DNA from: Mayamaea pseudoterrestris | Lineage: Eukaryota > Bacillariophyta > Bacillariophyceae > Sellaphorales > Sellaphoraceae | NCBI GenBank assembly: GCA_027923505.1 | Contig: BROI01000001.1 | Location: 1,458,501-1,522,500, forward strand | DNA: 64,000 bases | Reading direction: 5' to 3' | Part shown: in pieces, positions 1-64,000 of the stretch | How positions within the stretch are numbered: position 1 is the stretch's first letter | Layout: every line of letters starts with the position of its first letter | Program-made: the position numbers and the translations under genes | Notes under the pieces: generated by a model | Database searches by the model: none | Seen by the model: the letters and a program-made list of their open reading frames with translations, nothing else | Told to the model about the DNA's origin: nothing

Positions 1-286
1 GCTTTACCAATCACTCGTACAAGGACAACTTTATTCCAGTGCAAGTGTCAGTTCCATTGCTGGATTAATAGGATCCAATCCGTTTCTGAATGGTTGTCGT
101 TTTTGGATGTAGGCCTGTGGGGAGATAAATAATAAACAACCCTTACCGCAATCAATGACCAGTTAACAGTAGAAAGGTACATGGTTTCTTTCATTTACAT
201 GTACGCATAGTGTAATAAAGGTAAATAACTAATGAAATCGTCAAGTAAATGAACGCCTATTAGCGTCGCCGTAAAAGTTGCCAAAG
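1..286. other. 3' flank of the myosin gene, no gene seen
   Basis: AT-rich sequence downstream of the myosin stop codon on the minus strand. I see no convincing open reading frame, tRNA or repeat here. Confidence 0.6.
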
Positions 287-3200
287 CTAATCAGAATCGG
301 AGTCGGAATCGTCGTCGGCATACTGCGCAGCCGTGGATGGTTTGGTAGATGCTGTTGCATCTTGAGACTTTTTGCCTTCGAGAGCAGCGCGCTCGCTCTT
401 GGCTTCAGCCTCGCATTCGAGTGCCATGATGACAACATCCTCGACAAGTTGTGGATCGCGGCACTTGTCCTGGACAGCGCCAACAATCTGGGCCATGGTT
501 TTTTGGTAAGCAAGGCGTGCTTCGGCTTCGGCAAGATAGTACGCTTGTCGGGTCTTCAAATCGTCCTTGAGTTTCTCCAGCTGCTTCTTGTACGCCTCGA
601 CATTCTTGATCAGTTTGGCGTTTGTGGCGTTCAACTGCTTAGCGTGCTCATTGAGTGCGGCGAACGATTCTCCTGCGGAAGCGTTTGCCTCCATTAAACG
701 TTGATTGTTCTCCTTCAGCGAGCGGAAGTCCTTTCGCATATTCTCATTCTGGTTGCGCAGCTTAGTATTCTCCTTGCGCAAATATTCGATAATTTTGCCA
801 CTCTCGTCGATGAGAGTCTGCTGCTGAGCGGCCTTCTTGGCAGTTTCCTTGTTCGCACCAAGTTCCTTCTTCATCTTCGAGCGATACTCGTCCATCTCCT
901 TTTCGGCTGCCTCTCGAGCCTCTGACACCTCCTTCTGGCGTTGGAGCTCCAAGTCGCGGAGCGCAGACTCCATGTCCTTGATCTTCTGCTTGGTAGCGTC
1001 CTTCTCGCGCTTTTCCTTGACCATCTCCTTAAACTTGGGCCGCCACAAGAAACCTCGAGCATGAGCTTGAATCTTGATAGCAGCCTTGAACTGCTTCTTC
1101 GCAGCCTTCTTCTGTCCTTTCTTGGCCTTTCTAAGCTTCTTGAGTTGCTTTCTGGCCAAGTAGGAGCGCCACCAGCATTGGATGGGGATGACTCGCGGAC
1201 CCTTGGACATCATCTTCAAACCGCTATTCGCCTTGCGAACCAACCAACCACGCGTGGAGCGCTGAATGTCGAACGCCCACTGGTCAAAGCCCTTCATGCG
1301 CTCACCTTCAAGGAACTCGAGCACGCCCATCTTGAAGTAAACGCGAGTTTTACCGACGACAAAGACTGGCTTATCCGACTGCGCTTGTAGCGGTGCCAAG
1401 CACGAGGTAAGCAGCGCTTCCACCTCATCCTTCGGATCCATCTTATCCTTCTTTTTAATTCTGTTAAGAACCTTAAATCGGCCGAGACAAGCACGGTGAT
1501 CAAGACGATTTGGAAAGGCGGAACGGGAAATGGTAACCGCAGCGACCACACCGGCACATCGAAGCTGCTCAATTGTGGTCATGTGCTGCATGACACACGG
1601 CTGCTTCAACGTGTTGGGCTTGACACAACGAATGTAGCGCGACTGCGTCTCGTTTAAACTCTTCATCAAAGCAGTAAGTTGGTTCTTGAACTTGGTCCAA
1701 AGCGTATCAGACGCAATGTTACTCTTGCCACGCTTGGGAGCTTGGTGGGGCGCATCAGATGCTCCAACGTCACCGTTCATCATCTTTTCGTTCTGCAAGT
1801 GGTTGGCAATAATGTCGTTGGTCGACTTCTTGGCAATTTGAATCAAGTCAGCAGAGATGGTGTCCAAATTGCGAGCAATGAAACCTTCCGCGTAGTATAC
1901 AACCTTTCCCGCGTAGTGATGGATGCCAAAGTCCATAGGCCCCAATAGGCGATCGGCAATTAAGCATGGCGATTGTTTGTTACCTTGAATGGCTTTGTAG
2001 ACAAATTCCTTGTCGCTTCCCTTGGGACGGACGCATTCTTCGTTCAGCATGGCGAGGAGACCGGTTCGTCCTTCGATCAGAGCCAAAACATCCGAGTTGT
2101 CGTCGTAGCGAATATCGTTCAGAGCAATTCCTTCAAACTTATACTCCTCCTGTACCGTCTGAAAGATGTCTATTACAAAAGAGCGAGTGAAGGTAGAATT
2201 GTGAGTGTTTATGAGTTCACAAGTGTGGCTGCTGACACTGGCCGAAGAAATTCCAGTTTCACGTTTCCTTCTCTCACACACAAGTCTCATTCTCTCACGT
2301 ATTACTTACCGTGCGTAAATTTCTTTTGCAATTTCTCGTTAGCATAGTTAATAGCAAGCTGCTCAAAGCCATTGACAGGAAAAGACTCAAAGCCGAAGAT
2401 ATCCAGAAGCCCAATGACCCCAAAATCGCTCTTTCGGGCGCCGTCATAATTTTTCTCGGCCACGGTCGAGTCGTTAATCTCACGAACAAGCCATAAAAAG
2501 ACTTTAGAGTATATTTCTTTGGCAAAAGCATCACAAGAGTCTTTGGCGGCGTCATACTTCAAAGGCACCTTGAAGGTTTCGCCGCGGGTCACCATGGTAC
2601 GCTCGACAAAGGCCAGCTCCAAATCAGCCGCAGGAATGCCAATAATATCAGACGCAGCCGCCAAATCATTCTTGGAGGTCACTTCAGAGGCTTCAGAGTC
2701 GCCGGATCGTGGACCAAAGGCAATGTTTCCGAGCGCCAAGGTGGTGGTGATGGCGCGCATCAAAATCATGAGCTTTTCGCCAGTGACGCCAATGCCCGCC
2801 AACGACTTGACCGTTTCGTAGTAGTGCTGGTCATCCGTCATGCCATCAATCTTGAGTTCAAACTCCTTGCCAACGTACTTGAAAGACGCGCACTTTGTTC
2901 CCTTTAGGCCACTCCAAATTTCCGTCTTGTCATTGTCCTTGGCGGCAATGATTTGGTAGAAAATGTGATAGGTACGCTCGGTATCGTCGTGCGAAGTAAT
3001 GCGCGACTTTTCTAGCAAATAAACATCGCACTTGCTTCCAGCAAGCTTGGTGGGTGGAATGCCTCCGATGCTTGTTGGCTCGAGACGGTCAAACTGGAGC
3101 TGAATGTACTTTCCGAACCGACTGGAGTTGTCGTTTCGCCTCGTCTTGGCGTTACCAAAGGCTTCCAACAAGGGGTTCGATTCCACGACGCGCTGAACGA

Positions 3201-4102
3201 CAACGTTTTGCTCTTGCTTTGATCCAGGCGCGACGGGGCCGCGCTGAAGACTGGCCATGTGGTTCATACAAATCTTGACAGTCTCCGTCTTTCCAGCTCC
3301 AGACTCTCCACTGACCAAGACGGACTGATCGACGCCATCGACTGCCAATCCCTTGTAGCAAAGAGCCGACGTTTCGTAAACATGTGGCTTGATGCTTTTG
3401 CGTGGATCAACGTCACCGGGCGACGTGTCCCACACAAGCTTCTTGGCGTACAAAATCTGCTGCTCCTCCGTGTAGATTTCGGCAATCCACTGGTACGGGT
3501 TGCAGGCAATGACAATGTCTCCAGTACGCGTGTAGGGCAAGTTTTTAACGTGGCGGGCCTTCAAGTTGTAGAGAATGGCAGCCTATAGTATGTTGAATGA
3601 TTAAATGAGATGAAGGAGTAGGGTTAGAAGTGTAGACGGTGAGAGCAAAGACGGCATTTTATGTAATCACTCTGCACCTTGAAAGCTCTTTCAATCTCTC
3701 ATACACTCTCTCTCATTACATATCATGTACATACCTCATGCAAGTACGGAAGATCCACCATGTCCTCCTTTTCGATGAGCATGCCACCCTTGTCAACGTT
3801 GGCCAGCGGAATGACCTTGCCTGGATAGTGCTTGAGCTTGATCACTTCCTCCTTGTAGGAAGTCGCTCCCTTGCCACCGTCGTTCAAAATCTTGGCCTCC
3901 TCGGCATACTGCGGAATGCTCACCTTGGCATCGTCCTTGCCTTGCTCGAGCAACAAGGCTGGAATCCAGGCATATTCCTGTAGAAAGTCAGCGGCAAATA
4001 ATGTTAGATCTGATCGTTAGCAACGCAGCCAAACACTCAAAGATGACGCACTTTATGCATAATGTAGACATGATTGCCCGTTGTTCCACTGTCCTTGCCC
4101 AT
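287..4102 (-). CDS. Myosin heavy chain (motor, three IQ motifs, coiled-coil tail)
   Basis: Actin-based motor. Four exons read on the minus strand: 4102-4052, 3977-3735, 3582-2310, 2169-287. All introns are GT-AG (74, 152 and 140 bp) and the spliced length is 1149 codons plus stop. The N terminus is a short SH3-like segment (YAWIPALLLEQ). The motor has the P-loop GESGAGKT near residue 190, switch I NDNSSRFGKYIQ, switch II LLDIFGFES and the converter GKTRVYFKMGVLEFLE. Three IQ motifs follow (about 815-900), the last reading IQAHARGFLWRPKF. The tail is a charged coiled coil ending in a DSDSDSD acidic tip. No FYVE, MyTH4 or other tail domain is visible. The start ATG at 4102 gives MGKDSGTTGNHVYIMHK, which joins in frame to the next exon. 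The class is uncertain; stramenopile-specific myosin classes are the natural comparison. It is divergently arranged with FKGP. Confidence 0.95.
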
Positions 4103-4569
4103 GTTGGATGATTTCTAAAGGCTTGGTTAACGTGAAAGGTGATTTTGTGACGAAGGAGGTGCTCAAAGTCGCTCCGAAAACAATGGAAACACGATAAAAC
4201 TGTTTGCTATTCTCGACAAAATTGTTTTCGAGCAGACGATGAAGAAACTGCTCAATAACAAAAGGCTTGCAAGTGTTTTGCCAATGGACCACGATCAAGA
4301 GAATAATGACGGATCGGTCATGATGATGTTGTTGTCGACGGATCCAGGATGCTTGAAAATGACCGCCTGCGACTCCGAACAATGACCGAAAAGGGGCTAT
4401 AGTGTCAACTAGTAACGAGACATTGCTAGCATATCGCTCCGGTACTTCTGACGCATCGGTACTCATCGCCGATCGGCAACAAGCACCATGGCGAGCACAA
4501 AACTAAACCGCTTCATCCAACACTTGTACGCTCTAACTTTGATAATTATCTCTGCTCGCTTCATGCAGC
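4103..4569. promoter_or_regulatory. Divergent intergenic region, myosin (-) / FKGP (+)
   Basis: A 467 bp region between two oppositely transcribed genes, so it should hold both promoters and 5' UTRs. A 137-codon minus-strand open frame crosses it but has no recognisable features. I see no clear TATA box or repeated element. Confidence 0.5.
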
Positions 4570-7500
4570 ATGTCATTAAATGCAGCTTCATTTCCATTCA
4601 GTCACGTGTTGATCAGTTTTCCCGACGAGCAGTCCGCCCAAGCCGCCCGCCATGGGCCGCTGCTGGAGCTGCAGCAACGTTATCAAACTACGACTCTATT
4701 GGCCACGTGCGATCCCTGCAACGTTCGCATTGGGAGCGGCGGCGGAAGCTTGGCGTGTCTGTCGAATGTATATGCGACGACAAGTAATCATGGGGAAGTT
4801 GACAGCATTTTGATACTGCACGCGGGCGGCGAATCGAGTCGATCGCCGACGCAAATGGTGCTTGGCAAGGCGTGGACCAGCTTTTGCACGAAGAGCGAAT
4901 CGACGTTGACACCCATTCACGTTTGGCTGAATATTTGTCAAGAACTGTTTCAAGATGGCTTGCCTCGCGGCAGCGTTGTCATTTTGGCAGCCGATACGTT
5001 GCTAACGTTGCCTCCTCGCATTAGTGCATTGGAATGGAGCTTGATGGAAGAGAAGGCCAATGCGCCCGTCGTAATTGGCTTGGCCGTACCGGCTCCTCTC
5101 GCGACGGCTGTCAACCATGGAGTCTATGTGGTCGACGAGAATGGCATGGATGCAGCAGCAGGAGCGGTTACAGTCCTTCCATGTCAACAAGTTTTGCAAA
5201 AGCCCAGTTTGGAAACGCTGCAGCAACTGTCGTCTCGAACGAACGATGCGCATGCCAATAGCAACAAAGACTCTCCAAGTGCATGGATTGATACTGGAGT
5301 CTGCATCTTTTTGCCGCAAGCGGCGGAGCGTCTGAAAGACTTGGCCATGGAGTTAGAATACTCTGAGAGCGAATGGACGAGGCGGCGAGACGAGCTGCTG
5401 CTGGAAGCAATGACTGACGCTGAACAAAACATAAACGACCATCTCACAATACAAGACTACGCTCGTCACCATGTCGTATCACTGGACTTGTACACGCACT
5501 TTTTGCATGCCCTCTACGTAGAAAATGGCACCAACACACTGGACGACTACACTCAGCAAATCATCACCGCGATGTACGAAAACAGCAATCTACAATTCAT
5601 GAGGCGCAAAACACTCGCTTCCGTCTATCAAACACTCTCGGCGTGTCATTTACAAGTCGCATGCGTACCATATGGTCAGTTTCTGCACTTGGGAACGACG
5701 CGAGAATTGATGGATATTTACGTGCATGGGAGTGAAGCGAAGGACAGGGAGATTGACAGCAGAAATGGCAATGATCACGCAACGCACTTGCTCCATGACT
5801 TTGGTCGCAAGTTGCAGCTTGTCAAGCGTCACCATTGGTTTGCCACGCAGAGTCAAGTGCATGTTTCAGCCGTTGTCTCGAACAGTTTGCTGATAAGTCA
5901 CGACGAAATGTCCAAGGTGGTGGTTGGACCTGGATCAATCGTCGAGTATAGTCACATTGAGAGCGCTGCTGCTGTAGCGACAGAAGCGACTGCTCATGAC
6001 CATCCGGCGAATGCTCGCAACATTTGCATCGGCCGAAACTGCCTCGTCTCGGGGCTGCGAAAGTATGGCAGTGGTGTGGCGCGAAATGGTTTGACGCTAC
6101 CCGACGGCATGATTCTGCAACAGATTGCGCTGGCGGCTACAAACGGAGTGCCTGATGCAGTGGAATCAACAAAGATGGAAGCACAGAGTTACTTTTACAT
6201 GGTACTAGGTGTTAATGACGCTATCAAGCAGCGAAAAACTATTTATGGCCGGTCATTTGATGAGTTTTTGACTTGGTTCAGCTTAACAGCTGATGATTTA
6301 TGGAAGCATACCACGGCCGACTCGCATAGCAGCCAACATCTATGGACAGCGAAGATCCATCCTGTTGTGACGGTTGAATCTTTTGCGGATGCATTTGGCT
6401 GGTTGCCTTGCTTCCTGTCCGGGGAGACTTTGTCGGAGAACGACAAACAATCGCTGCAGCTATGGAAAACGCTGCCCAGGCTATCGTTATCCGAGATTCG
6501 TGACTGTTCTGATGCGTCGGCAGAGTTTTCCTTCCGAAATAACTTGCCAAAGGTGATTTCAATGCAACTGGAGATGCATTTTGCCCGAATTCGTAAAACT
6601 TTTATGACAAGGCTACACACTATGGTGGATTTGCAATTCATTCTGGACTCGTACGCTGCTGATTTAGACACTGATATCATGATACAAACGCTAGAAATGC
6701 TTGACGATATATTTGATGAGGCATTGGGCGAAGGCTCCTTTGATATATGCGGACGGGTCGCCATGGTGACAAGCGCCGTCCAAGCGGCCGCAGCTTCTTT
6801 GGGCCCTGATGATACAGGCATGGTGGACAATCGGCAATCCCTTGTCTTGTCAAGCACAAGTGACGTGCTTTTGATCTCGGCTAGTTTAGAAGAAATGCGT
6901 GCTTCCTATCGCCATTTTACGCGAGCGTGGAACGATTGCTCGAGGATGCAGCCGCAATTAGCACTCAAAGAAGCATCAGCAATCATGGAATTAATTTCCC
7001 ATGCCATGACGCGACGATGCATTGACGGCGGACAGCCTTTGCATGCCATGCGAACTGTTGATCCTGTATATAACAGATGGGTCATGACGACAGCACCAGC
7101 CAGAATTGATCTAGGAGGTGGTTGGACTGACACGCCGCCAATCTGCTACGAATTTGGCAGTGCTGTGACTGGCGTGGCAGTGTTGGTCGACGGCATCAAA
7201 CCGCTCTCGTGTCGATGTCGAATACTGACTGGGGCGTCTAGCATAATGCTGCGAACAGAGCATCGTGATTGCCAAACGGGCGGGCTCCTTTCCCATATCG
7301 ATGTTATTGCATCCAAAATGGACGATTTGAAAAATTTCTCTGTTCCGACGGCTGATTGCGCTTTGCTTAAATGTGCTCTCGTTTGTCTGGGACTGGTATC
7401 AATCGACGCAATCAACGCTGGCGGTGCATCTTTGCAACCATACATCAATGCCTTTTGTCATTCCAGCGAGAACGTTGGTCTGGAGATTGTATCAACATCG

Positions 7501-8337
7501 CTTCTGCCTCACGGATCTGGCATGGGAACAAGTTCAATCCTTGGAGGTTGCGTCTTGGCATGCATAGGACGAGCTGTCGGCATTGATTTGACTGTTGGCG
7601 ACGGCGATGACGATTGCTCTTCTTTGATCAGCTGTGTATTGCAACTAGAGCAATTACTCACGACTGGTGGAGGTTTCCAGGATCAAGTCAATGGCTTGAT
7701 TGGGGGGTGCAAATACGAATCTTGCCCTAAGCTCGAGTTTCCACTAAAAGTCATCGTTGAGCGACTACCAGTGAACGCGGACCTGACAAAAAAGTTAAAC
7801 AACTCTCTTGTTCTCTTGTTTACTGGGAAGACAAGACTAGCAAAGGGTATATTGCAAAACGTATTACGTCGGTGGGCTAGTCGTACTGTCGAGATCACAT
7901 CTGCAGTTGAAGCACTTGTTAATAAGGCTAAAGGAAGTCGAGCAGCATTACTCCAGGCTGATCTCGACGCCCTCGGCATGTGTCTCTCGGAGTACTGGGG
8001 CCTGAAAAAGGTCATGGCAGGGGAGGATGGGCACGCCGAGCCAAAAATTGCTGGTGAGATTATTGATGCTTTGAAACGACGAGGTGCGATACGCGGAGCA
8101 TCCCTGTGCGGGGCCGGGGGAGGAGGATTCATGGTTATACTCAAGCATGATCACTTCTCGGTTGACGAGCTCAAATCCATTCTTGCTGTGGAGTTAGCCG
8201 ACACACCAGACAAGCACAGTTTAACCTGGCATACATGTCAAGTTTGCGAAGAGGGATTGGCGACAAAGATCACAGACGAGGAAGTCAGCAGCAGTATGGA
8301 TACGTTCGATATGACGTGGCTTCAATGCGATTACTAG
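4570..8337 (+). CDS. FKGP: Bifunctional L-fucokinase / GDP-L-fucose pyrophosphorylase
   Basis: Salvage of free L-fucose to GDP-fucose in the cytosol: a GHMP kinase makes fucose-1-phosphate and a pyrophosphorylase transfers it to GTP. It is a single 1255-residue exon. The N-terminal half is the fucose pyrophosphorylase domain, with the nucleotide-binding segment GSGGGSLACL near residue 56, VVILAADTLL, and the FLHLGTTRELMD segment near 375. The C-terminal kinase starts around residue 838 with APARIDLGGGWTDTPP. The ATP-binding GHMP motif LLPHGSGMGTSS lies near 980, GGGFQDQVNGLIGG near 1035, and the glycine-rich GAGGGGFMVIL near 1180. The domain order and length fit plant FKGP. The product feeds fucosyltransferases for N-glycans and fucosylated polysaccharides. 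The ATG at 4570 gives a natural N terminus. I see no signal peptide, consistent with a cytosolic enzyme. Confidence 0.95.
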   Translation: MSLNAASFPFSHVLISFPDEQSAQAARHGPLLELQQRYQTTTLLATCDPCNVRIGSGGGSLACLSNVYATTSNHGEVDSILILHAGGESSRSPTQMVLGKAWTSFCTKSESTLTPIHVWLNICQELFQDGLPRGSVVILAADTLLTLPPRISALEWSLMEEKANAPVVIGLAVPAPLATAVNHGVYVVDENGMDAAAGAVTVLPCQQVLQKPSLETLQQLSSRTNDAHANSNKDSPSAWIDTGVCIFLPQAAERLKDLAMELEYSESEWTRRRDELLLEAMTDAEQNINDHLTIQDYARHHVVSLDLYTHFLHALYVENGTNTLDDYTQQIITAMYENSNLQFMRRKTLASVYQTLSACHLQVACVPYGQFLHLGTTRELMDIYVHGSEAKDREIDSRNGNDHATHLLHDFGRKLQLVKRHHWFATQSQVHVSAVVSNSLLISHDEMSKVVVGPGSIVEYSHIESAAAVATEATAHDHPANARNICIGRNCLVSGLRKYGSGVARNGLTLPDGMILQQIALAATNGVPDAVESTKMEAQSYFYMVLGVNDAIKQRKTIYGRSFDEFLTWFSLTADDLWKHTTADSHSSQHLWTAKIHPVVTVESFADAFGWLPCFLSGETLSENDKQSLQLWKTLPRLSLSEIRDCSDASAEFSFRNNLPKVISMQLEMHFARIRKTFMTRLHTMVDLQFILDSYAADLDTDIMIQTLEMLDDIFDEALGEGSFDICGRVAMVTSAVQAAAASLGPDDTGMVDNRQSLVLSSTSDVLLISASLEEMRASYRHFTRAWNDCSRMQPQLALKEASAIMELISHAMTRRCIDGGQPLHAMRTVDPVYNRWVMTTAPARIDLGGGWTDTPPICYEFGSAVTGVAVLVDGIKPLSCRCRILTGASSIMLRTEHRDCQTGGLLSHIDVIASKMDDLKNFSVPTADCALLKCALVCLGLVSIDAINAGGASLQPYINAFCHSSENVGLEIVSTSLLPHGSGMGTSSILGGCVLACIGRAVGIDLTVGDGDDDCSSLISCVLQLEQLLTTGGGFQDQVNGLIGGCKYESCPKLEFPLKVIVERLPVNADLTKKLNNSLVLLFTGKTRLAKGILQNVLRRWASRTVEITSAVEALVNKAKGSRAALLQADLDALGMCLSEYWGLKKVMAGEDGHAEPKIAGEIIDALKRRGAIRGASLCGAGGGGFMVILKHDHFSVDELKSILAVELADTPDKHSLTWHTCQVCEEGLATKITDEEVSSSMDTFDMTWLQCDY

Positions 8338-8610
8338 ATTGTTTACATTAGCAGGCCATACATATAAAATATTATAAATGCTTATGACAATTTATATCTG
8401 TATGGCAGAACGCCCGACGACGAGTGAACCATTGACGGATGATTTCCATCGACTCGACTGTTCGTCCAGACACACATGTCGTTATCTGATAGCAAAGGTC
8501 GCGATGCAGCTGATGCGCAAATAATAGTCAATTATGCACAGCAGCATTGCAGACGACACCTCGCTACTACTGCAATGTTATAACAAAAGTACAGTATTGA
8601 TGCGCGGCCA

Positions 8611-10626
8611 TTATTTGCCGATGCAAAAGTCGGAAAACAACTTGTCGAGCACATCCTCCACGTCTACAGCACCAGTGATACGTCCCAGTTCACTAGCAGC
8701 GAGACGTAGCTCTTCCGCTGCCATGTCGACGGCATAAGTCCCTTGTCCGCTGAGATCATCAAAACGCTCCAAGGCCGCCACTGCCGCTTGTACATGCTGC
8801 CGATGTCGGGTTCTGGTTATGAGATTTCCACCCTCTACTCCCTCACTTTCATCGGACGGCTCCGATACGCGTGCAACGACCTTGCTAGTCAAGGACTCAA
8901 GAAAGTCATCCACGCCAGCTTGAGTTGCGCAACTGATCTCAAATCGCTGGTCTACTCGAGCCAGAATTGGGTCGGTGATGCCAAGCTTAGCACCGCTTTC
9001 GGCATTTACATCCTGTAAATCAGACTTGTTAATGACAAGCATAACCTGCGGCTCACCGTCACGCAGCCGATCACCCGCATCTGCCTCAATTGCATGATTC
9101 ATGCCAGTAGTGATACCATTGTTATCCTTCGATATGGAAGGCAAAATAGACTGCAGCAACCACTTCATCTCCTCTACTTCGTCCAATGAGTGTGCATTAG
9201 CTTCTGCCGAAGGTCCTGCAGCATCCAATGATGAAAGGCCACTAGTAGCCGACCCATCCACCATGACCAAGACCATGTCAGCTTCCGCTGCCGCCTGCGT
9301 CGCCCGCTCCATTCCCTTGCGCTCTATAACATCATTTGTAAATCGCCTCAACCCAGCCGTATCCTGCACCAAACACTTGACACCGCCCAAGTTTAACGCC
9401 ACTTCCACAACATCGCGCGTCGTTCCCGGCAGTGGCGACACAATGGCCGCTTCGCGCTGGGCCAGCAAGTTTAACAGCGAGCTCTTGCCGGCGTTGGGTG
9501 GACCAAGAATGGCGATGCGAACGCCCGTGCGAACCAACTCGCCGCGACGACCGTCGTGATACAAATGTCGCTCCATGGAGTGACGCAAGTCTTGCATTTG
9601 CGATTGAACATTGCCCCAAATGGTCCATTGTGCCGTTTGCTGTTGCTGTATACTGTTGTCAGCAGGAGTGGGGTCATTGGCATCGTCATCTTCATCGTCA
9701 CCTAGATTCTCATCGTCCCCAAAGTCAATGACAGCTTCCGCATGCGCCAAGCCCGCAATAAGCTTTAAGCGCCAGTCATCCAACACACTCGATGACTGCT
9801 GCTGCAACTGTCCCAGCGCCTGCACCCGCTGCGTCGACGTGTCGGCGGCCAATAAATCGGCCAGCGCCTCCACCTGCAGTAGATTCAACTTGCCGGATTG
9901 CCAAGCGCGTCGCGTAAACTCGCCAGGGTCAGCCAAACGTACAATATTATTGGCACCTTGCGCCTCTTCCACCATATCCATATCAATTGTTTGACTCGTT
10001 TTTTCTTGCAGCGCGTTCCACTCGCTCAAAACTTGCAGCACGCCTTCCACCACGGCCCGACTCCCGTGGCAGTGCAGCTCCAGCACATCCTGTCCCGTGA
10101 ACGATTGCGGTCCCGCAAACCACAACACGAGCGCCTGATCCAACGGCTCGTGTGTCACTGGATGCACTAAATCGCGCACCACGGCGCGTCGGGGCTTCGG
10201 AGTGGGTTTGTTCGTCATGGACTGCAATAGTTGCGCCGCCATTGGTCCGCTGACGCGAACGACGGCCACTGCCGTTGCTTGACCGAGGCTTGATCCGGAG
10301 GATAGTGCGAATATAGTGTCATTGTCAAAGTCGTGGTTGTGTTCTTGATGATTGTCGGAATCAATACAAGTGGATGTTTCTTGCAGCTGCTGTGTCGTTG
10401 TGGAAAGGAAGAGTCTCGACAATACTGATACTGTCGAAGCCTGCAAACATTGTCTATTTAAGCTTCCTGATAGTCTCGGTCGAGTATATATTGGTCTAGA
10501 ACATGAATGTGATCGACGCAAAAGGTGATGGCTCATTCGTTTGACGGAAAATGCACCGACAGATCGACCCTGCAGAAGCGTCAAAAACAGCATCATGACT
10601 GACAACTTTACTGTGTATTGTTTCAT
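8611..10626 (-). CDS. mnmE: tRNA-modification GTPase MnmE/TrmE, plastid-targeted presequence
   Basis: With MnmG it installs the C5 modification of wobble uridine in organellar tRNAs. It is a single exon of 671 residues from the ATG at 10626; an in-frame ATG also lies at 10638. It starts with a hydrophobic signal peptide (LSVMMLFLTLLQGRSVGA) followed directly by Phe and basic residues (FSVKRMSHHLLRR), the ASAF-like bipartite presequence of secondary plastids. The N-terminal formyl-THF-binding domain begins at DTIFALSSGSSLGQATAVAV. The inserted G domain shows GPPNAGKSSLLN, PLPGTTRD, DTAGLRR and NKSD. The C terminus is FCIGK, the canonical MnmE ending with the essential Cys. Asp/Gln-rich insertions interrupt the helical domain. 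The gene is convergent with FKGP (273 bp apart). Plastid location is inferred from the presequence; mitochondrial targeting is the alternative. Confidence 0.93.
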   Translation of the reverse strand: MKQYTVKLSVMMLFLTLLQGRSVGAFSVKRMSHHLLRRSHSCSRPIYTRPRLSGSLNRQCLQASTVSVLSRLFLSTTTQQLQETSTCIDSDNHQEHNHDFDNDTIFALSSGSSLGQATAVAVVRVSGPMAAQLLQSMTNKPTPKPRRAVVRDLVHPVTHEPLDQALVLWFAGPQSFTGQDVLELHCHGSRAVVEGVLQVLSEWNALQEKTSQTIDMDMVEEAQGANNIVRLADPGEFTRRAWQSGKLNLLQVEALADLLAADTSTQRVQALGQLQQQSSSVLDDWRLKLIAGLAHAEAVIDFGDDENLGDDEDDDANDPTPADNSIQQQQTAQWTIWGNVQSQMQDLRHSMERHLYHDGRRGELVRTGVRIAILGPPNAGKSSLLNLLAQREAAIVSPLPGTTRDVVEVALNLGGVKCLVQDTAGLRRFTNDVIERKGMERATQAAAEADMVLVMVDGSATSGLSSLDAAGPSAEANAHSLDEVEEMKWLLQSILPSISKDNNGITTGMNHAIEADAGDRLRDGEPQVMLVINKSDLQDVNAESGAKLGITDPILARVDQRFEISCATQAGVDDFLESLTSKVVARVSEPSDESEGVEGGNLITRTRHRQHVQAAVAALERFDDLSGQGTYAVDMAAEELRLAASELGRITGAVDVEDVLDKLFSDFCIGK

Positions 10627-10638
10627 GAATCCCGGCAC

Positions 10639-11120
10639 TTATTTACTTTTTTATTTCGTGGCAGGCCAAGTGTATTGCCAATATACTGCGGAAATTTGAC
10701 TGTGGCAAACGCTTGTCGCGCCATGGCGAAGATGTTTCTTGGTCGACAAGTGAGTACCGATGAGATACATGTACTGCTACGACATGGGTTGATAGAAATG
10801 ACTCTTAAGGGTGAAAACAAGTCGTCAGAATGACCCTCCCACGATTTGAAACGACTAATGTGACTGCTGCAACAAGACCAAACACTTTTTGATCCTGCAT
10901 TCCTTCGAAAGCCTCTACTGCTTGAGCAATCTACGTAGTAGAATTGTCTCGGAACTCTGTAAAGTAAAACGTCTACCGACTTATTGATTGCATTCAATCT
11001 CGAATCAGTTGAACCGAAACGACTCGCAGCGATTCGACCGATAACCGTCGCCCTCATCATTCTCGCTTCAGCCTTGCCGTCAACAACCAAGCACTGCAAG
11101 GCTCCATATTCATCATTGCC
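10639..11120. promoter_or_regulatory. Divergent intergenic region, MnmE (-) / His-rich gene (+)
   Basis: A 482 bp head-to-head spacer. An open minus-strand frame (10623-11135) spans it and overlaps both neighbours' ends, but it is Ser/Arg/Cys-rich without recognisable domains, so I do not call it a gene. Confidence 0.5.
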
Positions 11121-12263
11121 ATGCTCTCCCATCATCCGCCAAGCAGCACCAACTTGAACTTGTCGGCTCGTCGGGGAACGTCAAAGGCGCACGCGGACGC
11201 CAATCAGCACTTGGTGAAAATGCTCATTCTCTTTGGTGTCACGAGCATGCTCTTTGTCGGCGGCCTCTTTTACAAGGTCCACTACGGTGGTGCAAGTCAT
11301 CATACAGCGCATGGCCATGCGAGCAGTAGTAGCCATCACTATGCTACCGAGGGTCAGCATCATCGGTCGGTGCAGCATGAAGCAACAGCAAATCATGAGC
11401 ACCACGATGCTAGCCAACACAATCGCCATGACGCCCATCAACAAGAACACCATAACACGGAAAAGCACAGTCATTTGGAGGAGATTGGGAACATGCTGCA
11501 TGATTTGGACGAGCAAGAGGACGAGGAACAAGGGGGCGGCAGCCGCAGTGGAAACAATGCGCAGCAGCACGAGGAGGAGGAATTTGGCGACAATTACAAT
11601 AGCGCCGATCCAGCCTTTGACGACGACCAAGACATGGATGGTGAAGTGAACCGCCATGAGCATGATCAGCATGAGGAGCACGAGGGTCATCACGAGGATC
11701 ATGGGGAGTATCATGATGAGCATCACGAAGGCGCCGTGCATCATGAACATGGCCACGACGAAGGGCACTTTGATCACTATCAAGACGGCCAGCACCACGA
11801 GGACCATAATAATGCGCATCACTATCACGACGTCAACAACCACGAGCAGCACGACGTTCACCATGCCGATGCCTATGAGCAGCATCATGCCGAGCATCGT
11901 CACGATCATTACCACGAAGCCAATCATGAGCACGAACAAATGCATCACGAGGAGCATCATGATGAGCATGAGCATGGTGGCGAACAGCATCATGAGCACG
12001 AACAACTGCATCATGAAGAGCATGATCAACACGAGCATGGCGAACAACAACATCACGAGCACGGGCAAATGCATCATGACGAGCATGATCAGCATGAGCA
12101 TGACGATCAGGATCATCATCATGACGAAATCCAACATCATGAAGCGACGGAGCGCCGCTTGACGGAAATTGACACGGAGGCAAATGCTGCCAGCCGCCAT
12201 TCTCGCCAAGCTGATGGAGGTGGAGCAATGGAAAAGCCCGCTGGAGGACTACGAGGAAAATGA
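11121..12263 (+). CDS. Membrane-anchored His/Glu-rich protein with an EF-hand-like loop
   Basis: Not a family I can name. It has 380 residues in one exon. The cytosolic N terminus is short and basic (residues 1-32), followed by one hydrophobic segment (about 33-51: MLILFGVTSMLFVGGLF). The remaining ~330 residues are almost entirely His, Glu, Asp, Gln and Asn. That topology suggests a type II protein with its His-rich part in the secretory lumen. At residues 169-180 there is a textbook EF-hand loop pattern, D-x-D-x-D-G-x-V-x-x-x-E (DQDMDGEVNRHE), preceded by the acidic stretch EEEEFGDNYNSADPAF. Repeated HEHEQMHHEE-type units follow. The composition recalls the mammalian sarcoplasmic-reticulum histidine-rich calcium-binding protein, so divalent-metal or proton buffering is a plausible inferred role. 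The 3' two-thirds is tandemly duplicated downstream. Confidence 0.85.
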   Translation: MLSHHPPSSTNLNLSARRGTSKAHADANQHLVKMLILFGVTSMLFVGGLFYKVHYGGASHHTAHGHASSSSHHYATEGQHHRSVQHEATANHEHHDASQHNRHDAHQQEHHNTEKHSHLEEIGNMLHDLDEQEDEEQGGGSRSGNNAQQHEEEEFGDNYNSADPAFDDDQDMDGEVNRHEHDQHEEHEGHHEDHGEYHDEHHEGAVHHEHGHDEGHFDHYQDGQHHEDHNNAHHYHDVNNHEQHDVHHADAYEQHHAEHRHDHYHEANHEHEQMHHEEHHDEHEHGGEQHHEHEQLHHEEHDQHEHGEQQHHEHGQMHHDEHDQHEHDDQDHHHDEIQHHEATERRLTEIDTEANAASRHSRQADGGGAMEKPAGGLRGK

Positions 12264-12610
12264 TGGAAGTGATGGCAATCTACAATTTCGCAAGTCATTC
12301 CACCGAAAAATAGTGCAGATTCTAATTATTAACTTTGGAAATGATTTTGCGGAAAGCGATTTGTACGTAATGCTATGCTCGAAAAGTACTAGAGTGTAGC
12401 TCCCGCCGCAGCCTCGTTTCGTTTCGAGCAATGTGAGACGATAGGAGTACCGTTACGACGTCGTAGATCAACCGCGCCGTCGCGCCATTTCTTTCGACGG
12501 TTGCCCCTCGTTGACAAGCCAAGAGATCCATGTGCCCTTGTACTTGGACACCTTGCTCTCATCTCCGTATAAGAAACAGTCTGAACATTCAATCAACGTA
12601 ACAAGGTGCT
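11530..12610 (+). repeat. Tandem duplication, unit 1 (3' part of His-rich gene plus 3' flank)
   Basis: Compared with 12611-13635, the same order of blocks recurs: the acidic EF-hand-like segment, the His-rich repeats, the AGGLRGK-type C terminus, and then 3' flanking DNA. A block at 11877-11945 is identical over 69 bases to 12927-12995. The 3' flank containing CGCGCCATTTCTTTCGACGG recurs about 1017 bp later. The offset drifts from 1074 to 1017 bp because of small indels. Confidence 0.9.
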
Positions 12611-13270
12611 GGAGCAAGGCGGCAGTGGAGATGCGCAGCAGCACGAGGAGGAGGAATTTGGCGACAATTACAACAGCGCCGATCCAGCCTTTGACGACGA
12701 TGAAGACATGGACGGTGAAGTGAGTCGCCATGAGCATGAGCATCACGAGGAGCATGGAGAGCAACACGAGCATCATGAAGGTCATCATGACGAGCATGAC
12801 CAGCAGCATGACAAAGGGCACTTTGATCATGATGAAGACGGCCAGCACCACGAGGACCATCATGCGCATCATGAGCACGTAAACAACCATGAGCAGCATC
12901 ACGACAATCACCATGCCGATCCTTACGAGCAGCATCATGCCGAGCATCGTCACGATCATTACCACGAAGCCAATCATGAGCACGAACAAATGCATAATGA
13001 AGGGCATCACGAAGAACATCATGAGCACAGCGGCGAACAACATCATTATGAGCACGAGCTTATGCATCATACAGAGCATGATCAGCATGAGCATGGTGGC
13101 GAGCAGCATCATGACGAGAGCTAGCATGACGAAGCGACGGAGCGCCGCTTGACGGAAATTGTCATGGGGGCAAAGGCTGCCAGCAGCCATTCTCGACAAG
13201 CTGATGTTAGACGTGGAAATGGTGCAATGGAGGAGCCTGCAGTGATGAATGGAGGACTACGAGGAAAATG
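12606..13270 (+). pseudogene. Truncated, stop-interrupted copy of the His-rich gene
   Basis: This copy starts in the middle of the parent: the basic N terminus, the membrane anchor and any in-frame ATG are missing. The open frame runs from about 12606 to a TAG at 13122-13124. Beyond that stop the same frame continues to match the parent's C terminus (HDEATERRLTEI, then SHSRQAD and NGGLRGK) to a TGA near 13270. It has therefore lost its 5' end and gained one nonsense codon. The EF-hand-like loop is kept (DEDMDGEVSRHE), as are the His repeats. It could be a pseudogene, or a 3' exon of a longer transcript from the first copy; no splice signal was demonstrated. The 69 identical bases suggest recent origin or gene conversion. 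Confidence 0.75.
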
Positions 13271-13635
13271 ACCAAAAGTGGTGGCAATCTACAGTTTTCG
13301 CAAGTTGTTTCACCGAAAGGTAGTACAGATTGTAATAATTAACTGTACATAAATGACTTTTGCGGAAAACGACTTTTTATGTAACGCTATGCTCAAATTG
13401 TAAGAGCGTGTAAATGGTCAATGGTCCCGCCGCAGCCTATCTTTTCGTTTCGCTCGATGTACAGTACCGCTACGACGTGTGAGACCGACCGCGCCGTCGC
13501 GCCATTTCTTTCGACGGCGGTTGCGCCTCGACGACAAGCCAAGAGATTCCTGTGCCCTTGTAACAGTTGATGCTCCATTCACTCTTACCATACAATATAC
13601 GGTCCGGACATTCAAGTAACGTAATAAGGTATTAC
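12611..13635 (+). repeat. Tandem duplication, unit 2
   Basis: Second copy of the ~1 kb unit described for unit 1. It begins near GGAGCAAGGCGGCAGTGGAG and ends near ATTCAAGTAACGTAATAAGG, which matches the junction sequence ATTCAATCAACGTAACAAGG at the end of unit 1. Together the junctions show a head-to-tail duplication. It is followed within 160 bp by the GH47 gene. Confidence 0.88.
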
Positions 13636-13795
13636 GTAAATCAGCTTGCTTCTGCGCTGCTGTCATAAAAGGGACTGACAGCAGCTGCACAGCTGCACTG
13701 CATTGCTCCTGGCTGTCAGCACTGCACAACCTACACAGCTCCTGCACGAAAGGACGACAACCATCACAGCTACACCAACATCAATATATAGACAA

Positions 13796-15826
13796 ATGCT
13801 CAAATCCAGCAATAATAATATCATTGTCGCAAGCAGCGGCAGCAGCAACAATGGGCCTTCCCTGACGCGTCGGCGGGGCGTGCGCAGCAAACGAAAACTT
13901 TCCTGGTCGCAAAAGTGTCGCCACTTGCTGTCACAACGTCCATTGGCACTGCTACTTTGCTTCGCTGCGACACTATTCACGTTGAGCGTTACGGTCTGGC
14001 TACTATTTGCGTCTTCATCATCATCATCACTATCAACCCGCTCCGCTGGCGTCCACGAGGCCGCATCCGTTGCCTACGTTGCCACGAAGCATCGCATCGA
14101 CCAGGCGGCGGCGCGGCTGCCGGGTGTTCCGCATTTGCTGCGCGGCAACGTTCCAAACGTTCCCGTGCCGACGAAAGTAGCTGCTGCTGTGAAGCGTGAT
14201 GCAACTGCAGCAGCTGCAGGAGGAGGTGGAGGAGGAGGTGAAGCAGCTGCTGGCAAGGAGAACGACAACAAGCCACCATATCCATACTCCCTGTCACTAC
14301 CTCCCATTGACTACGACATTTCCCGCGACTTTGTCGTCTTGGGCGGCAGTCGCTACACGGAATACACGAGCGGCACCTCTCCCTACTCCTACGACGCCAC
14401 TACATTGCAGCAGTCGGACGCACTGGCGCGTGTACGCCGCTCCCACGTGAAAACCGCCATGGTTCGTTCGTGGAAGGCTTACACGCAATTCGCCTACGGC
14501 ATGGACGAGCTGCTGCCGTGGAGTCATTCGGGCAACAACAACTGGGGCGGCGGCTTGGGGTTGCTGCTGGTAGATTCGCTCGATACGCTGTGGTTGATGG
14601 ATTTAAAGGACGAGTTTTATCAAGCGCGCGACTGGGTGCGGGATCACTGGGATCCAGACATTGTCATGCAGAGTGTCAGTGTGTTTGAAACTACCATTCG
14701 CGATTTGGGAGGTTTGCTGGCGGCGTATGACTGGAGTGGCGACCAAGTGTTTTTAGATAAAGCGGAGGAACTGGGAAAGCGACTGCTCAAGTGTTTCGAT
14801 GGCAGCTCCACGGGCATTCCGTTCGGCATGGTCAATCTAAAGACGGGTACGCACGCCAATCTGGGCTGGACGGGTGGGTCGGCGCTGGTTGCCGAAGCTG
14901 GGACGCTCCAAGTCGAGTTTCGATACTTGGCGCACGCGACGGGCAAACCAGAGTATGCGACGCAAGTGGAACAAGCGTTTCAAATTTTAAAGGACATTGC
15001 GCCAGAAGATGGTTTATATCCATATGCCATTGACAATACGGCAAAGGACGGAAAAGCCAAGTTCACCAACGACAAGGTCACCTTTGGTGCCATGGGCGAC
15101 AGCTTCTACGAGTACATGCTCAAAATTTGGATCCAGGGCGGCCGCGTGGAACCAATGTATCGCGACATGTACGACTTGGCGATTGACTCCATGCACAAGC
15201 AACTCTTGCAGTATTCGACGCCATCCAACTTGGCATATATTGCCGATCGCAACTACGGCAAGCTCGATCACAAGATGGATCACTTGGTGTGCTTCATGGG
15301 GGGCGCCCTCGCGCTGGGCGCCTACTTGGATCCACGCGGAATCGAGTCGGAGCGCGCCCAGCGAGACTTGACGACGGCCAAGGCGCTCACGTATACCTGC
15401 TACCAAATGTACGCGCGCATGAACACTGGCATTGCGCCGGAATATGTTCAGTTCTACGAGCACAAGGACTTTCAGATTGGACGAGGCGCGCCACACTACT
15501 TGCTGCGACCGGAAGCAGTCGAAAGCTTGTTCATTTTGAATCAATTGACGGGTGATCCCATTTACCGCGAGTGGGGCTGGGAAATGTTTCAAGCCATTGA
15601 AAAGTACTGCCGGACGGATGTTGCGTATGGCGCACTGAGCAACGTGCAGGACGTCAACGGCCGACCCCGCGATAACATGGAAAGCTTCTTTCTGGCGGAA
15701 ACGCTAAAATACTTTTACTTATTGTTTGATCCCGACACGGAGGTGGACGTGCTACACAAACACGTGTTCAACACGGAGGCACATCCCTTGCGAATATTTC
15801 CGGTGTACGATCAACGGCAAGCATAG
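13796..15826 (+). CDS. Class I alpha-1,2-mannosidase (glycoside hydrolase family 47)
   Basis: Trims alpha-1,2-linked mannose from Man9 N-glycans in the ER or Golgi. It has 676 residues from the ATG at 13796; the frame is open further upstream but without a better ATG. It is a type II protein: a basic, Ser-rich cytosolic tail, a membrane anchor at about residues 49-71 (PLALLLCFAATLFTLSVTVW), a low-complexity stem with Ala and Gly runs, then the catalytic barrel. Family landmarks are FAYGMDELLPWSHSG, LVDSLDTLWLMDLKDEF, TTIRDLGGLLAAYDWSGD, HLVCFMGGALALGA, LRPEAVESLFIL, DNMESFFLAETLKYFYLLF and NTEAHP with the Thr that coordinates the catalytic calcium. All appear intact. ER mannosidase I and Golgi mannosidase IA types cannot be separated by eye. 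Confidence 0.95.
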   Translation: MLKSSNNNIIVASSGSSNNGPSLTRRRGVRSKRKLSWSQKCRHLLSQRPLALLLCFAATLFTLSVTVWLLFASSSSSSLSTRSAGVHEAASVAYVATKHRIDQAAARLPGVPHLLRGNVPNVPVPTKVAAAVKRDATAAAAGGGGGGGEAAAGKENDNKPPYPYSLSLPPIDYDISRDFVVLGGSRYTEYTSGTSPYSYDATTLQQSDALARVRRSHVKTAMVRSWKAYTQFAYGMDELLPWSHSGNNNWGGGLGLLLVDSLDTLWLMDLKDEFYQARDWVRDHWDPDIVMQSVSVFETTIRDLGGLLAAYDWSGDQVFLDKAEELGKRLLKCFDGSSTGIPFGMVNLKTGTHANLGWTGGSALVAEAGTLQVEFRYLAHATGKPEYATQVEQAFQILKDIAPEDGLYPYAIDNTAKDGKAKFTNDKVTFGAMGDSFYEYMLKIWIQGGRVEPMYRDMYDLAIDSMHKQLLQYSTPSNLAYIADRNYGKLDHKMDHLVCFMGGALALGAYLDPRGIESERAQRDLTTAKALTYTCYQMYARMNTGIAPEYVQFYEHKDFQIGRGAPHYLLRPEAVESLFILNQLTGDPIYREWGWEMFQAIEKYCRTDVAYGALSNVQDVNGRPRDNMESFFLAETLKYFYLLFDPDTEVDVLHKHVFNTEAHPLRIFPVYDQRQA

Positions 15827-15941
15827 AATCAAGTTGCTTATGTTATGCTGCAACGTTTTTTACATGAAGTTTGTAGTATGCTGCTATGTTATGCGTGAGA
15901 AGAAGCCTTCGACTTCCCTACTTATTCTGTTACTTTCACTC

Positions 15942-16772
15942 TCACAAGTTATCATGATGATAATTCGCCATTTCCGGCTTGATTTTGAGCAAGTAACACA
16001 CTGTATCGACGTTTTCGTGACACAGCAAGCGCGGCCACAGACGGGGCGGCAACTCGTCACGGAGCAACTGGCGGCGGCCCCGCAGATTGGCGCGACAGAC
16101 GACACGAATGTTTGCCACGAGTGCTCGTGGTACTCGGTCATTCTGCTCCAGCAATAACGTCGTGAGTGAATAGTTGCAATCCTCCAAAGCGTGCAGCAGT
16201 GCGGAAGCACCAGTTGCCGTCATCAGTGGATTGCTCGACAAGTCGAGTGTTTGCAGCGTCTGATTGGATTGCAGCGCTTGCGCCAGCGCCAAACAACCGG
16301 AATCGTCAATCCTGTTGGAGCGCAAGTGCAGCGCGTTCAAGCGCGTGTTGCAGGAGAGTCCGCGCGCCAGCGCCGCAATGGCATTTGACTGTATCTCATT
16401 GTGATCCAAGTGCAGTGTCACGAGGCCGCTGCTGCAACAAGCTAACACTGGTTCCAGTGTTGCAACATGTTCGTCGAGTCGATTATAGGATAAATGAAGC
16501 ACCTGCAAGTGTGTTTGACGCAGCAATCCCTCGAGCGCAAACGTCTTGAACGCATCAGCAGTCGTTGCGGCATTGGCAAAGCTGCTCGTCAGATTCAGCG
16601 TTTGTAGCGTTGCATTCGTTTGGAGCGACGAAGCAAGTCGTTTGGATGACGCCTCATCGAGTCTTCGCACGTTGAGGCACAGATTGGTGAGCGTCGGGTC
16701 GTTGGCGGCCAGACGCTCGCAGTGCTCCTGCAGCCAATGTGGAACTGTTTCATTGTTTTCGTCGCTGCTCAT
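15942..16772 (-). CDS. Leucine-rich-repeat (RNI-like) protein
   Basis: A 276-residue protein made of ribonuclease-inhibitor-type LRRs, e.g. LQTLNLTSSFANAA, LQVLHLSYNRLDEH, LVTLHLDHNEIQSN, LNALHLRSNRIDDSG, LQTLDLSSNPLMTA and LTTLLLEQNDR. Repeats are spaced about 28 residues. The N terminus (MSSDENNETVPHWLQEHCERL) and the basic C-terminal region (RANLRGRRQLLRDELPPRLWPRLL) cap the array. There is no signal peptide or membrane segment, so it is probably a cytosolic or nuclear scaffold. Partner and function are unknown. It is convergent with the GH47 gene, 115 bp away. Confidence 0.85.
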   Translation of the reverse strand: MSSDENNETVPHWLQEHCERLAANDPTLTNLCLNVRRLDEASSKRLASSLQTNATLQTLNLTSSFANAATTADAFKTFALEGLLRQTHLQVLHLSYNRLDEHVATLEPVLACCSSGLVTLHLDHNEIQSNAIAALARGLSCNTRLNALHLRSNRIDDSGCLALAQALQSNQTLQTLDLSSNPLMTATGASALLHALEDCNYSLTTLLLEQNDRVPRALVANIRVVCRANLRGRRQLLRDELPPRLWPRLLCHENVDTVCYLLKIKPEMANYHHDNL

Positions 16773-17218
16773 GATGCTGTTCGTCTTGATGCTCCTTGTC
16801 TACTTGTGGTCATGTATGTCTTGTCCATTCAAAATGTTCCGTCGTGTTGATTGGCATCAGCGAGCGTCCGATTTTTGAAAACGTCATCATGTCGCATCAT
16901 CACTGAAGTGGGTTCTCATTGTCTCTCCTCTGCGACTGACGTTTTCGATGGAACATGCCTGCCGACGGATCTTTTTATGCATCACCATGGCAGCAATCAA
17001 ATTGGACCAAGCGCGCTAGCGACTAACAGCCAGTTTTAAAGGACATCAAGAAAGTAGTTACGAGGGAAGAAATTTTAGCTGACCCTTGAAAGTTTTGAGA
17101 AAACTGCAGCAGAACGCCAACCGCCGCCAACACTTGACACGAGGCTCATTCAAGGCCGATCAGATCCGATTCACTGTCAATTTGACAGTCGCAACGACAA
17201 AATAATATCATTGCCAAG
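16773..17218. promoter_or_regulatory. Divergent intergenic region, LRR (-) / NDUFB11-like (+)
   Basis: A 446 bp head-to-head spacer. It contains the CRE half-site AACGTCATCATG near 16880 and otherwise no motif I can support. Confidence 0.4.
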
Positions 17219-18028
17219 ATGCTGCCACCATTATCGAGTCGAAGATGCTTCTCCTCCATTCGAATTGTCAGTCATCGAGTAAAACTACTACCACAAGAAC
17301 GTTTACCAACGAAACAGCTAAATCGCAAATGCAACAAAATCACTAGCAGCAATAACGCTAGTATGAAGACAATGATTTCATTACAATCCCGCCGCCACTT
17401 TGCCAACATGCCAGTCCCCCAAAGCTCGCGCGCGAGACTCTTCCAAGGCCACGCCACTCGCGAAGGATGGGAAGCGACCATATACGCTTGGTACACTTGC
17501 TCGTTGGTGCTGCTCGCGGCCATACTCAATTACGCGCCACCAACAGAGATTGAAGCGTGGGCGCGCGAGGAAGCCATGTTGCGATTGGAATCCGGCAGGC
17601 CGATTACATTTGGTGAGCATCTATCGATGCGACAGCAAACGTCTCATAACGATAAGAATGCTGCTGCTGGCACTGAAATTGACGACTCACTCAAGCTTTG
17701 GGACAAGTTTGCGCATCGGGCGGTACAAATGGACAAGGACGATGACGACGACGATGACAATGACGAACAAGATAAAGATGATGATGTACAAGAGAAAGTT
17801 GAAAATGACGAGGAACAGTTGAAGCTGGTGACTGACGAAAATGAAAGACATGTTCCAGTCATGGTCGGGCAGGAGGAGGACGACGACGAACCAAAGCCAC
17901 CGCATCAGAGACCGGGTCTGTGGCGACGCATATCCAATCTATTCTCCGCCCTGCCGGGAGTGCAGGACGACCAGTCGGAAACGGATGAAAACAATGAAGA
18001 AGATGACGAAGATGAGGAGGAATGGTGA
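17219..18028 (+). CDS. NDUFB11/ESSS-like mitochondrial complex I subunit with an acidic tail
   Basis: Has 269 residues. The N terminus is basic, Ser/Arg-rich and lacks acidic residues (MLPPLSSRRCFSSIRIVSHR), typical of a mitochondrial presequence. A single membrane span at about 87-105 (IYAWYTCSLVLLAAILNYA) is followed by IEAWAREEAMLRLESGRPI. That matches the pattern of NDUFB11 after its membrane helix, where a Trp is followed by an Arg-rich amphipathic helix (KEWSRREAERLVKYR). The gene would encode an accessory subunit of the distal membrane arm of NADH:ubiquinone oxidoreductase. The odd part is a ~130-residue Asp/Glu-rich tail that the animal protein lacks. The assignment rests on the helix and the following segment only. 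Confidence 0.55.
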   Translation: MLPPLSSRRCFSSIRIVSHRVKLLPQERLPTKQLNRKCNKITSSNNASMKTMISLQSRRHFANMPVPQSSRARLFQGHATREGWEATIYAWYTCSLVLLAAILNYAPPTEIEAWAREEAMLRLESGRPITFGEHLSMRQQTSHNDKNAAAGTEIDDSLKLWDKFAHRAVQMDKDDDDDDDNDEQDKDDDVQEKVENDEEQLKLVTDENERHVPVMVGQEEDDDEPKPPHQRPGLWRRISNLFSALPGVQDDQSETDENNEEDDEDEEEW

Positions 18029-18126
18029 AAATTGTACCGTCATGTGTATGCACTCACTAGCGACAATTTTTCTATTTGACTCGCCAAACCACGACGATAC
18101 ACTTGTAGCTCTAGTTTGTTTAACAT

Positions 18127-19122
18127 TTAATCATCCTGCTCGTTGGCTTTATCATTGCTGTCTGCTTCATTCACTTCTGCATCAACGTCCGCATTGCCCG
18201 GCAACGTTTGCTCCGGCCCCAGACTCGCCACGACGGTTGCCTGGCGCATGACGTTACCGTCAATCTCCATGCCGAACTGCTCGACGCGCAGCACCGTTTG
18301 CTGGGGTGCGGATTCCGAATGCTCCGTCGCAATCACATTCATGCGGTATTCATCCACCACGTCGCCTACTTGCGGTTCGTAGTGAGTGACACCCATGTCC
18401 GTCAGCGCCGCCTTCATGGTACCGGGCAGGGCGCTGTAATTTCTTCCAAACTTGTCCGACGAGTATTTCGCGCCCAACTCCTCGAGGCGGTCCAACACGG
18501 GGAGAAACTGCGACAGCACATTGGCCGTGGCGGCGGAGCGACTGGAGGAGTTGAGTTTCTGTGTATGAAAAAAGAATATGAGAGTTTATTAGAAAGGGGA
18601 GGCATCAACGTATGTCGCCATGCAGCTTCAACATATACACACAATTTCACGTACACTTCTGTTTCGTCGCATGGTTTCCATTTCCGCCACCTTGCGCGCG
18701 TAGCCCTCCTTGGAGAATTCGTCGGCTTGGTCCGACACCAGCATGACTTGGCGACGAGTCTCCTTGTTGCGTTGTTCCAATACAGCGATTTCCTCCTTCA
18801 TGGCAATCAACTCAGAGTCTTCTTCGTCTTGCTCTTGGTCTTGGTCGTTGGATGTGATTTCGGTAACGTCTTCATCGTCGGCAGCAGCCTCCACGTCCGA
18901 TGCAACGTCATGCTCCGTCTCCGCCGCTTGGCTTTCGTCGGCGGCAGAACGCATCACGATTCTTCTACACGCATGTCTGGATGTCAATGGTGCCAACGGA
19001 CTGCAGCTCGTCCCTCTGGAGCATGATGTTGCCGATGATCGTTGTTGCAGTACAAAGGCAGCCGTCGATGAGGCGCTCAGCAGCAGTAACAGTAAGACGG
19101 ATCGAAAGCTTTGATTCATCAT
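18127..19122 (-). CDS. grpE: GrpE-type nucleotide exchange factor, plastid-targeted
   Basis: Exchanges ADP for ATP on DnaK/Hsp70. Two exons, 19122-18655 and 18558-18127, with a 96 bp GT-AG intron in phase 0; 299 residues. It begins MMNQSFRSVLLLLLLSAS with STAAF right after: a signal peptide with Phe at the predicted cleavage site, the diatom plastid-import signature. After an acidic linker, a long coiled coil (about 105-150, MKEEIAVLEQRNKETRRQ) leads into RRNRSKLNSSSRSAATANVL and LSQFLPVLDRLEEL, the GrpE helix segment. The C-terminal beta domain contains VGDVVDEYRMNVIATE. Similarity to bacterial GrpE is moderate, and the usual 'G-x-x-F-D-P-x-x-H-E-A' is degenerate, so this is a divergent paralogue. 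Confidence 0.7.
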
Positions 19123-19466
19123 GATGGTTGGTAAGTAGACAAATTGCTGTCTTCTAATAAATGAGCTTGACAATAGCAGGCTCTGATCCAAACGACGCGA
19201 CTAACGATTTCTGTCGCAACATGGTGATGGAATCGCGCGGCGCGGCGCGCCACGTGGCCGACGGACAGGCGGCGTGACACAACCGCTGCGACACGTAGCT
19301 GCATCCATTCGTTACGCAGCAGCAGCGACTTGTTCCAACATGGCATGTTCGACTGCTTGCATTTGCATCTTGATCCCGCTGCAACTCTCGTTGAGCTAGA
19401 ACTACTGCTGCATCCAAATCGTATTGATCGTATTTAGCATTCACTGTTGATCATCTCGATCTAATA
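19123..19466. promoter_or_regulatory. Divergent intergenic region, GrpE (-) / G-patch gene (+)
   Basis: A 344 bp head-to-head spacer with a GC-rich patch near 19230-19260 (GCGCGGCGCGCC). No further motif is supported. Confidence 0.4.
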
Positions 19467-20126
19467 ATGTCATCACAATCATCACTCGTATCGCGCGCTC
19501 CCGACGTTCGCAACTTGAATTGGGTGCAGGACAATGTGGGAGCCAAGCTCTTGTCGAAAATGGGATGGAAGCAGGGGCAGGCCGTTGGGCGAAGGAGTCG
19601 AGTAAATGTTAGTGAGGAAATACCTGATGCTGCTACTACTACAACGAGTGGCATTAGTGAGGAATCAGAGCAGCATCACGAATCGATCAGCAGTGAAGGT
19701 TTGCGCGTCGTCAAGCGGCAGGACGGCTTGGGCTTGGGAGCGTCGCATATTTTGCATACGGAAACGACTCACACCAAGGATTTTGCGCAGCTACTGGAGC
19801 ACTTGAATCAGCAACAATCATCATTATCAACAACAAAGAATAACAGTAGTAGCAGCAAACGCAAGCGAGACAAGACGCTTCACTTGCCGACCAACAAGTC
19901 GACGCATCACAAGGTGCGGCAGGCCAAGTTTCGCACCAAGACGACGGACGATATGAAGTGCATTTTTGCCGGTGCTGTAGACTACTCCGTCTTTGCGGCG
20001 GCGACAACAGAATCAACTGTAGATGGCAGTAGTCAAACGAAGAAGTCAAGCAAAAAGTCCAGCAAGAAGAGCAAAGACAGGTCTAGCAACAAGGCGAAAA
20101 AGTCTATTGATTCTGATGTAATATAA
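19467..20126 (+). CDS. PinX1/Gno1-like G-patch protein
   Basis: Has 219 residues. The G-patch is near the N terminus (NVGAKLLSKMGWKQGQAVGR), continuing as GLGLGASHILHTE. It is followed by DFAQLLEHLNQ and then HHKVRQAKFRTKTTDDMKCIF. This order (G-patch, DF-x-x-LL-x-x-LN, then a basic KF-x-x-x-K-x-x-x-D-x-x-CIFG-like box) is that of PinX1 and yeast Gno1, nucleolar activators of the DEAH helicase Prp43 in ribosome biogenesis; animal PinX1 also binds telomerase. The Lys/Ser-rich C terminus (SKKSSKKSKDRSS) fits a nucleolar protein. A 5' Ser/Thr-rich insert splits the G-patch region from its downstream conserved part. Confidence 0.72.
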   Translation: MSSQSSLVSRAPDVRNLNWVQDNVGAKLLSKMGWKQGQAVGRRSRVNVSEEIPDAATTTTSGISEESEQHHESISSEGLRVVKRQDGLGLGASHILHTETTHTKDFAQLLEHLNQQQSSLSTTKNNSSSSKRKRDKTLHLPTNKSTHHKVRQAKFRTKTTDDMKCIFAGAVDYSVFAAATTESTVDGSSQTKKSSKKSSKKSKDRSSNKAKKSIDSDVI

Positions 20127-20257
20127 AACATTCAAAACATGCACAAGTAATAGTTATCCAAGTAGCATGACCGTACGTATCATTCAGACAAACCCCCATC
20201 GTATGTTTGTTCCAACATTAAAGTTGTCTATTGCTTTCCACCGCCAACTCTTCTCAC

Positions 20258-21423
20258 TCACTCATCCGGAAAGTACGGCACACGCGCCATGACGTAAATG
20301 GTGCCCCGGCCTCCTTGCAGCACCCGAATCGTTTCGTCCAGGTACAAGACATCCACATACATTAATTCCTCGTTGTAATCGGGCGGCATTTGGAAGGACA
20401 GTTTGCCATCCGCCTCCAACCTGAGTTGCTGCTGTGGCGACTGGCGTTGCTGCTGGCGCTCCGGATACAAGACGGACGACATGGTGCGCTCCAAAATATG
20501 TCGCCAGGTTTGCTGGTCGCGATCATCGTCGCTCACTTCGAACGAGCCGTGCGAAAACCACGCCAGCAAGCGGTTCTTTTGCTCGGGGTGCGCCACCAGG
20601 TAGCCGCGAATGGAAAGGAGGGCCCGCATGGGACGTAGCACGAGGCGGTTCGGTGAGTGAACCAAGCTGACGCAGCCTTGTGGCAAGCTCAAGCCAGGAA
20701 TGATTGTAACTGCGGATACAATGCTGGAAAAAGAAGGGAAAGAATTATTGACGGGTTAGGCAAGGTAGCGCGTTCAAGCATGCATGCCGCTTGCACTTTT
20801 TGCACTCACTCGGACGACCGGAGAATACACTTTTTGGCCGACACTAGTGCCTTTAGCTTGTCAGGCACTCCACCACTGTCCATCAAACTCAACCGATCCT
20901 TGGTATGTACGTAGTGCACCGGATTGAAGGTTCCGTCAATGCAGCAAATCAAATCGGACGGCACCATGTTCATTGCCATGTGCCCAAAACTATACAAATA
21001 GCCACCACTACCATTATATCGCCCCAAATTCCCCGGATAGTTTGGCTTGCTCAGCGTCAGCCACATTCCTTCCAGCTTCTTTTCATTGTCAGAATGCGCG
21101 CGAACCCTGGCGTCAAAGCTGGTTGGATCGTACAAATGCCGCATTTGGCCGAGCAGTTCCATGAATCGAGGACTCTGCACGTCGCCTCCCGTCATGGCCA
21201 ACTCCCTGACAAAGTCCGACTTGATCTTGTACAGCAAGGCGCGTGTGCCATAGTTGGTCAAGGTGCTGCGACGAGGCGGTCCAGTCGTGAGATAGTTGAA
21301 CGTGTAGTCATACTCCAAATCCGTCGGATCGTCTGGCATTTTCGTATGGCTCGCGGCCAAGTGAAAGGCATCGCGGCGATGTCGACGCCTAGTGCGTTCG
21401 GCTTGGTCAATGGTCTCGCTCAT
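20258..21423 (-). CDS. PAP/fibrillin-like (plastid lipid-associated) domain protein
   Basis: Two exons, 21423-20810 and 20723-20258, with an 86 bp GT-AG intron in phase 2; 359 residues. The central segment, KLEGMWLTLSKPNYPGNLGR then YSFGHMAMNMVPSDLICCIDG, resembles the 'LEGxWxLxxxP' opening strand of plastid-lipid-associated proteins. The end, VDVLYLDETIRVLQGGRGTI followed by YVMARVP, matches the fibrillin C-terminal box (YLDEDLRI-x-RG). Family members bind lipids in plastids and are widespread in stramenopiles. The N terminus (MSETIDQAERTRRRHRRDAF) has no signal peptide, so plastid import is not indicated. This may be one of the cytosolic fibrillin-like relatives. Confidence 0.65.
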
Positions 21424-23012
21424 TAATGCGGGGGGAGATGCTTCGTTTGATGTGTTTGTGCTTGGTCAGTGTGCGTTTCTGGGCTTCGCTTGACGTTTCT
21501 CGTTCGCAAAAGGTGCAAGTTGGATCGCGAGATTCGCAAGATTGAAAAGAACGTCATTAATTCTCAGCTTTCACTGTCAGCTATTTCGTTTTGAATTTCG
21601 TATTGAGCTTAATTTTTCCAGCCTAAAATGCCGGTAGTACCCGACCAGTACGGTGTATATACATAGCTTCCCAAGCGGCCCGACTATATGTTGTATGAAC
21701 CAAAAATTCATTTACGTTGAACGTGACGAGCTGCTAGAGCTGACGAGACGCTCGGCAAGACCGACAGCGCCTACCAGTAGGAATATTGCGGTATTGCATT
21801 GTTCCACAAAATGTACCGATTCTAACTGTCAACAATGGACGGTCACTGGTGGTCTCATTGGCTTGAACTGCAATCGTTTGAACCAATGCATCACAAGATA
21901 GTACAGGTACAAATTTCCTTTGCGCAAGCTCTGGGCTTCAGCATTTCAGAATATAATTGCATGAACGAAAAATGATGCTATCGATAATGGCAAGCTTAAT
22001 GCCGCGGCTGGCACTACAGTACATGCAAAGAAGATGCGGCTGCAGGTAGCTGGTGGCAGGCTAAAAGATTTCTTAGTTACATTCTTGACCGTGTTGGACT
22101 CTGCACAGTCGTCGCGATTGATCACGATTATAACCGCCACATGCCACACGCCATCTCAACACTGACGATGGAGAGCCTATGCCATAACAATATACAAAGT
22201 TAAAGTACCTTCTGTGGTCTGCGTCTATTAAAGGGTCCGCCTAGCGCATCGCCATTCAGCATGCCATACCCAGATCCAGATACCGGTATACCGGTAGATG
22301 ATACAGAAGCTAGACTTCGTCTTTGAAACAATGGATAATGTAGGCAGTACGCAGTACAACAAAACTTGTTATCGTTATTGATTTATTCTCTTGCCGCGAG
22401 CGTCGGTGCTGCATTCCAATATCAAAATGTACACTGAGCGTAGAAGTTGTGAAACGTGTGAGTGCGTACTTCGAGCGTGGCTCAAGCCTCTACCTCCAGG
22501 CTGTTGATCCACGATCAACTATTGCAAAGGTGGTAAAGACTCCGCCCGCGGCTCTTATGTTTATATTCTCCGGAAGCACAACTTTTAAACTTGCTCTGGC
22601 GTCCTCAATGAGCATACAAGGCAACGCGTCTTGGCTGTAAGACCGTCGACTGCGCAACTTTGCATACCGTATCGAAAATGACTCATTAGGCTGCATACAG
22701 CTTTATTTTACGATCACAATGGCGTCAGCACGCCTTCACACGGAACATTTGACATGGATCGGAATAATAATAGAATGTCATAACGAACCACGTCGTCCAT
22801 CAGGCCATTCTAACCAATCACTGATACATTGGAGTAACAGCCGATGGGTAAGGCTGCCCGCGAATCGTCATCAGCCAACGCCAGTATTTTCCCATCGTTC
22901 AATGTTCCATTGACCGTCATACATCGCGCGAAGATAATTCGGAGCCACTCGTTGCAAGAGTTCGATGTCACTTCATTTTGCCAATCAACAACACACCAAC
23001 AACCATTTTACC
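21424..23012. other. 1.6 kb intergenic region without a supported gene
   Basis: AT-rich. Short open frames (for example 21653-21901 and 22449-22640) look random in composition. It contains two abutting copies of the palindrome TACCGGTA (22281-22288 and 22289-22296). Nothing else is recognised. Confidence 0.5.
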
Positions 23013-23600
23013 ATGGCTTCCTCTCCAAGAGCTCCATCAAGGTCTCAATCTATGAATGCAAGCGAGACACGGTTGTCCCGGAATGTATCATCTCGGCGAC
23101 TGAGTCATTCGCAATGGCTGAGAGGCGGCAAGGTTTGCCTCGACGTTCGCCGTCTCGAAGAATTGATCTGCATCGACTTGCCGAGAATGACCCGGCACGC
23201 AAGTCCCAAATCTTTTGCTGGGCTCTCGGATCGATATGAAGCATCTTCATCGCGTGATGATAGCGGGAATTGTTCTCTGTCTTCGTCCATGGGCGCTTCC
23301 ATTACATCCGAATTGGATTATGCAGCGCATCATTTGATGCAAGTTGTCAATGACTCCAAAAATGCCAATCGCATTCCTCCTCCTCTACTCTCCGAGATTC
23401 ATTCTTTTTGTGGTTTAATTCATGACATGAACCGCGATCCTCATTCGGCCATGCAGTCGCATCTACGAGCCGTGTGGCTGGCTCGAAAGCAAACTAACTG
23501 CAACCAGGAGCAAGTAAAGGCTTCCGCAAACAGGCTCGAGGTGCTATGCAAAGCGGAAAAGGTGCAGATTAAGAACAAGGCAAAGCAATCGCAGCAATAG
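23013..23600 (+). CDS. Unknown protein, paralogue A of a tandem pair
   Basis: Has 195 residues from the ATG at 23013, which has a good context (ACCATGGCT); an upstream in-frame ATG lies at 22965. I recognise no known domain. A Ser/Arg-rich start is followed by a conserved core shared with the gene at 24163: VCLDVRRLEELICIDLPRM, F-x-GLS-DRYE, a Ser-rich spacer, then SELDYAAHHLMQVVND, PPPLLSEIHSFCGLIHDMNR, and SHLRAVWLARK. The C terminus is basic (KNKAKQSQQ). The core looks mostly alpha-helical, with one conserved Cys and two conserved His in the SFCG-x-IHDM box. Soluble; no targeting signal. Confidence 0.7.
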   Translation: MASSPRAPSRSQSMNASETRLSRNVSSRRLSHSQWLRGGKVCLDVRRLEELICIDLPRMTRHASPKSFAGLSDRYEASSSRDDSGNCSLSSSMGASITSELDYAAHHLMQVVNDSKNANRIPPPLLSEIHSFCGLIHDMNRDPHSAMQSHLRAVWLARKQTNCNQEQVKASANRLEVLCKAEKVQIKNKAKQSQQ

Positions 23601-24162
23601 CATCATGTATTATCTACTGAAAAATCCTACTCTATACTATGTTGCTATCCTGATCTACCGGTAGAATGACGGTACGGTCATAACTGTACGTCCAGTACCG
23701 GTAGTAGCGAACTACTACCTCGTTTATGCTACGCGTCATGTGTAATGCACATCACTGGGGATTGTTTTGAAGCTCTTGGAGTTCGCTTATCGTACTAAAA
23801 TGATAGATTACACATGGAGCATACAGCTGAAAGCAGTTGTTTGCCGCGGGATCACTTGGCGTTGCGTTAAGGAAACTTTTCGCGAGCAGCTGCCAAGAGC
23901 TGATCTGGCACGATCGAATGTCACTTGTGATACTCAGATCATGCATGCCGGATTTCTTTATTATTGCCCGTCAGTTCTCTAGTGCAATTTCGTTAATTAC
24001 GTCCTCCACCAGAAGGACTGTAAGATTGATCCCATTGGCTCATTCGTCTCCGATGCCCAGAGAGTTTCGATGACATGGCTCATGCATTCATCCGGATGCC
24101 AATTCACTCAGCTACTCACAAATTCAAAATTAACCGATACGACCTTCCCGTACCTTTCCACC
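23601..24162. other. Spacer between tandem paralogues
   Basis: A 562 bp region with two TACCGGTA palindromes (23656-23663 and 23696-23703). It probably carries the 3' end of paralogue A and the promoter of paralogue B. No gene is seen. Confidence 0.5.
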
Positions 24163-24714
24163 ATGACCACCAAAGGCAATCTCAAAAGCCATTTGACCAA
24201 AAACCGCCACGCTAAGCATCAGACGGGAGCTTGCTGGCATAAAAACGGCGACGTCTTCCTGGATGTATCTCGTCTCGAAGAACTCATTTGCGTCGACCTC
24301 CCTCGGCTGACAAATCGCCCGCAATTGGGCTCACGATTCGTTGGCCTTGCCGAGCGTTATGAATCCACTCACAATGACGATTTCTCGGAAAGCCGCAACA
24401 CTACGTCCTCATCGTCAGGTTTTACCAACCCCGAGTTGGATCAGGCTGTCCAGTTTCTCATGGAGGTTATTAATCGACCCAGATACACGGCGCTCCTCCC
24501 GCCTCAGATCCTTTCGGAGATCCATTCCTTTTGCGGTGTCATTCACGACATGCATCGCGAATTCGCCTCGTCGGAGCAGTCGCATCTTCGAGCCCTGTGG
24601 GTAGCAAGGAACTTGAAGGACTACAACAAGGGGCAAGTACAAGCTTCGGTGAAGCAGTTAAATGACCGTCCTCATGAAGTAACGAGACATTCAGGCGAGG
24701 CGGGAAAGATCTGA
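24163..24714 (+). CDS. Unknown protein, paralogue B of a tandem pair
   Basis: Has 183 residues from the ATG at 24163 (ACCATGACC context); the frame also holds an earlier ATG at 24070. It shares the core of the 23013 gene: VFLDVSRLEELICVDLPRL, FVGLAERYES, PELDQAVQFLMEVINR, PPQILSEIHSFCGVIHDMHR and SHLRALWVARN. The N-terminal ~35 residues are unrelated and basic (KSHLTKNRHAKHQTG). Conservation concentrated in discrete helices with divergent linkers argues for a selected protein family. Function unknown; no membrane segment or signal peptide. Confidence 0.7.
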   Translation: MTTKGNLKSHLTKNRHAKHQTGACWHKNGDVFLDVSRLEELICVDLPRLTNRPQLGSRFVGLAERYESTHNDDFSESRNTTSSSSGFTNPELDQAVQFLMEVINRPRYTALLPPQILSEIHSFCGVIHDMHREFASSEQSHLRALWVARNLKDYNKGQVQASVKQLNDRPHEVTRHSGEAGKI

Positions 24715-25036
24715 CAGGTGTTCAACTTTATATTTCCACCTACATATTGGGCAGTCACCTTCATATTCGGCATCGCTTCATAACAACTCATAACAAACAT
24801 ACAACTTAGATAGAATTCACTTGCCAGTTACTACAAGCACCGCAATTGTTGGGCTCCCGTTTAGTAGCCGTAAAAGCTATGCTAGCCCGAGCCGCCAGTT
24901 TCAAGGCAAGATTATCGTATTCGTGCGGGCTATCGCTTGTGTAGTAGCTCCCGGGTCAGCATGCAACATTTGCTCATCCCGCCAATGGAGGTACAAACGA
25001 TTGTTCGGGACGGCTCTTTTAACTATTATTTAACTT
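24715..25036. other. Convergent 3' spacer
   Basis: A 322 bp region between the ends of paralogue B (+) and the SMG7-like gene (-). No gene or motif is seen. Confidence 0.5.
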
Positions 25037-27856
25037 TCAAGCAAACGGATTCTTCGTCTTGATAGGCGAGTCGTCGCTGAGAATACTGTTCAGCAGCCCG
25101 CTACCAAGAAATGCACTTCCATCTCCATTGGCAAAAAGGTCAACCATAAAATCACTAGCAGGTGGATCAAACACGCCGGCAGTGGATAATGGTATGTTAA
25201 CGGCGCCAGCAAAAGGATTCGCAGTTTCAAAGTTTGACGCACTCCCGAATAAAAGAGGTGACTCGAAAAGGTACATCGGCTGGTGTTGACTCGTAGGTGG
25301 AAAGGCAATGGTCGTCGCTTGTTGCATCTCGAGTGGTCGGGTAGCCATACTAACGGCTGGAGATGATACTGAGCCAAAACCTGGTGGGGGTGCCATTCCA
25401 GGAGGTAGTGGAGGACTTGACATTCCAAGAGGCATCGGAGGGGTAGCTTTCGGTAGTGGCTCGACAGGCGCAAACATTGGTAGCGCCAGCTTATCCGAAA
25501 CACGACCCTCGATGGAATCGGCCTTGGTATCAACAATTACATCCGTTCGAGTATGCGGCTCGTTCAATGCCGGCACGGAAGGGGCAGTCGGCTGCTTCTG
25601 CTGCTGCAAGAGCGCACCAGGAACCAACAGCGGAACTCCTCCATTCACGTCCGTCTTGTAAACAAGGGCAGGGGGTTCTTTAATAAAGTCTCCAGCAGCA
25701 ATTTCGTCATCGTCCATGCGCACATTGTCGCCATCTTCGCGGTCAATGACAGCGGGAACGTCATTGTGCTCGCTGTCGGTCATTTCATCGTCCACAGGCT
25801 CTTCAGTAGTCGTCTGCCACGTCAATTTGCCGTTCAACACGCTTCGTTCAACGCGCTGTCCAGCCGGCGACGTGACATCCTTGACAAGTTCATTGCCAAA
25901 TTGTATGCACCGAGCCACCTTGGCGCAAGCATCCTCCAACTGCGTAGCGCCACTGCTGCTAGTGTTACTGCGGTGACTTTGCACCGATTGGACGCTCCTG
26001 GTTGCCGACTCTTGCGTGCGCGCCGTATTCGCCGTCAGCATGGACACTTGCGACGAGGCTCCAGCTGGAGTGGCATCATCATGGAGGCGCAAGACATCCA
26101 TTGCCTCGCCATCCGAAATGTATCCATCATTGAGTTTGCCTAAAAAGCCTTGAAACGGTCCAAACCCACGCAAAGACTGATACTGCTTAAATTCGCTGCT
26201 CTTGACCTTGCCAGCTACCTCCAGATTTAAATCCATCATGCGAGCCAACTCCTGGAGCAAGTTGATAATGTCAATCGTTTTGCTCCAAAAGTCTTCACTG
26301 GTTTGAGCCATCTTGACATGTACAGTATCTTCGCCGCCGCCATGACGCGCAACTGTACGTTGCGGTTGTCGCTGCGCTTGGTACAAGTACTCGGTCAAGA
26401 GCATGAGCGGCAATAACAGCTTGACGGACGACAAGGAGACTGGAGCGGCCTTTTTCTGCACATACATTTGCTGCTCCACTTGCTTTTTCAAACCCATCAA
26501 TATACGCTCGGCCAGTGCACTGGCCAGTTTCAACGTGGCAGACTTGGCCACTGGCAAAATGTTGTCACTACCGTTAGTTGCTGCACTCTGTCGACTCATC
26601 GCAAAGTGCTCGCCTTGCGCCAAAATGCAAACAATCTTGATGAGCAAGCCTTCGCCAATGACCGCTTGCTGCAGCAAGTTGGTGAACAAGTCAACCAACC
26701 GATTTACGCAATCTTCGTCAATCGTACAGGCAGAATTGCTAATCTTGCACTGTAAGTCCACCAGTTCCGTCAAGAAGCGCTTGCTCAACGTACTCTTTGC
26801 CTGACTCGCTGGCTTGGTCAGAATCTGCAGCTTGCTGTTATCATCGTCATGACTGTTATTTGCTTGTTGCTCCAACTCTACTTGTTCCTCCTGCTCTTGC
26901 TGCATCAAACCGTTCAATACCCGCTTATTATCCTTATACAGTCGCTGCAAGTTACCAAGCGCCGGTGTGAACGAGTCGCTCGTGGCCGCCAGCGCGCGAA
27001 AATAGTAGCACAGCGCCACGAGGTAGTGAGGCGACTGCTGGTGCGTGAGCACGGCGAGTTGATTAAAGGCGTTGCCGTGGCCGGGCGCCAGCATCGCCGA
27101 CTGCGTGTAGCATGTTTGCGCCTTGCTGTAGTCGTTCGAATAGCGATGCAAGTCGCCCAAGTGAATGTAGAGGCGGGTCAAGCAGGAGACAATGCCGGTA
27201 GTTGAAGTAGTTGCGGCATTTGTTTGTGACGTTGATCCGTTCTCCTTGTCCATGTCATCTTCGTCAATCGTTTCTTGACTACTCGTGACGGAATAGTCGT
27301 CGTCGCCATTGTCTCGTTGCTGATTCGTGACGCGACCTTGGTAGCCATCGGCAAGCTTGGCCTGCATGGCATCGACCAAATAGTCGTACAAACCAATCGA
27401 CTGCTCCATGAACGTCTTCCAGCTCGCTTCCCATTCTGGTGTAATTGTAGTAGTCGACTTGCTATTGCTACCAGCTGCACTCGCTTGTTGCTGCTGCTCC
27501 CGCTGGCGCTTGGCCAAAGTCAACGTTCCCGACTTGCACGAGTCGTAAAAGCAGCTCGACCACAATCGATCGGGCAGTCGCTCCGTCGCCGCCAGCGCTG
27601 GACTCAGCAAGATCAAATGCGAAAGCACTTCGCATAATGAAAAGCGAATCTGCTTCATGTTGCTATTGCTGCTGTTACTTGATGAGTGCTTGGCATTCGT
27701 TTCTTGCTGCTGCTTACTCGCTTTATGTAGCTGCTCCTCGAGCGTTTGCGCGCGCGCCAAACCTTGCTGAAACTCAATCTGGATGGCACCGGGAGACATT
27801 GTCGAAATTTCAGGTCCTCGTCGCGGCCCTGGCGTCGGCGGCGTGGAGCGAGGCAT
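25037..27856 (-). CDS. SMG7/EST1-like TPR protein
   Basis: Single-exon 939-residue protein. The EST1 core is clear at about residues 225-330: LTRLYIHLGDLHRYSNDYSK, AQTCYTQSAMLAPGHGNAFN, QLAVLTHQQSPHYLVALCYY, FRALAATSDSFTPALGNLQR. This is the 14-3-3-like/TPR region shared by EST1, SMG5, SMG6 and SMG7, which binds phosphorylated UPF1 in nonsense-mediated decay or, in yeast Est1, telomerase RNA. Long helices continue to about residue 600. The C-terminal third is disordered and Pro/Gly/Met-rich (GMSSPPLPPGMAPPPGFG) and ends KTKNPFA. There is no PIN nuclease domain, which favours SMG7 over SMG5/6. The Pro-rich tail fits the decay-factor-recruiting tail of SMG7. Confidence 0.85.
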   Translation of the reverse strand: MPRSTPPTPGPRRGPEISTMSPGAIQIEFQQGLARAQTLEEQLHKASKQQQETNAKHSSSNSSNSNMKQIRFSLCEVLSHLILLSPALAATERLPDRLWSSCFYDSCKSGTLTLAKRQREQQQQASAAGSNSKSTTTITPEWEASWKTFMEQSIGLYDYLVDAMQAKLADGYQGRVTNQQRDNGDDDYSVTSSQETIDEDDMDKENGSTSQTNAATTSTTGIVSCLTRLYIHLGDLHRYSNDYSKAQTCYTQSAMLAPGHGNAFNQLAVLTHQQSPHYLVALCYYFRALAATSDSFTPALGNLQRLYKDNKRVLNGLMQQEQEEQVELEQQANNSHDDDNSKLQILTKPASQAKSTLSKRFLTELVDLQCKISNSACTIDEDCVNRLVDLFTNLLQQAVIGEGLLIKIVCILAQGEHFAMSRQSAATNGSDNILPVAKSATLKLASALAERILMGLKKQVEQQMYVQKKAAPVSLSSVKLLLPLMLLTEYLYQAQRQPQRTVARHGGGEDTVHVKMAQTSEDFWSKTIDIINLLQELARMMDLNLEVAGKVKSSEFKQYQSLRGFGPFQGFLGKLNDGYISDGEAMDVLRLHDDATPAGASSQVSMLTANTARTQESATRSVQSVQSHRSNTSSSGATQLEDACAKVARCIQFGNELVKDVTSPAGQRVERSVLNGKLTWQTTTEEPVDDEMTDSEHNDVPAVIDREDGDNVRMDDDEIAAGDFIKEPPALVYKTDVNGGVPLLVPGALLQQQKQPTAPSVPALNEPHTRTDVIVDTKADSIEGRVSDKLALPMFAPVEPLPKATPPMPLGMSSPPLPPGMAPPPGFGSVSSPAVSMATRPLEMQQATTIAFPPTSQHQPMYLFESPLLFGSASNFETANPFAGAVNIPLSTAGVFDPPASDFMVDLFANGDGSAFLGSGLLNSILSDDSPIKTKNPFA

Positions 27857-28207
27857 GACGTTTTGATCGCGAAAAAAGGCTTTGACGGCCTGCCTCGCTC
27901 CAACAAGGGTCGTTCGAGAGGATCCAGTTGCTCTCTACTCAGACCCCTACTTCTTTCTCAAACTAGCGACCAAGTAATATGAGATTCAAGAGCCTATCTT
28001 ACAAGAGCCCAAAGCAAGCATGAATCTCCGCATTTTGAATGAGGATGATGGATGAAGACTCGCCGCTTGCGTTCGTTGGTGGCGCGGTTCGTGCAAGCGG
28101 TGATGAAAACGCAAATTGGCGATCGTGCTATTTGTGACGTCATTCATGCCGCGCCGTCGCGCCGCGCCTTGATCATGCTGCCCATCATTACATTCCTCGC
28201 AACCACC
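27857..28207. promoter_or_regulatory. Divergent promoter region with a CRE palindrome
   Basis: A 351 bp region between SMG7-like (-) and LAMTOR2-like (+). A perfect TGACGTCA lies at 28135-28142, 66 bp before the LAMTOR2-like ATG, and a half-site TGACGT sits at the SMG7-like start. The open frame extends upstream of 28208 but does not match the family there. Confidence 0.5.
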
Positions 28208-28609
28208 ATGATTCGCTCACGCCGGATACCCCAAGTTTTGGATCGCATATGCGACAATGACGACGAAAACAATAAGAACATTCTCTCGGCCGTCTTGGTG
28301 ACTCTGGACGGTGAGCTCCTTGGAACATCGTCGAACTGCCACAGTCTGCAACCCGACGTTGTTTCCTTTGGCACGCTCGTTTCCGACATGTATTCCGACT
28401 ACGTGCGCCTCGGTGCGTCATGTGTCGAAAAGAGTCAGTTGCAGTGTTTGGTGTTGGAGCTCGAACGAAACGTCTTGGCCGTGGCGCAGTGCGGCGAGCA
28501 GTGTTTAGTGATAGTCGTGGCGGCGCCGCACGCGCCACTTGGGTTAGTCAAGGCGAAACTGGAAGCAACGGCAGCGTTTGTGCAGGAGGCACTGTCGAGT
28601 ATTGATTGA
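28208..28609 (+). CDS. LAMTOR2-like roadblock/LC7-domain protein
   Basis: Has 133 residues from the ATG at 28208 (ACCACCATG context). The frame is open for 52 further codons upstream, but the protein from 28208 has the family length (human LAMTOR2 is 125). The order is: an N-terminal helix MIRSRRIPQVLDRI, a strand pair SAVLVTLDGELLGTS, the helix FGTLVSDMYSDYVRLG, then LQCLVLELERNVLAVAQ, EQCLVIVVAA, and the final helix LGLVKAKLEATAAFVQEAL. This matches the alpha-beta plan of LAMTOR2/p14, especially the G-x-L-x-x-K-x-x-A-L ending. LAMTOR2 is part of Ragulator, which docks Rag GTPases and mTORC1 on lysosomes. Other roadblock proteins (dynein light chain, MglB-like) are the alternative. Confidence 0.68.
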   Translation: MIRSRRIPQVLDRICDNDDENNKNILSAVLVTLDGELLGTSSNCHSLQPDVVSFGTLVSDMYSDYVRLGASCVEKSQLQCLVLELERNVLAVAQCGEQCLVIVVAAPHAPLGLVKAKLEATAAFVQEALSSID

Positions 28610-28803
28610 ATGTGAGAAGAGGAGAGAATATGGATGCACTGATGCTAGTTGCAAGCATGCAAAACGTCGTTCACAGTGACTGCACGAGAAGCTCAAGTAC
28701 TTTGACTTGTTATTGTAAATATAATATCCTACTGCATAGGTAAAAAGTAGGAGCGATGAAACCATGAACATGTAGCGTTATTACTGTTACACACATCTTA
28801 TTA

Positions 28804-29271
28804 TTAATCAACAATCAGTTCATCAACGGACCAATCTTCATGAGAATTATCCGGCAGATAGCGTCGAATAATGATTGGAATCTTTTTCTCGCGCAGCTCC
28901 TTTTCCGCAATGCGGAGCGGATCCGTTTCGCCGTCCAAGTCCACCATGACGGGCGCGTTCATGCTAATCTGCAGCGCGCGGGTGCCCAAGACGCGGGCCT
29001 TTTCGTATTTTGTCAAATAGCGTGTTGTGATGCGCTCCGATGCAGCCACGTTGCGGCGGCCAGTGCCGTCAGTGTCACTGACAATTGTCACTAGATTGTC
29101 GTTGCGTTCCCCCGTCACGTCCAATGCGTCGTCGTCGTCGTCGTCGTCGTCATCGTCATGCATGTTGTTCATGTCGTCGTCGTCAAGCTGCTCCTGATCG
29201 GATGGATCGTACATGCTACCGTTGCCGCCGCCATCGTCGCCGCCACCCATGTTTCCTTCGTCGTCCGACAT
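28804..29271 (-). CDS. RPB6: RNA polymerase I/II/III common subunit RPABC2 (RPB6)
   Basis: Has 155 residues from the ATG at 29271 ([15 protein letters not shown]); the frame is open upstream but the acidic start is typical of the family. The C-terminal 85 residues are the conserved Rpb6/omega domain: [60 protein letters not shown], and the end [10 protein letters not shown]. The Asp-rich N terminus carries a run of ten Asp encoded by a GTC/GAC microsatellite (about 29123-29150). It is a shared subunit of all three nuclear polymerases. RPA1 at 37-43 kb is another polymerase subunit, but there is no sign that the two are linked functionally by position. Confidence 0.95.
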
Positions 29272-29575
29272 TGTTGTAACGTAAATGCGTGGCGCGTCAA
29301 GGAACTGGTAACGTTGTTGCTGAAGCGAGGTTGATGCGCTGCGAAACCCGAATACTGTACAAGTACTCGAATGATTGTTCCTGCGCATGGATTCGATGGC
29401 TGCGTGCCGCCGCTCGATCAAGTCGTGACGTCATAATGACGTCACCATGACGTCATGATGGCGCGACCGTCACACGTTCGACCATGGAGGAAGCTGCGTC
29501 AAACGTTTTTCAAGTCTCTCTCGCTTTGTGGAAAACCCAGCATTTTAACACTTTACGAATTACACTCTTATCATC
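29272..29575. promoter_or_regulatory. RPB6/ABCF2 divergent promoter
   Basis: A 304 bp head-to-head spacer between two translation/transcription housekeeping genes. It contains the triple CRE array listed separately. No other gene fits. Confidence 0.65.
29426..29455. promoter_or_regulatory. Triple CRE (TGACGTCA) array, 11 bp phased
   Basis: Three perfect TGACGTCA palindromes at 29426-29433, 29437-29444 and 29448-29455. The start-to-start spacing is exactly 11 bp, about one helical turn. They lie 155 bp from the RPB6 ATG and about 120 bp from the ABCF2 ATG. TGACGTCA is the classic bZIP (CREB/ATF) site, and in diatoms TGACGT elements take part in CO2/cAMP-responsive control. Confidence 0.85.
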
Positions 29576-32496
29576 ATGGCTTCCAAGTGGCACCAAAAGA
29601 AGAATAAATTAGCTGAAATACAGTTTGAAAAGGATCTGCTCAGTCGGCCAGGTGAGTGGGTGAATGAATGTTACAATATTGCTTTCATGCAACTATATTC
29701 GTAATAATGGCAGCAAATATCAAGTCGAAATAACATGAGATGAAACACCTATTTACTCACCATACATTATATAGACGACACGACGCAGGAGGTGCGAGGC
29801 TTGAACGACGGCGAGTCGGAGCTCTTTGAGCGCAAGCAAAGCAAGGAGGAAAAAAAGGCGGCGGCCAAGGCGGCCCGAGAAGCCAAGCGCAAGGCCAAGC
29901 AGGCGAGTGATGATAATGATAATGACAATGATAATGACAATTCGCAGCAGCAAGCCAACGTTAATCTGCATGACGCTGCGTCACTCGCACTCGAGCAAAC
30001 CAAGCAACTCGCCGCCGCAACAACCTCACTGGCCGCCGACGACGGCTTGAACCACGACGCGTCCGACGCGTTGGCTGCCAGCGGCACCATTTGCACGTTT
30101 GCGTCATCGGCGCGACTCGTCGACGCCCGGAGCCGCGACGTGTGCGTCCGCAACGTGACGCTGCAGCACTGCGGCGCCGTTTTGCTGCACGAGACGGATG
30201 TTACTTTGAACCACGGCAATCGCTACGGACTCATTGGCCGCAACGGTTGCGGCAAGAGTACACTGCTCAAAGTGCTTGGTGCGAGGGCGTTGCCGATTCC
30301 GCGCGGCATTGATATATTCTTTCTGTCCGAGGAAGTGGAACCGTCCAGTACATTGACGGCGCTCGATGCCGTCATGTCGGTGGATGAGGAGCGACTGGCG
30401 CTGGAGCGTCAGGCGGAGGATTTGAACCATATATTGGCGGAACTGGCCAACAAGGAGGCGGACGGCGAAAACGTGGAGGACGGTGACGGCAAGACGTTTG
30501 AGGAACAAACGGAGGAAATCATGGAGTCGCTCAACATGGTGTACGAGCGACTGGATGCCATGGATGCGTCGACTGCCGAAGTGCGGGCCCGGTCGATTCT
30601 TCGTGGTTTGGGGTTTACGCATGAAATGCAGGGCAAGCTGACCAAGGACTTTTCGGGTGGTTGGAGAATGCGTGTCAGCTTGGCGAGGGCCTTGTTCATT
30701 CAACCGGTTTGTTTGCTACTTGATGAACGTGAGTGAGAGAGTTCGGATGGATTGTGAGTGAGTGAATGCAGTCTTCATCGTACTGAAAGCTAAAACGATC
30801 TTTTGCTTGTTTCTTTCCTGATGACACAGCGACAAATCATTTGGACATGGAGGCTGTCATTTGGCTGGAAGACTACCTATCCAAGTGGAACCGTATTCTC
30901 TTGTTGGTATCTCATTCACAAGATTTTCTCAATGGCGTTTGTACCCACATGATTGACATTCACCAAAAGAAGCTCCAATACTATGACGGCAATTACGATT
31001 CGTACGTCAAGACACGAGACGAAAAGCTAGAGAACCAATGGAAACAATACAAGTGGGAGCAAGAGCAAATGAAGAGCATGAAGGATTACATTGCAAGGTT
31101 TGGGCACGGAACGTCAAAGAATGCCAAGCAGGTATGTACCATACTTGACTCGTATCGATTCTTGTATCGCAGGCTATGCTCTAGCTAACCCCATCCGCCC
31201 ATGGACTCGTCTTCACAGGCTCAAAGCAAGGAGAAGGTGCTGCAAAAGATGGTGAGAGCAGGTCTTACGGAGAAGCCAAGCGAGGAGAAGCCATTGAACT
31301 TCAAGTTTGCTGATCCCGGACACTTGCCACCTCCGGTGCTTGCGTTTCACGACGTTTCGTTCGCCTATTCAAACTGCGAGCCGCTGTATACGCGCGTGAA
31401 CCTTGGCATCGACTTGGATTCGCGCGTGGCTCTCGTCGGACCGAATGGAGCTGGAAAGGTACGCACGTTCCATGGATTGGTGTATTCGCTCGCTGATGGT
31501 AATGTAACATCATGTCGCTAACTATGATTTTGGACTTGTACTATTTGGCAGACAACCTTGATCAAGCTCATGGCTGGAGAATTGCTTCCATCAATGGGCG
31601 ACATTCGACCTCACGGACACTTAAAGCTGGGTCGATTTACGCAGCACTTTGTGGACGTTTTAGACATGACCTTGACACCGCTCGAGTTTTTCGAAAGCTA
31701 CTATCCGGAGGACAGCCGCGAAGATTTGCGCAAGTACCTTGGCCGGTTTGGCGTTTCGGGACAAATGCAGGTGCGCAAAATGGAGGAAATGTCCGATGGA
31801 CAAAAGTCTCGGGTTGTGTTTGCCAAGCTCGGAAGAGACTGTCCTCATATATTGCTACTGGATGAGGTAAGAGATAAAATGACGATTTGAGATTGCTTTA
31901 CCGGTAGAGTTGTTCGTGCTTGAATGCTCACCAACATATCGCTACATTGACAGCCAACGAATCATTTGGACATGGAGTCCATCGACGCCTTGGCTGCCGC
32001 CGTCAACGACTTTTCCGGTGGCATGATATTGGTGAGCCACGACATGCGTCTCATTTCGCAAGTGGCCAAGGAGATTTGGATCTGCGACAATCGATGCATC
32101 ACCAAGTTCAAGGGCGACATTCAGCAATTCAAAATGACCATGCGTGATCAGTTGGAGAAGGATCATGACAAGGACGCTGGTAAGCTACGAGGAGATGCAA
32201 GTACGCTGACGAAATCGCAAGACGCAAAGGCAGTCAAGCCAAAAGTGACAAAGCCTGCTTCAACGCCGGCGCAGCTGCCACCAAAGACGCCGCAAGTGGC
32301 GCAGCAAGAGCCTTCGACAGTCGCCATTGAAACGTTAAAGATAGATGATGACGCTGCCACGGCAACGACGGTAGGCGCGTCTTCCACTGGTTCCTACGTG
32401 CCGCCGCACTTACGAAACGTTACATCCAGTGGCGGCGGCGGAGCCTACGTTCCTCCGCATTTGCGACGAAAGGCGCTGCAGGAGCAACAGTCGTAA
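29576..32496 (+). CDS. ABCF2: ABCF2/ARB1-type ribosome-associated ATPase
   Basis: Non-membrane ABC protein of ribosome biogenesis and translation. Six exons: 29576-29651, 29775-30728, 30830-31131, 31219-31458, 31552-31866, 31954-32496. Introns are 87-123 bp; 809 residues. ATPase 1 has Walker [12 protein letters not shown], signature FSGGWRMR and Walker B LLLDEPTNHLD. ATPase 2 has [19 protein letters not shown] and LLLDEPTNHLD. Segments such as [37 protein letters not shown] and [16 protein letters not shown] match ABCF2 closely. The N terminus is Lys/Ala-rich with an Asp/Asn repeat. An extra C-terminal tail is Pro/Thr-rich and ends with two YVPPHLR motifs. Introns interrupt both Walker B motifs at almost the same point, and one splits the second Walker A. 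Confidence 0.95.
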
Positions 32497-32563
32497 CATA
32501 ATAAAACGAAATCCTTAATAGACTAATCATGCTACTATTATCTACTTTTTTTATTTTTAGTAT

Positions 32564-32915
32564 TTACTTTTTGATGCGCTCATAGGTGGATCCCCACGCC
32601 ACGCCCACTCCAGTGGCCATGGACGCCGCCCGCATGCCTCCGCCGGACTTGAATAGGACGACACCCACCAAACCTCCAACGGCGGCGCCAATGGTGGTGT
32701 ATATCAAACCTAAATGACGACATGATGAAATGAAATAATAATAATATTGAGAATACTATGACATAGTCATGACAAGCATTGTATCCATTCATACGCAGCA
32801 ACGCACCAGTCGTCAAATGGTCCTCAATGCCGTCGGGAAGCTTCCACGATCGAGGCGCTGCAGCAGCAGGAGGAGAAGTTGGAGTCGATGATTTTGTGTC
32901 GTCGTCGTCCGGCAT
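32564..32915 (-). CDS. MIC10: MICOS subunit MIC10 (MINOS1-like)
   Basis: A small gene split by an intron. Exons are 32915-32807 and 32709-32564, with a 97 bp GT-AG intron in phase 1; 84 residues. After a disordered start (MPDDDDTKSSTPTSPP) come DGIEDHLTTGLIYTTIG, a first Gly-rich membrane hairpin helix (IGAAVGGLVGVVLFKSGGG), and a second (MRAASMATGVGVAWGSTYE). The end is RIKK. Length, two Gly-patterned helices and the FK between them fit MIC10, which oligomerises to bend cristae junctions in the mitochondrial inner membrane. The glycine motifs are slightly relaxed from the strict GxGxGxG. Confidence 0.75.
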
Positions 32916-33158
32916 GCTTGACAATGTATAAAGAATTTAAATATAGAGAGACGAGAGAATGGAAGAAAGCGTTTGTTGTGATCGTGTTGGTGCGGAAATC
33001 GGATGTCGCGTCGCATCGTTACACACTATGAACCGTTGCGACATATTTGATCGTCACGTTGCTATTGGCGCGCCATTTTCACCATGGGATTTTGAGCGCA
33101 GCTCCTTCCATCGCAAGTCTTCTAAATCACATAATCTTTTAGCTACAGTGCACGCAGA

Positions 33159-34037
33159 ATGGATGTTGAAGCAATAGACTTTAAGAAACTATTGCGAGAA
33201 GAAAGGAGAAAAGCTCGCTTGGAGCTGCAGCAGCAAGCAAAGGCGAAACAAGTTAGCGAAGCATCAGCTGCCACCTCGCAACAGAATCTCAACAACATTC
33301 AGATTGATCCATTGCAAAAAACTCTACCGCCTTGGAACCATGGTTCCATTCCTCCTCTACCAGTTTTAGATGATGTTGAGCATTGCATACTACGCGATCC
33401 GCCGTTAATTCACTACGTGGCCGACTTTTTGCCGCTAAGCTATCAGGAGCAACTCGTCCATTGGCTATTGCAGCTACCGTACGCACCATTCAATGCAGCA
33501 GCATCCAGTAATACGACAAACGAACGCAATGCGGTGAATCGCTGGACCACTTTGCAGCATGCCAAGCGACGCGTCGCCTTGTTCACGCGCACTGCCGACA
33601 CTTCATTTCCCGAACCACTCGAGGAACTAGCCAATGCATTGGAAATGGCAATTTTTAATGACGCGACGAACACATTGCGATTCAACCACGTGTTGGTCAA
33701 CGAGTATCAAGCCAACCAAGGCATTCTGGCGCACACGGATGGACCAGCCTACGAAAGCTTGACGGCCACGTTGAGCATTGGATCCAGCGTGTTGCTGCAG
33801 CTGCAGTCGCGACAACATGATGACACAACAATGTCACGTTATGCGGTGCTGCTGCAAGGCGGTTCGCTCGTGGTGTTTCGCGATGGCATTTACAAAGACT
33901 ACTTGCACTCGATTGCGCAAAATGTGGAAGAGGAAGTTGCGGATGCGGCGAGCAACTGTCTCAATGTTCCGGGGAACGAAACGAAAACCATCCAGCGAGG
34001 CTTTCGCATCAGTCTCACGTTTCGATGCAAACGGTAA
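33159..34037 (+). CDS. ALKBH6: ALKBH6-like 2-oxoglutarate/Fe(II) dioxygenase
   Basis: Has 292 residues in one exon. After a basic helix (KKLLREERRKARLELQQQ), the AlkB fold begins at PPLIHYVADFLPLSYQEQLV. The core shows NHVLVNEYQANQGILAHTDG, with the iron-binding H-x-D in HTDGP, then TATLSIGSSVLLQL, GSLVVFRDGIYKDYLHSIAQ with the second iron His, and the 2-oxoglutarate-binding Arg in RISLTFR. These segments and their spacing are those of ALKBH6 (VLVNQY-x-PGQGI, HEDGP, LLLEPRSLLV, LLHGI, RVSLTIR). The substrate in vivo is not settled; nucleic-acid demethylation is expected. All metal ligands are present. Confidence 0.92.
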   Translation: MDVEAIDFKKLLREERRKARLELQQQAKAKQVSEASAATSQQNLNNIQIDPLQKTLPPWNHGSIPPLPVLDDVEHCILRDPPLIHYVADFLPLSYQEQLVHWLLQLPYAPFNAAASSNTTNERNAVNRWTTLQHAKRRVALFTRTADTSFPEPLEELANALEMAIFNDATNTLRFNHVLVNEYQANQGILAHTDGPAYESLTATLSIGSSVLLQLQSRQHDDTTMSRYAVLLQGGSLVVFRDGIYKDYLHSIAQNVEEEVADAASNCLNVPGNETKTIQRGFRISLTFRCKR

Positions 34038-34208
34038 TGGATGAGTTGGAGGAGCTGTGATGCGGTTCTAGATTGTCGGCGTTTACGTTGACAGATTATA
34101 CTTGTCAGTTACTCGAATGCATTCTACACTATTACTACACGTTACACATTCATCATGGCTCCTAATTCTCAGCCACCACATTCATCATGCATAATGTTCC
34201 CACGTCAA

Positions 34209-34466
34209 CTAATCGCGAAACTTGGTGGCGCCGCGACGAAACATTTGCGTCTCAACGTTGTATCCTTGAATGTTGATTGGTTCGCCGCGTTCGAGCTGGC
34301 GATGGTAGGCCCGCAAAAAGTCGGGGTCGTAGCCGCCTACCCAGTCGTTGGAGCGGACGCTGGCGGAGTTTGATCCAATGATCATGGTTTCCTTGGTTTG
34401 TGGAGATGCGGTAAGGTTTGGTTTTTTGAGAGTCTCGGGAGAAACGGGTGGTGTCGTGTATGTCAT
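34209..34466 (-). CDS. Small hypothetical protein, 85 residues
   Basis: No family recognised. ATG at 34466. A Thr/Pro/Ser-rich first half (MTYTTPPVSPETLKKPN) is followed by NDWVGGYDPDFLRAYHRQLE and RGEPINIQGYNVETQMFRRG. The balanced, hydrophilic composition of the second half, with aromatic and charged residues alternating, looks coding. No signal peptide or membrane segment. It stands between ALKBH6 and the coiled-coil gene. Confidence 0.5.
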   Translation of the reverse strand: MTYTTPPVSPETLKKPNLTASPQTKETMIIGSNSASVRSNDWVGGYDPDFLRAYHRQLERGEPINIQGYNVETQMFRRGATKFRD

Positions 34467-34930
34467 GATGGACGTAAAAGTGCAGATGCGATGGACTTGA
34501 TAGTACTTTTGCGATGCAAATCTAGAATAGTCCGTTTAAAGATTGTTGCGGGGAGTCTATGTTTATACTTGTAATGGTACTTTCGTGACCGGAGTTAGAA
34601 ATCATCTTCCGACCCGCGATCTACTGGTAGTCTTGGCGAGTCGTGGTGAGGAGGCATTGATATTCCCGGGCCATGCGACTGCAGTCGTGGCAGTGGCTTC
34701 ATGAATTCTAATTCTACATATCGACTTAACATCTTGGGCAAGACACTCTTCTGAGCTTATAAGCAATATGTAAACTGTCTTGCTTGCATCTTGGTGCGGA
34801 GAAACAAAAATGTGGAGGTAGGGAGCTACGAAACACTTCAGGAACGTTTGCTAACCTATGTAACTGCGAGACTGCGAGTCGATACAAAATCTAGCTTATG
34901 TTTACACTTACAAACAAAAATCACGTCATC
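34467..34930. other. Intergenic, no gene seen
   Basis: A 464 bp region with no long frame, repeat or RNA gene that I can support. It holds the 5' flank of the 85-residue gene and the 3' flank of the coiled-coil gene. Confidence 0.5.
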
Positions 34931-36022
34931 TTAAAATGCAATGACAGTCCCAACGTACTCGTCAATCTCATTGTCTTCCTCGTCACTCTCATAGTGCAAG
35001 GCTGCCAAGCTTTCGCCGAGTCCCTTGATGAGCTGCGATCGCCCCATGTTTCGAAAGGACTCGTGGCCGGCAAGCTCCGCGAACGACTGCATCTCGTCTT
35101 GCTGCTGCGTCGTCGTTAAAAACTCGTCGGCCTTGACGGAAACGTTTAGTAAATCTGGCGACAGCTTGCCGCTCGACCGCGCCTGCTCGAGCGAACGCAC
35201 CATGTTAATAATGGTGTCCACATACTTCATCTTGGCAGAATGTTCCACTTGGCAGTACTCGTCGCGCGTCTCGAGTTCAGTCTGCAGCAACTCGACCGCG
35301 TGCTTGTAGTCGGGAATGATTCTGTGCAAATGCTCATTGGTGCGCCGCATTTCCGCCAGTCGCTCGGTTAGTTCGTCGAAGAGTTCGTTGCAGTTTGTTT
35401 GCGCCGATGCAATGCGCTCATTCTGATGCTTCAAATGCATACAAGCTTCCGCTAGCTTTTCATTCTTGACGCGCAGCGTTTCATTCTCATGGCGCAAGTA
35501 GCGAATCGTTTGCTTGGCTTTGAGGTACGTTGCGTTGACTTGCCGCTCGCGCTGGCGTTCCACTTGGTAGCGCTTGGTGAGCCGTTGCTTCAATTGGAGT
35601 TTGCGGTCGTTCAAATCGCGACGAATCTCGTCAAGATCGGCTTGTTTGCGTTGCTCGATTGTATCAATGCGATGCTGCAAATACAGTATACGAAACTTGG
35701 GTCGCTGAAGAAACCCGCGGACGATGCGCTGAATGCAAGTGGCGGCGTCCCGATTGCGTTTCGATGGGCCTGGCCTCGACTCAAATTTGCGGAGAGCCAT
35801 GCGCTCAATATCAGAGAGTATTGTTTGGGATGCTGGCTGCTTGATTGGTTTAGATCGAAAGACATTACAGCTGCTTGACGAATTTGTTACCGGAGTGGTG
35901 GAATTGTGAGCCGCGAAACGAAAGGTTGAACGACTATGCACCGGAGAGCTTGCCTCGCCATGGCTCATGGCAAGAGGCCGCTCGTTGAAGGACGAAGGGT
36001 TCATCATCATCATGGTAGTCAT
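34931..36022 (-). CDS. Motorless myosin-tail-like IQ/coiled-coil protein
   Basis: Has 363 residues from the ATG at 36022 (MTTMMMMNPSSF). A disordered Ser/Arg-rich N terminus leads to an IQ motif, IQRIVRGFLQRPKF. This resembles the last IQ of the window's own myosin (IQAHARGFLWRPKF). A long coiled coil follows, containing LRHENETLRVKNEKLAEA, which aligns with LRKENTKLRNQNENMRKD in the myosin tail and with the 62.6 kb gene. The region TELETRDEYCQVEHSAKMKY parallels myosin DDLKTRQAYYLAEAEARLAY. The C terminus is acidic (ESDEEDNEIDEYVGTV). It has no motor domain. It could bind calmodulin-like light chains and join or compete with myosin dimers; this is inference. Confidence 0.8.
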   Translation of the reverse strand: MTTMMMMNPSSFNERPLAMSHGEASSPVHSRSTFRFAAHNSTTPVTNSSSSCNVFRSKPIKQPASQTILSDIERMALRKFESRPGPSKRNRDAATCIQRIVRGFLQRPKFRILYLQHRIDTIEQRKQADLDEIRRDLNDRKLQLKQRLTKRYQVERQRERQVNATYLKAKQTIRYLRHENETLRVKNEKLAEACMHLKHQNERIASAQTNCNELFDELTERLAEMRRTNEHLHRIIPDYKHAVELLQTELETRDEYCQVEHSAKMKYVDTIINMVRSLEQARSSGKLSPDLLNVSVKADEFLTTTQQQDEMQSFAELAGHESFRNMGRSQLIKGLGESLAALHYESDEEDNEIDEYVGTVIAF

Positions 36023-36501
36023 GTTGAATCCTTGTATTCGAAAAGGTGCGAGACGCGAGACGACGATTTGTTGAACTCGCACGTTTCGTCGCCTAAGGAG
36101 CTGACGTCACATTTTTTGGCGATGCAAATAGTTTTCACAATTCAGTCTTGCCCAGTCTTGTCAATGTCTCAGGGCAATTCTAACCAAGCAACGTCACTTC
36201 TCTTTCTGAGTCATTATGTGACACGTTTGCAGAATAAATGTCGGGGAATATCTATTTTACTATTGCCTTGATAGATTGGAGTCACTGGGACTTTTATTGG
36301 CGCCAGTAGATCATTGCCCTGAGGTCACGTTTCGATCGAATACGGACCGCGACAAGAGAAAACCGCCGCGCCTTTGACACGGGCGCACGCAAGGCCAAAC
36401 ACCAACTCCACACTTCCTTATCTGCCCGAAAGCCAGTAGTGATTCAACAAAAGCACTCGCTCCCGCGAATATTTAAGGACAAAGGCCTTTATTACCAAAT
36501 C
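36023..36501. promoter_or_regulatory. Divergent promoter region with a CRE palindrome
   Basis: A 479 bp region between the coiled-coil gene (-) and the 107-residue gene (+). It has a perfect TGACGTCA at 36102-36109, 80 bp upstream of the coiled-coil gene's ATG. Confidence 0.5.
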
Positions 36502-36825
36502 ATGTCGTCTTCATCTTCATCCTCCTCCAATCTCAACCACAAGCACAATGAGTCACTCAGCGTCCTCGACCTGCAGGAGGCAAAGGGCGACTCGGTGAGC
36601 ACCAATAACAATCATCAGGATGGCGACGACGACGAAAGCGACTGCCTCAAGACTGGCATTGGCTACTACAGCATGACATCCTTTGACGAGCAGATGCGAC
36701 TGGCCAAGAAGCGGGAGGAGCTGCGACGCAAAAAGGAAATGGAAGCCAAGCTGGGAGGCTCGCGCGTTTCCATCAAGGATCGATTGAAAATGTTTGAAAA
36801 GAATTCAGCGTCAGCGTCGGGTTGA
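36502..36825 (+). CDS. Small Ser-rich protein with a C-terminal SIKDR box
   Basis: Has 107 residues from the ATG at 36502, followed by a Ser run. No named family. Visible parts are a Ser-rich start, an Asp-rich middle (HQDGDDDESDCLK), a segment IGYYSMTSFDEQMRLAKKRE, a basic helix ELRRKKEMEAKLGG, and the end SRVSIKDRLKMFEKN plus a short Ser/Ala tail. The SIKDR-[LM]-x-x-F box recurs at the C terminus of the gene at 60.9 kb. Similar S-x-K-x-R-x-x-x-[FY] boxes are, from memory, found in some actin-associated proteins; that link is unverified. Confidence 0.65.
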   Translation: MSSSSSSSSNLNHKHNESLSVLDLQEAKGDSVSTNNNHQDGDDDESDCLKTGIGYYSMTSFDEQMRLAKKREELRRKKEMEAKLGGSRVSIKDRLKMFEKNSASASG

Positions 36826-37213
36826 GTAAGAAGTGCTGTGGTGGATGATGGAAAGGAGGCAAGAAGGACGGACGAGTTTGATGAGTGGCGGAGGAAGGAG
36901 ATGCGAGGTTAGTAATTAGTAGTGTATATAAACTAGGAATCGGTTTCGACAATTTCTTGTATCGGATAGTTTACTGCATGTCAACTGTGCATAGTTAGAT
37001 GCACGTATTGATTACCAGCACTTGAGCATTAGCATTGACTGGGTGCCATACGCCGTTCTACGCAAGCTTCGCACAATTCCTATAAAGAAACTGCAATGGA
37101 AACGTTGCATAAAGAGCGACGCAAACTTGATGCAAGCCTACATGTCGCAGCACTTGTTAGTGTACGAGAAATGGTGCAAGCATATACAGTATTAACTTGG
37201 TGCAATTTCCATT
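36826..37213. other. Convergent 3' spacer
   Basis: A 388 bp region between the 107-residue gene (+) and RPA1 (-). No gene is seen. Confidence 0.5.
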
Positions 37214-40200
37214 CTACGCTTTTGTCAACAATGTAAACGAGCCCGTTCCATGAGTCACAGGACGTCCCAAGACAATGTTTCCACTTGGGCTCGTCAGGTC
37301 GTCGCTCTCGTGCGCCATGGCGGCATTCTTCAAAAAGTGACATGTTGTTTCGTAACTCATGCGCAAAAAGGGCGAACTCGACTGCTCCATGCCAATGCGG
37401 TTCATGGCCTTGTAGCCGCCGTCAAATGTCATGTAATCAGCAATCAACGAAAGGTGACGAGGATCAACTTCAATACCATATGCCCCGAACACATTCTTGA
37501 TTTGTTGAACAATGCTCATGCGGGCAGCCTCTACTCCATAGGCACATCGCATGGCCCAAACATGGTTCGAAACCAAGCGGTCGTGGTCAACGCAGTCCAA
37601 TTTCCATATTTCCTCGAAATTGACACCCGCCATTTGCAAACACTTTCCGCGACCGCCATCCTCATCGTTACAAAAGGCTTCATCAATGTTCTTTCGAAAG
37701 CGAACCAGCGTCTTGGCGGCAGTCTGTTCGACAATGCCAACCATGAGCAGTGGAGGAGCTTCCGGTTCCACCTGGAGTGCCTGCAAGGCAATGGAAGTCT
37801 CGTTAATAGTAACTGAATCGGCATCATCGTCATACATGCCCATGTCCGAAGCATCGTCGTCGTCAGCAGCTGCTGTAACGCGTCGTTCAGCAGTGCCACC
37901 GCCTCCAGTTTCATCCGCGCCATCCTCGCCAGCATCCTTGTCGTAGTCGTACGTGGAACTTGCCGCTCGCCGCTTGTACTTTTCACGGTCAGCTCCATCC
38001 TCCTCCGCGTCAACATCCTTGTCGTCGTCAACGTCGTCGTCGGCGTCTTCATCGTTGAGTTCGTCAGAATTAGCGTTGGCTCGCTTGGACTTTGCTTTAT
38101 TGTCACCTTCATCGTCATCGTCGGCACCTCCTCCGCCGCCGCCGTGAACTTCTGACACTTCACCGCCAATAATGTCAAAGTTTTCGCCAGATCGCTTGAT
38201 TTCCAGCTTCATGTTGCGCGAGAGCGCTGGAATGAACCGCTTTGTTACAACCTTGGCAATATCACTCAGTGACAAGCCAAAGGCCTCGCGAATTCGCTCC
38301 GTCGGGTAAAAGCGCAGCGTGACGTAGTAGTTACGCATCCATTCGCCGGCGTCGCCCTGCTGCAAGCACTCTCGGACCGTGACTCCACGCTTCCCAGCCA
38401 AGAGCTCCATTAACGTGAGCTTGGAAAAGTCGCGCGTCAAACGAAGTGCCTGACGGTCCGTAACGCTTTCCAGCAAGGGCACTGACATGGTGGGTGTCTT
38501 TGGTTCGCGCGACGCAGTCATGATGATTTCGCGCAAACGGGGAATACCCAGTGTCACGTTTGCTCCAGCTCCGGCAAGATGAAACGTGTTCAATGTCATT
38601 TGCGTCGAAGGTTCACCAACCGACTGGGCGGCGATACTTCCGACAGCTTCGCCGGGAGCGCAGAGTGCTGACGCGTACTTGGCAGCGACTAACGAGGACA
38701 AGTCATGATTAGTGACTTTACTCTGGTCCAAGGCTGACTTCACTTGTCGCGACTCCATGGCGCGACAGGCAGCCGATGCAACCTTCTCCGATACGCAGGC
38801 GCCGCTAGTGCCCACACGATGCCCTCTCGTGGGGAGTAAAATCGGGTCAGGCGCTGCCAGACGAATCATGGTTGCAATATTCGTCTGGGCGCTTGTCTTT
38901 CTTGTCCCACAGTTTCCTAACTCCAACTCGATTGGTACGCGCTTCGATACAACTCCGTCGCTTTCATATTGGAGATCGTAGCTTCCTTTCTTATGCACTT
39001 TCAAGACCTTTGCGCTGAACCAGCCCTGAGCAAGACATCCATGCTTCCACTCGCTGCCCGACTTGAGTCGCCGCGCTTGGACAATATCGCTGACCTTTAT
39101 GATTTGATCCATTCCTTGCTGCAATTGACTTCGTAGCTCTGCATCTCCCGCTGCAACATCGAGTGTAGACCCATCCAATCCGCTGTTTCGGAGCTTGAGC
39201 GAGTCAAAATTACGAGCCATATACTCAAAGGAACTTGTCGAGCAGTCCAGATACGGCGCTTGCGTCGGATCGAGGCCATCCTCACCGTATAAGAACTGAA
39301 CAACTCCACCCTCGGCATTTCGAACAGTGTAATCATAACAAATTTTGAGTTCCTCCAAATGTTTGACCAGACATCGCTGTAAATATCCAGATCTCGACGT
39401 CTTGACTGCAGTATCGACAAGACCTTCGCGACCCGCCATGCAATGGAAGTAGTATTCTTGCGGACGGCATCCGGTGAGAAACCTATCCATGACAAAGCCA
39501 TCTGCTCGAGGATTCGGATCATAAGGAGCGAAGGATGGTAGTGTACGCCCACTGCTCAATCTAGGAACTCGGCGACCTTCCAAAGCTTGCTGTCCCAGCG
39601 CGCAAGTGACTTGAGATTGATTGACAATAGAACCTTTCGCACCAGTCGTTGTCATGACACCAAACGTATTGTGTGGAAATGGAACGACCAATCCACGAGG
39701 TAGGCACTTCTTTACAATTTGCGACGCCAACGGATTAAGCTGTCCCTGCATGAAGCTATCCAACGCGGCAAAGTTCTCCTTTCCTTCATTACCGGACAAT
39801 AGCTGACCAATCTTTGCTGATGCAGCGGCCGCTTCCACAGGCTTTAATGGCTTTGCCGTGCCATCTGCCTCTGCAATTGGTAGAATTGGCACCTTGCCAC
39901 CTTCAGAATCAGCCCAAGCCTTCGCAGCACGTGAACCAAGGTTGTATGCTTGTTGAACAAGCGTTGCTCGCTCTTCGTCGGCTTCCTTCGTCAGCATTAA
40001 ATCTTCAACTCGACAAGAGTGGCCAGCGTAATTCTGAATGTAAGCGGTGAACAGTCTCCCAAGCGCATTGAGCAGTAGACCAGCCTTTTCTGGACCATAT
40101 GCTTCGTAAATGGCATGCACAAGCGAAAACTCTGTAGCACCAAACGCGTTCTTATCCAGCACACCGCGAAGCAGCTCCCCATCTCGAATTAAGACCAAAT

Positions 40201-42831
40201 TTTCGCCTTGTCCTGCGGCAATCTCCGGCGTCTTTGCTTTACGTTCCATTGAAAGGCCAGGGCAGTCAGCATCGCCCTTCTCTGCGCCTTTTCTCAGGTG
40301 CAACAAGAGTGTAGAAATGACTTGCTTTCCAGTCCAAAGTTCCCGAGGTTTGATAATAGCAGGTGGCAAAAGCTCAATCGCCATGTCGGCGCGAATGACC
40401 TCCAATCCGGGCAAACTCGCCAGTGCGGCAAAGACTAGTTGCTGATACATCCACTTTTCAAAGAACGTGTCTTTTTTCGTTATCATGACACCTCCAACAA
40501 CATGATCTTGAATCAAACCACGAAGCGGCGAGCCATCGGTCGGAACAATGTACTGCAAATCAGTCTTGGCGATGAACTGAGCCTCCGCTCGCGCAAGATC
40601 ACTTTGCGGGAAATGGCAATTCATTTCATCACCGTCATAATCGGCGTTGTACGTGTTACAGTTGGCGTAGTGCATTCTAATAGTCTTTTGCGTAGGGTTA
40701 TGCAGTAGTCGTACCCTGTGTGCCATGATACCAGGCTTGTGCAGCGTTGGCTATTGCGACAATGAAGTGGTGTGAGATCGGGTTGTTAACAAGAACACGA
40801 GCAACACAAAGTAGCTTCCTCAGAACAGTCAACAAGGCGACTCCTTTCGGAGACACTAAGCAACTGGTGTATGGTCATAATCCTTCATTCGTTTCGGAGT
40901 GGTGCATGACAAAGAGCTCATCCACGGAAGCACAAACAGCAATATTCGTCTCAACGACATGTTTCGTACCTGTCGATTCATCAAAACGTAATCACCATCG
41001 CGCAGCTGCCGCCCAACCAAGGCAGGCATTCCTCCCTTCTTTACATGCACCAAAAGCTGCGCCGCGATCGCTTCTCGCTTGTGCTGCTTCATTTTGCTCA
41101 AGTCAACTCGCTTGCCGGCAATCTCGACCCATCGCGCACCAGGATATTCAATGCCCCGTTCCACCAGCTCTCTCATCTCCTTAATGTTCAAGTCCGTCAC
41201 TGGAGTTGGATAAGTCAAGACCGTCGCAAAGTAGCGGGGTAATCCAATCTCATTTGTTCCGACGTATGGATCCGGACTAATGACGGATCGACAAGCATAG
41301 TCAACACGCTTTCCCATCATGTTCTTACGAAACAAACCTTCCTTGCGCTCCAAAATTTGACGGATACCAGGAGCCACTTGATTCGCCGGAGTTGCTCCCG
41401 GATATTTCGACGAATCCATAAAGCAATTCACATTGGTCTGCAGTTCAATCCAGGTTGTGTACGCACGATCCTCGTCGCCAGAGGCAAACTGCGTGCGTAG
41501 CAGCTCATTTAATGATATAATCTTTGACAAATACTGTGTCTGCGAATGCTCCACCGACATGCCATTCAAATGCATGGACGGACGAAACCGACTGGGCGGA
41601 ACGGGAATGGCTCGCATCAAGTAAATCCTGTAGCCGTCAGTGTCCATGCTAGGTCCGTAGCCAAAGAGGCAGTTGCAGAGAAAGGGGTCCACCTTCCAGG
41701 TGCGCGCCAGCTGCGCCTCCACTTCGGCGGGATGCATAAACTTGTCCTGCTTGGACGATGCTGCGGATGATTGCTTGGTTTCCGACTCGGACTCGGAATC
41801 TTCGTCGCTTTCATCGTCAGCCTCCATGTCATCGTCATTTAAATTTCTCGCTCCTCGTTCATGCGCACTGTCATCCGAATCAGCAGCCGCCGCCGCATCC
41901 ATACCTTGCTTGAGTGCCGATACTAGTTTAATATTTTCCTGCGCATTGCGCTTGCGGTTCTGGTTACTGAGAGCAGCTTGAAAAATCTTGTTGGAGGCGT
42001 CCTGACGAATCTTGGGGTTATAGCAACCGCAATGCTCGCACTTTTTGGTGCGCTTGCAATCCGAAATGCAAGCTTGAATGAGTTCCTTGCGAAGCGCAAG
42101 TTCATATGAATTTAGTTTACTGTTTGCTGTTGCTGATGGAGTAGTGTCATCGTCGTTCCCATGACTTGGCTGCAAGTCGCGCAGCAACTGATCCATGGCT
42201 CGACCAGCCGCCGCTCGGTTGCTACTACTAGCCGAGGATCGCGTTGCACCACCTTCATTTCCATCACTTGCAGCCATTGACCCAGACGCCATTGACGCCG
42301 CCTGCGCCAATTCATCATCCAGTTCCAGCAGTCGCACCATGTCATGCTGATACAGCAAGTGAAACTTGGCTCGATGAATCGCCAGCGACCGCGCCGGCGC
42401 CTGCAGCTTGTGACAGTTCAAACACTTGAGTCGCAAGAGTTGCAAAATATCCATAAACAGTAGTGTGTGATAGACTGGTACTGCCAATTCAATGTGCGCA
42501 TAGTGGCCCGGGCAGTCGTTGGAAGGAAGCGCGCATGTGACGCACGACACGGCGCGATCAATGCTTCCCAAGCGTGAGTCGTACAAGCCGCCCGGTAACG
42601 CATGGCCCATGGGGTCAAATGCTTGTGATGATGTAATTTCTAATATACTGCGCTTGCGTACATCTTCGTCGGAATAGAAACTGAGTGTATGATGTGAATA
42701 TGTTCATGGAACGAGTTAGTTGATGATGATGATCAGCATGTCCTCATCGCTTCTCTTAATTTTTCTTACCCAAACTCAACCGACTGAACCTGCTTGCGAA
42801 TGACGGCATCCTTTGGATTAATGGAAATCAT
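37214..42831 (-). CDS. RPA1: RNA polymerase I largest subunit (RPA1/RPA190)
   Basis: Catalytic subunit that transcribes pre-rRNA in the nucleolus. Three exons, 42831-42770, 42680-40970, 40750-37214; introns are 89 and 219 bp; 1769 residues. It starts MISINPKDAVIRKQVQSVEF. The clamp zinc motif is C-x2-C-x6-C-x2-H (CVTCALPSNDCPGHY), with a second Cys cluster KKCEHCGCYNP. The active-site motif is NADYDGDEMNCHFPQ (about 627), where the usual NADFDGD has Tyr for Phe. The bridge and trigger regions include SFMQGQLNPLASQIVKKCLP and GEAVGSIAAQSVGEPSTQMT. A long acidic, low-complexity insertion (about residues 1455-1560, Gly run then Asp/Glu/Lys) sits in the jaw region typical of Pol I. The first two introns are in the 5' third. 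Confidence 0.96.
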
Positions 42832-43144
42832 CTTGATGACTAGCAAATGCAAGCTACAGTTTGTTGCTCATGGTCACGTTGAAAGAATTTTGCCAAGCGA
42901 AAATCGATGGCCGTGATGCAAGTGTCGCAGTGGTTAAGTTTAGCAACGGAGCGACATTCGCTACGTATCTTCTATCCGCGAATCCTCGTTGGAGGAGTAA
43001 AAGAAATGTAGCAGACACATTGCACTATACGCTATCAATAGTATTAGTATTTCACGCTGATGTAAGTTATCTTTGATGCCTTTGCTATCTGACTTTACCA
43101 TTGATGTTACCCAGGGGAGAGTGGTCAAATGTCTGACTCAATTC
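42832..43144. other. 5' flank of RPA1, 3' flank of membrane gene
   Basis: A 313 bp region between two minus-strand genes, presumably the RPA1 promoter. No motif is recognised. Confidence 0.4.
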
Positions 43145-43729
43145 TCACTTGTTCAAGTAGAGTGACACTGCAAAGTAGGCGCCTACCGCCAGTTGAAAAG
43201 CGACCAAGCTCACGTAGCTATCATGACTCACAAAGACATGTTTCATACTAGTTGCCGCATATATTTGCGCCGGAACCATGACAAGCAAGACAATTTGCAG
43301 AATTGTTTTGCACATTTCCAATGACGCATAGTTGGCAGCGAGACCGGCAAAGACTCCAAACAGCGTTTCGCGAATGTTGCAAAATGTCATGAAGAAGCGA
43401 ACGTGGTCGGTCAATGTTTCCTTTGGCAGACCGAGCATGTCAATGTAGTAAGTGGTGGGCATGGCAAGGGACGCAACGCCGAGTGTAAACATCAAAAAGG
43501 AGAGAACTTTGAGCGCCGTTCGAGGAGATGTCACAGAGTGCACCATGCTGGATGCGGATGATGTCGAAGCAGGTTGAACCTTGTTGCGACGAAACGCTGG
43601 CGGCGGCCTGTTGAATGTTTGCGATGGCTTGCCGGCGAGCTGCTTGGGCCGGCTCAAAGCGGCATCAGCAGGCTTCCATGATAGAGCCAAGGTTGCGATA
43701 ATTGTCAAGCAGAGGCAGGTAATTTTCAT
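43145..43729 (-). CDS. Secretory-pathway multi-span membrane protein, unknown function
   Basis: Has 194 residues. A signal peptide (MKITCLCLTIIATLALSW, cleavage near PADAA) is followed by a Pro/Arg/Ser-rich stretch. Three or four membrane spans come next: VLSFLMFTLGVASLAM, FGVFAGLAANYASLEM, ILQIVLLVMVPAQIYAA and VSLVAFQLAVGAYFAVSLYL. The loop between spans 1 and 2 has LGLPKETLTDHVRFFMTFCN with IRE following. I do not recognise the family. The presequence ends in Ala-Ala-Leu rather than Ala-Phe, so plastid import is not clearly indicated. Confidence 0.75.
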   Translation of the reverse strand: MKITCLCLTIIATLALSWKPADAALSRPKQLAGKPSQTFNRPPPAFRRNKVQPASTSSASSMVHSVTSPRTALKVLSFLMFTLGVASLAMPTTYYIDMLGLPKETLTDHVRFFMTFCNIRETLFGVFAGLAANYASLEMCKTILQIVLLVMVPAQIYAATSMKHVFVSHDSYVSLVAFQLAVGAYFAVSLYLNK

Positions 43730-44437
43730 TCTGGTGGATAAAGAATCGACAAGAACGAAGATTTGTGCGTCGAAAGATCTTGAGATTACTATGCAAAGGA
43801 TGTTGAACGTATCTTGGATTGCGTCGTCCAGCTGATTCGAGCGCCTTTGAAAACTCTACTGTGACTACCGGTAGGATCTCGACTACTCTACTGGACAACA
43901 ATCGCACTATAAAACATAACCATCATCAATCACAACTTTTCTGAAAATTGGACGTGGCTCACTGATGAATTGTTCTGGTAGCTTAGAAGTAGCTTATAGT
44001 AACTTTATGACTCCATTCTGCATGTGATAGAGTGACACTACTGCCAACGGCGAGCCTGCTGCAAAGCCTCTGGCGAACGCCAAGACCACTGCCGACGGGC
44101 AAGTGCTGCTATTAACAGCAACCTTTGCCAAGTCGTTCCTGCCCATGCGGTATAGTACAAGTAATGCAGAATTCTGTCGCCAAAGCTGGAGCGACAGCAA
44201 TCCAGAATTGAATTCTTTCGTATTACTTTCGTAGTGCAATCATGCGCAAGCATCTTACTGAAACGTACACTTATAGAGAAAACGTTGTTTCTATTCGTAC
44301 GATAAACTCTTAATTTCTGCTTGTACAGTCACCCAATTAGCGAGATCCATCACCAGTTTGTCGCAACACGTAGAACTATCACACTGTATTTGAAGCATTC
44401 TCCATCCATCTTCGGCACCATGTCGACAACCCTATGT
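43730..44437. other. Intergenic, no supported gene
   Basis: A 708 bp region between the membrane gene's 5' end and the proteasome gene's 3' end, both on the minus strand. It contains one TACCGGTA at 43866-43873. Short minus-strand frames at 43994-44253 have no recognisable features. Confidence 0.45.
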
Positions 44438-45328
44438 TTAATCCGCCTTGAGCGCAAACAGTTGCCGACTGACCGGCTGATCCTTGCGCAGGACAATAAT
44501 CTCCACTTGATCGCCCGTGTAAATGTCGCGCTCGCCCGCGTTCAAAAAGGCATCCTTGAGAATCTCCACCACTTCCTCCACACTCAAGTCAGGCTTTGGT
44601 GTGGTACGATTGCGATTGCCAATTAAATTGTCCAACAAGGGGATAACGTAGGCTTGTCCGCTGCCATTCGCCGAGTATTGCGATCGCTCAAAGGAACCAA
44701 TCGCATCGTACGAGTAAACGGCCCCCTTGCCCTCCTGGTCCAAGCCCGCCAGCAAATTAAAGGCATAGTATGGAAAAAATCGCTTGTAGTAAAGCGTGTT
44801 GGATAGCATTTGCGCAACTGAAGGCGTTGACATGCTTTTGCGATGATTGTGCTGGTAAATCTGTTTTCATGAATGGGAGGAAATCAGGAAACAAAACGAT
44901 TGAGCGATCGTCGAGTGACACCATGAACACGAGTATTCGCAAAACTTCTCTTCTCGCTCTCTACATATCCATGATTTTACCTTTCCTCGAATGTCCAAAA
45001 CACTTCGCAGCTGATCAACATCCGTCTTGCATCCGCTGCTCGCCAAGACGCAGTTTGTCGTCACCGCATGAAGCTTGGTCGTGTCACGCGACAATATCTC
45101 GTAACCACTCGACAAACGCGTATCCGCCGCTACCACAACGTAGTCGTCTCCGGCAATCGCCGCCACGGTGCCTCCGTTGAAATCGTAGGGAGAGAAGCGA
45201 TGCTCAATGGGACGACTGGTGATGCCGTGATCGCAAGGATCTTCCTCCACGGGACCCAGACGAAACGGAACACTTCCTTCCGATGATGCCATGAGAGGTG
45301 GAAGTAATGTCATTTTGTTCATGCTCAT
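44438..45328 (-). CDS. 20S proteasome subunit beta-6 (PSMB1 type)
   Basis: Structural beta subunit of the 20S core. Two exons, 45328-44981 and 44851-44438, with a 129 bp GT-AG intron in phase 0; 253 residues. Landmarks are [95 protein letters not shown]-type (here [17 protein letters not shown]), [14 protein letters not shown] and [15 protein letters not shown]. They match eukaryotic beta-6 (human PSMB1, yeast Pre7) in order and length. The start codon could be 45328 or the internal Met of [10 protein letters not shown]; the propeptide is short either way. Confidence 0.95.
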
Positions 45329-45730
45329 TGCGTCTTGCTAGGAAAGAGTCGACAGTAAGGAGCGCTTGCAATGAGACGATCTTTTTACCGATGATCATCG
45401 TCAAGCATCCTTTTCGGTCGCGACGATCGTCTGGCCGTGATCCGAGCAGCGCGAGTCTCGGTACGACTAACTCGATTCAACTCGTTCATAGTCTGCTACC
45501 CGTACCTACGTCTGGCTTTACATTTAATGTAAGTATACGGTCATGTTATAGTATTACTCCGAAGTATACATTGGCAAACACATATCTTTATATAGCTTAC
45601 TAAAGTAGCATCAATCTTTCGCTTGCGACTATGTCGGCACTGTGTTACAACCGCCAACGTTATTTCGTTTCGTCAAACACACTCGACATCGTTCCATTCC
45701 CATTTACGATTCATGCACCAATTCACCCCT
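45329..45730. other. Intergenic, proteasome promoter and PAS gene 3' flank
   Basis: A 402 bp region with no supported gene. It presumably includes the promoter of the proteasome gene. Confidence 0.45.
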
Positions 45731-47104
45731 TCATCCAACAGCACTGACGATATGGTTTGGTCCATCCGACGACTCGTCGCTACTTCCGTCACTTCCACTA
45801 CTACTACTTTCCGCGGAACCAAAGCTGGCGCTGCTCGTTTTCCGCATCAGTGGCGCCACCACCTCATTGACATGCTCCGACACATGCTGCACCTTGATCA
45901 ACACGTGCGACATGCACGAGTAAATGTTATGCTGCGACAGCTTGCGCCGCTTGAGTCGATCCATGACCGGCACCACCTTGATGCGACATGTCAACCTCGT
46001 ATCATTCTCAAACGCCAGTATGCTTTCCAAATAGTTTTGCTGCTTATCTTCCGGCGGACCAACCACTTGCGTCACTTGAAAGAAGGATTCCACGGGCCGT
46101 CCCACCATGGTGTCGGGTGTCGGAACGCAGTCACCCACACCCGCCAGTTTCAAAAAGGCGCGATTGACGTGCACCACGCAAAAGGGCGGCGTTGCCTGCG
46201 TCAGCAGTCGTGGCTCGTTTGTGACGACCATGGCGTCGTGCAAGTCAATGGCGTGGCGCATGGACATTTGCTTCGGTGCAATCAGGCCGGCGCTGCAAGT
46301 GTAGGGGTCGTAAAACTTGAGCCAGCTGCAGTCGATTCCAAATCGCTGACATGGTTCGCCCCACAGGAGTGCTCGGGCCATCCACTGGTGAAAGAGTGAA
46401 GGAGTGAAGGAGAGAAAAGTGAGACAAAATGCTAAAACGGAATCACTTGCTCGCCAATCAGGCAGCAGAACCGAACCGCTCCAACATACCTGTCCCTTTC
46501 CAAAGACGGTCGACGGAAGTGTCGTGACAAACTGCGTATCCTGGCAAGGCGTTTCCTCCACGAAACTCGCCGCGTTTACTTTCTGCACATTGGAAGTGTC
46601 AATCAACGGGTGGCTGGGATTGGGCAAACATCGCTTGCGCTTGGTCGCGGCCGCTCGTTGCTGGGGAGTCGTTAGCAGCAACAGACTGGATGGAGTATCC
46701 TCGGGACTCAATATGGAAATCAAGAATTCTCTGGCTTCCGTCCAAATGTCCTTCTCGTCGGGGTCGGAGGAGAATGACAAGTCGGATGGGGATTGGGGGC
46801 TGCTGGAGCGGTGATCGATTGTTGCTGTTGCTGTTGCGTTTCTGTTCTGCTTCTTTTTCGAAACTCCGATAGTTATTTGCTCCTTGATGGCATTCGCCGC
46901 GTTGAAGGCTTCCTCCTCTCGTAGGATTTGAAAGGCTCGCTGCAGCAAGCTTTGCTTGGCATGCAGAAAGCTAATCGTTTCGTCGATCCCTTCGTCCTCG
47001 CTGCTGCTGCCAGTGCACGATTCAAAGTCGGAGCCGCTAGTGGCTGCTACAGCTTTCAGCAAGGGTCGTGAGGAAGAGTCGTTCAATATGGAAGAGTCAA
47101 TCAT
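45731..47104 (-). CDS. PAS-domain protein (smaller of two)
   Basis: Exons 47104-46490 and 46385-side exon 46384-45731; 422 residues when the 105 bp GT-AG intron is removed. The intron is an exact multiple of three and has no stop, so retention would add 35 residues. The N-terminal half is disordered with an acidic Ser patch and a helix FLHAKQSLLQRAFQILREEE. The PAS fold is at the C-terminal side: NEPRLLTQATPPFCVVHVNR, AFLKLAGVGDCVPTPDTMVG, RPVESFFQVTQVV, then strands LTCRIKVVPVMDRL and VLIKVQHVSEHV. No kinase, bHLH or bZIP region is seen. The nearby PAS gene has a comparable PPF-x-VVH-x-N start. A sensory or protein-interaction role is likely, but the ligand is unknown. Confidence 0.75.
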   Translation of the reverse strand: MIDSSILNDSSSRPLLKAVAATSGSDFESCTGSSSEDEGIDETISFLHAKQSLLQRAFQILREEEAFNAANAIKEQITIGVSKKKQNRNATATATIDHRSSSPQSPSDLSFSSDPDEKDIWTEAREFLISILSPEDTPSSLLLLTTPQQRAAATKRKRCLPNPSHPLIDTSNVQKVNAASFVEETPCQDTQFVTTLPSTVFGKGQVCWSGSVLLPDWRASDSVLAFCLTFLSFTPSLFHQWMARALLWGEPCQRFGIDCSWLKFYDPYTCSAGLIAPKQMSMRHAIDLHDAMVVTNEPRLLTQATPPFCVVHVNRAFLKLAGVGDCVPTPDTMVGRPVESFFQVTQVVGPPEDKQQNYLESILAFENDTRLTCRIKVVPVMDRLKRRKLSQHNIYSCMSHVLIKVQHVSEHVNEVVAPLMRKTSSASFGSAESSSSGSDGSSDESSDGPNHIVSAVG

Positions 47105-48031
47105 AATGCTGCTATAGTTGATTTGTGTTTGATGTTAGTTTGTGATTGATTGTCATGCGGCGAAAGGCTTGCTTTCTCGGTTCCATCGATTGGCTGTTCC
47201 GCTTGTGATTGCTTTCGGCACGGTTGTTCCCTGCGCGGCGAGAAAATATCAAAGTGGGAATCTTCGGACCGACAAAGAACCGAGTGGATGCGTCATTTTG
47301 CGTTCACTTTTGACGTGTACGTATCTTTCGTAGCCGTCTTCGGAAGGGAGGGGTGTGTCAGAATGATGAGTCACCCGAAATCATCATTTTGATATTTTGC
47401 TGTTTCCGACTACATATGCCTCAGTTGGGTGACGCAGCCCACGTCATTTCTGCGTTTTCCGGATCGGAAAGGATTGACGGTTAACCTCAAAACTTCTTAG
47501 GGTTAAGAGCGCGATACATGAGGTACCAGCTGGATTCGCGCGCGCGATACCTCACGTAGCCCTACCAGCGTCGTTCCGGCACTGATTCTTCACCACAGAA
47601 ACTCGATCACGACGCACCAAGGGCAGACAGTCGAAAACGGACCATCACCATGACAAGCTGGTCATGATCCCGCCGGTCATGTTTCATATAGGTAACGCAG
47701 CAATATAGATTACATAGGCTTATACAATACAATCATCCAGTATATATGACGCTCAAATTAAGTCAATCGGAGCATGTTTGAGTATGAGAGACCCGCTGCA
47801 ATGTGAGGGATTCATTTGCGCGCTCCCTTGCCGGCGTCAAATGGAATACAATGTCTCAGAGAATGATCCAAGAAAGGAATCCAGCTAGCAACTCATTGCT
47901 CATTATATAAATAACACAGCGTTGGCGCAACATGCGGAAAAGTGTACCCTTTAAAGGTCGTAAATGGAGGCAGCAACCAGAGCGACAATTTGACGAGCTC
48001 TTCTGAGGCGAATAAACTCACCATCCAACGT

Positions 48032-48110
48032 CGTTAAGGCCACTATTATTCATCAATTGCATCCATGGCATGTGTATGCTCGTTTTCATCCAGTAATAGT
48101 GGCCTTAACG
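48032..48110. repeat. Palindromic element, copy 1
   Basis: A perfect 17 bp inverted repeat (CGTTAAGGCCACTATTA at 48032-48048, its complement at 48094-48110) around a 45 bp centre. It is related to the copy at 48366-48444. Confidence 0.85.
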
Positions 48111-48177
48111 ACTCATACTTGTCTTCGTCGTTCCAGTTTTGAGACTGCGGCGTGGAACGAGCACTTGCCCAAAACTT

Positions 48178-48405
48178 TTATATTGACACACCAGCTGATC
48201 CTTTGACTGACGAGTCGCTAAATATGACATCTCCATGACCACTTTTGTGCATGGATGACTTTGCGCCGGTGCTGAAAGAGGTCTTTGGTTTGATTGAACC
48301 AAATTTTGCCGTGCATGCGCGAGGCAACGGAACACGGCGAGGAGAATTACTCATGATCCCTATGTCGTTAAGGCAACTATTATTCATCGAATTCATCCGT
48401 GGCAT
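48178..48405 (-). pseudogene. Fossil open frame between the two palindromic elements
   Basis: A 75-codon frame, MSNSPRRVPLPRACTAKFG then SIKPKTSFSTGAKSSMHKSG and HGDVIFSDSSVKGSAGVSI, ends in TAA. The same frame continues past the stop as KFWASARSTPQSQNWNDEDK before the first palindrome. The composition looks protein-like. The HKSGHGDVIFSD part faintly recalls a tubulin-binding (tau-type) repeat, but this is weak. It is best treated as a decayed gene fragment. Confidence 0.3.
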
Positions 48406-48444
48406 ATTAACGCATGTTACGGCCCAATAATAGTGGCCTCAACG
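48366..48444. repeat. Palindromic element, copy 2
   Basis: Same 79 bp length and arm sequence as copy 1, with 2 mismatches between its two 19 bp arms. The centre shares CATC-x-A-TTCATCC-x-TGGCAT with copy 1. The copies are 334 bp apart start to start. Confidence 0.82.
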
Positions 48445-50668
48445 CCTCATACTGGTCTATTGTTGACTCAAGAGCAGCTCCTTGTCGAATTATCGTGTGA
48501 TTTAACACGGAGTACCGGTACGATGAGAAGCGAAGCCGTTTCAACCGGTGCGACTTTGGTAAGCTCCACGTGAGGTATGGCTGGATTCACGGTTTGGAAA
48601 CTCGTCGTAGGCCACACGTAGACCTGGTACATGCTGACCCTAACAAATTCCCGACCGTCACGCCATTTGTCACCATGGGATTTTGAATGATCATAACTAC
48701 TCATAGACCTTGAGAATAGAAGGATGAAGCTGGCAAACGCTTGTTGATACTATGGAGAAGATACGTTGAAGTTGGTCCTTCTATTTTTGAGTGAGAAGAC
48801 TTCCAAATGGGCGTTCACAATTTCGTGATGCAAATTCTGCGACGACAGAACCTTGTTTAAACTAGTAAGTGTACACTAAAACAATCTTTTCAAATCTTCC
48901 ATCCATATACTTACGTATAATGATGACGGGCGTGCAAGAAAATTGGCGATTATGTACATTAGTTTGCCCCAACTCGGAGGATTCGCTAGCCATCAACTCT
49001 CCACAGTAAATTCGCGGCAAGATCAACTCGGTCAAAGTGAACTAAACAATGAAACCTTTGCCACATTTATGCTTGCATCATACTCTGATGCACTAATTAC
49101 ACACTAAAACAAGAAAACCCATCATAATAGTATCCAAAATAGACAGGTCAACCCACCGTGGTCGATCGGTGTGATGGTTTGGAGAACCTGTGTGACCTAC
49201 GAGACATTGACAATTTTTTCTGACGAATTGATATTTTCTAGTATAACAAGAAGTGTAACTACGTAGAAAACATACCAAGACCCTACTATGATGACGTCGA
49301 AGGTGAAACCAGCCATATCACGCGCGCGAATCCAGCTTGTACCGTCAAGTTGAAAAGTCGCCCAATGTGCTTCCCCAAAATATCATTATCGCCAAAAATT
49401 AATCATTCATTATTTTTATATAAGCCGTCTCGAATAGATCCACGCATTGAAATTGTAATGAATGTGTCTTGTGGGTCCCGTAAAGGTCAACAAAGCTCCA
49501 CGTAGCCACGTAGGATGAGTACCAGACGCGCGAGCCAAGCTTTTTTGCGTGCCGTCAGAAATCCACCTTGCGCAACGCCGTCCGGCGGGACCAGTCAATC
49601 AATCAAAACCAGACAAAGTGTTCTACACCCAGCAGATATAGACGGGTGTAGTAGGCTATTCAGATTGTTTTTCTGGTAACTATTGCTATTGGTAGGCCTT
49701 GCGCAAGCTCCTCGTCATCGGACTTTTCAACTTGGGACGGTAGCTAACCACAATGCGCCTCCCAAGCCATCCGACTCACCCAGTATTTCATTCTACGTTG
49801 CAAATCAGCCAAGGAAACTTATCGTAATGCATGTCAGACCAAACAAACGAGGAATATATGTTAGAAACACAGAAGCGTGCTCAAAATGTGGACTGGTTGG
49901 TCAATGAAAGAGTGAAATTATAATTAGCGTGATTATGCTATTGATGTGGCCTCTCAAAGGCTACTCTTCCAAGTTCCAGGGGGAACCTCATCACCCAGTA
50001 TTCTAGGCGGCACTTCCACGTCATGGCAACATTTACCCCAATTTGAGGCGACGGAGTCGCGTCATGAATGATGGATTCTTACCCATCCATGAGTTTCTTG
50101 TTCTTCCTCCTCTCTAAAATTCGCTCTTCAAATATCCTCCAATGACCATGATTTAAAGGATCCAGGCCTTCACTCTCCATATAATCCATATAGGATTCGC
50201 ATGATCCTTCCAAGTAGAGATGAGCGCCTCAATCTCTTCCGCTTCGTCGATGCAAACTCCATGTAAATCCTTTATCCTTTCGCTTCAAAAGAAGACAATA
50301 CTGGTGATTCGGAGTTTTTCCTTCCCTAGCAACTTGCAGATACTTTAGATAAGAATCTTCTTTCATCGTAGACAAAGACTCCATGTCGATAACCAAATGA
50401 GTTGTTCACGTTCGACGCTGCAACAATCGTTGATGCGACGCTTTCCATCGTGGCTTCGACTTCGACAAGATCGAACAAGAAGATCGAAAACCGTTGCGAC
50501 ACAACTTTAACCCCAAGAGAATCAAACTCACATTTTAATCACCTTACGGTTTAGATCGCACGCGCATTCCTATCGAAAGTGTTCCGATGGCTGTCATTGG
50601 ACACCAATCGGAATGCACCGTCAGCGCACAATGGGTGACGCAACCCAAATTATATTCCGCGTTGTTAA

Positions 50669-53600
50669 ATGACTTGTGTGAATACTCAATCCATTGATAC
50701 GCTTGCACTCGTTCGTCTTGTCGCGGGGCTCCTCCTCCGCCATGCTGCTTGCTTGCTGCCTTACAACACCGCCATCAAGGCAACCACTGTCATGACGAGT
50801 ACTAGGAGTGAAGCAATAGAGACAAAGGACAACGCTTCTGGAGAGAACAATCTAGAAAGTATTAGTTGTAATACGAGTGGAGCAGCATTTCCGGCTGGCG
50901 AGACCGCATCAGAATTAGCATCAGCGTCAGCAATCAGCACCAGCAGCAACGCGAACACAAACAAGGACGCCGTGACTCTCAGCAGCGCCACCACTACCGA
51001 GTCGACGAATGCTGCAGACGACATTGACTCGTCCGACAAGGGCAGCAGCAGTCACGGCTATTCCGCCGACGGGAGTGCGTCGGATCAGTCGTCCGATTCC
51101 GGCGGATCAGCGATGAAGAAGCTTTCGGTGCATCGGCTTGATTTGTCGCAGCGAGAGTCGTCGGAAGATGAATATGATGACGATTATGAAGATTTCGAGT
51201 CTCATGCGTTCAGGAAATTGGAAAAGGATCGACGCTCCATGCGGACCATGGATGAGCGAGAATCCTTGCGAAGAATGCCGCAATGTACTGCTGCTGCTGA
51301 AAATGGGCATGGAGACAAGAATCAACCAACGAGCAGCAATGATAGGCATAGATACGAATACGAGCACGCCTATCATCAAAGGCATGTCTCATCCAGTCGC
51401 AACGACAGTCATGTGAACAATGATCAAAACGACCACTTGTATTTGGAACATTTGCTACGTTCCACCAAGCAGCTCTTTCACGACCACCTCCCGTGGCAGC
51501 TTCCAGCACTGCCGCAGTACAATGGCGTGCGACTGTCGAGCATCATGGATCCGCGCTTTTCACTCAATATGCAGCAGGCGGCGCAAACGTTGGCGCAGCA
51601 GGCGAGCATGCTGGCGGAGGGAGCAAACGTTGCCTCAGCGACGCAGCAGCAGCAGCAGCAGTCGTTTCAACATTACCTGAGACTGCTGGAGGTATGTTTT
51701 CTTATGTGTGAAGCGAGTTTTGAATGCGCACTGTCATGCTTGAGATATAAAACGTTGTACTAACCATAATACAATTCATTCTTCAGATGTGCCATCCATT
51801 CTACAGGGATCCGTTGGGACAGCCACTGGTGCACGCGCCAAACGAAGGAGGGTCCGAGCAGCTTTCGTCTGAAGGTTTTACTTCGTACTTTACCACGACG
51901 CATAGCAGCAACAATGGATCAAGCTCGGATGGAGACAAGAACAATCAGAAGAATAATGGTAGCAACGGCAGTCCAAACAACAAGAAGAGTAATGACAATG
52001 ACGCTCACAACAATCACCATGACGACGACGGAGCAAGCAGTAGCAAGAATGACTCTATGAATCAGCAGCAACAAGCTACTTCGAGCGATGCTTCCACGCG
52101 AGACTCCATGGAGCGACTGGAGGAGGCTGACTTGCATGGACAACAGCAAGCGTTGGAGGAGCAAGCCGCCGTGGACAACATGGCGGCGGCAGCGAACCAT
52201 GACAGCAGCATGTCGTCCGAGTCTTCCGGATCATCGCGCGTGGAACAACGCTTCAACACTGGTGCTCGCATGGTCACCGAGTCGTCGTCGGGCGGAGCAA
52301 ACACCAATTCAGCCTCGGGAAGCACGATGAATAATGCTAGTAGCACAAGTAATCTTGGTAGCTCGGGGAGTAACAATGACAAGGGAAGTAGCGAAGAAGG
52401 AAAGGGAACTGGGAGTAGCGAGGATGTTGCTGCCAAGGAAGGTGACGGCATAAACGATGGGTCCGATGAATTGGATCGATCTGCAAATGAAGATGATGTA
52501 GAATTACACAATTACGAGGCAGCTTCCGACCAAGATGTTGTTAGGAAAGAACAAGCCGATATGGAAACAAAGGGTGCTACGAGGGAGCGCAAGCTGCAGG
52601 ACAAGAAGCGAAAGCGCATTGAAATGCGACGCGAATACGAAGCGCAGCAGCAGTCCGAGTCGTCGGCATCCACCGCACCGTCGAGTCGAGTTGAAGACAT
52701 GTTGCGGCCTGGCCGCCCTTGTACGCTTGAGCAGGTGCTGCAATTTAGTAAAGTTGCAAGGTACGTCAATGACTTGAGTACATCCATTTTGTTGCATCTT
52801 TAATATCTTTATCTCACAAAATTAACGCTTTACTCTTACAGAATTCTTGTCCAATCACAACCTCCATTCCTTGTTGTGCATACGAATGCTGCATACACTC
52901 GGCTCACGGGCATTGACTCACATCGAATTGTTGGAAAGCCCATCAGAGAGCTGCTGTCAATCGACGTTCCTCGTGGACATCATAAAGATCACGACGCGAC
53001 TCCAAGCCAGCAACAGTTACAACAGCAGGAAGGCCAAGATACTTCCTCTATCTCAGAAAATAGCCGCGATGTTGAACGCAACCAAAAGATTGTTTGCCTT
53101 GAACGCCTAGTCGCGTCCAGCGGTTTTGGCAAGCTACATGACATTCTTGTAAATTCCGCGTCCCAACATCTTATCGGAAGCAGTGTCACATTTTATCAAA
53201 CTACAAATACGGAAGAAAATTGTGATCGCGGCAACGGGAAAGTTACAGCTGTTAGTTTTAACGGTGGACGAAGTCACTTTGTCAGGTGCACATCATCTAT
53301 TGCGCCTGTTGCCTCGACATTTGTTGCAGAAGAATCCTTTGTCGTAACTGACAGAGAAGGAGCAGCAGACGCGCACAAACCAAAGCAGATGAGACACGCT
53401 GCCGAGCAGGATCTTCGGTCCGAGCGCCAACCGTTGTCGATGGCTGCAGACAGTTCTTCACAAAGGTATTCGCATCAAACCATGTCAGCCGTCACGCATT
53501 TTGTCATACAATTGTGCGCATCTGATGGCAAGCAACATGAGACGGAGCAGTCAATGTCATCTTGCTCGACATCAGTGCAGGCTCGCCTTTTGGGATTGTC

Positions 53601-53739
53601 CAAGAGCATGCTCAAAGCCCAGAGGCTTGTGACAAATCAAGAGGTAGTTGGCATGGAATTGGGGAACGACGAGGCCGAAGGCGAAAACCATTCTGATTCG
53701 ACGGCGCATACGAAACAAGCACTGACGGCGGTAGGCTAG
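50669..53739 (+). CDS. Large PAS-domain protein with low-complexity N-terminal half
   Basis: Three exons, 50669-51691, 51787-52760, 52842-53739; introns are 95 and 81 bp, GT-AG; 964 residues from the first ATG. A second in-frame ATG at 50792 (MTSTRSEAIETKD) is an alternative start and avoids an odd hydrophobic N terminus. The first 600 residues are Ser/Asn/Asp/Gly-rich with short ordered parts (LYLEHLLRSTKQLFHDHLPW, LLEMCHPFYRDPLGQPLV). A basic helix ERKLQDKKRKRIEMRREYEA precedes the PAS domain, PCTLEQVLQFSKVARILVQS then QPPFLVVHTNAAYTRLTGID and RIVGKPIRELLSID. The basic stretch is not a clear bZIP since no leucine zipper follows. Probably a signalling or transcription-related regulator. Confidence 0.8.
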
Positions 53740-53761
53740 ATTATGAATTACTTACGTTAGA

Positions 53762-56700
53762 TTAATTCCTATTATTTAGATCGATCGATAGGCCACACTC
53801 AACCACGTCTCCTAGTTCCGGAAAAACATCCAGCCACAGCATGTCCATCAGTATATAAAAAATGCTCTTGACAACGAGACGATTTTGTAGCATCTCGTGA
53901 AGCATGTTCAAGCCGTCTCGCGTCAATTCTTTTCCGAGAACAGAACGGATTTGCTCGGGGAAGCTGCTGTGTAATGCATCCATAGCCTGGCGTGATTGAT
54001 CTCTCAGCTCTTCGGGTGATGATGGCGCGGCCTTTGAAAAGAATTCACCGTCTGGCCAAATCAGATTGAGCGCGAACGCGATCCAGTCAGCCACAGCGTC
54101 TGCGCTGAGCTTCTCGCAATGAAGGCGATATAGTGTCCTCTTGAACTCACTGCCAGTTGTCACCGCAAAGGACATGGTTTTTAGGGCTGTAAGCATCCGG
54201 TTTCGTACAAAAGAAGCATTTTCAAAACCAAAAAGATGGTGAAGAAGTTCGAATAATTGTCTTCGAACGAATGCGAGTGGAACCTTGCTGATTTTGCTTT
54301 CAATCGCGGGTATCATGTTCGACTTTCGTTCTCGATCGTCATCGTCATAATCATCAAGGAACTCATCGTCATCCTGCAGATCATCTGTATCGTCAGTCGT
54401 ATCAGCATCTCGTCGCGTACCACCACTCTTCGCCCCTAATTGTTCAACCACTGTCTGGTCCATTTTGACACTAGCAAGCCGGCTTTGAATCACCTTTCGC
54501 GACATCTCAGTACGACCTAAAGGATCTGCCACGCCAAGTACCACCTGATTCGGCAAAATCTCCGACGGTAAAGGATACACTGCACCAAGAAAGATGAGCA
54601 GCTCCGTGCACCTGTTTAACAAGTGTCGCGGAGCGAGCAAGACGTTGAGGTAACCGTCGAGAGCTTCTTTTCGCTTTTGCAAAAGCTTCTTAGCAGGTCC
54701 TAGCGACGCCTTTGAGGCCTGTCCTAGCGATGGAATCAATGCCACACGTTGTCGGCTTCTGGCAACGCCGGATGCGCCAGCTACAGCAGCACCGGCTGCA
54801 AAAGCAGCAGTTGCAGCCCCGACCAAACGAGTGCCGGCATTGCCAGACGATTCAGTGACAGCAACTTGAGCTTTCAAATGCTTATGAAATTTGTTAAAAT
54901 CGTCGTATGAACGCAGAACAACCCACTCCTCGCGCATCGTCTTGGCTATAGAGCCGTCAGGCGCTTGAAACGTCGGATCGCCTCTGAGTTCGCTACTTAG
55001 AGCGTAGATGTCAACGACTGCCTGACACCGAATCTTGTACATTGTATCTGATGCTCCAAAAAGACCATTTCCTTGACCTTTTGTAGATTCTACAACATCC
55101 TCGATCGTCGCCGTCAATTCGCGAATGACTGTCGGATATCTTGGGTCCAAAAGGCCATTGCGACGGAGCTGCTCCCTGTCAATATGATTAACCCCAACTT
55201 TCAGGTCGCGGAGAAGAACAGACTGTTTCTCTCGAATTCGACTACTAGCATATTCAAGTACTTTGGCGGTAGATTTCAAGCGCTGGTCCGTCAATACTTT
55301 CGTAGCCTTCTTGACAGACCCAGCACGAACGCAAGCAAGCAGATTTTGTAATTGCGCTTCGTGCCTCGCTGATGTGACAAGAAGAGCAGCACGAACAAAC
55401 GAGACACGATACGGCTTGATCTCAACCTGGCTATCATTCTCTGCCCTATTGAACTTCATCCAAAGAATAGGATAGCCATCTTCGCCCATCTCAACGACAT
55501 TCTTCAATGTACCGTCAGATGACTCTCCCTTGCTCCCCAGTTCATGTCCCAGTACATTTAGTGCAGCGCTTAATGTGGCATCGGACAACTCGAGCGAACT
55601 TGCCTCTGCACGATGAGTCCCAAGTGAAGACGAATCATTTACAGTGAAATGTTTGCCGCCGAGCTCAATCATGGGCCGTTCGAAAAGCGACAGTCGATAG
55701 ACGAAATCAATGGCCCTGCCTGAACGTGGCATTAGATTAAAATCAGTTGGCTCCAAAATCGAACTGGACATGATGCCTTGTGTGCGATTTGTTCCTTTGG
55801 GAGTCCATCGCTGGCAAAGGTGTCTTTCGTTTAAAAACTCGTTTGAGAGCAACGGCGCTGATCGCGACTGCCCAACCGTGATCGTGTCAGGAATTGGCCC
55901 AGTACCTCGCCGTTGGTCCAACTTGCGCGCGCTACCTTCTTGCAAAGCCACTGTTGCCGTGCGATCTATAGGGAAGTAGCGAACCAAGCAACTTCGGACA
56001 AACCTTCCGCCAGCATAATGCTCCGTTCTATTCAATGCAGGTTCATCGTAGGTAGCAGCAAAACATTTGAAGCTCTGGTCATGATTGCGTTGATCACGGT
56101 GCACTCCTACCGCATTCAATGGACGCGGCTGAGCTCTCAGCAAAAAAGAGGAATCATCATCCGGTATTTCAATCCGGCGTCGCGCGGATGATGTTTCAAC
56201 AGTCAGCAGGGAGACAGGGATGGATACTTCACTTGCCACAGACTCCGTCTGCGACGATGATTCGTCAACTTGTCTCTTGTTCCGCGCCGCATCTCGTATT
56301 GCAATCATATTTGTGCCACTGTAAAATATTCTTGCAAGGTGATGCAACTCCTTGTGAAGCGCAGCGTCTCTTTCAGATGCCTGGGCATGGCATAGCACTG
56401 GAAGCCCTTCGTTAGTCACATCGTCATCAACAACATGCTGCCAGGAACGTAATCGACGTTCGCGCTCGGCTCGGAGGCTGGCAGCAAATGATTCATTGCG
56501 ATTAAAGTCTAGATACCGAGGCGTCGAAGACGTCGTCATTTGCTGAACGCGTATAATGGAGGAGGATGTCATGGAAGTAGCTTTCGACGACGTTTGCACA
56601 GACTTCTTAACCAAGGCATTCAAATCCTCGCGATTCGTCTCATCCAACCGCGGAGCTGATAGCACCATCATCGTATCAACCAAAATTTCAACACCATCAA

Positions 56701-59413
56701 GCGCCTTCAGCTGTCGAACAAATCCATTTGCATTCGCAGCACTACGGAGAAATGCACTTTCGGCAAAGTAGGGGGCCAACACAGATGTGTGTGCTTGTAC
56801 CAAGACTGTAATCACACGATAAATTTGGCCAGTGTGCAGCCATGCAGCGATCAATGTTCTAAGAGTCGACTGCTCCGTGGCGGAAACCTTGTACTCTTCC
56901 AACTCCATTGCATCAAACCTTGCAAGTTGCTCAGCCGACTGAAATGTGTTCTCCTTTGCAACGCGTTCCTCAAAGGCATCTAAATCACTGGTAAGCTCCA
57001 TTAAAATTTGCGACAGCGAAGTAAACTCAAACTCTGGCAGGCTTAACTCAACAGCTTCTTCTGTAACTGCAACATTGTCGTCCTCGTCACTAAGATCCAC
57101 CACTCCATCGTTGATTGCCGCCTCATCAACTTCCTCCGGCGGTGCAACTGGCTTGTACGTGCACCTTCCATTCGTCAAAGTTTGTTCGACAACCAAGACT
57201 AGACGCAAAATAGCTTCCCGGCATCCAGAGTCATCCCAATCAATGTTCACAGGTTCATTCTGCGATTTCAGCAACCGAAAGTCTTCAAAGTCAACGTACT
57301 GCTGCAGGTCGATCAACGTCACGGCCAGAAGGCTATTCACCTTGTCACCAGACTCGTCCAGTGTCTGTGCAGGTGATTCGTCGACAAAGTCAACCGTCTT
57401 GTCGTCGGAATCTACGCGATGGAGTGCGGCTGACTGGTCATCGTGAGTGGCATGGTCGCCAACTGCAGCATTTCCGTCCGGTTGTGTTGCTGCGCCTTCC
57501 TCCGTTTCGACACCAGCATTGGTTTGCTCCGATTCGTTTCGCGTCAATGCAGTTTCATCAGGCGCTTCCACTCCATCGAGTGATAAACTAGCAGCAGCAA
57601 CGTTGCTTTCTACAACTGCAGCATCAACCGTCGTCGACACTGTACTACTACTCAACCCCGCCACGATCCAACTGTTCAAATACTCGGGACAAAAGCAGCT
57701 CATGAGCGGCGGCAGCACCGACTGCCCCAAAATTTCCGTCAATATGGACGACAAAATGTTGCTGCCAAAGTCGTTGCGGGCGAGCAAGGCGCGCACCATG
57801 CGATGGGCCAAGACGCGGTTGTAGTCAATCTCGCACTCGCTCAAGAGTCCTGTGCGAAACAAGCGCTCCTCGAGCAGCTTGTCTTGATCCATCTTGGAAT
57901 GAGCGTCACTACTTGTTGTTGCATTACCATCGGCACTGTTGTCATGTTCATTCGGCCATCCACACTCCTTGCCTTGTGCGTCGGCAAAGAGCAACGACGG
58001 AACATCCACACCAAAGGTAACCGCCTTGTGCAATTTCCCAGATAGCAAAAACTCCTTGGCCATTTGCATCTCCGTGGGAGCAACGTCTGGCAATAGTAAA
58101 AGAGTGGATGTGGCATGATGCGACTTGTGCTTGGTCGTTACACAGCGCCGCAGCGTCCGATAGACTTGAAACGTGTGCGTCAGCACCTTGGTCACTTTGA
58201 GCAGCAGCAGCTCCAACACATTGACATGCTCCACGCGCGTCGCCAAATTGCCAAAGACAATCGTCATGGACTGGTACAGTTGCTCCATGATAGCAACGTT
58301 GCGATATGGATTCAGTTGGTATACCATGCGACGAGCGTGTGCGGTTGGTGATGCCTCGACGTTTTGCTGCTGCTGCATGCCACCGGCATTGCATGCATCG
58401 TCGCTACTCGTGTCATTTCCATTCACCTTCACAGCCGGTTTTATCAATTTCCCCGTCTCCACATCATAAGGACTAACGCAGCCAACGTCCAACTTGCAGC
58501 ACCACGTGGCGCAAAAGTCGCGCAGCACGTAGTCCATGAGCATTCCCAATTGTCGCGAGATTGCCAGTGGCAGCATGGGATACATGGTTTGCAGCAAATT
58601 CAGCGGCTTGGCTCCGTCGTAGCTGTAATTGCTGTTGTGAGTAAAGAAGGAGTCGTTGCTCCGTAACACTTGTCCTCGTAGACAATGGTTGCGGACCGTA
58701 TCGTAGCCAGCCAGGCGCATGAGACTATCGTACGTTTGTTCGTGGTTCATGGCGATTTGCGAGTCTTTGAATGTGGAGCGCAGCAATGATGATGACTTGG
58801 CGTTACTAATACTCTTGGACATAGACGCTCGACTCGTCATGCCGCCTCCTTCTATATCATTTTTACGACGCATTTCCATGTCACGCTCCTTCCAGAGCGT
58901 CAAAGCGTCGTAAACATGCGCCGCAAAGCCAAGGCCGAGTCCCACGCCAAGAGTAACGCCGAGCGTCTGCCGCACGAGCGATAACATGGAAAAGAATAAC
59001 GAAGTGATCATGTTTGGTGGCGGATGAATAGTGCTTGTAGCTGCTGACTCGCTTGGACTTGCTCGTCTGCTGCTCCGGAATGCCATGATTATGGCTGCCG
59101 CCAGCACCAGCAGCGAAAGTGGAACCAAAACTCCATGCTTGAGTACGAGCGCATCCATTGGCGCCTGCAAATTCGCCGACTGCAGCAGCGGACGAACCGG
59201 CTGGTACCAGCCTGGCCAATTGTTACTGTCTTGGTCTTGGTCTTGGTCCTGCTGCTGCAATGGAGCTTGTTCCTCACTAGTAGGAATTTCTACTAAATCA
59301 TCCTGCGGCGGATCGTCCGTGTCATTGACGCTTGGAATATTCATTGCTTCGTCATTGTCAGTCTCCATATTGCTAGCGTCCGCGTCTACTGGCGCCTCCT
59401 CCTTCGCCGCCAT
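53762..59413 (-). CDS. PXA-PX-Nexin_C sorting nexin (SNX13/14/19/25, Mdm1 type)
   Basis: Single-exon protein of 1883 residues from the ATG at 59413 (GTCACCATGGCG context). Membrane segments lie at about 93-112 (HGVLVPLSLLVLAAAIIMAF) and 130-165. The PXA domain runs from roughly 230 to 600, including QLGMLMDYVLRDFCATWCCK, VRALLARNDFGSNILSSILT and a Pro-Leu-Met-Ser motif. A long variable acidic middle follows. The PX domain is near 1460-1620 (YKIRCQAVVDIYALSSELRG, WVVLRSYDDFNKFHKHLKAQ, LDGYLNVLLAPRHLLNRCTE), with an Ala/Gly insertion. The Nexin_C domain is at about 1710-1850 (LAFVRRQLFELLHHLFGFEN). The family anchors the ER to lysosomes, vacuoles or lipid droplets. No RGS domain is obvious in the middle region. 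Confidence 0.92.
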   Translation of the reverse strand: MAAKEEAPVDADASNMETDNDEAMNIPSVNDTDDPPQDDLVEIPTSEEQAPLQQQDQDQDQDSNNWPGWYQPVRPLLQSANLQAPMDALVLKHGVLVPLSLLVLAAAIIMAFRSSRRASPSESAATSTIHPPPNMITSLFFSMLSLVRQTLGVTLGVGLGLGFAAHVYDALTLWKERDMEMRRKNDIEGGGMTSRASMSKSISNAKSSSLLRSTFKDSQIAMNHEQTYDSLMRLAGYDTVRNHCLRGQVLRSNDSFFTHNSNYSYDGAKPLNLLQTMYPMLPLAISRQLGMLMDYVLRDFCATWCCKLDVGCVSPYDVETGKLIKPAVKVNGNDTSSDDACNAGGMQQQQNVEASPTAHARRMVYQLNPYRNVAIMEQLYQSMTIVFGNLATRVEHVNVLELLLLKVTKVLTHTFQVYRTLRRCVTTKHKSHHATSTLLLLPDVAPTEMQMAKEFLLSGKLHKAVTFGVDVPSLLFADAQGKECGWPNEHDNSADGNATTSSDAHSKMDQDKLLEERLFRTGLLSECEIDYNRVLAHRMVRALLARNDFGSNILSSILTEILGQSVLPPLMSCFCPEYLNSWIVAGLSSSTVSTTVDAAVVESNVAAASLSLDGVEAPDETALTRNESEQTNAGVETEEGAATQPDGNAAVGDHATHDDQSAALHRVDSDDKTVDFVDESPAQTLDESGDKVNSLLAVTLIDLQQYVDFEDFRLLKSQNEPVNIDWDDSGCREAILRLVLVVEQTLTNGRCTYKPVAPPEEVDEAAINDGVVDLSDEDDNVAVTEEAVELSLPEFEFTSLSQILMELTSDLDAFEERVAKENTFQSAEQLARFDAMELEEYKVSATEQSTLRTLIAAWLHTGQIYRVITVLVQAHTSVLAPYFAESAFLRSAANANGFVRQLKALDGVEILVDTMMVLSAPRLDETNREDLNALVKKSVQTSSKATSMTSSSIIRVQQMTTSSTPRYLDFNRNESFAASLRAERERRLRSWQHVVDDDVTNEGLPVLCHAQASERDAALHKELHHLARIFYSGTNMIAIRDAARNKRQVDESSSQTESVASEVSIPVSLLTVETSSARRRIEIPDDDSSFLLRAQPRPLNAVGVHRDQRNHDQSFKCFAATYDEPALNRTEHYAGGRFVRSCLVRYFPIDRTATVALQEGSARKLDQRRGTGPIPDTITVGQSRSAPLLSNEFLNERHLCQRWTPKGTNRTQGIMSSSILEPTDFNLMPRSGRAIDFVYRLSLFERPMIELGGKHFTVNDSSSLGTHRAEASSLELSDATLSAALNVLGHELGSKGESSDGTLKNVVEMGEDGYPILWMKFNRAENDSQVEIKPYRVSFVRAALLVTSARHEAQLQNLLACVRAGSVKKATKVLTDQRLKSTAKVLEYASSRIREKQSVLLRDLKVGVNHIDREQLRRNGLLDPRYPTVIRELTATIEDVVESTKGQGNGLFGASDTMYKIRCQAVVDIYALSSELRGDPTFQAPDGSIAKTMREEWVVLRSYDDFNKFHKHLKAQVAVTESSGNAGTRLVGAATAAFAAGAAVAGASGVARSRQRVALIPSLGQASKASLGPAKKLLQKRKEALDGYLNVLLAPRHLLNRCTELLIFLGAVYPLPSEILPNQVVLGVADPLGRTEMSRKVIQSRLASVKMDQTVVEQLGAKSGGTRRDADTTDDTDDLQDDDEFLDDYDDDDRERKSNMIPAIESKISKVPLAFVRRQLFELLHHLFGFENASFVRNRMLTALKTMSFAVTTGSEFKRTLYRLHCEKLSADAVADWIAFALNLIWPDGEFFSKAAPSSPEELRDQSRQAMDALHSSFPEQIRSVLGKELTRDGLNMLHEMLQNRLVVKSIFYILMDMLWLDVFPELGDVVECGLSIDLNNRN

Positions 59414-59904
59414 GGTGACATGGGCCGGCGTGTTTTTGTGCGGCCACATCCAAACGACATAGTTTAGCTTCTTCGAGTACCGCTGCGACCGTTCAATATG
59501 CGCTGCGACATGGACTACTATGGCATAGTTGTAGGATGCAGAACCATGTGTACCATTGTACACACATACCGCATGATACAGTGTTTTACTTTTGGCGCAT
59601 ATAGAAAACCTTCCAGTGGATCGCTCGTCGGCGCAACAACAATCGCTGCAAGATGATATAAGTTGGCTGGTGAAACTCTCAAATCCGAAGGACCGTCGCA
59701 TGTGCTGCGAGTCACTAACATGATCTGACGTCTGTCTGACTAAAATATTCTACGAGTACAAAGGCACTTGCGCTTTAAGAGTGAGGGTGCGTTATAAAGA
59801 CACACGTTTGGATAGTTTGTAAATGTTAAGCGACAAAAGCAGTGTGCAGGGGCTACGGAGACAGCCTTTGTCGAATTCATATGTAAATAACATGTAGCAG
59901 AATG

Positions 59905-59967
<63 letters not shown>

Positions 59968-59996
59968 TCGCCAATCACTTTAACAGCCTGTCGTCT
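59414..59996. other. SNX 5' flank and 3' flank of the next minus-strand gene
   Basis: A 583 bp region. It contains the perfect (CAG)20 run at 59906-59965. The open frame upstream of the SNX ATG is not typical coding sequence. Confidence 0.5.
59906..59965. repeat. Uninterrupted (CAG)20 / (CTG)20 microsatellite
   Basis: Sixty bases of perfect CAG repeat on the plus strand, read as CTG on the sense strand of the gene ending at 59997. It lies 32 bp beyond that stop codon, so probably in its 3' UTR. Confidence 0.97.
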
Positions 59997-60398
59997 CTAC
60001 CAACCATTGTCAATGGTAGTTGACGACTCCTCGCCCAAGCTCATGATTCGTTCAAATTCGTCTTCAATATCATCAACGGAACGAAAATTCTTGCGATTCT
60101 CTGTGGCAGACGGCTGCCGAGATCTATTTCTCCTCATGATTGGATTGCTGACGGATGCGTTTTGGTTCACAATGAAATCCTTGCTAACGCTGCCATGCTT
60201 TTCGTTCTCGGCAATGGTTTTTTCGAACGACGCGCGTCGCTTGGCGATGAATGAACCGAGAGACTTTTTGTTGCTTGACATTCGAATACCAATAGTGGGT
60301 TGTGCAGTAGAGAGGAAGTTGCGGGGACTGAGTGTCTGAGGATTTTGAGCAAAAGCAAAATTGAGACGGTGAGATTTGTTGTGCGATCCAAGGGGCAT
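59997..60398 (-). CDS. Small basic hypothetical protein, 133 residues
   Basis: No family recognised. Start ATG at 60398 (MPLGSHNKSHRLNFAF). Features are a basic Ser-rich body (NKKSLGSFIAKRRASFEKTI), SNPIMRRNRSRQPSATENRK and an acidic end (VDDIEDEFERIMSLGEE). The minus-strand frame is hydrophilic and balanced. A plus-strand frame over the same region starts with poly-Ala from the CAG repeat and is less credible. It lies with two other minus-strand low-complexity genes. Confidence 0.55.
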   Translation of the reverse strand: MPLGSHNKSHRLNFAFAQNPQTLSPRNFLSTAQPTIGIRMSSNKKSLGSFIAKRRASFEKTIAENEKHGSVSKDFIVNQNASVSNPIMRRNRSRQPSATENRKNFRSVDDIEDEFERIMSLGEESSTTIDNGW

Positions 60399-60899
60399 AG
60401 CTTCGTCTGCCAATCTCAACAAGTGCTATGATTGGATCATATATCTATTGCCTCCAGTCGTGCAAGACCTGAATGTCGATCGGAGGTCATTAGATCCTTT
60501 AAGCGGTCTCCGTTACATATGCATGACATTTACTAATGCAGTCATTTGTGGTTGATTTATCTTTGAGGCAATACCCACAAATGACTTTGCTCGTGCTATG
60601 CACCTTTTAATGGCATTACAATCAACCGCGATGAACAAATAATATATGAAGGAACTTGGAAAGTCAGCTAATATAAAACTACGCTTTTGTTACGAACACC
60701 CCCAAAGTAGCTTCCCTCAACCAGGGCTTGCAAGCTTATTCAGCTTGCAAATGGAAGATTAACCGAGAGGGTTACTAAGACCCTTCTGCATGTTCACATA
60801 GTTTCTGTAAAATACAAGCTACGAGTAAGTATTATCGCATTTATACATTACAATGTCAATATCTGTTTACATTACATCAAGAAGGCACATCCAGAACAC
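60399..60899. other. Intergenic region with two hairpins
   Basis: A 501 bp region between two minus-strand genes. It holds a 12 bp perfect stem (60540-60551 with 60575-60586, 23-base loop) and a 9 bp stem (60728-60736 with 60742-60750, 5-base loop). No tRNA or snRNA signature was confirmed. Confidence 0.5.
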
Positions 60900-62051
60900 T
60901 TATAATGGTGTGGAAAGTTCCGACGAGCTTCCGCTGAAAATAGCCATTCGATCCTTGATACTCATGCGCGGCGAGCTTCGAACACTTTCCAGTTCCTGCT
61001 GCAAGCGATTGCCGCTTGTTTCTGCTGTTGCCGTCCGCCGACTATTGGCAATGGCGCGTTGCTGAGACTCCCAGGATGGCATGACGCGGTCGGAGCTTTT
61101 GATGCGCTGGACCCGCCGCATGCGAGACTCGCGCTTCTCTCCAAACCCACTATCAAAGTTGGCGTAGCGTTCATCCTTGTCCATGCTTGACGTTTTGTTC
61201 GTGTGTTTGTACCGACGAACGTCAGCGGGTGCAGTGTGAACAGAAAGGTTCAAGTCGTTGATTACCAAGTTGCTGCTACAAGCCTCCACTGCAGCACTCT
61301 CATGCACCTCCTCCTCCTGGACAATTTTGGCACAATCCTTTTTGCGTCGACTATTCGCAATCGCCCTCTGCTGCGATTCCAGTGACGGCATGACACGGTC
61401 GGAGCTGTTGATGCGCTGCACCCGGTGCATGCGCGACTCGCGCTTCTCGCCAAAGCCACTGTCAAAGTTGGCGTACCGGTCGTTCCTGTCGATTGGTGTT
61501 GTTTTCTTGGGACTCATGGCGTAGCGCGAAACGCAAGCGGGCGCTGTGTGAATGGAAATGTTCAAATCGTTGTTGTTGTTGTAGCTGCCATAATGCTTAT
61601 GCGTCGGTGAACGCGTCGTTGGAAGGGGATCAGAGTCGCTCAGTTCATCCGTATGTTCGGTTTCCGTAATGTCCTCCAGCTCCAATCGCTTCAGCGAATC
61701 TTCAAAGTTCTTCTTGTTTTGAACAATCACTGGAGGAGCGATTGGCTCAACGTTCTTCTTGGGTGATTTCTTGGCGGAAGACTCCTTCTTCTTCTTGCTT
61801 GAATCGTCGTGCTGCTGCTTCTTTGGTGACTTGACAGTCTGCTGACTCTGCTTGCGCTGACTGCTGCAAAAGGCGGGAGGAGCTTCCGACATATCCGAAC
61901 CCCGACGCGTGGGTCGTTGCGGAGCAATTGAAGTCTTGTCGCTCCGCCGTAAACCAAAGGTGCTGACGGCGCGAGGATCGTCTCCAGTTTCGCAGGCGGT
62001 GCTCCAGCGATTGTCCGTGGCGTTATGAGACATGACAGCAGTTGATGGCAT
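60900..62051 (-). CDS. Repeat-containing basic protein with a C-terminal SIKDR box
   Basis: Has 383 residues from the ATG at 62051. No known domain. It contains two copies of a ~77-residue unit (about residues 160-236 and 263-339), each with NDLN-[IL]-S-[IV]-HTAPA, then YANFDSGFGEKRESRM, RVQRI-x-SSDRVMPS and ESQQRAIANSRR. A Lys-rich region (KKKKESSAKKSPKKN) and a coiled segment (NFEDSLKRLELEDITETEHT) precede them. The end is RMSIKDRMAIFSGSSSE. The two units differ at many synonymous sites but little in protein, indicating purifying selection. A cytoskeletal or scaffold role is only a guess. Confidence 0.8.
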   Translation of the reverse strand: MPSTAVMSHNATDNRWSTACETGDDPRAVSTFGLRRSDKTSIAPQRPTRRGSDMSEAPPAFCSSQRKQSQQTVKSPKKQQHDDSSKKKKESSAKKSPKKNVEPIAPPVIVQNKKNFEDSLKRLELEDITETEHTDELSDSDPLPTTRSPTHKHYGSYNNNNDLNISIHTAPACVSRYAMSPKKTTPIDRNDRYANFDSGFGEKRESRMHRVQRINSSDRVMPSLESQQRAIANSRRKKDCAKIVQEEEVHESAAVEACSSNLVINDLNLSVHTAPADVRRYKHTNKTSSMDKDERYANFDSGFGEKRESRMRRVQRIKSSDRVMPSWESQQRAIANSRRTATAETSGNRLQQELESVRSSPRMSIKDRMAIFSGSSSELSTPL

Positions 62052-62597
62052 AATTGATGGCAAAGGATTGAGTCAGTGAGGTAGCTGCAGAATTTTTGGC
62101 AAACTAGGTCTTGTTGTGATTGAGAATGAACTATGGCCAAGTGCGGAGGCGAACATACCCAGTCGCTCGACGATGAACCAGTGAGCAGGACAAAAACGGG
62201 ACGGAGTCGCGCGCCATCGGAGTCATTCTTGGTCACAAGGCTTATTTACAACTGACACGACAACGGAGTATTGTTAGTCTCAGGCGTAAATGATATTTAA
62301 ATCAGAATGAAATGTCTGTGGGCAATACTATAGTGGGACCGGCTCGCTCGATGTAAAGCAGCTCCGCATAAAATCACCGTCGCCAAGGATTAATTTGCCG
62401 CCAGAGCAAGAATGCTATAGAAAAAGCATCTACCGCTAGCCCTACTTTGAATGGAAAAAGAAAGTCGAAAAGTCTTTAAAATTCGTCGGTTTTACTTGCC
62501 CGTATGCGGGTAGCCTAACCAATTTGATGCTGCGAACAAAACATCCTCTATTGGGCCACTGCGGAAGTTAATGCTTACGACTCGCTCACCAACAATG
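62052..62597. other. Intergenic, no supported gene
   Basis: A 546 bp region between two minus-strand genes, presumably the promoter of the 60.9 kb gene and the 3' end of the coiled-coil gene. Nothing recognised. Confidence 0.45.
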
Positions 62598-64000
62598 CTA
62601 CAGACTCTCTCGCATTGACGCTCGCCGACTCGACGCAACTTGCCCCTTAACTTCAGGTCGATCAACTTTGGAAGGCGACCACTGATGCTTTTGCGCATCC
62701 GTCGCTGCAATTATTGCCTCTATGCGGCGATGCAAGTCGCGATTGTCCCTGTCGTGCAGTTTGATCAGTTCGGCAAACTCGTAGACACGTCGTTCAAAGC
62801 GCGTGCGGTTCAAATGATCAATTTGGGCCTTCATAGTGTCTTTTTCAACTTGCTCCTCCAGCTCGCGCACTTCCTTTTCGTATTGCTCGTCCATGGTTTT
62901 GAGCTTGTCGTGTTCCTCGGAGACGCGCTTATGGTGAGCATCCAGCCGCTTCTTGTAGTCGTCCAACTCGACAGTCTTTTCCTCCAGTCGCGCGTTGTTG
63001 ATGCGAAGGTTTTGACAATTGGTGCGCATGGTTTGATTGTGCTCGCGTATTTGGGCATTCTCGCGTCGAAGTAAATCAGCCGCTCGCTGGTTGCTTTCAA
63101 TGTCACTGGATCTGGGCATGGGTGTACCGTTCATTTGCTGGTACTCGGCGCTAGACACGGCCTTTAGCTTGCGCATGGTTTTGGAGCGGTTCTTTTCAAT
63201 GGCGGCGAGCTCCGAATGCATTCCTTCCTCGGTTGCTTTGAGTTGCCCCTCCAACTGTTGTATGCGCAGCAAGTCCTCCTTCATTGTGTTGACAATCTTT
63301 GGAATAAACGGCTTTTGCTTCACGTAGTCACTCAGCCGTCGAGTTGGACGATTGCTGCTGAGTGGAGCAACCCCGCGATGGTGTGGCGAAGAAGTTGCAA
63401 CCAGACTGCGCAGGGACGAGCGTCCGCGATGACTTGGCGACGACTGCGACGGGCTCAGCGGATCGAAGCAATCCATGGTTTCTTCCGTCACATTTTGTCG
63501 ACGAGAGTCCGACATGACCGAAGAAGGCGATGCCATCGCAGTCAATTTGCTTTTGCTGCTGCTCTTGCCGACGGGACTCGTAAAGGGTGACGATGCAAGT
63601 TTATTGCTGCTTCCGTTGCGCTTCATCTTCTTGTCCTTCGTTTCAGACTTTTTAATCTTCTTTGACTTCTTTTCCGACGAACGTTTTCTTGGTGTCCGCA
63701 AACTGACATCATCGCCACTGTCGTTCGAGTCAAGCTCCACCAGAGTCAACGTTTCCTCGACATTGACATGGCGATACCGTGGTGTCCGCACGCAGGACTG
63801 TGGCGAGTCGTACTGAAACTGCGAGAGGCTGGCGACGCTTGTAACCAAGTGATCTTGCACCGAAACGTCATTGTCGTCATCATCTTCATCGTCCATATCG
63901 AGCGAAAGACAGCTCCTGCTTATTGAAGATGCATCCGGTCTGGTAGTTGGTGACAGTAGAGCGAGTCGCTGCAATTCATCGTCAAGCGAAAGACTGCTGC
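62598..64000 (-). CDS. Coiled-coil protein related to the myosin tail (partial at window end)
   Basis: The open frame runs from the stop at 62598 beyond the window end; the last 26 bases continue it (SSLSLDDELQ-like), so the start is missing. At least 466 residues are present. The N-terminal half is disordered and basic with Ser/Arg and Lys tracts (RKRSSEKKSKKIKKSETKDK). The C-terminal half is a long coiled coil that includes LRRENAQIREHNQTMR and LRINNARLEEKT. The same spacing occurs in the myosin tail (LRKENTKLRNQNENMR) and the 34.9 kb gene. It ends with a heptad-rich region and SSRRASMRESL. There is no IQ motif or motor in the visible part. Function unknown. Confidence 0.85.
   Translation of the reverse strand, partial: SSLSLDDELQRLALLSPTTRPDASSISRSCLSLDMDDEDDDDNDVSVQDHLVTSVASLSQFQYDSPQSCVRTPRYRHVNVEETLTLVELDSNDSGDDVSLRTPRKRSSEKKSKKIKKSETKDKKMKRNGSSNKLASSPFTSPVGKSSSKSKLTAMASPSSVMSDSRRQNVTEETMDCFDPLSPSQSSPSHRGRSSLRSLVATSSPHHRGVAPLSSNRPTRRLSDYVKQKPFIPKIVNTMKEDLLRIQQLEGQLKATEEGMHSELAAIEKNRSKTMRKLKAVSSAEYQQMNGTPMPRSSDIESNQRAADLLRRENAQIREHNQTMRTNCQNLRINNARLEEKTVELDDYKKRLDAHHKRVSEEHDKLKTMDEQYEKEVRELEEQVEKDTMKAQIDHLNRTRFERRVYEFAELIKLHDRDNRDLHRRIEAIIAATDAQKHQWSPSKVDRPEVKGQVASSRRASMRESL

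Follow-up and report, generated by a model that had tools for sequence, protein, structure and literature searches.

Three perfect copies of the CRE palindrome TGACGTCA, set in exact 11-bp steps, lie between the start codons of the divergent genes for RPB6 and an ABCF2/ARB1-like protein (Table 1). The array is real and not a product of chance, and it is an instance of an already known kind. Its remarkable feature is the 11-bp register and not the number of copies. We consider it probable that the array functions as a homotypic cluster of CREB/ATF-type bZIP sites, located in the upstream region shared by the two genes. Overall, the interpretation given in the initial annotation was partly supported.

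Table 1. Coordinates of the array, of the flanking genes and of the two single sites within the window (the whole stretch of 64 kb that was analysed).
Feature	Position	Strand	Remarks
Head-to-head intergenic region, 304 bp	29272..29575	.	Between the two start codons
RPB6 (RPABC2), 155 aa	28804..29271	-	Pfam PF01192 E 2.2e-11; PDB RPABC2 chains E 1.4e-38
ABCF2/ARB1-like exon 1, ATG 29576	29576..29651	+	Joined frame stays open
ABCF2/ARB1-like intron, GT...AG	29652-29774	+	Placed by eye
ABCF2/ARB1-like second open stretch	29775..30736	+	ABC_tran E 6.4e-19 on 29792-30736
Triple CRE array	29426..29455	.	Three perfect TGACGTCA, exact 11-bp steps
CRE 1	29426..29433	.	Exact search
CRE 2	29437..29444	.	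Centre 29440.5; ~170 bp to RPB6 ATG, ~135 bp to ABCF2-like ATG
CRE 3	29448..29455	.	Exact search
Single CRE GTGACGTCAT	28135..28142	.	~70 bp upstream of likely roadblock/LAMTOR2-like start, 28208
Single TGACGTCA, 10-mer CTGACGTCAC	36102..36109	.	Between IQ-motif ORF (-) and + strand ORF

The head-to-head arrangement of RPB6 and ABCF2 around the array, as proposed initially, was confirmed by Pfam and PDB matches, with the start codons at 29271 (- strand) and 29576 (+ strand). The distance between the two ATGs is well below the 1 kb that delimits head-to-head genes in the definition of a bidirectional promoter, and the array thus has the promoter location of a CREB/ATF-type CRE; the wider sample on location (see below) is small. 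RPB6 (RPABC2) is a subunit common to RNA polymerases I, II and III. The ABCF2-like gene has yeast ARB1 as its best PDB match (E 3.8e-42); its model covers exon 1 and the second open stretch, and the frame stops at 30736, after one ABC domain. The sequence of the gap (searched as 29272-29576) matched only itself in the genome, in a search that skips simple repeats, and a repeated element was therefore rejected as the source of the array. Elsewhere in the window, at 37214-40726 (- strand), a match to Rpb1 domain 5 spans 700 residues against a profile of 267 positions, pointing to an RNA polymerase large subunit with a long insertion.

Exact search of the window bore out the three copies of TGACGTCA with their 11-bp steps and the two further copies at 28135-28142 and 36102-36109, all reported in the initial annotation, and gave a total of five (28135, 29426, 29437, 29448 and 36102). 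Shuffled versions of the window contained 1.62 copies on average, and five or more were reached in 3 of 100 shuffles; the copy number is thus only modest evidence, and the single sites at 28135 and 36102 may be chance occurrences. For the TGACGT half site, the 45 matches in the window do not amount to an enrichment over the 39.4 expected (45 were reached in 15 of 100 shuffles). The register was detected by Tandem Repeats Finder as a period of 11 with 3.2 copies at 29426-29460. In the genome (30,627,229 bases in 41 contigs), which contains 890 copies of TGACGTCA, random placement would yield 0.026 exact 11-bp pairs and 7.5e-7 triplets of the 11+11 kind, from which it follows that the array is not due to chance. 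With their flanks, the three array sites read GTGACGTCAT, ATGACGTCAC and ATGACGTCAT; all three perfect cores thus carry the preferred flanks of a CREB/ATF-type CRE, in the form RTGACGTCAY. The codon-usage scores at the array sites (0.9, −4.3 and −4.9) are not coding-like.

The two single sites score as coding-like (8.7 for 28135 and 7.5 for 36102), but 56% of the window positions exceed a score of 5. The site at 28135 falls within the longest ORF (28052-28609), yet 5' of the likely LAMTOR2-like start. The roadblock/LAMTOR2-like gene itself is matched weakly: Robl_LC7 gave an E of 2.3e-4, which is under the cut-off, and LAMTOR2 chains gave 0.011, with an eL30 chain slightly better at 0.0099. 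The site at 36102 (CTGACGTCAC) is the one of the five that does not fit RTGACGTCAY. It falls within an ORF of 111 aa that was taken as spurious, and the + strand ORF beside it is a 'coiled-coil gene' by the naming of the initial annotation only. The earlier statement that no copy lies in coding sequence is probably right, with 28135 preceding the likely start and the ORF at 36102 judged spurious.

The abundance of the site was determined over the whole genome and compared with that of reversed control words and with Markov models. The bare TGACGTCA (890 copies, against 633 for the reversed word) is not clearly enriched, the models predicting 674-1655 copies (724-1046 at orders 1 and 2), and it was ruled out as the enriched unit. 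The excess sits in RTGACGTCAY, the form of 389 of the 890 sites as compared with 140 of 633 in the reversed control; sites without the R..Y flanks show no excess (501 versus 493 in the control). RTGACGTCAY exceeded the order-1, order-2 and order-4 expectations 1.74-2.24 fold, that is, about twofold in three of the four models, while the control YACTGCAGTR was at 0.58-1.30. The excess is gone at order 3 (0.85-0.99), a model that over-predicts control words too. For the single 10-mer ATGACGTCAT, 122 copies were counted in the genome versus 27 for its control TACTGCAGTA, a contrast that overstates the case, because the control has TA steps and is itself 1.9-2.0 fold above the order-1 expectation, near the value of ATGACGTCAT (2.3-2.5 at order 1, 1.4-2.5 over the order-1, -2 and -4 models together, and 0.63-0.74 over order 3). 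In the genome-wide count proposed as a check, the 8-mer was thus not clearly enriched, and the extended motif was in excess over three of the four models.

Perfect sites cluster in the genome. At gaps of 0-30, 15 pairs were found versus 1 for the reversed word and, with identical copies collapsed and the window array included, 13 versus 0.80 expected. Pairs of a full and a half site (full pairs included) amounted to 29 and 31 on the two strands versus 8 and 9; the corresponding counts for the opposite orientation were 34 and 35 versus 7 and 8. Exact 11-bp pairs of perfect sites occur three times genome-wide, twice in the array and once at C1:1623914. For the analysis of spacing, identical and near-identical repeat copies were collapsed by hand, leaving 63 non-redundant pairs without the array; 7 of these had the 11-bp spacing (2.0 expected, p = 0.004), and 6 of 55 after removal of repeat families (p = 0.008). 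The peak, which had been suggested as a further check, was found in the direct orientation of full and half sites (5/27), with one perfect pair in addition, but was absent in the opposite orientation (1/25, that one in a repeat family). Evidence of a 10.5-bp helical periodicity was weak (p from 0.04 to 0.14 for the two main sets). The other 11-bp pairs have unrelated spacers and lie at unrelated loci. Triples of TGACG, with all spacings tried, showed no enrichment: their numbers were 80 and 78, versus 102 and 1249 for the control. Exact 11+11 triples beyond the window were found at at least three loci among the matches listed (C1:1623906, C7:129326 and C9:586066); the exact triples were identified by eye as the six matches with a span of 27, the spans being checked afterwards, among these matches, which are part of 158. 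The closest sibling of the array among the matches listed is at C1:1622414-1625432, where two perfect CREs and a TGACG half site stand in 11+11 register between genes for a PLP enzyme and TatD.

Some CRE pairs elsewhere in the genome sit within repeats. One pair is present at six places, and at four of these a second CRE pair lies 358-359 bp off, as in a repeat (C2:2288963/2289322, C17:510591/510950, C26:109952/110310 and C33:229826/230185); another pair (TGACGTCAAGGACGTCA) is likewise present at six places. In one repeat family with many ATATGCC/GGCATAT inverted motifs, each of the three copies seen (C1:757579, 1671408 and 1680639; L022, L028 and L029) carries ATGACGTCAT. CREs may be part of transposon promoters. 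The terms cAMP, CRE, TGACGT and bZIP are all absent from a paper on diatom retrotransposons (PMC2806351).

The array could also have arisen incidentally as a short tandem duplication that started from one CRE, in which case it would be a minisatellite of three copies without function beyond that of a single site. Slippage can make such arrays, and the array is a period-11 tandem repeat, as reported above. We regard this as unlikely. The cores of the three copies are identical (24/24 bases; 0 of 8 columns vary), whereas the other three columns of the 11-bp unit all differ. Given duplication of an 11-bp unit and even divergence, all three variable columns would fall outside the core with a chance of 1 in 165, a figure that rests on three copies only. 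Moreover, the G/A and T/C changes in the flanks preserve the RTGACGTCAY form, and the spacers of the 11-bp pairs at other, unrelated loci are unrelated as well.

The location of the sites relative to genes was scored for the first 15 of the 122 ATGACGTCAT sites and the first 15 of the 27 control sites, each examined together with the 1.5 kb to its left and right; genes were called from ORF length and codon usage. Two copies of L022 (L028 and L029) were removed, whereas L022 itself was kept and counts as near a start and divergent; among the remaining 13 sites are the window array (L026) and the pair at C1:1623914 (L027). Of the 13 ATGACGTCAT sites, 11 have a called start no more than 350 bp downstream of them, versus 4/15 controls (Fisher p = 0.003), and 8/13 versus 0/15 lie in divergent gaps (p = 0.0004). 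The baseline over window positions is 13–14% near a start and 7–13% in divergent gaps. The divergent share of the near-start sites (8/11) exceeds the one third expected under random gene order (p = 0.009). The values should be read with the small sample, the ORF-based calls and the setting of the 350-bp limit after the listing had been viewed in mind. The calls at two loci depend on details of the ORFs: L027 was counted as in-ORF because the first ATG of that ORF falls in the CRE, and the array was scored as one-sided, since the call for the ABCF2-like gene missed its short first exon and that for RPB6 used an in-frame ATG 5' of the start; by hand, the array is divergent. Loci with perfect pairs were divergent in 8 of 10 cases, in a set that overlaps the first sample in part and includes two repeats. 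These 10 were scored out of 15 loci, leaving out L001 and L002 (window), L005 and L007 (repeat copies) and L012 (cluster of L011).

As regards the comparison of promoters with coding DNA, another proposed check, ATGACGTCAT is concentrated upstream of called starts in this small sample; the in-ORF counts alone were 2/13 CRE versus 8/15 control sites (p = 0.055). The TGA in TGACGTCA bars one coding frame and alone removes about a third of the coding occurrences. Codon-usage scores above 5 were found for 2/15 CRE and 4/15 control sites, a poor separation when taken alone. A position of the CREs at the midpoint of divergent gaps was considered and rejected; L016 (285/301), L023 (175/174) and L008 (347/348) fit, but other loci do not.

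The genes next to the CREs that could be named by Pfam are mixed: seryl- and alanyl-tRNA synthetase, TatD beside a PLP enzyme, PIG-V, a cyclin, cation efflux and SDR proteins; many of the flanking ORFs received no Pfam name. The 'growth genes' of the initial annotation were thus not borne out as a target class. A regulon for amino-acid metabolism was not retained either, the two tRNA synthetases among the neighbours being suggestive only. At L016 and L008, genes for seryl-tRNA and alanyl-tRNA synthetase each have CREs in a gap called divergent, and L008 carries a CRE pair spaced by 23 bp together with a near-copy. L025, which was counted as divergent, has a copia gag ORF at a distance of 935 bp from its CRE.

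The genome contains 19 matches to bZIP_1, of which 14 are over the cut-off. The best of these proteins (C32:263594) has the basic region KRKERLEQNRISARESRKRKK and matches CREB1/CREB; CREB chains were its only solved-structure matches at E <0.001. The genome thus holds a plausible candidate reader of the CRE. Of the 19, two were compared, and the second gave no solved-structure match. Another bZIP_1 match (C1:1450911-1451048) lies about 7.5 kb before the start of the window and 37 kb from the array. The genome also carries strong silicon transporter genes, which mark it as that of a diatom. One open frame of 1445 aa beyond the window (C1:2970661-2974680) contains three consecutive silicon transporter domains and resembles a triple-SIT fusion.

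CO2-cAMP responses in Phaeodactylum are mediated by TGACGT/C motifs to which PtbZIP11 binds; upstream of PtCA1 and PtBST1, these motifs are found on both strands (accessible part of PMC11142338). By analogy, the array might be a CO2/cAMP-responsive element like those of diatom carbonic anhydrase genes, through which a PtbZIP11-type factor would repress or derepress RPB6 and ABCF2 with CO2 and couple transcription and ribosome capacity to carbon supply. If true, carbon sensing would be linked to a subunit that the RNA polymerases share and to an ABC-F factor associated with the ribosome. The array has TGACGT/C on both strands within ~300 bp of a start codon, which is the arrangement of the PtbZIP11-bound element as given in that part of the paper (PMC11142338), and the genome encodes a CREB-like bZIP. 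On the other hand, the site may be common to many of the bZIP proteins, given the 19 bZIP_1 matches, the genes beside other CREs are mixed, and none of the Pfam-named neighbours is a known carbon-concentrating gene, in a set where many flanking ORFs are nameless. We regard a CO2/cAMP-responsive element as improbable.

For the preferred reading, a functional cluster of CREB/ATF-type sites, the geometry suggests how the array might work. One bZIP dimer would bind to each RTGACGTCAY palindrome. An 11-bp step is close to one helical turn, so that the three dimers would line up next to one another along almost one face of the helix, with a distance of about 37 angstroms and a rotation of about 17 degrees per step (calculated with 10.5 bp/turn and 3.4 angstroms/bp). 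Three adjacent dimers would fit without obvious clash and could form one activation surface, and through this placement on the same face they could recruit a coactivator together. As each site is symmetric, the cluster would be able to act on, and possibly activate, both divergent genes; the two core promoters, rather than the array, would determine the direction.

An action at the level of translation is very unlikely. The array would then be part of a 5' leader, its ATGs forming minimal upstream reading frames ahead of ABCF2. ATGs are indeed present on the + strand, at 29436, 29447, 29455 and 29458, and the first two reach a stop within five codons; the minimal frames in 29436-29460 read MTSP stop and MTS stop. 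However, the palindromes and the two directions are left unexplained, and the frame from 29455 overruns the ABCF2 start in a different frame and should hinder translation, for which reason the ABCF2 transcript probably starts downstream of the array. For the array, chance can be dismissed, since five sites per 64 kb do arise in a few shuffles but the exact triplet is so rarely expected in a genome of this size.

Of greater interest than the array itself would be a wider pattern in which the extended CRE favours divergent promoters and an 11-bp register; the support for it is only moderate. We put forward only tentatively that RTGACGTCAY serves as a general control element in head-to-head promoters, with a CREB-like bZIP as its reader and with clusters in 11-bp register. 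The array would be the extreme case of this pattern, with one symmetric element setting the output of two genes. The cis-regulatory grammar of diatoms, in the literature cited here, is built on few genes. The array and its siblings (C1:1623914, between the PLP-enzyme and TatD genes, C9:586066 and C1:1067822) offer direct material on the helical phasing of bZIP sites, and they also bear on whether one symmetric cluster drives two genes.

The array shares its 8-bp palindrome with the CRE/ATF sites of the CREB family, and the excess of RTGACGTCAY and the CREB-like bZIP gene fit this likeness; it differs from CREB-family promoters by three full sites at exactly 11 bp. The as-1 element of plants has two TGACG sites with centres 12 bp apart, whereas the array has three full sites at 11 and 11. 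Tandem TGACG sites are nonetheless common to both, and plant TGA factors bind such sites as two bZIP dimers, for which the spacing matters (accessible part of PMC9360754). A limited search of the literature, which says little on what is in print overall, found no paper linking TGACGTCA with diatoms, and the accessible part of a paper on ras2/rop contains nothing on CREs in its promoter (PMC1968695). In human cells, a CREB1 site works in the bidirectional promoter of SART3/ISCU; the setting is that of the array, but damage to the site lowers SART3 only, so that one side is affected (accessible part of PMC12192476). With the CO2-cAMP elements of diatoms (PtCA1, PtCA2 and PtBST1; PtbZIP11) the array shares TGACGT on both strands near a start codon, but those are inverted TGACGT/C motifs at carbon-concentrating genes, whereas the array consists of full palindromes in direct 11-bp register at RPB6/ABCF2 (accessible part of PMC11142338). 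Among diatoms, the homotypic clustering of a motif has a precedent in the putative bidirectional promoter of nitrate reductase of Phaeodactylum, which carries five HNS_A motifs with the ETS-like CCGGAAG; the motif is a different one there, and the accessible part of that paper states no fixed helical spacing (PMC6779911), which in the array is exact.
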